This document shows, piece by piece, positions 1 to 5,407 of a DNA stretch of 5,407 nt. The DNA is from Desulfobulbaceae bacterium (lineage in GTDB: Bacteria; Desulfobacterota; Desulfobulbia; Desulfobulbales; Desulfobulbaceae): positions 1-5,407 of the forward strand of contig JALSNT010000038.1 in assembly GCA_026986885.1 (NCBI GenBank), written 5' to 3'. The notes beneath the pieces are model-generated. The model worked only from the letters and a program-made list of their open reading frames with translations. It searched no databases and was not told the origin of the DNA. Position numbers and translations under genes: made by a program. Position 1 is the first letter of the stretch. The number at the start of each line of letters is the position of its first letter.

Positions 1-286
1 CCTGGAAGAGATGAAGGATTCCGGCTGGTACCGCAAGGTGTGGCAGTCCTTTGCCGTGCTGCTGCCCATCCAGACCGTGGGGGTCATGGGTGACGGCCGC
101 ACCTACGAGCATGTGATCGCCATCCGCAGTGTGGACTCCCGCGATGCCATGACCGCCGACTGGTCCCAACTGCCCTATGACCTGCTGGGACGAATATCCA
201 CCCGCATTATCAACGAGGTTCGCGGCGTTAACAGGGTGGTCTATGATATTTCCTCCAAGCCGCCGGCAACCATTGAGTGGGAATAA
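1..286 (+). CDS. guaA: GMP synthase (glutamine-hydrolysing), C-terminal part
   Basis: This is the last 94 residues of cytoplasmic GMP synthase, which aminates XMP to GMP using ATP and ammonia from glutamine, the final step of guanine nucleotide synthesis. The gene starts before the window; the first complete codon is at base 2 and the stop is TAA at 284-286. Only the C-terminal dimerisation and XMP-binding domain is visible. It contains the family-typical stretches [24 protein letters not shown], and the near-invariant ending [18 protein letters not shown], whose Lys-Pro-Pro loop closes over XMP. The glutaminase and ATP-pyrophosphatase domains lie upstream and cannot be assessed. No clear intrinsic terminator follows, so read-through into the next gene is possible. 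Identification rests on the highly conserved C-terminus and is very secure. Confidence 0.97.
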
Positions 287-320
287 CTGTTCTGAAACGA
301 TCAGGACAGGTGCTAACGCT

Positions 321-338
321 GACTTTCGGCGCAAAGTC
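321..338 (+). other. Small inverted repeat after guaA
   Basis: GACTTT at 321-326 and AAAGTC at 333-338 form a perfect 6-bp stem with a 6-base loop. No T-run follows, so it does not qualify as an intrinsic terminator. It lies just upstream of a TATAAT box and could be an operator or simply chance. Confidence 0.25.
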
Positions 339-346
339 CAAACGAA

Positions 347-352
347 TATAAT
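347..352 (+). promoter_or_regulatory. Candidate -10 box for the NYN-domain gene
   Basis: A perfect TATAAT lies 19 bases before the ATG at 372, in the 85-base gap after guaA. The hexamer 17 bases upstream (TTTCGG, 324-329) is a poor -35, so the call rests mainly on the -10. If used, transcription would start near 359 and leave a very short leader carrying the ribosome site AGAGAAG (358-364). Confidence 0.3.
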
Positions 353-371
353 CTGACAGAGAAGTAAAAAA

Positions 372-1148
372 ATGTTGAAAACAGGCATCTATGTCGATGC
401 GGAAAACATCAAGATGAGCGGCGGCTACGGCATGCGCTACGACGTGCTGGTTAATCTTGCCGATGCCGGCAACTCGGCCATGCTGCGGGCCAACTGTTAC
501 CTGGCCGAAGATCGGGAGAGAACCCGTGCCGATACGGATTACCGGCAGAAGGTCTACAGCTATCACAACATCCTGCGGCAGTGCGGATTCAAGATTATCA
601 AGAAATATGTCCGCCGCTATCAGGACGAGGAGGGAAATATCACCACCAAGGCCAATGCCGACATGGATCTCGCCATTGACGCCCTCCTGCAGGCCCGCAA
701 CCTGGACCGAATCATCCTGCTGACCGGGGATGGCGACTTCATCCGCCTGGTAACGGCCCTGCAGAACATGGGTTGTCGGGTGGAAATCATCGGTTTTCAT
801 AATGTGAGCTTTGAGCTGCGTGAAGCTGCCGATTCTTATCTATCTGGTTTCCTGATCCCCGGACTGTTACCGATATACGGCACATCTCCTCACAATGATG
901 AACAGTGGCGGCGCGGCACTGTTATTCACTATAATCAGGATAAAGGCTTCGGCTTTTTTCGCTATTTTACCCTGGGGGCATCCGGCCTGCAGTCCAAGAG
1001 TGTTTTTTTTCATCTCTCCAAGTCTACCCTGGACGGGGACTTCCATTTTCAGGACAATCAGCGTATTTTTGAATTCCGTATCGTCGATAACCCCGCCAAT
1101 GAAAACCGTTCCGAGGCCTGGGATATACGCCTGCTCAAAGAGGGGTGA
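372..1148 (+). CDS. NYN-domain (LabA/DUF88-like) putative RNase fused to a cold-shock-like domain
   Basis: This 258-residue protein has no signal peptide or membrane segment and is probably cytoplasmic. Residues 1-160 are a NYN/PIN-like domain of the LabA/DUF88 type, with the expected acidic metal-binding residues: D9 in YVDAEN, D97/D99 in NADMDLAIDAL, D120 and D122 in TGDGDF, and a final D154. These domains are known or predicted metal-dependent RNases. Residues 180-256 resemble a cold-shock OB fold: RRGTVIHYNQDKGFGFF (RNP1-like, 191-196), VFFHLS (RNP2-like, 211-216), then NQRIFEFRIVDN and a terminal DIRLL strand. The inference is an RNase with its own RNA-binding module; the substrate is unknown. 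The ATG at 372 follows AGAGAAG by 7 bases. The stop overlaps a GTG codon in the frame of the ferredoxin that follows. A T8 run at 1003-1010 encodes the RNP2-like Phe residues. Confidence 0.9.
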   Translation: MLKTGIYVDAENIKMSGGYGMRYDVLVNLADAGNSAMLRANCYLAEDRERTRADTDYRQKVYSYHNILRQCGFKIIKKYVRRYQDEEGNITTKANADMDLAIDALLQARNLDRIILLTGDGDFIRLVTALQNMGCRVEIIGFHNVSFELREAADSYLSGFLIPGLLPIYGTSPHNDEQWRRGTVIHYNQDKGFGFFRYFTLGASGLQSKSVFFHLSKSTLDGDFHFQDNQRIFEFRIVDNPANENRSEAWDIRLLKEG

Positions 1149-1159
1149 TTAACCGGCAT

Positions 1160-1169
1160 AATAATTATT
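1160..1169. repeat. AT-rich perfect palindrome before the ferredoxin
   Basis: AATAATTATT is a perfect 10-bp palindrome in the 35-base gap between the NYN gene and the ferredoxin ATG at 1184. It may be part of a promoter or a protein site, but no matching -35/-10 pair could be assigned, and short AT palindromes arise easily by chance. Confidence 0.25.
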
Positions 1170-1183
1170 GGAATATACGAACA

Positions 1184-1369
1184 ATGTGGAAAATATCGGT
1201 AGACAGTGAAAAATGTACCGGCTGTGGTGAATGCGTGGAATCCTGCCCCGGTGAGGTGTATGATCTAATAGAAGAAAAGGCGGTGCCGGTAAACATTGAT
1301 GAATGCCACGGCTGTCATACCTGCGAGGCGCTCTGTGATGAGGATGCGTGCCATGTTGACGAAGACTGA
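1184..1369 (+). CDS. 2[4Fe-4S] ferredoxin-type small protein
   Basis: This is a 61-residue acidic electron-transfer protein of the bacterial 2[4Fe-4S] ferredoxin type. Cluster motif 1 is C11-x2-C14-x2-C17-x3-C21-P. Cluster motif 2 is C41-x2-C44-x2-C47-x3-C51, followed by Asp rather than the usual Pro, with an extra C56 nearby. It presumably shuttles electrons in the cytoplasm; no partner oxidoreductase is in the window. The ATG at 1184 gives MWKISVDSEKCTGC, a natural start just before the first cluster. An upstream in-frame GTG at 1145 overlaps the NYN stop (GTGA) and would add 13 residues, but those look non-conserved and that GTG has almost no room for a ribosome site. The ribosome site for 1184 is also weak (TGGA, 1169-1172). 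It lies in the same direction as the NYN gene and is probably co-transcribed. Confidence 0.88.
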   Translation: MWKISVDSEKCTGCGECVESCPGEVYDLIEEKAVPVNIDECHGCHTCEALCDEDACHVDED

Positions 1370-1493
1370 CACCTTGGGCATTGTAACCCGATCTGCAGGC
1401 CTCGGAGGCTCGTTCCTTACCTGTGCTGTCACATATGGCCCTAACTATAATGGAACAGCGCAAAGACAGCAGACCCTGCGAAATGAAAACCGC

Positions 1494-2852
1494 TCAATTC
1501 AGGACTTTTTTACGCAGCCGGGCGGCAAAAAAACCGTCAAGTCCCTGCTCCGGCGTCGGCTGAAAAAATCCGTCCGCATCTACCAGTAATTTTGCAGGTG
1601 ATGGTAAAAAGGCACCGGCATTTTCAAGATAATAATCAGGATGCCCGGCAAGAAATATCCTGATAACCTCGCTGTTTTCCTCCTCTTCCAGGGAACAGGT
1701 GGCATAGACGAGAACTCCATCATCGGCCAGCAGTAAGTCTGCCGTCGTCAGCAACTGCAACTGCTGTTCCTGCAATCCCTGCAGATCCTCCGGCGACCTG
1801 TTCCAGCGAATATCCGGCCGCCGACCAATCACCCCGGTACCGGAACAGGGGACATCGAGTAAAATTCCATCGAACAAACCCTCTGCTTCTGCGGCAAATG
1901 ATGCAATACTCATACGCCGGGTGGCGACTCCCGTAATTTGTAAACGACAGAGATTTTCCTGCAGCAGACAATATCGTCTTTTTTCAGGCTCTATGGCCAT
2001 CAAGGTAGCTTTTTTGGGCAGTAGTTCCGCCAGATGGGTCGTCTTTCCTCCCACACCGGCACAACCATCCAGGTATCGGCCACCACTTTTCATGGCAAGC
2101 AGACAGCCGGCCAGTTGTGCCGCCTCATCCTGAACCGTGAACAATCCATCGGCGTATCCCGGTAATCCTGAAACGTCTCCCCGATAATCCGGCAGTAAAA
2201 GGGCCGTACTGCTGAATCTTCCCCGTTCCACCCTGCTGATTTCCGCCAGCCTGGCTGCCAATTGTTTTTGGTCCGTCAACCCGGTATTGACCCGCAATGT
2301 TAACGGCGGGATTCTATTATTTGTCCGGCAAATGGCATGTGCCCTTTCTCTACCGAAATTCTGTTCCCATTTTCCCAGCAGCCATCGGGGATGATTAAGG
2401 ATCGGTTTGCCATTGACAAGCAGCTGGTCAGCAGTCGGCAGGGAAGATCGCTCCCTGGCCACACTGCGTAAAACTCCGTTGACAAATCGAACCAGCCAGA
2501 CTGGCTGTCTCCCTGCTTTAAATGCCCGCACGGTTTCGTTGACCGCCGCGGAAGGAGGTATCCGGTCCATGCACAGCAACTGATAGATACCGATTCGCAG
2601 GGCATTAAGGGTACGGACCCTCATACCGGCAACCGGATGACGCGAAAAACGGGCAATGATACAATCCAGATATTGCCGGCTGCGTAGAATACCAAATACC
2701 AGGGCTCCGGCTAACTGCCGGTCACGCTGATCAAGCCTGCATTCCCGGGATAAGCGCTCAAAAATCAAATTGACGGGAGCCCCTGTTTGCTGCAACTCAC
2801 ACAGGGTGTTGAGGGCAAGCAGGCGACTGGTTGCGCGGAGCGGGCGGGACAT
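1494..2852 (-). CDS. rsmB: 16S rRNA (cytosine(967)-C(5))-methyltransferase RsmB
   Basis: This 452-residue cytoplasmic enzyme uses SAM to methylate C967 (E. coli numbering) of 16S rRNA. Residues 1-140 form the NusB-like RNA-binding domain (SRLLALNTL, DRQLAGALVFGILR, and AVNETVRAFK near 103-112). The rest is the Rossmann methyltransferase. Motif I is LDGCAGVGGKT (261-271), the SAM-ribose acidic residue is E288 in IEPEKR, motif IV is DVPCSGTG (C336), and motif VI is ATCSLEEEENS (C386). C386 is expected to be the nucleophile and C336 the cysteine that assists release. The ending DGFFAARLRKK is typical, and the length matches the family. The start ATG at 2852-2850 is one base after the stop of the REC-GGDEF gene and has no visible Shine-Dalgarno, which suggests coupled translation. 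The gene converges with the ferredoxin; no clear terminator lies between them. Confidence 0.96.
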   Translation of the reverse strand: MSRPLRATSRLLALNTLCELQQTGAPVNLIFERLSRECRLDQRDRQLAGALVFGILRSRQYLDCIIARFSRHPVAGMRVRTLNALRIGIYQLLCMDRIPPSAAVNETVRAFKAGRQPVWLVRFVNGVLRSVARERSSLPTADQLLVNGKPILNHPRWLLGKWEQNFGRERAHAICRTNNRIPPLTLRVNTGLTDQKQLAARLAEISRVERGRFSSTALLLPDYRGDVSGLPGYADGLFTVQDEAAQLAGCLLAMKSGGRYLDGCAGVGGKTTHLAELLPKKATLMAIEPEKRRYCLLQENLCRLQITGVATRRMSIASFAAEAEGLFDGILLDVPCSGTGVIGRRPDIRWNRSPEDLQGLQEQQLQLLTTADLLLADDGVLVYATCSLEEEENSEVIRIFLAGHPDYYLENAGAFLPSPAKLLVDADGFFQPTPEQGLDGFFAARLRKKVLN

Positions 2853-2853
2853 A

Positions 2854-3783
2854 TCAGCGAAAACTGCCGACAGCGTTTTTCCCCTGTTTCTTTACCTCAA
2901 ACAGGGCGTGGTCCGCTGCCGCCAGCAGGTCGGTAAGGGTTTGCGCATCTTCAGGGAAGGTGGCAACTCCGCAAGAAACGGTGATATGAATGGATAAATC
3001 CATGGTTGATAAAAAGCTGGTCTGTTCAACGGCCCGGCGAATACGTTCCGCCACTTGCATTCCCTGGTTGTGATCATAGCCGGCAAGCACGATAACAAAC
3101 TCGTCACCGCCGTAGCTGACACCATAACACCCCTCCGGCAGAACACTGCGAACAACATCCGCCAGTTCCGCCAGATTGCGTGAACCGTTAAGATGGCCGT
3201 AGGTATCGACAACGTATTTAAAATTATCAATATCCATGAAAATAACGGAAAGCGGACGGGTACGATGCATGTCGAGCTGACCCTGCAGGGTCTGATACAA
3301 ATAGCGGGTATTATAAAATCCGGTCAGATCATCGCGCAGGGACAGTTCACGGTACCTGGCCTCGCTTGCCTTCAGCTCCTGCTGCGTTCGGCGCAGAGCA
3401 AGATGGGTACGGACCCTGGCAAGCAGTTCAGCCCTGGTGGAAGGTTTGACCACATAATCCTGACCGCCGGCGGCAAAACCGGCAAGGATATCTTTTTTAT
3501 CATTACGTGAGGTGACAAAGAGAACAGGTATATCGGCATACCGGGGATCATTCTTCAGCTTCCGGCAGACATCAAATCCGGACATCTTCGGCAGCTCGAC
3601 ATCAAGCAAAACAAGATCGGGAACAATGGAAGGCAGGAGATTGAGAACGGATTCCCCGTCCTGCACCCCGGCTACCCGATATCCTTCCCTGGTGAAAAGC
3701 TCATTGAGCAACTTCAGGGTTACCGGACTGTCATCGGCAATCAAAATAACCGATTTCTTAACTGTATCTTCCTGTTTTTTCAT
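2854..3783 (-). CDS. REC-GGDEF response regulator, candidate Hypr-type (cGAMP/c-di-GMP) dinucleotide cyclase
   Basis: This 309-residue cytoplasmic protein begins with a receiver domain (about 11-127): acidic pair D17/D18, phospho-acceptor D61 in LLDVELP, T91 and K113. A helical, coiled-coil-like linker follows (about 128-148), then a GGDEF domain (149-309) with DDLTGFYNTR (151-160), metal-binding D184 in FMDIDNFK, and YGGDEF (224-229) intact. Phosphorylation by an unseen histidine kinase would be expected to control dimerisation and cyclase activity. Aligning DTYGH (193-197) with PleD, the guanine-contacting Asn is V192 and the Asp is S201. An Asp-to-Ser change at that position defines Hypr enzymes that make 3',3'-cGAMP. 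The RxxD inhibitory site is replaced by PEGC (216-219). The ATG at 3783-3781 is the only plausible start, preceded by GGTGGG very close by. The stop is one base from rsmB. REC-GGDEF is certain; the product is inferred. Confidence 0.93.
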   Translation of the reverse strand: MKKQEDTVKKSVILIADDSPVTLKLLNELFTREGYRVAGVQDGESVLNLLPSIVPDLVLLDVELPKMSGFDVCRKLKNDPRYADIPVLFVTSRNDKKDILAGFAAGGQDYVVKPSTRAELLARVRTHLALRRTQQELKASEARYRELSLRDDLTGFYNTRYLYQTLQGQLDMHRTRPLSVIFMDIDNFKYVVDTYGHLNGSRNLAELADVVRSVLPEGCYGVSYGGDEFVIVLAGYDHNQGMQVAERIRRAVEQTSFLSTMDLSIHITVSCGVATFPEDAQTLTDLLAAADHALFEVKKQGKNAVGSFR

Positions 3784-3807
3784 CCCACCACAAAATAACC
3801 GATCATG

Positions 3808-3847
3808 GGTAACCGTCGACGCACGAGGGAGCGCGCCAATGGCTACC
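3808..3847 (-). promoter_or_regulatory. Predicted two-part hairpin in the leader of the REC-GGDEF gene
   Basis: In the minus-strand transcript, GGTAGCC (3847-3841) pairs with GGTTACC (3814-3808) and inside it GCGCG (3836-3832) pairs with CGTGC (3825-3821) around a CTCCCT loop. Each stem has one G·U pair that becomes an A·C mismatch in the plus-strand RNA, so the fold is better in the direction of the regulator gene. It ends 24 bases before the ATG. No known riboswitch consensus was recognised in it. Confidence 0.4.
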
Positions 3848-3850
3848 TAA

Positions 3851-3865
3851 ATTGAACGTTTCAAT
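3851..3865. promoter_or_regulatory. 15-bp dyad, possible operator in the divergent region
   Basis: ATTGAA (3851-3856) and TTCAAT (3860-3865) form a perfect 6-bp inverted repeat around CGT, between the divergently transcribed REC-GGDEF gene and aapJ. It lies downstream of the candidate minus-strand promoter, where a repressor could act, and upstream of the candidate aapJ promoter. No specific regulator is identified. Confidence 0.35.
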
Positions 3866-3880
3866 TCTGGAAAAACCCGG

Positions 3881-3911
3881 TAGACTTTTTGCCCTTTTCT
3901 GTTATTATACT
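3881..3911 (+). promoter_or_regulatory. Candidate promoter for aapJ
   Basis: TAGACT (3881-3886, four of six matches to the -35 consensus) is 16 bases from TATTAT (3903-3908), which overlaps TATACT (3906-3911). The aapJ ATG is about 75 bases further on. An alternative nearer the gene is TTGCAA (3936-3941) with TAGATT (3958-3963), also 16 bases apart. Neither is strong enough to choose between them from sequence alone. Confidence 0.3.
3904..3909 (-). promoter_or_regulatory. Candidate -10 box for the REC-GGDEF/rsmB operon
   Basis: The minus strand reads a perfect TATAAT here, overlapping the plus-strand -10 candidate. No good -35 is seen at the usual distance. Use of this box would give a leader of roughly 110 bases that contains both the 3851-3865 dyad and the 3808-3847 hairpin. 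Confidence 0.33.
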
Positions 3912-3928
3912 CAGCTTATTGGAAACAG

Positions 3929-3944
3929 CCATTCTTTGCAATGG
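3929..3944. repeat. Short inverted repeat upstream of aapJ
   Basis: CCATT (3929-3933) and AATGG (3940-3944) flank a 6-base loop. It overlaps the alternative -35 (TTGCAA, 3936-3941), so it could be an operator or a leader hairpin, but it is short enough to be chance. Confidence 0.22.
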
Positions 3945-3973
3945 TAACTTAGTGAAATAGATTAAATAAGATC

Positions 3974-3979
3974 GAGGAG
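3974..3979 (+). promoter_or_regulatory. Strong ribosome binding site of aapJ
   Basis: GAGGAG lies 5 bases before the ATG at 3985. It is the best Shine-Dalgarno in the window and fixes the aapJ start. It fits a highly translated periplasmic binding protein. Confidence 0.8.
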
Positions 3980-3984
3980 AACCG

Positions 3985-4998
3985 ATGAAAAAACTATCCT
4001 GTATCATGGGGGCCGTCCTGTTGATGATTTCCACCTCGCCGGCGTTTGCTTCCACTCTGGACGAAGTTCAGAAACGTGATGTCCTGCAATGCGGTGTTTC
4101 CACAGGGCTGCCGGGATTCTCCAATCCCGATGAAAAGGGAAACTGGACAGGGCTGGATGTTGATGCCTGCCGTGCCGTTGCTGCTGCTGTTCTGCACGAT
4201 GCCAACAAGGTCAAATTTATCCCCTTAACGGCAAAGGAACGATTTACTGCCCTGCAGTCCGGAGAAATCGACATCCTTTCCCGAAATACCACCTGGACTC
4301 TCACCCGTGATACCTCCCTGGGATTAAACTTTACCCATACTGATTATTATGATGGCCAGGGCTTTATGGTCTCCAAAAAGCTTGGCGTTAAAAGTGCCAA
4401 AGAACTTGACGGCGCCGCCATCTGCATCCAGGCGGGCACTACAACCGAGCTGAATCTGGCCGATTATTTCAAACAGAATAACATGAAATATCAAGCCGTC
4501 GTCTTTGATACCTCAGACCAGAGCGTCAAGGGGTTTGAAGCCGGTCGCTGTGACGTATTGACCTCCGACCAGTCCCAGTTGTATGGATTGCGCATCAAAT
4601 TAGCCAACCCCGAAAATGCCGTTGTTCTTCCGGAAATCATCTCCAAGGAACCCCTGGGTCCCGTCGTTCGCCAGGGCGATGACGGTTGGTTTAATATTGT
4701 TAAATGGTCGATGTTTGCCATGATCAACGCCGAGGAATTAGGTGTCACTTCCAAGAATGTTGACGAGATGAAAAAATCCAAGAACCCCGCCATCCGGCGT
4801 CTGCTTGGCCTGGAAGGCATAGCGGGCAAGGGGATGAATCTCTCCGACGACTGGGCTTACCAGATTATCAAGCAGGTCGGCAATTACGGCGAAATGTTTA
4901 AACGCAACGTGGGCCAGGATTCTCCGCTGAAAATTAAACGGGGCCTGAACGCATTATGGAACAAAGGCGGCATCCAGTACGCCCCGCCTATCCGCTGA
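3985..4998 (+). CDS. aapJ: General L-amino acid ABC transporter, periplasmic substrate-binding protein
   Basis: This is the 337-residue solute-binding component of an Aap/Bzt-type importer for polar and other L-amino acids. Residues 1-22 are a Sec signal peptide (MKK, hydrophobic core, cleavage expected after AFA at 20-22), so the mature protein is periplasmic. AapJ-type signatures run throughout: LQCGVSTGLPGFSNPDEKG (35-53), GLDVDACRAVAAAV (56-69), SRNTTWTLTRD (99-109), YYDGQGFMVS (121-130), QAGTTTELNLADYF (149-162), GRCDVLTSDQS (187-197), LPEIISKEPLGPVVRQGDD (215-233), VGNYGEMF (298-305) and the ending GGIQYAPPIR. The Arg in the TTWTLTRD segment is the likely ligand carboxylate contact by family analogy. 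Length is close to the usual 340. It is followed by a terminator and then aapQ. The exact amino-acid range cannot be read from sequence. Confidence 0.95.
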   Translation: MKKLSCIMGAVLLMISTSPAFASTLDEVQKRDVLQCGVSTGLPGFSNPDEKGNWTGLDVDACRAVAAAVLHDANKVKFIPLTAKERFTALQSGEIDILSRNTTWTLTRDTSLGLNFTHTDYYDGQGFMVSKKLGVKSAKELDGAAICIQAGTTTELNLADYFKQNNMKYQAVVFDTSDQSVKGFEAGRCDVLTSDQSQLYGLRIKLANPENAVVLPEIISKEPLGPVVRQGDDGWFNIVKWSMFAMINAEELGVTSKNVDEMKKSKNPAIRRLLGLEGIAGKGMNLSDDWAYQIIKQVGNYGEMFKRNVGQDSPLKIKRGLNALWNKGGIQYAPPIR

Positions 4999-5025
4999 TA
5001 TTTTCCTGTTTAGGGACCGATTCGC

Positions 5026-5060
5026 AGAGCGCCCTGAACCGGGCGCTCTTCTTCTTTTTT
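5026..5060 (+). terminator. Strong intrinsic terminator between aapJ and aapQ
   Basis: A perfect 9-bp GC-rich stem, AGAGCGCCC (5026-5034) with GGGCGCTCT (5041-5049), encloses a 6-base loop and is followed by a pyrimidine tail rich in T ending in T6 (5050-5060). It lies 28 bases after the aapJ stop. Partial termination here would give more binding protein than permease, a common arrangement in ABC importer operons. Confidence 0.88.
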
Positions 5061-5062
5061 CA

Positions 5063-5071
5063 TATTATACT
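5063..5071 (+). promoter_or_regulatory. Possible -10 element (TATTATACT) before aapQ
   Basis: TATTATACT is identical to the 9-mer at 3903-3911 upstream of aapJ. It follows the terminator tail directly. No convincing -35 is seen, since the terminator stem occupies that position. It might restart transcription into aapQ, or the match may reflect AT-richness. Confidence 0.2.
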
Positions 5072-5076
5072 TTTTA

Positions 5077-5093
5077 TCACCGCACAGCGGTGA
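5077..5093 (+). other. Compact hairpin in the aapQ leader
   Basis: TCACCGC (5077-5083) and GCGGTGA (5087-5093) form a perfect 7-bp stem with an ACA loop, 26 bases before the aapQ ATG. There is no T-run after it, so it is not a terminator. It could protect the 5' end of a processed or re-initiated aapQ message, or influence translation. Confidence 0.42.
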
Positions 5094-5119
5094 GTCTAAT
5101 CTGGTAGAGTACGCCCATA

Positions 5120-5407
5120 ATGGCAAAAGATGAACTTCCGCAAAAAACCGCCTGGTGGAACAATGCCCAAAACCGGGCACTACTCTTCCAGATCCTGCTG
5201 GCCATAGGCGTCAGTGTTTTTTTTGCTTTTATTGCCGACAACACAGTCCACAACCTTCAACAACGAGGAATTTCTACCGGTTTTGCCTTTCTCAAGCAGA
5301 AAGCCGGCTTTGGTATTATTCAACATCTCATCCCCTATACGGAAAATAATACCTACGGCCGTACGTTTATTGTCGGTCTCCTCAACACTGTTCTGGTCTC
5401 TGTCCTT
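5120..5407 (+). CDS. aapQ: General L-amino acid ABC transporter, permease, N-terminal part
   Basis: These are the first 96 residues of an inner-membrane permease of the AapQ/BztB type; the gene runs past the window end. AapQ pairs with a second permease (AapM) and an ATPase (AapP), expected downstream, to import amino acids delivered by AapJ. Visible features are a hydrophilic N-terminus, a first membrane segment at about 20-40 (LLFQILLAIGVSVFFAFIA), the characteristic periplasmic stretch DNTVHNLQQRGISTGFAFL (40-58), AGFGIIQHLIPYTENNTYGRTF (62-83), and the start of a second membrane segment (VGLLNTVLVSVL, 85-96). The ATG at 5120 gives MAKDELPQKT; an upstream GGTAGAG (5103-5109) is a weak, rather distant ribosome site. 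The family is usually about 400 residues, so roughly three quarters of the gene is missing. Confidence 0.93.
   Translation, partial: MAKDELPQKTAWWNNAQNRALLFQILLAIGVSVFFAFIADNTVHNLQQRGISTGFAFLKQKAGFGIIQHLIPYTENNTYGRTFIVGLLNTVLVSVL

What the first reader, a model, noticed from the sequence alone, without database searches (positions are those of the whole stretch)
3160..3225. REC-GGDEF protein carries the Asp-to-Ser signature of Hypr (cyclic AMP-GMP) synthases
Seen: DTYGH (193-197) is followed by LNGS, so S201 stands where canonical diguanylate cyclases such as PleD have the guanine-contacting Asp344. YGGDEF, the metal Asp and the DxLTGFYN motif are intact, so the enzyme should be active. Known, from memory: Ser at this position in Geobacter GacA (GSU1658) and Bdellovibrio Bd0367 shifts product formation to 3',3'-cGAMP, and these enzymes occur mainly in deltaproteobacteria. 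Inferred: this host has a cGAMP signalling branch, possibly phosphorelay-controlled through the REC domain.
Basis: partly seen in the sequence, partly recalled or inferred. Interest (0 to 1): 0.75.

Follow-up and report, generated by a model that had tools for sequence, protein, structure and literature searches.

The report
REC-GGDEF enzyme with rebuilt base pocket
A bacterial signalling enzyme has lost all three amino acids known to make its relatives choose guanine, so it may make a different small signal molecule (cyclic GMP-AMP is the best guess), but neither its product nor the receiver of that signal has been tested.

Summary
The 309-aa REC-GGDEF ORF (window 2854-3783, minus) has Ser201 where PleD has guanine-binding Asp344, in an ungapped block, with the GGDEF and catalytic residues intact. 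T159, V192 and S201 are identical in 240 of 240 homologues read. Trees without the signature columns put this V/S lineage in one supported group with GacA-type enzymes, apart from Asp-type cyclases. A promiscuous, probably cGAMP-making cyclase is likely but unproven; I found no assayed enzyme with this pocket, but the key 2016 paper was not readable. The proposed GEMM-Ib riboswitch branch is not supported in relatives: in 32 genomes carrying the gene, 101 of 104 GEMM-I matches have G20 (c-di-GMP type) and 3 have A20, against 37 A20 of 63 read in GacA-orthologue genomes. The window's own genome is not held. Verdict: a conserved, apparently uncharacterised branch of the Hypr-type GGDEFs; new variant of a known kind.

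The parts
2854..3783 (-). REC-GGDEF protein, 309 aa, V/S type
   Evidence: AlphaFold mean pLDDT 91.3
3181..3183 (-). codon of Ser201, at PleD Asp344 / GmGacA Ser348
3208..3210 (-). codon of Val192, at PleD Asn335 / GmGacA Asn339
   Evidence: position by residue number in the ORF
3307..3309 (-). codon of Thr159, at GmGacA Tyr304 / the cross-dimer Arg of Asp-type cyclases
   Evidence: position by residue number in the ORF
3097..3111 (-). GGDEF motif, residues 225-229
   Evidence: position by residue number in the ORF
3601..3603 (-). codon of receiver Asp61, expected phosphorylation site
   Evidence: position by residue number in the ORF; Asp in 119 of 120 homologues
1494..2852 (-). rsmB, 16S rRNA m5C967 methyltransferase; starts one base after the GGDEF stop codon; neighbour in the 14 loci that keep this gene order, no known functional link
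3985..4998 (+). amino-acid-type solute-binding protein (SBP_bac_3), divergent neighbour in the same 14 loci

Best explanation
The protein is an active, receiver-controlled GGDEF dinucleotide cyclase of the Ser-type (Hypr) group, in a separate V/S branch whose base pocket has been rebuilt. Phosphorylation of Asp61 would bring two GGDEF domains together as in PleD or DgcR (inferred from family knowledge). Each domain has the usual metal and phosphate residues (shown), but the three known guanine-selecting side chains are gone (shown): Asp to S201, Asn to V192, cross-dimer Arg to T159. ATP should then be accepted as well as GTP, and the likeliest main product is 3',3'-cGAMP, with c-di-GMP or c-di-AMP as side or alternative products (inferred). 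Without the RxxD site it should not be restrained by c-di-GMP at the primary I-site, unlike GacA (inferred). The receiver is unknown.
Against: GacA keeps the Asn on the base; here it is Val, and PMC7288161 (passages) calls N335 and D344 essential in ordinary GGDEFs. The Arg before YGGDEF and a Tyr near the dimer face (F295 here) are also lost. GEMM-I riboswitches in carrier genomes are G20 in 101 of 104, so the known cGAMP receiver is missing. Thr is not among the cross-dimer residues that PMC6456294 lists for assayed enzymes. No assay exists here.
Confidence: 0.5

Rival explanations
1. Plain diguanylate cyclase: despite the substitutions it makes essentially only c-di-GMP in the cell, which feeds the hosts' G20 riboswitches and other c-di-GMP receptors.
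For: G20 in 101 of 104 GEMM-I matches of carriers. GSU3350 with the Asp changed to Ser stayed a pure diguanylate cyclase (PMC6456294 section 12), so Ser alone does not force cGAMP.
Against: The Asn, the Asp and the cross-dimer Arg are all replaced, in 240 of 240 homologues read; S347D-type changes turn GacA into a diguanylate cyclase, so Asp favours GTP. The hosts already have several to many Asp-type GGDEFs (8-34 candidate places per genome in the first look; 45 of 51 best GacA-like loci read are Asp-type).
Confidence: 0.2
2. ATP-preferring or otherwise shifted cyclase: loss of the Asn that reads the guanine edge moves the enzyme past promiscuity, to c-di-AMP or to cGAMP with little c-di-GMP.
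For: V192 in 279 of 279 V/S domains against Asn in 68 of 68 others (240 of the 279 come from two selected lists). V/S-specific Y163 and F295 accompany it, so the change looks like a coordinated rebuild.
Against: No structure with ATP; hosts already have a DAC-type c-di-AMP synthase gene in 23 of 24 genomes, so a second c-di-AMP source is not needed.
Confidence: 0.15
3. Not a cyclase any more: a nucleotide-binding or signalling GGDEF that senses NTPs or acts through protein contacts.
For: Residues reported as essential in ordinary GGDEFs (N335, D344; PMC7288161, passages) are gone, and so is the Arg before the motif. Degenerate GGDEFs with sensor roles are known (PMC12943098 and PMC7288161, passages).
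Against: Metal Asp184 and D227, E228 of GGDEF, and K298 are kept in 240, 240, 239 and 240 of 240, which a non-catalytic domain need not do.
Confidence: 0.15

Closest known systems
GacA (GSU1658 / Gmet_1914), Hypr GGDEF of Geobacter; structure 6D9M
   Same: Ser at PleD D344, GGDEF not GGEEF, no cross-dimer Arg, receiver domain present in both; one supported Ser-type group
   Different: GacA keeps Asn339, the Arg before YGGDEF and the RxxD I-site; its orthologues lie in open frames of 356-490 aa against 309 aa here; domain identity 40%; GacA genomes have A20 riboswitches, carriers of the window family hardly any
Bd0367 of Bdellovibrio bacteriovorus (PMC9140294, passages)
   Same: Ser (S214) at the selectivity position, receiver domain, makes cGAMP and c-di-GMP
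PleD and DgcR, receiver-controlled diguanylate cyclases
   Same: Receiver-coil-GGDEF plan; good sequence and structure matches over the whole length
   Different: PleD has N335, D344, the cross-dimer Arg, the Arg before the motif and the I-site; domain 33% identical

Membership tests
Hypr-type GGDEF | Ser or Thr at PleD D344 | tested here: met
   S201, ungapped alignment; 240 of 240 homologues
Hypr-type GGDEF | GGDE[F/Y], not GGEE[F/Y] (Goldilocks model, PMC6456294) | tested here: met
   GGDEF in the window; Asp in 61 of 61 V/S and 50 of 50 N/S rows
Hypr-type GGDEF | metal and phosphate residues intact | tested here: met
   D184, E228, K298 present; 240, 239 and 240 of 240
Hypr-type GGDEF | common descent with GacA apart from Asp-type GGDEFs | tested here: met
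   98/98 and SH-aLRT 99, signature columns removed; three Thr-type rows (L291, L310, L311) fall outside; Asp-type sample limited
Hypr-type GGDEF | makes cGAMP from ATP and GTP | not testable with these tools
   needs an assay
GacA orthologue | Asn339 base contact | tested here: not met
   V192; Asn in 50 of 50 N/S rows
GacA orthologue | RxxD I-site (c-di-GMP restraint through R393) | tested here: not met
   P216 and C219; full RxxD in 2 of 61 V/S rows against 49 of 50 N/S rows
GacA orthologue | closest match in sequence | tested here: not met
   40% identity; separate V/S branch
GacA-GEMM-Ib circuit | A20 (cGAMP-type) GEMM-I riboswitches in the genome | tested here: inconclusive
   3 of 104 in 32 carrier genomes, two of them in G027 and one weak in G021; window's own genome not held
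Canonical diguanylate cyclase | Asn335 and Asp344 guanine contacts | tested here: not met
   V192 and S201

The most novel reading that the evidence does not exclude
The V/S branch is a GGDEF lineage that has left guanine recognition altogether: its pocket, stripped of Asp, Asn and Arg and refitted with Ser, Val, Thr, Tyr163 and Phe295, prefers ATP or pairs purines in a new way, giving c-di-AMP or cGAMP without appreciable c-di-GMP, free of I-site control, and feeds a receiver that is not a GEMM riboswitch.
Probability: 0.2. Interest if true: 0.8.

Novelty: new variant of a known kind. Interest (0 to 1): 0.55.

Why it matters
Ser at one position is the usual flag for cGAMP-making GGDEFs. Here is a natural branch where the flag is present but the second base contact, the cross-dimer Arg and the product-inhibition site are gone too, with apparent intermediates in sequence. 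An assay would show whether the one-residue rule predicts the product. If it makes cGAMP or c-di-AMP, non-c-di-GMP signalling by GGDEFs extends to sulphate-reducer groups that hardly carry the Geobacter-type riboswitch, so another receiver would have to exist.

Tried and rejected
Rejected: a riboswitch beside the gene (no Rfam match at gathering score in the window and L001-L013, 14 sources). Rejected: GacA orthology and a GacA gene elsewhere in the carriers, as far as read: best GacA-domain match 46% identical in G001-G024 (62 matches at E <= 1e-30, 30 loci read) and 45% in G025-G032 (21 matches, 21 read); of these 51 loci 45 are Asp-type, 4 V/S, 2 Thr-type (L310, L311). Rejected: a conserved partner gene: rsmB and the divergent solute-binding-protein gene flank it in 14 of 46 loci; in distant relatives the neighbours, listed for 23 of 24 loci (L018 gave no ORF by my script), were looked at by eye and show no common gene.

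Corrected on the way: (regex too strict) was dropped. Signature columns were one residue off and were redone. Group labels printed are wrong (index slip); the tree was redone. My first reading that the Arg before YGGDEF is always lost in V/S proteins was wrong: 9 of 61 V/S rows keep it. One of these, L460, falls among N/S rows; an AU test does not reject one V/S clade (p 0.941), and the other clade tests did not finish. In one search the N/S rows are not one clade.

Limits: Asp-type rows came from hits to the window or GacA plus three solved structures; one row (L047, Cys/Asp) was left out of the trees and L447 (partial, one stop) out; some genes occur twice as rows (for example L033, L433 and L445). 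Two of the ten genomes that I call GacA-orthologue genomes (G152, G116) have Gly, not Ser, at the position. GEMM base 20 was read as the 11th base of each RF01051 match; for the 60 extra matches the strand was chosen by motif score, not from the table. Read: carriers 104 of 104; GacA-orthologue genomes 63 of 87; order sample 89 of 132 (84 G, 5 A). The codon places of residues other than S201 in 'parts' are my arithmetic from the ORF.

Papers: PMC6456294 sections 11-14 and 30 plus passages; PMC8041772 section 10 plus passages; PMC9302825 part 1 of 2; passages of PMC9140294, PMC8835794, PMC6274999, PMC7288161, PMC7186502, PMC12943098. PMC4418907, PMC4418906 and PMC4763787 (Nelson 2015, Kellenberger 2015, Hallberg 2016) are not held, so which enzymes were assayed in 2016 was not checked. 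That I found no report on this branch rests on paper searches only.

Full report

What else is changed. PleD binds guanine with N335 and D344 (PMC7288161, passages), and a cross-dimer Arg (R537 in the Idiomarina enzyme, R147 in DgcR) is thought to face the other subunit's base (PMC6456294 section 13; PMC8041772 section 10). GmGacA keeps the Asn (Asn339), has Ser348, and Tyr304 in place of the Arg. The window protein has V192, S201 and T159: all three are replaced. It also has Ser223 where PleD and GacA have the Arg before YGGDEF, and no RxxD I-site (P216, C219). GacA is restrained by c-di-GMP through its I-site (PMC6456294, passages).

Conservation. In the best 120 of 1146 homologues and the best 120 of 2445 hits to the GGDEF part of the Desulfonema magnum relative, T159, V192, S201, D227, metal D184 and K298 are the same in 240 of 240 and E228 in 239; residue 223 is Ser in the first list and Ala in the second. 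In the first list 118 of 120 have Pro at the I-site Arg position and 119 keep receiver Asp61. Comparing 279 V/S domains (240 from these two lists) with 38 N/S (GacA-type: Ser, Gly or Thr) and 30 Asp-type domains, the V/S-specific residues are T159, Y163, V192, G221 and F295, and the residues lost are the Asn at 192, Asp at 219, Arg at 223 and Tyr at 295. In a wider sample of 61 V/S, 50 N/S and 79 Asp-type rows: V192 and S201 61 of 61 by definition; Thr at 159 in 55 of 61; Phe at 295 in 58 of 61 (Tyr in 50 of 50 N/S); Arg at 223 kept in 9 of 61 V/S against 50 of 50 and 79 of 79; full RxxD in 2 of 61 against 49 of 50 and 70 of 79; Asp in the GGDEF motif in 61 of 61 and 50 of 50 against 14 of 79. 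The DgcR model suggests that the Tyr equivalent to F295 may contact an Asp of the other subunit (PMC8041772 section 10). So the changes seem to gather round the base and the dimer face (inference).

Origin. With the seven signature columns removed, a careful tree of 107 domains gives V/S as one clade (99/96), N/S as one clade (98/85), and both together against Asp-type (98/98). In a wider quick tree of 190 rows the Ser-type rows again form one group (SH-aLRT 99, 108 rows) apart from three Thr-type rows; V/S forms a branch of 60 rows (89) with 8 rows that keep the Arg, while one V/S row (L460) falls among N/S rows, and N/S is no longer one clade. A single V/S clade is not rejected (p 0.941). 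This suggests the order Asp-type, Ser-type with Asn, Ser-type with Val, then loss of the Arg (inference).

Distribution. The nearest relatives are Desulfobulbaceae MAGs; V/S domains also occur in Desulfobacterales and, once each, in a Calditrichota (L038) and a Spirochaetota (L039) MAG. In 58 genomes drawn from the order, 4 carry a V/S domain (E <= 1e-31; a fifth match is Asp-type). In 297 genomes of the phylum, 48 have a match at E <= 1e-33; of the 30 loci read, 21 are V/S (one partial, with a stop codon) and 9 N/S; 18 matches were not read. Each of the 24 carriers G001-G024 has one close V/S copy; G024 has a second, more distant one.

Riboswitch test. RF01051 has 104 matches in 25 of 32 carrier genomes. 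All 104 were read: 101 have G20 and 3 A20, two of these in G027 and one a 35.5-bit match in G021. Positive control: in 10 genomes with the best GacA matches (57-74% identical to GmGacA; two of them, G152 and G116, have Gly at the Ser position), 87 matches lie in 8 genomes; of 63 read, 37 have A20, mostly within AATACTAAACC, 25 G20 and 1 C20. That G20A marks cGAMP binding is taken from PMC6274999 (passages: J1/2 of the cGAMP riboswitch ends at A14, and a G20A GEMM-I was crystallised with cGAMP); the base numbering of the match is mine. In the order sample 5 of 89 read (of 132) have A20, all five in genomes without a V/S match. So this gene does not travel with cGAMP-type riboswitches. A protein receiver is not excluded. 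A DAC-type c-di-AMP synthase gene is found in 23 of 24 carriers.

Interpretation. The metal and phosphate residues are strictly kept, so catalysis is likely. The base selectors are gone, so relaxed or altered base choice is likely. cGAMP is the best guess because the nearest characterised enzyme makes it and because Hypr enzymes with Tyr, Ser, Ala or Gln at the cross-dimer position made mainly cGAMP (PMC6456294 section 13). Against it: GacA keeps the Asn, N335 and D344 are called essential in ordinary GGDEFs (PMC7288161, passages), and the known cGAMP receiver is missing. Thr is not in that paper's list of cross-dimer residues of assayed enzymes; the 2016 source could not be read.

Neighbourhood. 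rsmB begins one base after the GGDEF stop codon and an amino-acid-type solute-binding protein gene diverges upstream; this order is kept in 14 of 46 loci. It gives no clue to function.

Verdict. Observation confirmed; interpretation partly supported; an apparently uncharacterised branch of a known enzyme group with a clear biochemical test.

Noticed in passing
L291, L310, L311 (genomes G010, G011, G012): A further non-Asp GGDEF with Thr at D344 (L310 and L311 read DADNLKGVNDTYGHDAGT), Asn kept, Met at the cross-dimer Arg, GGDEF and RxxD intact; it falls outside the GacA and V/S group in the tree, so Ser/Thr types may have arisen more than once.
   Followed up: partly
L111, L084, L106 (genome G027, contig C102, 7438-7794): Four tandem GEMM-I riboswitches with base 20 A, G, G, A on the strand of a 412-residue open frame that looks like a secreted lipase or hydrolase; possible mixed cGAMP and c-di-GMP input in a genome with a V/S GGDEF.
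   Followed up: partly
L207, L208, L217, L219, L221, L227, L061: GacA-like GGDEF domains with Gly, not Ser, at the D344 position, Asn and I-site kept; their base choice is unknown.
   Followed up: no
window 372-1148 (+): NYN-domain protein with a weak, below-cut-off cold-shock-like match at its C-terminus, just after the end of a GMP synthase gene (2-286, +).
   Followed up: no
window 1184-1369 (+): Small ferredoxin of 61 aa with a 4Fe-4S dicluster match.
   Followed up: no
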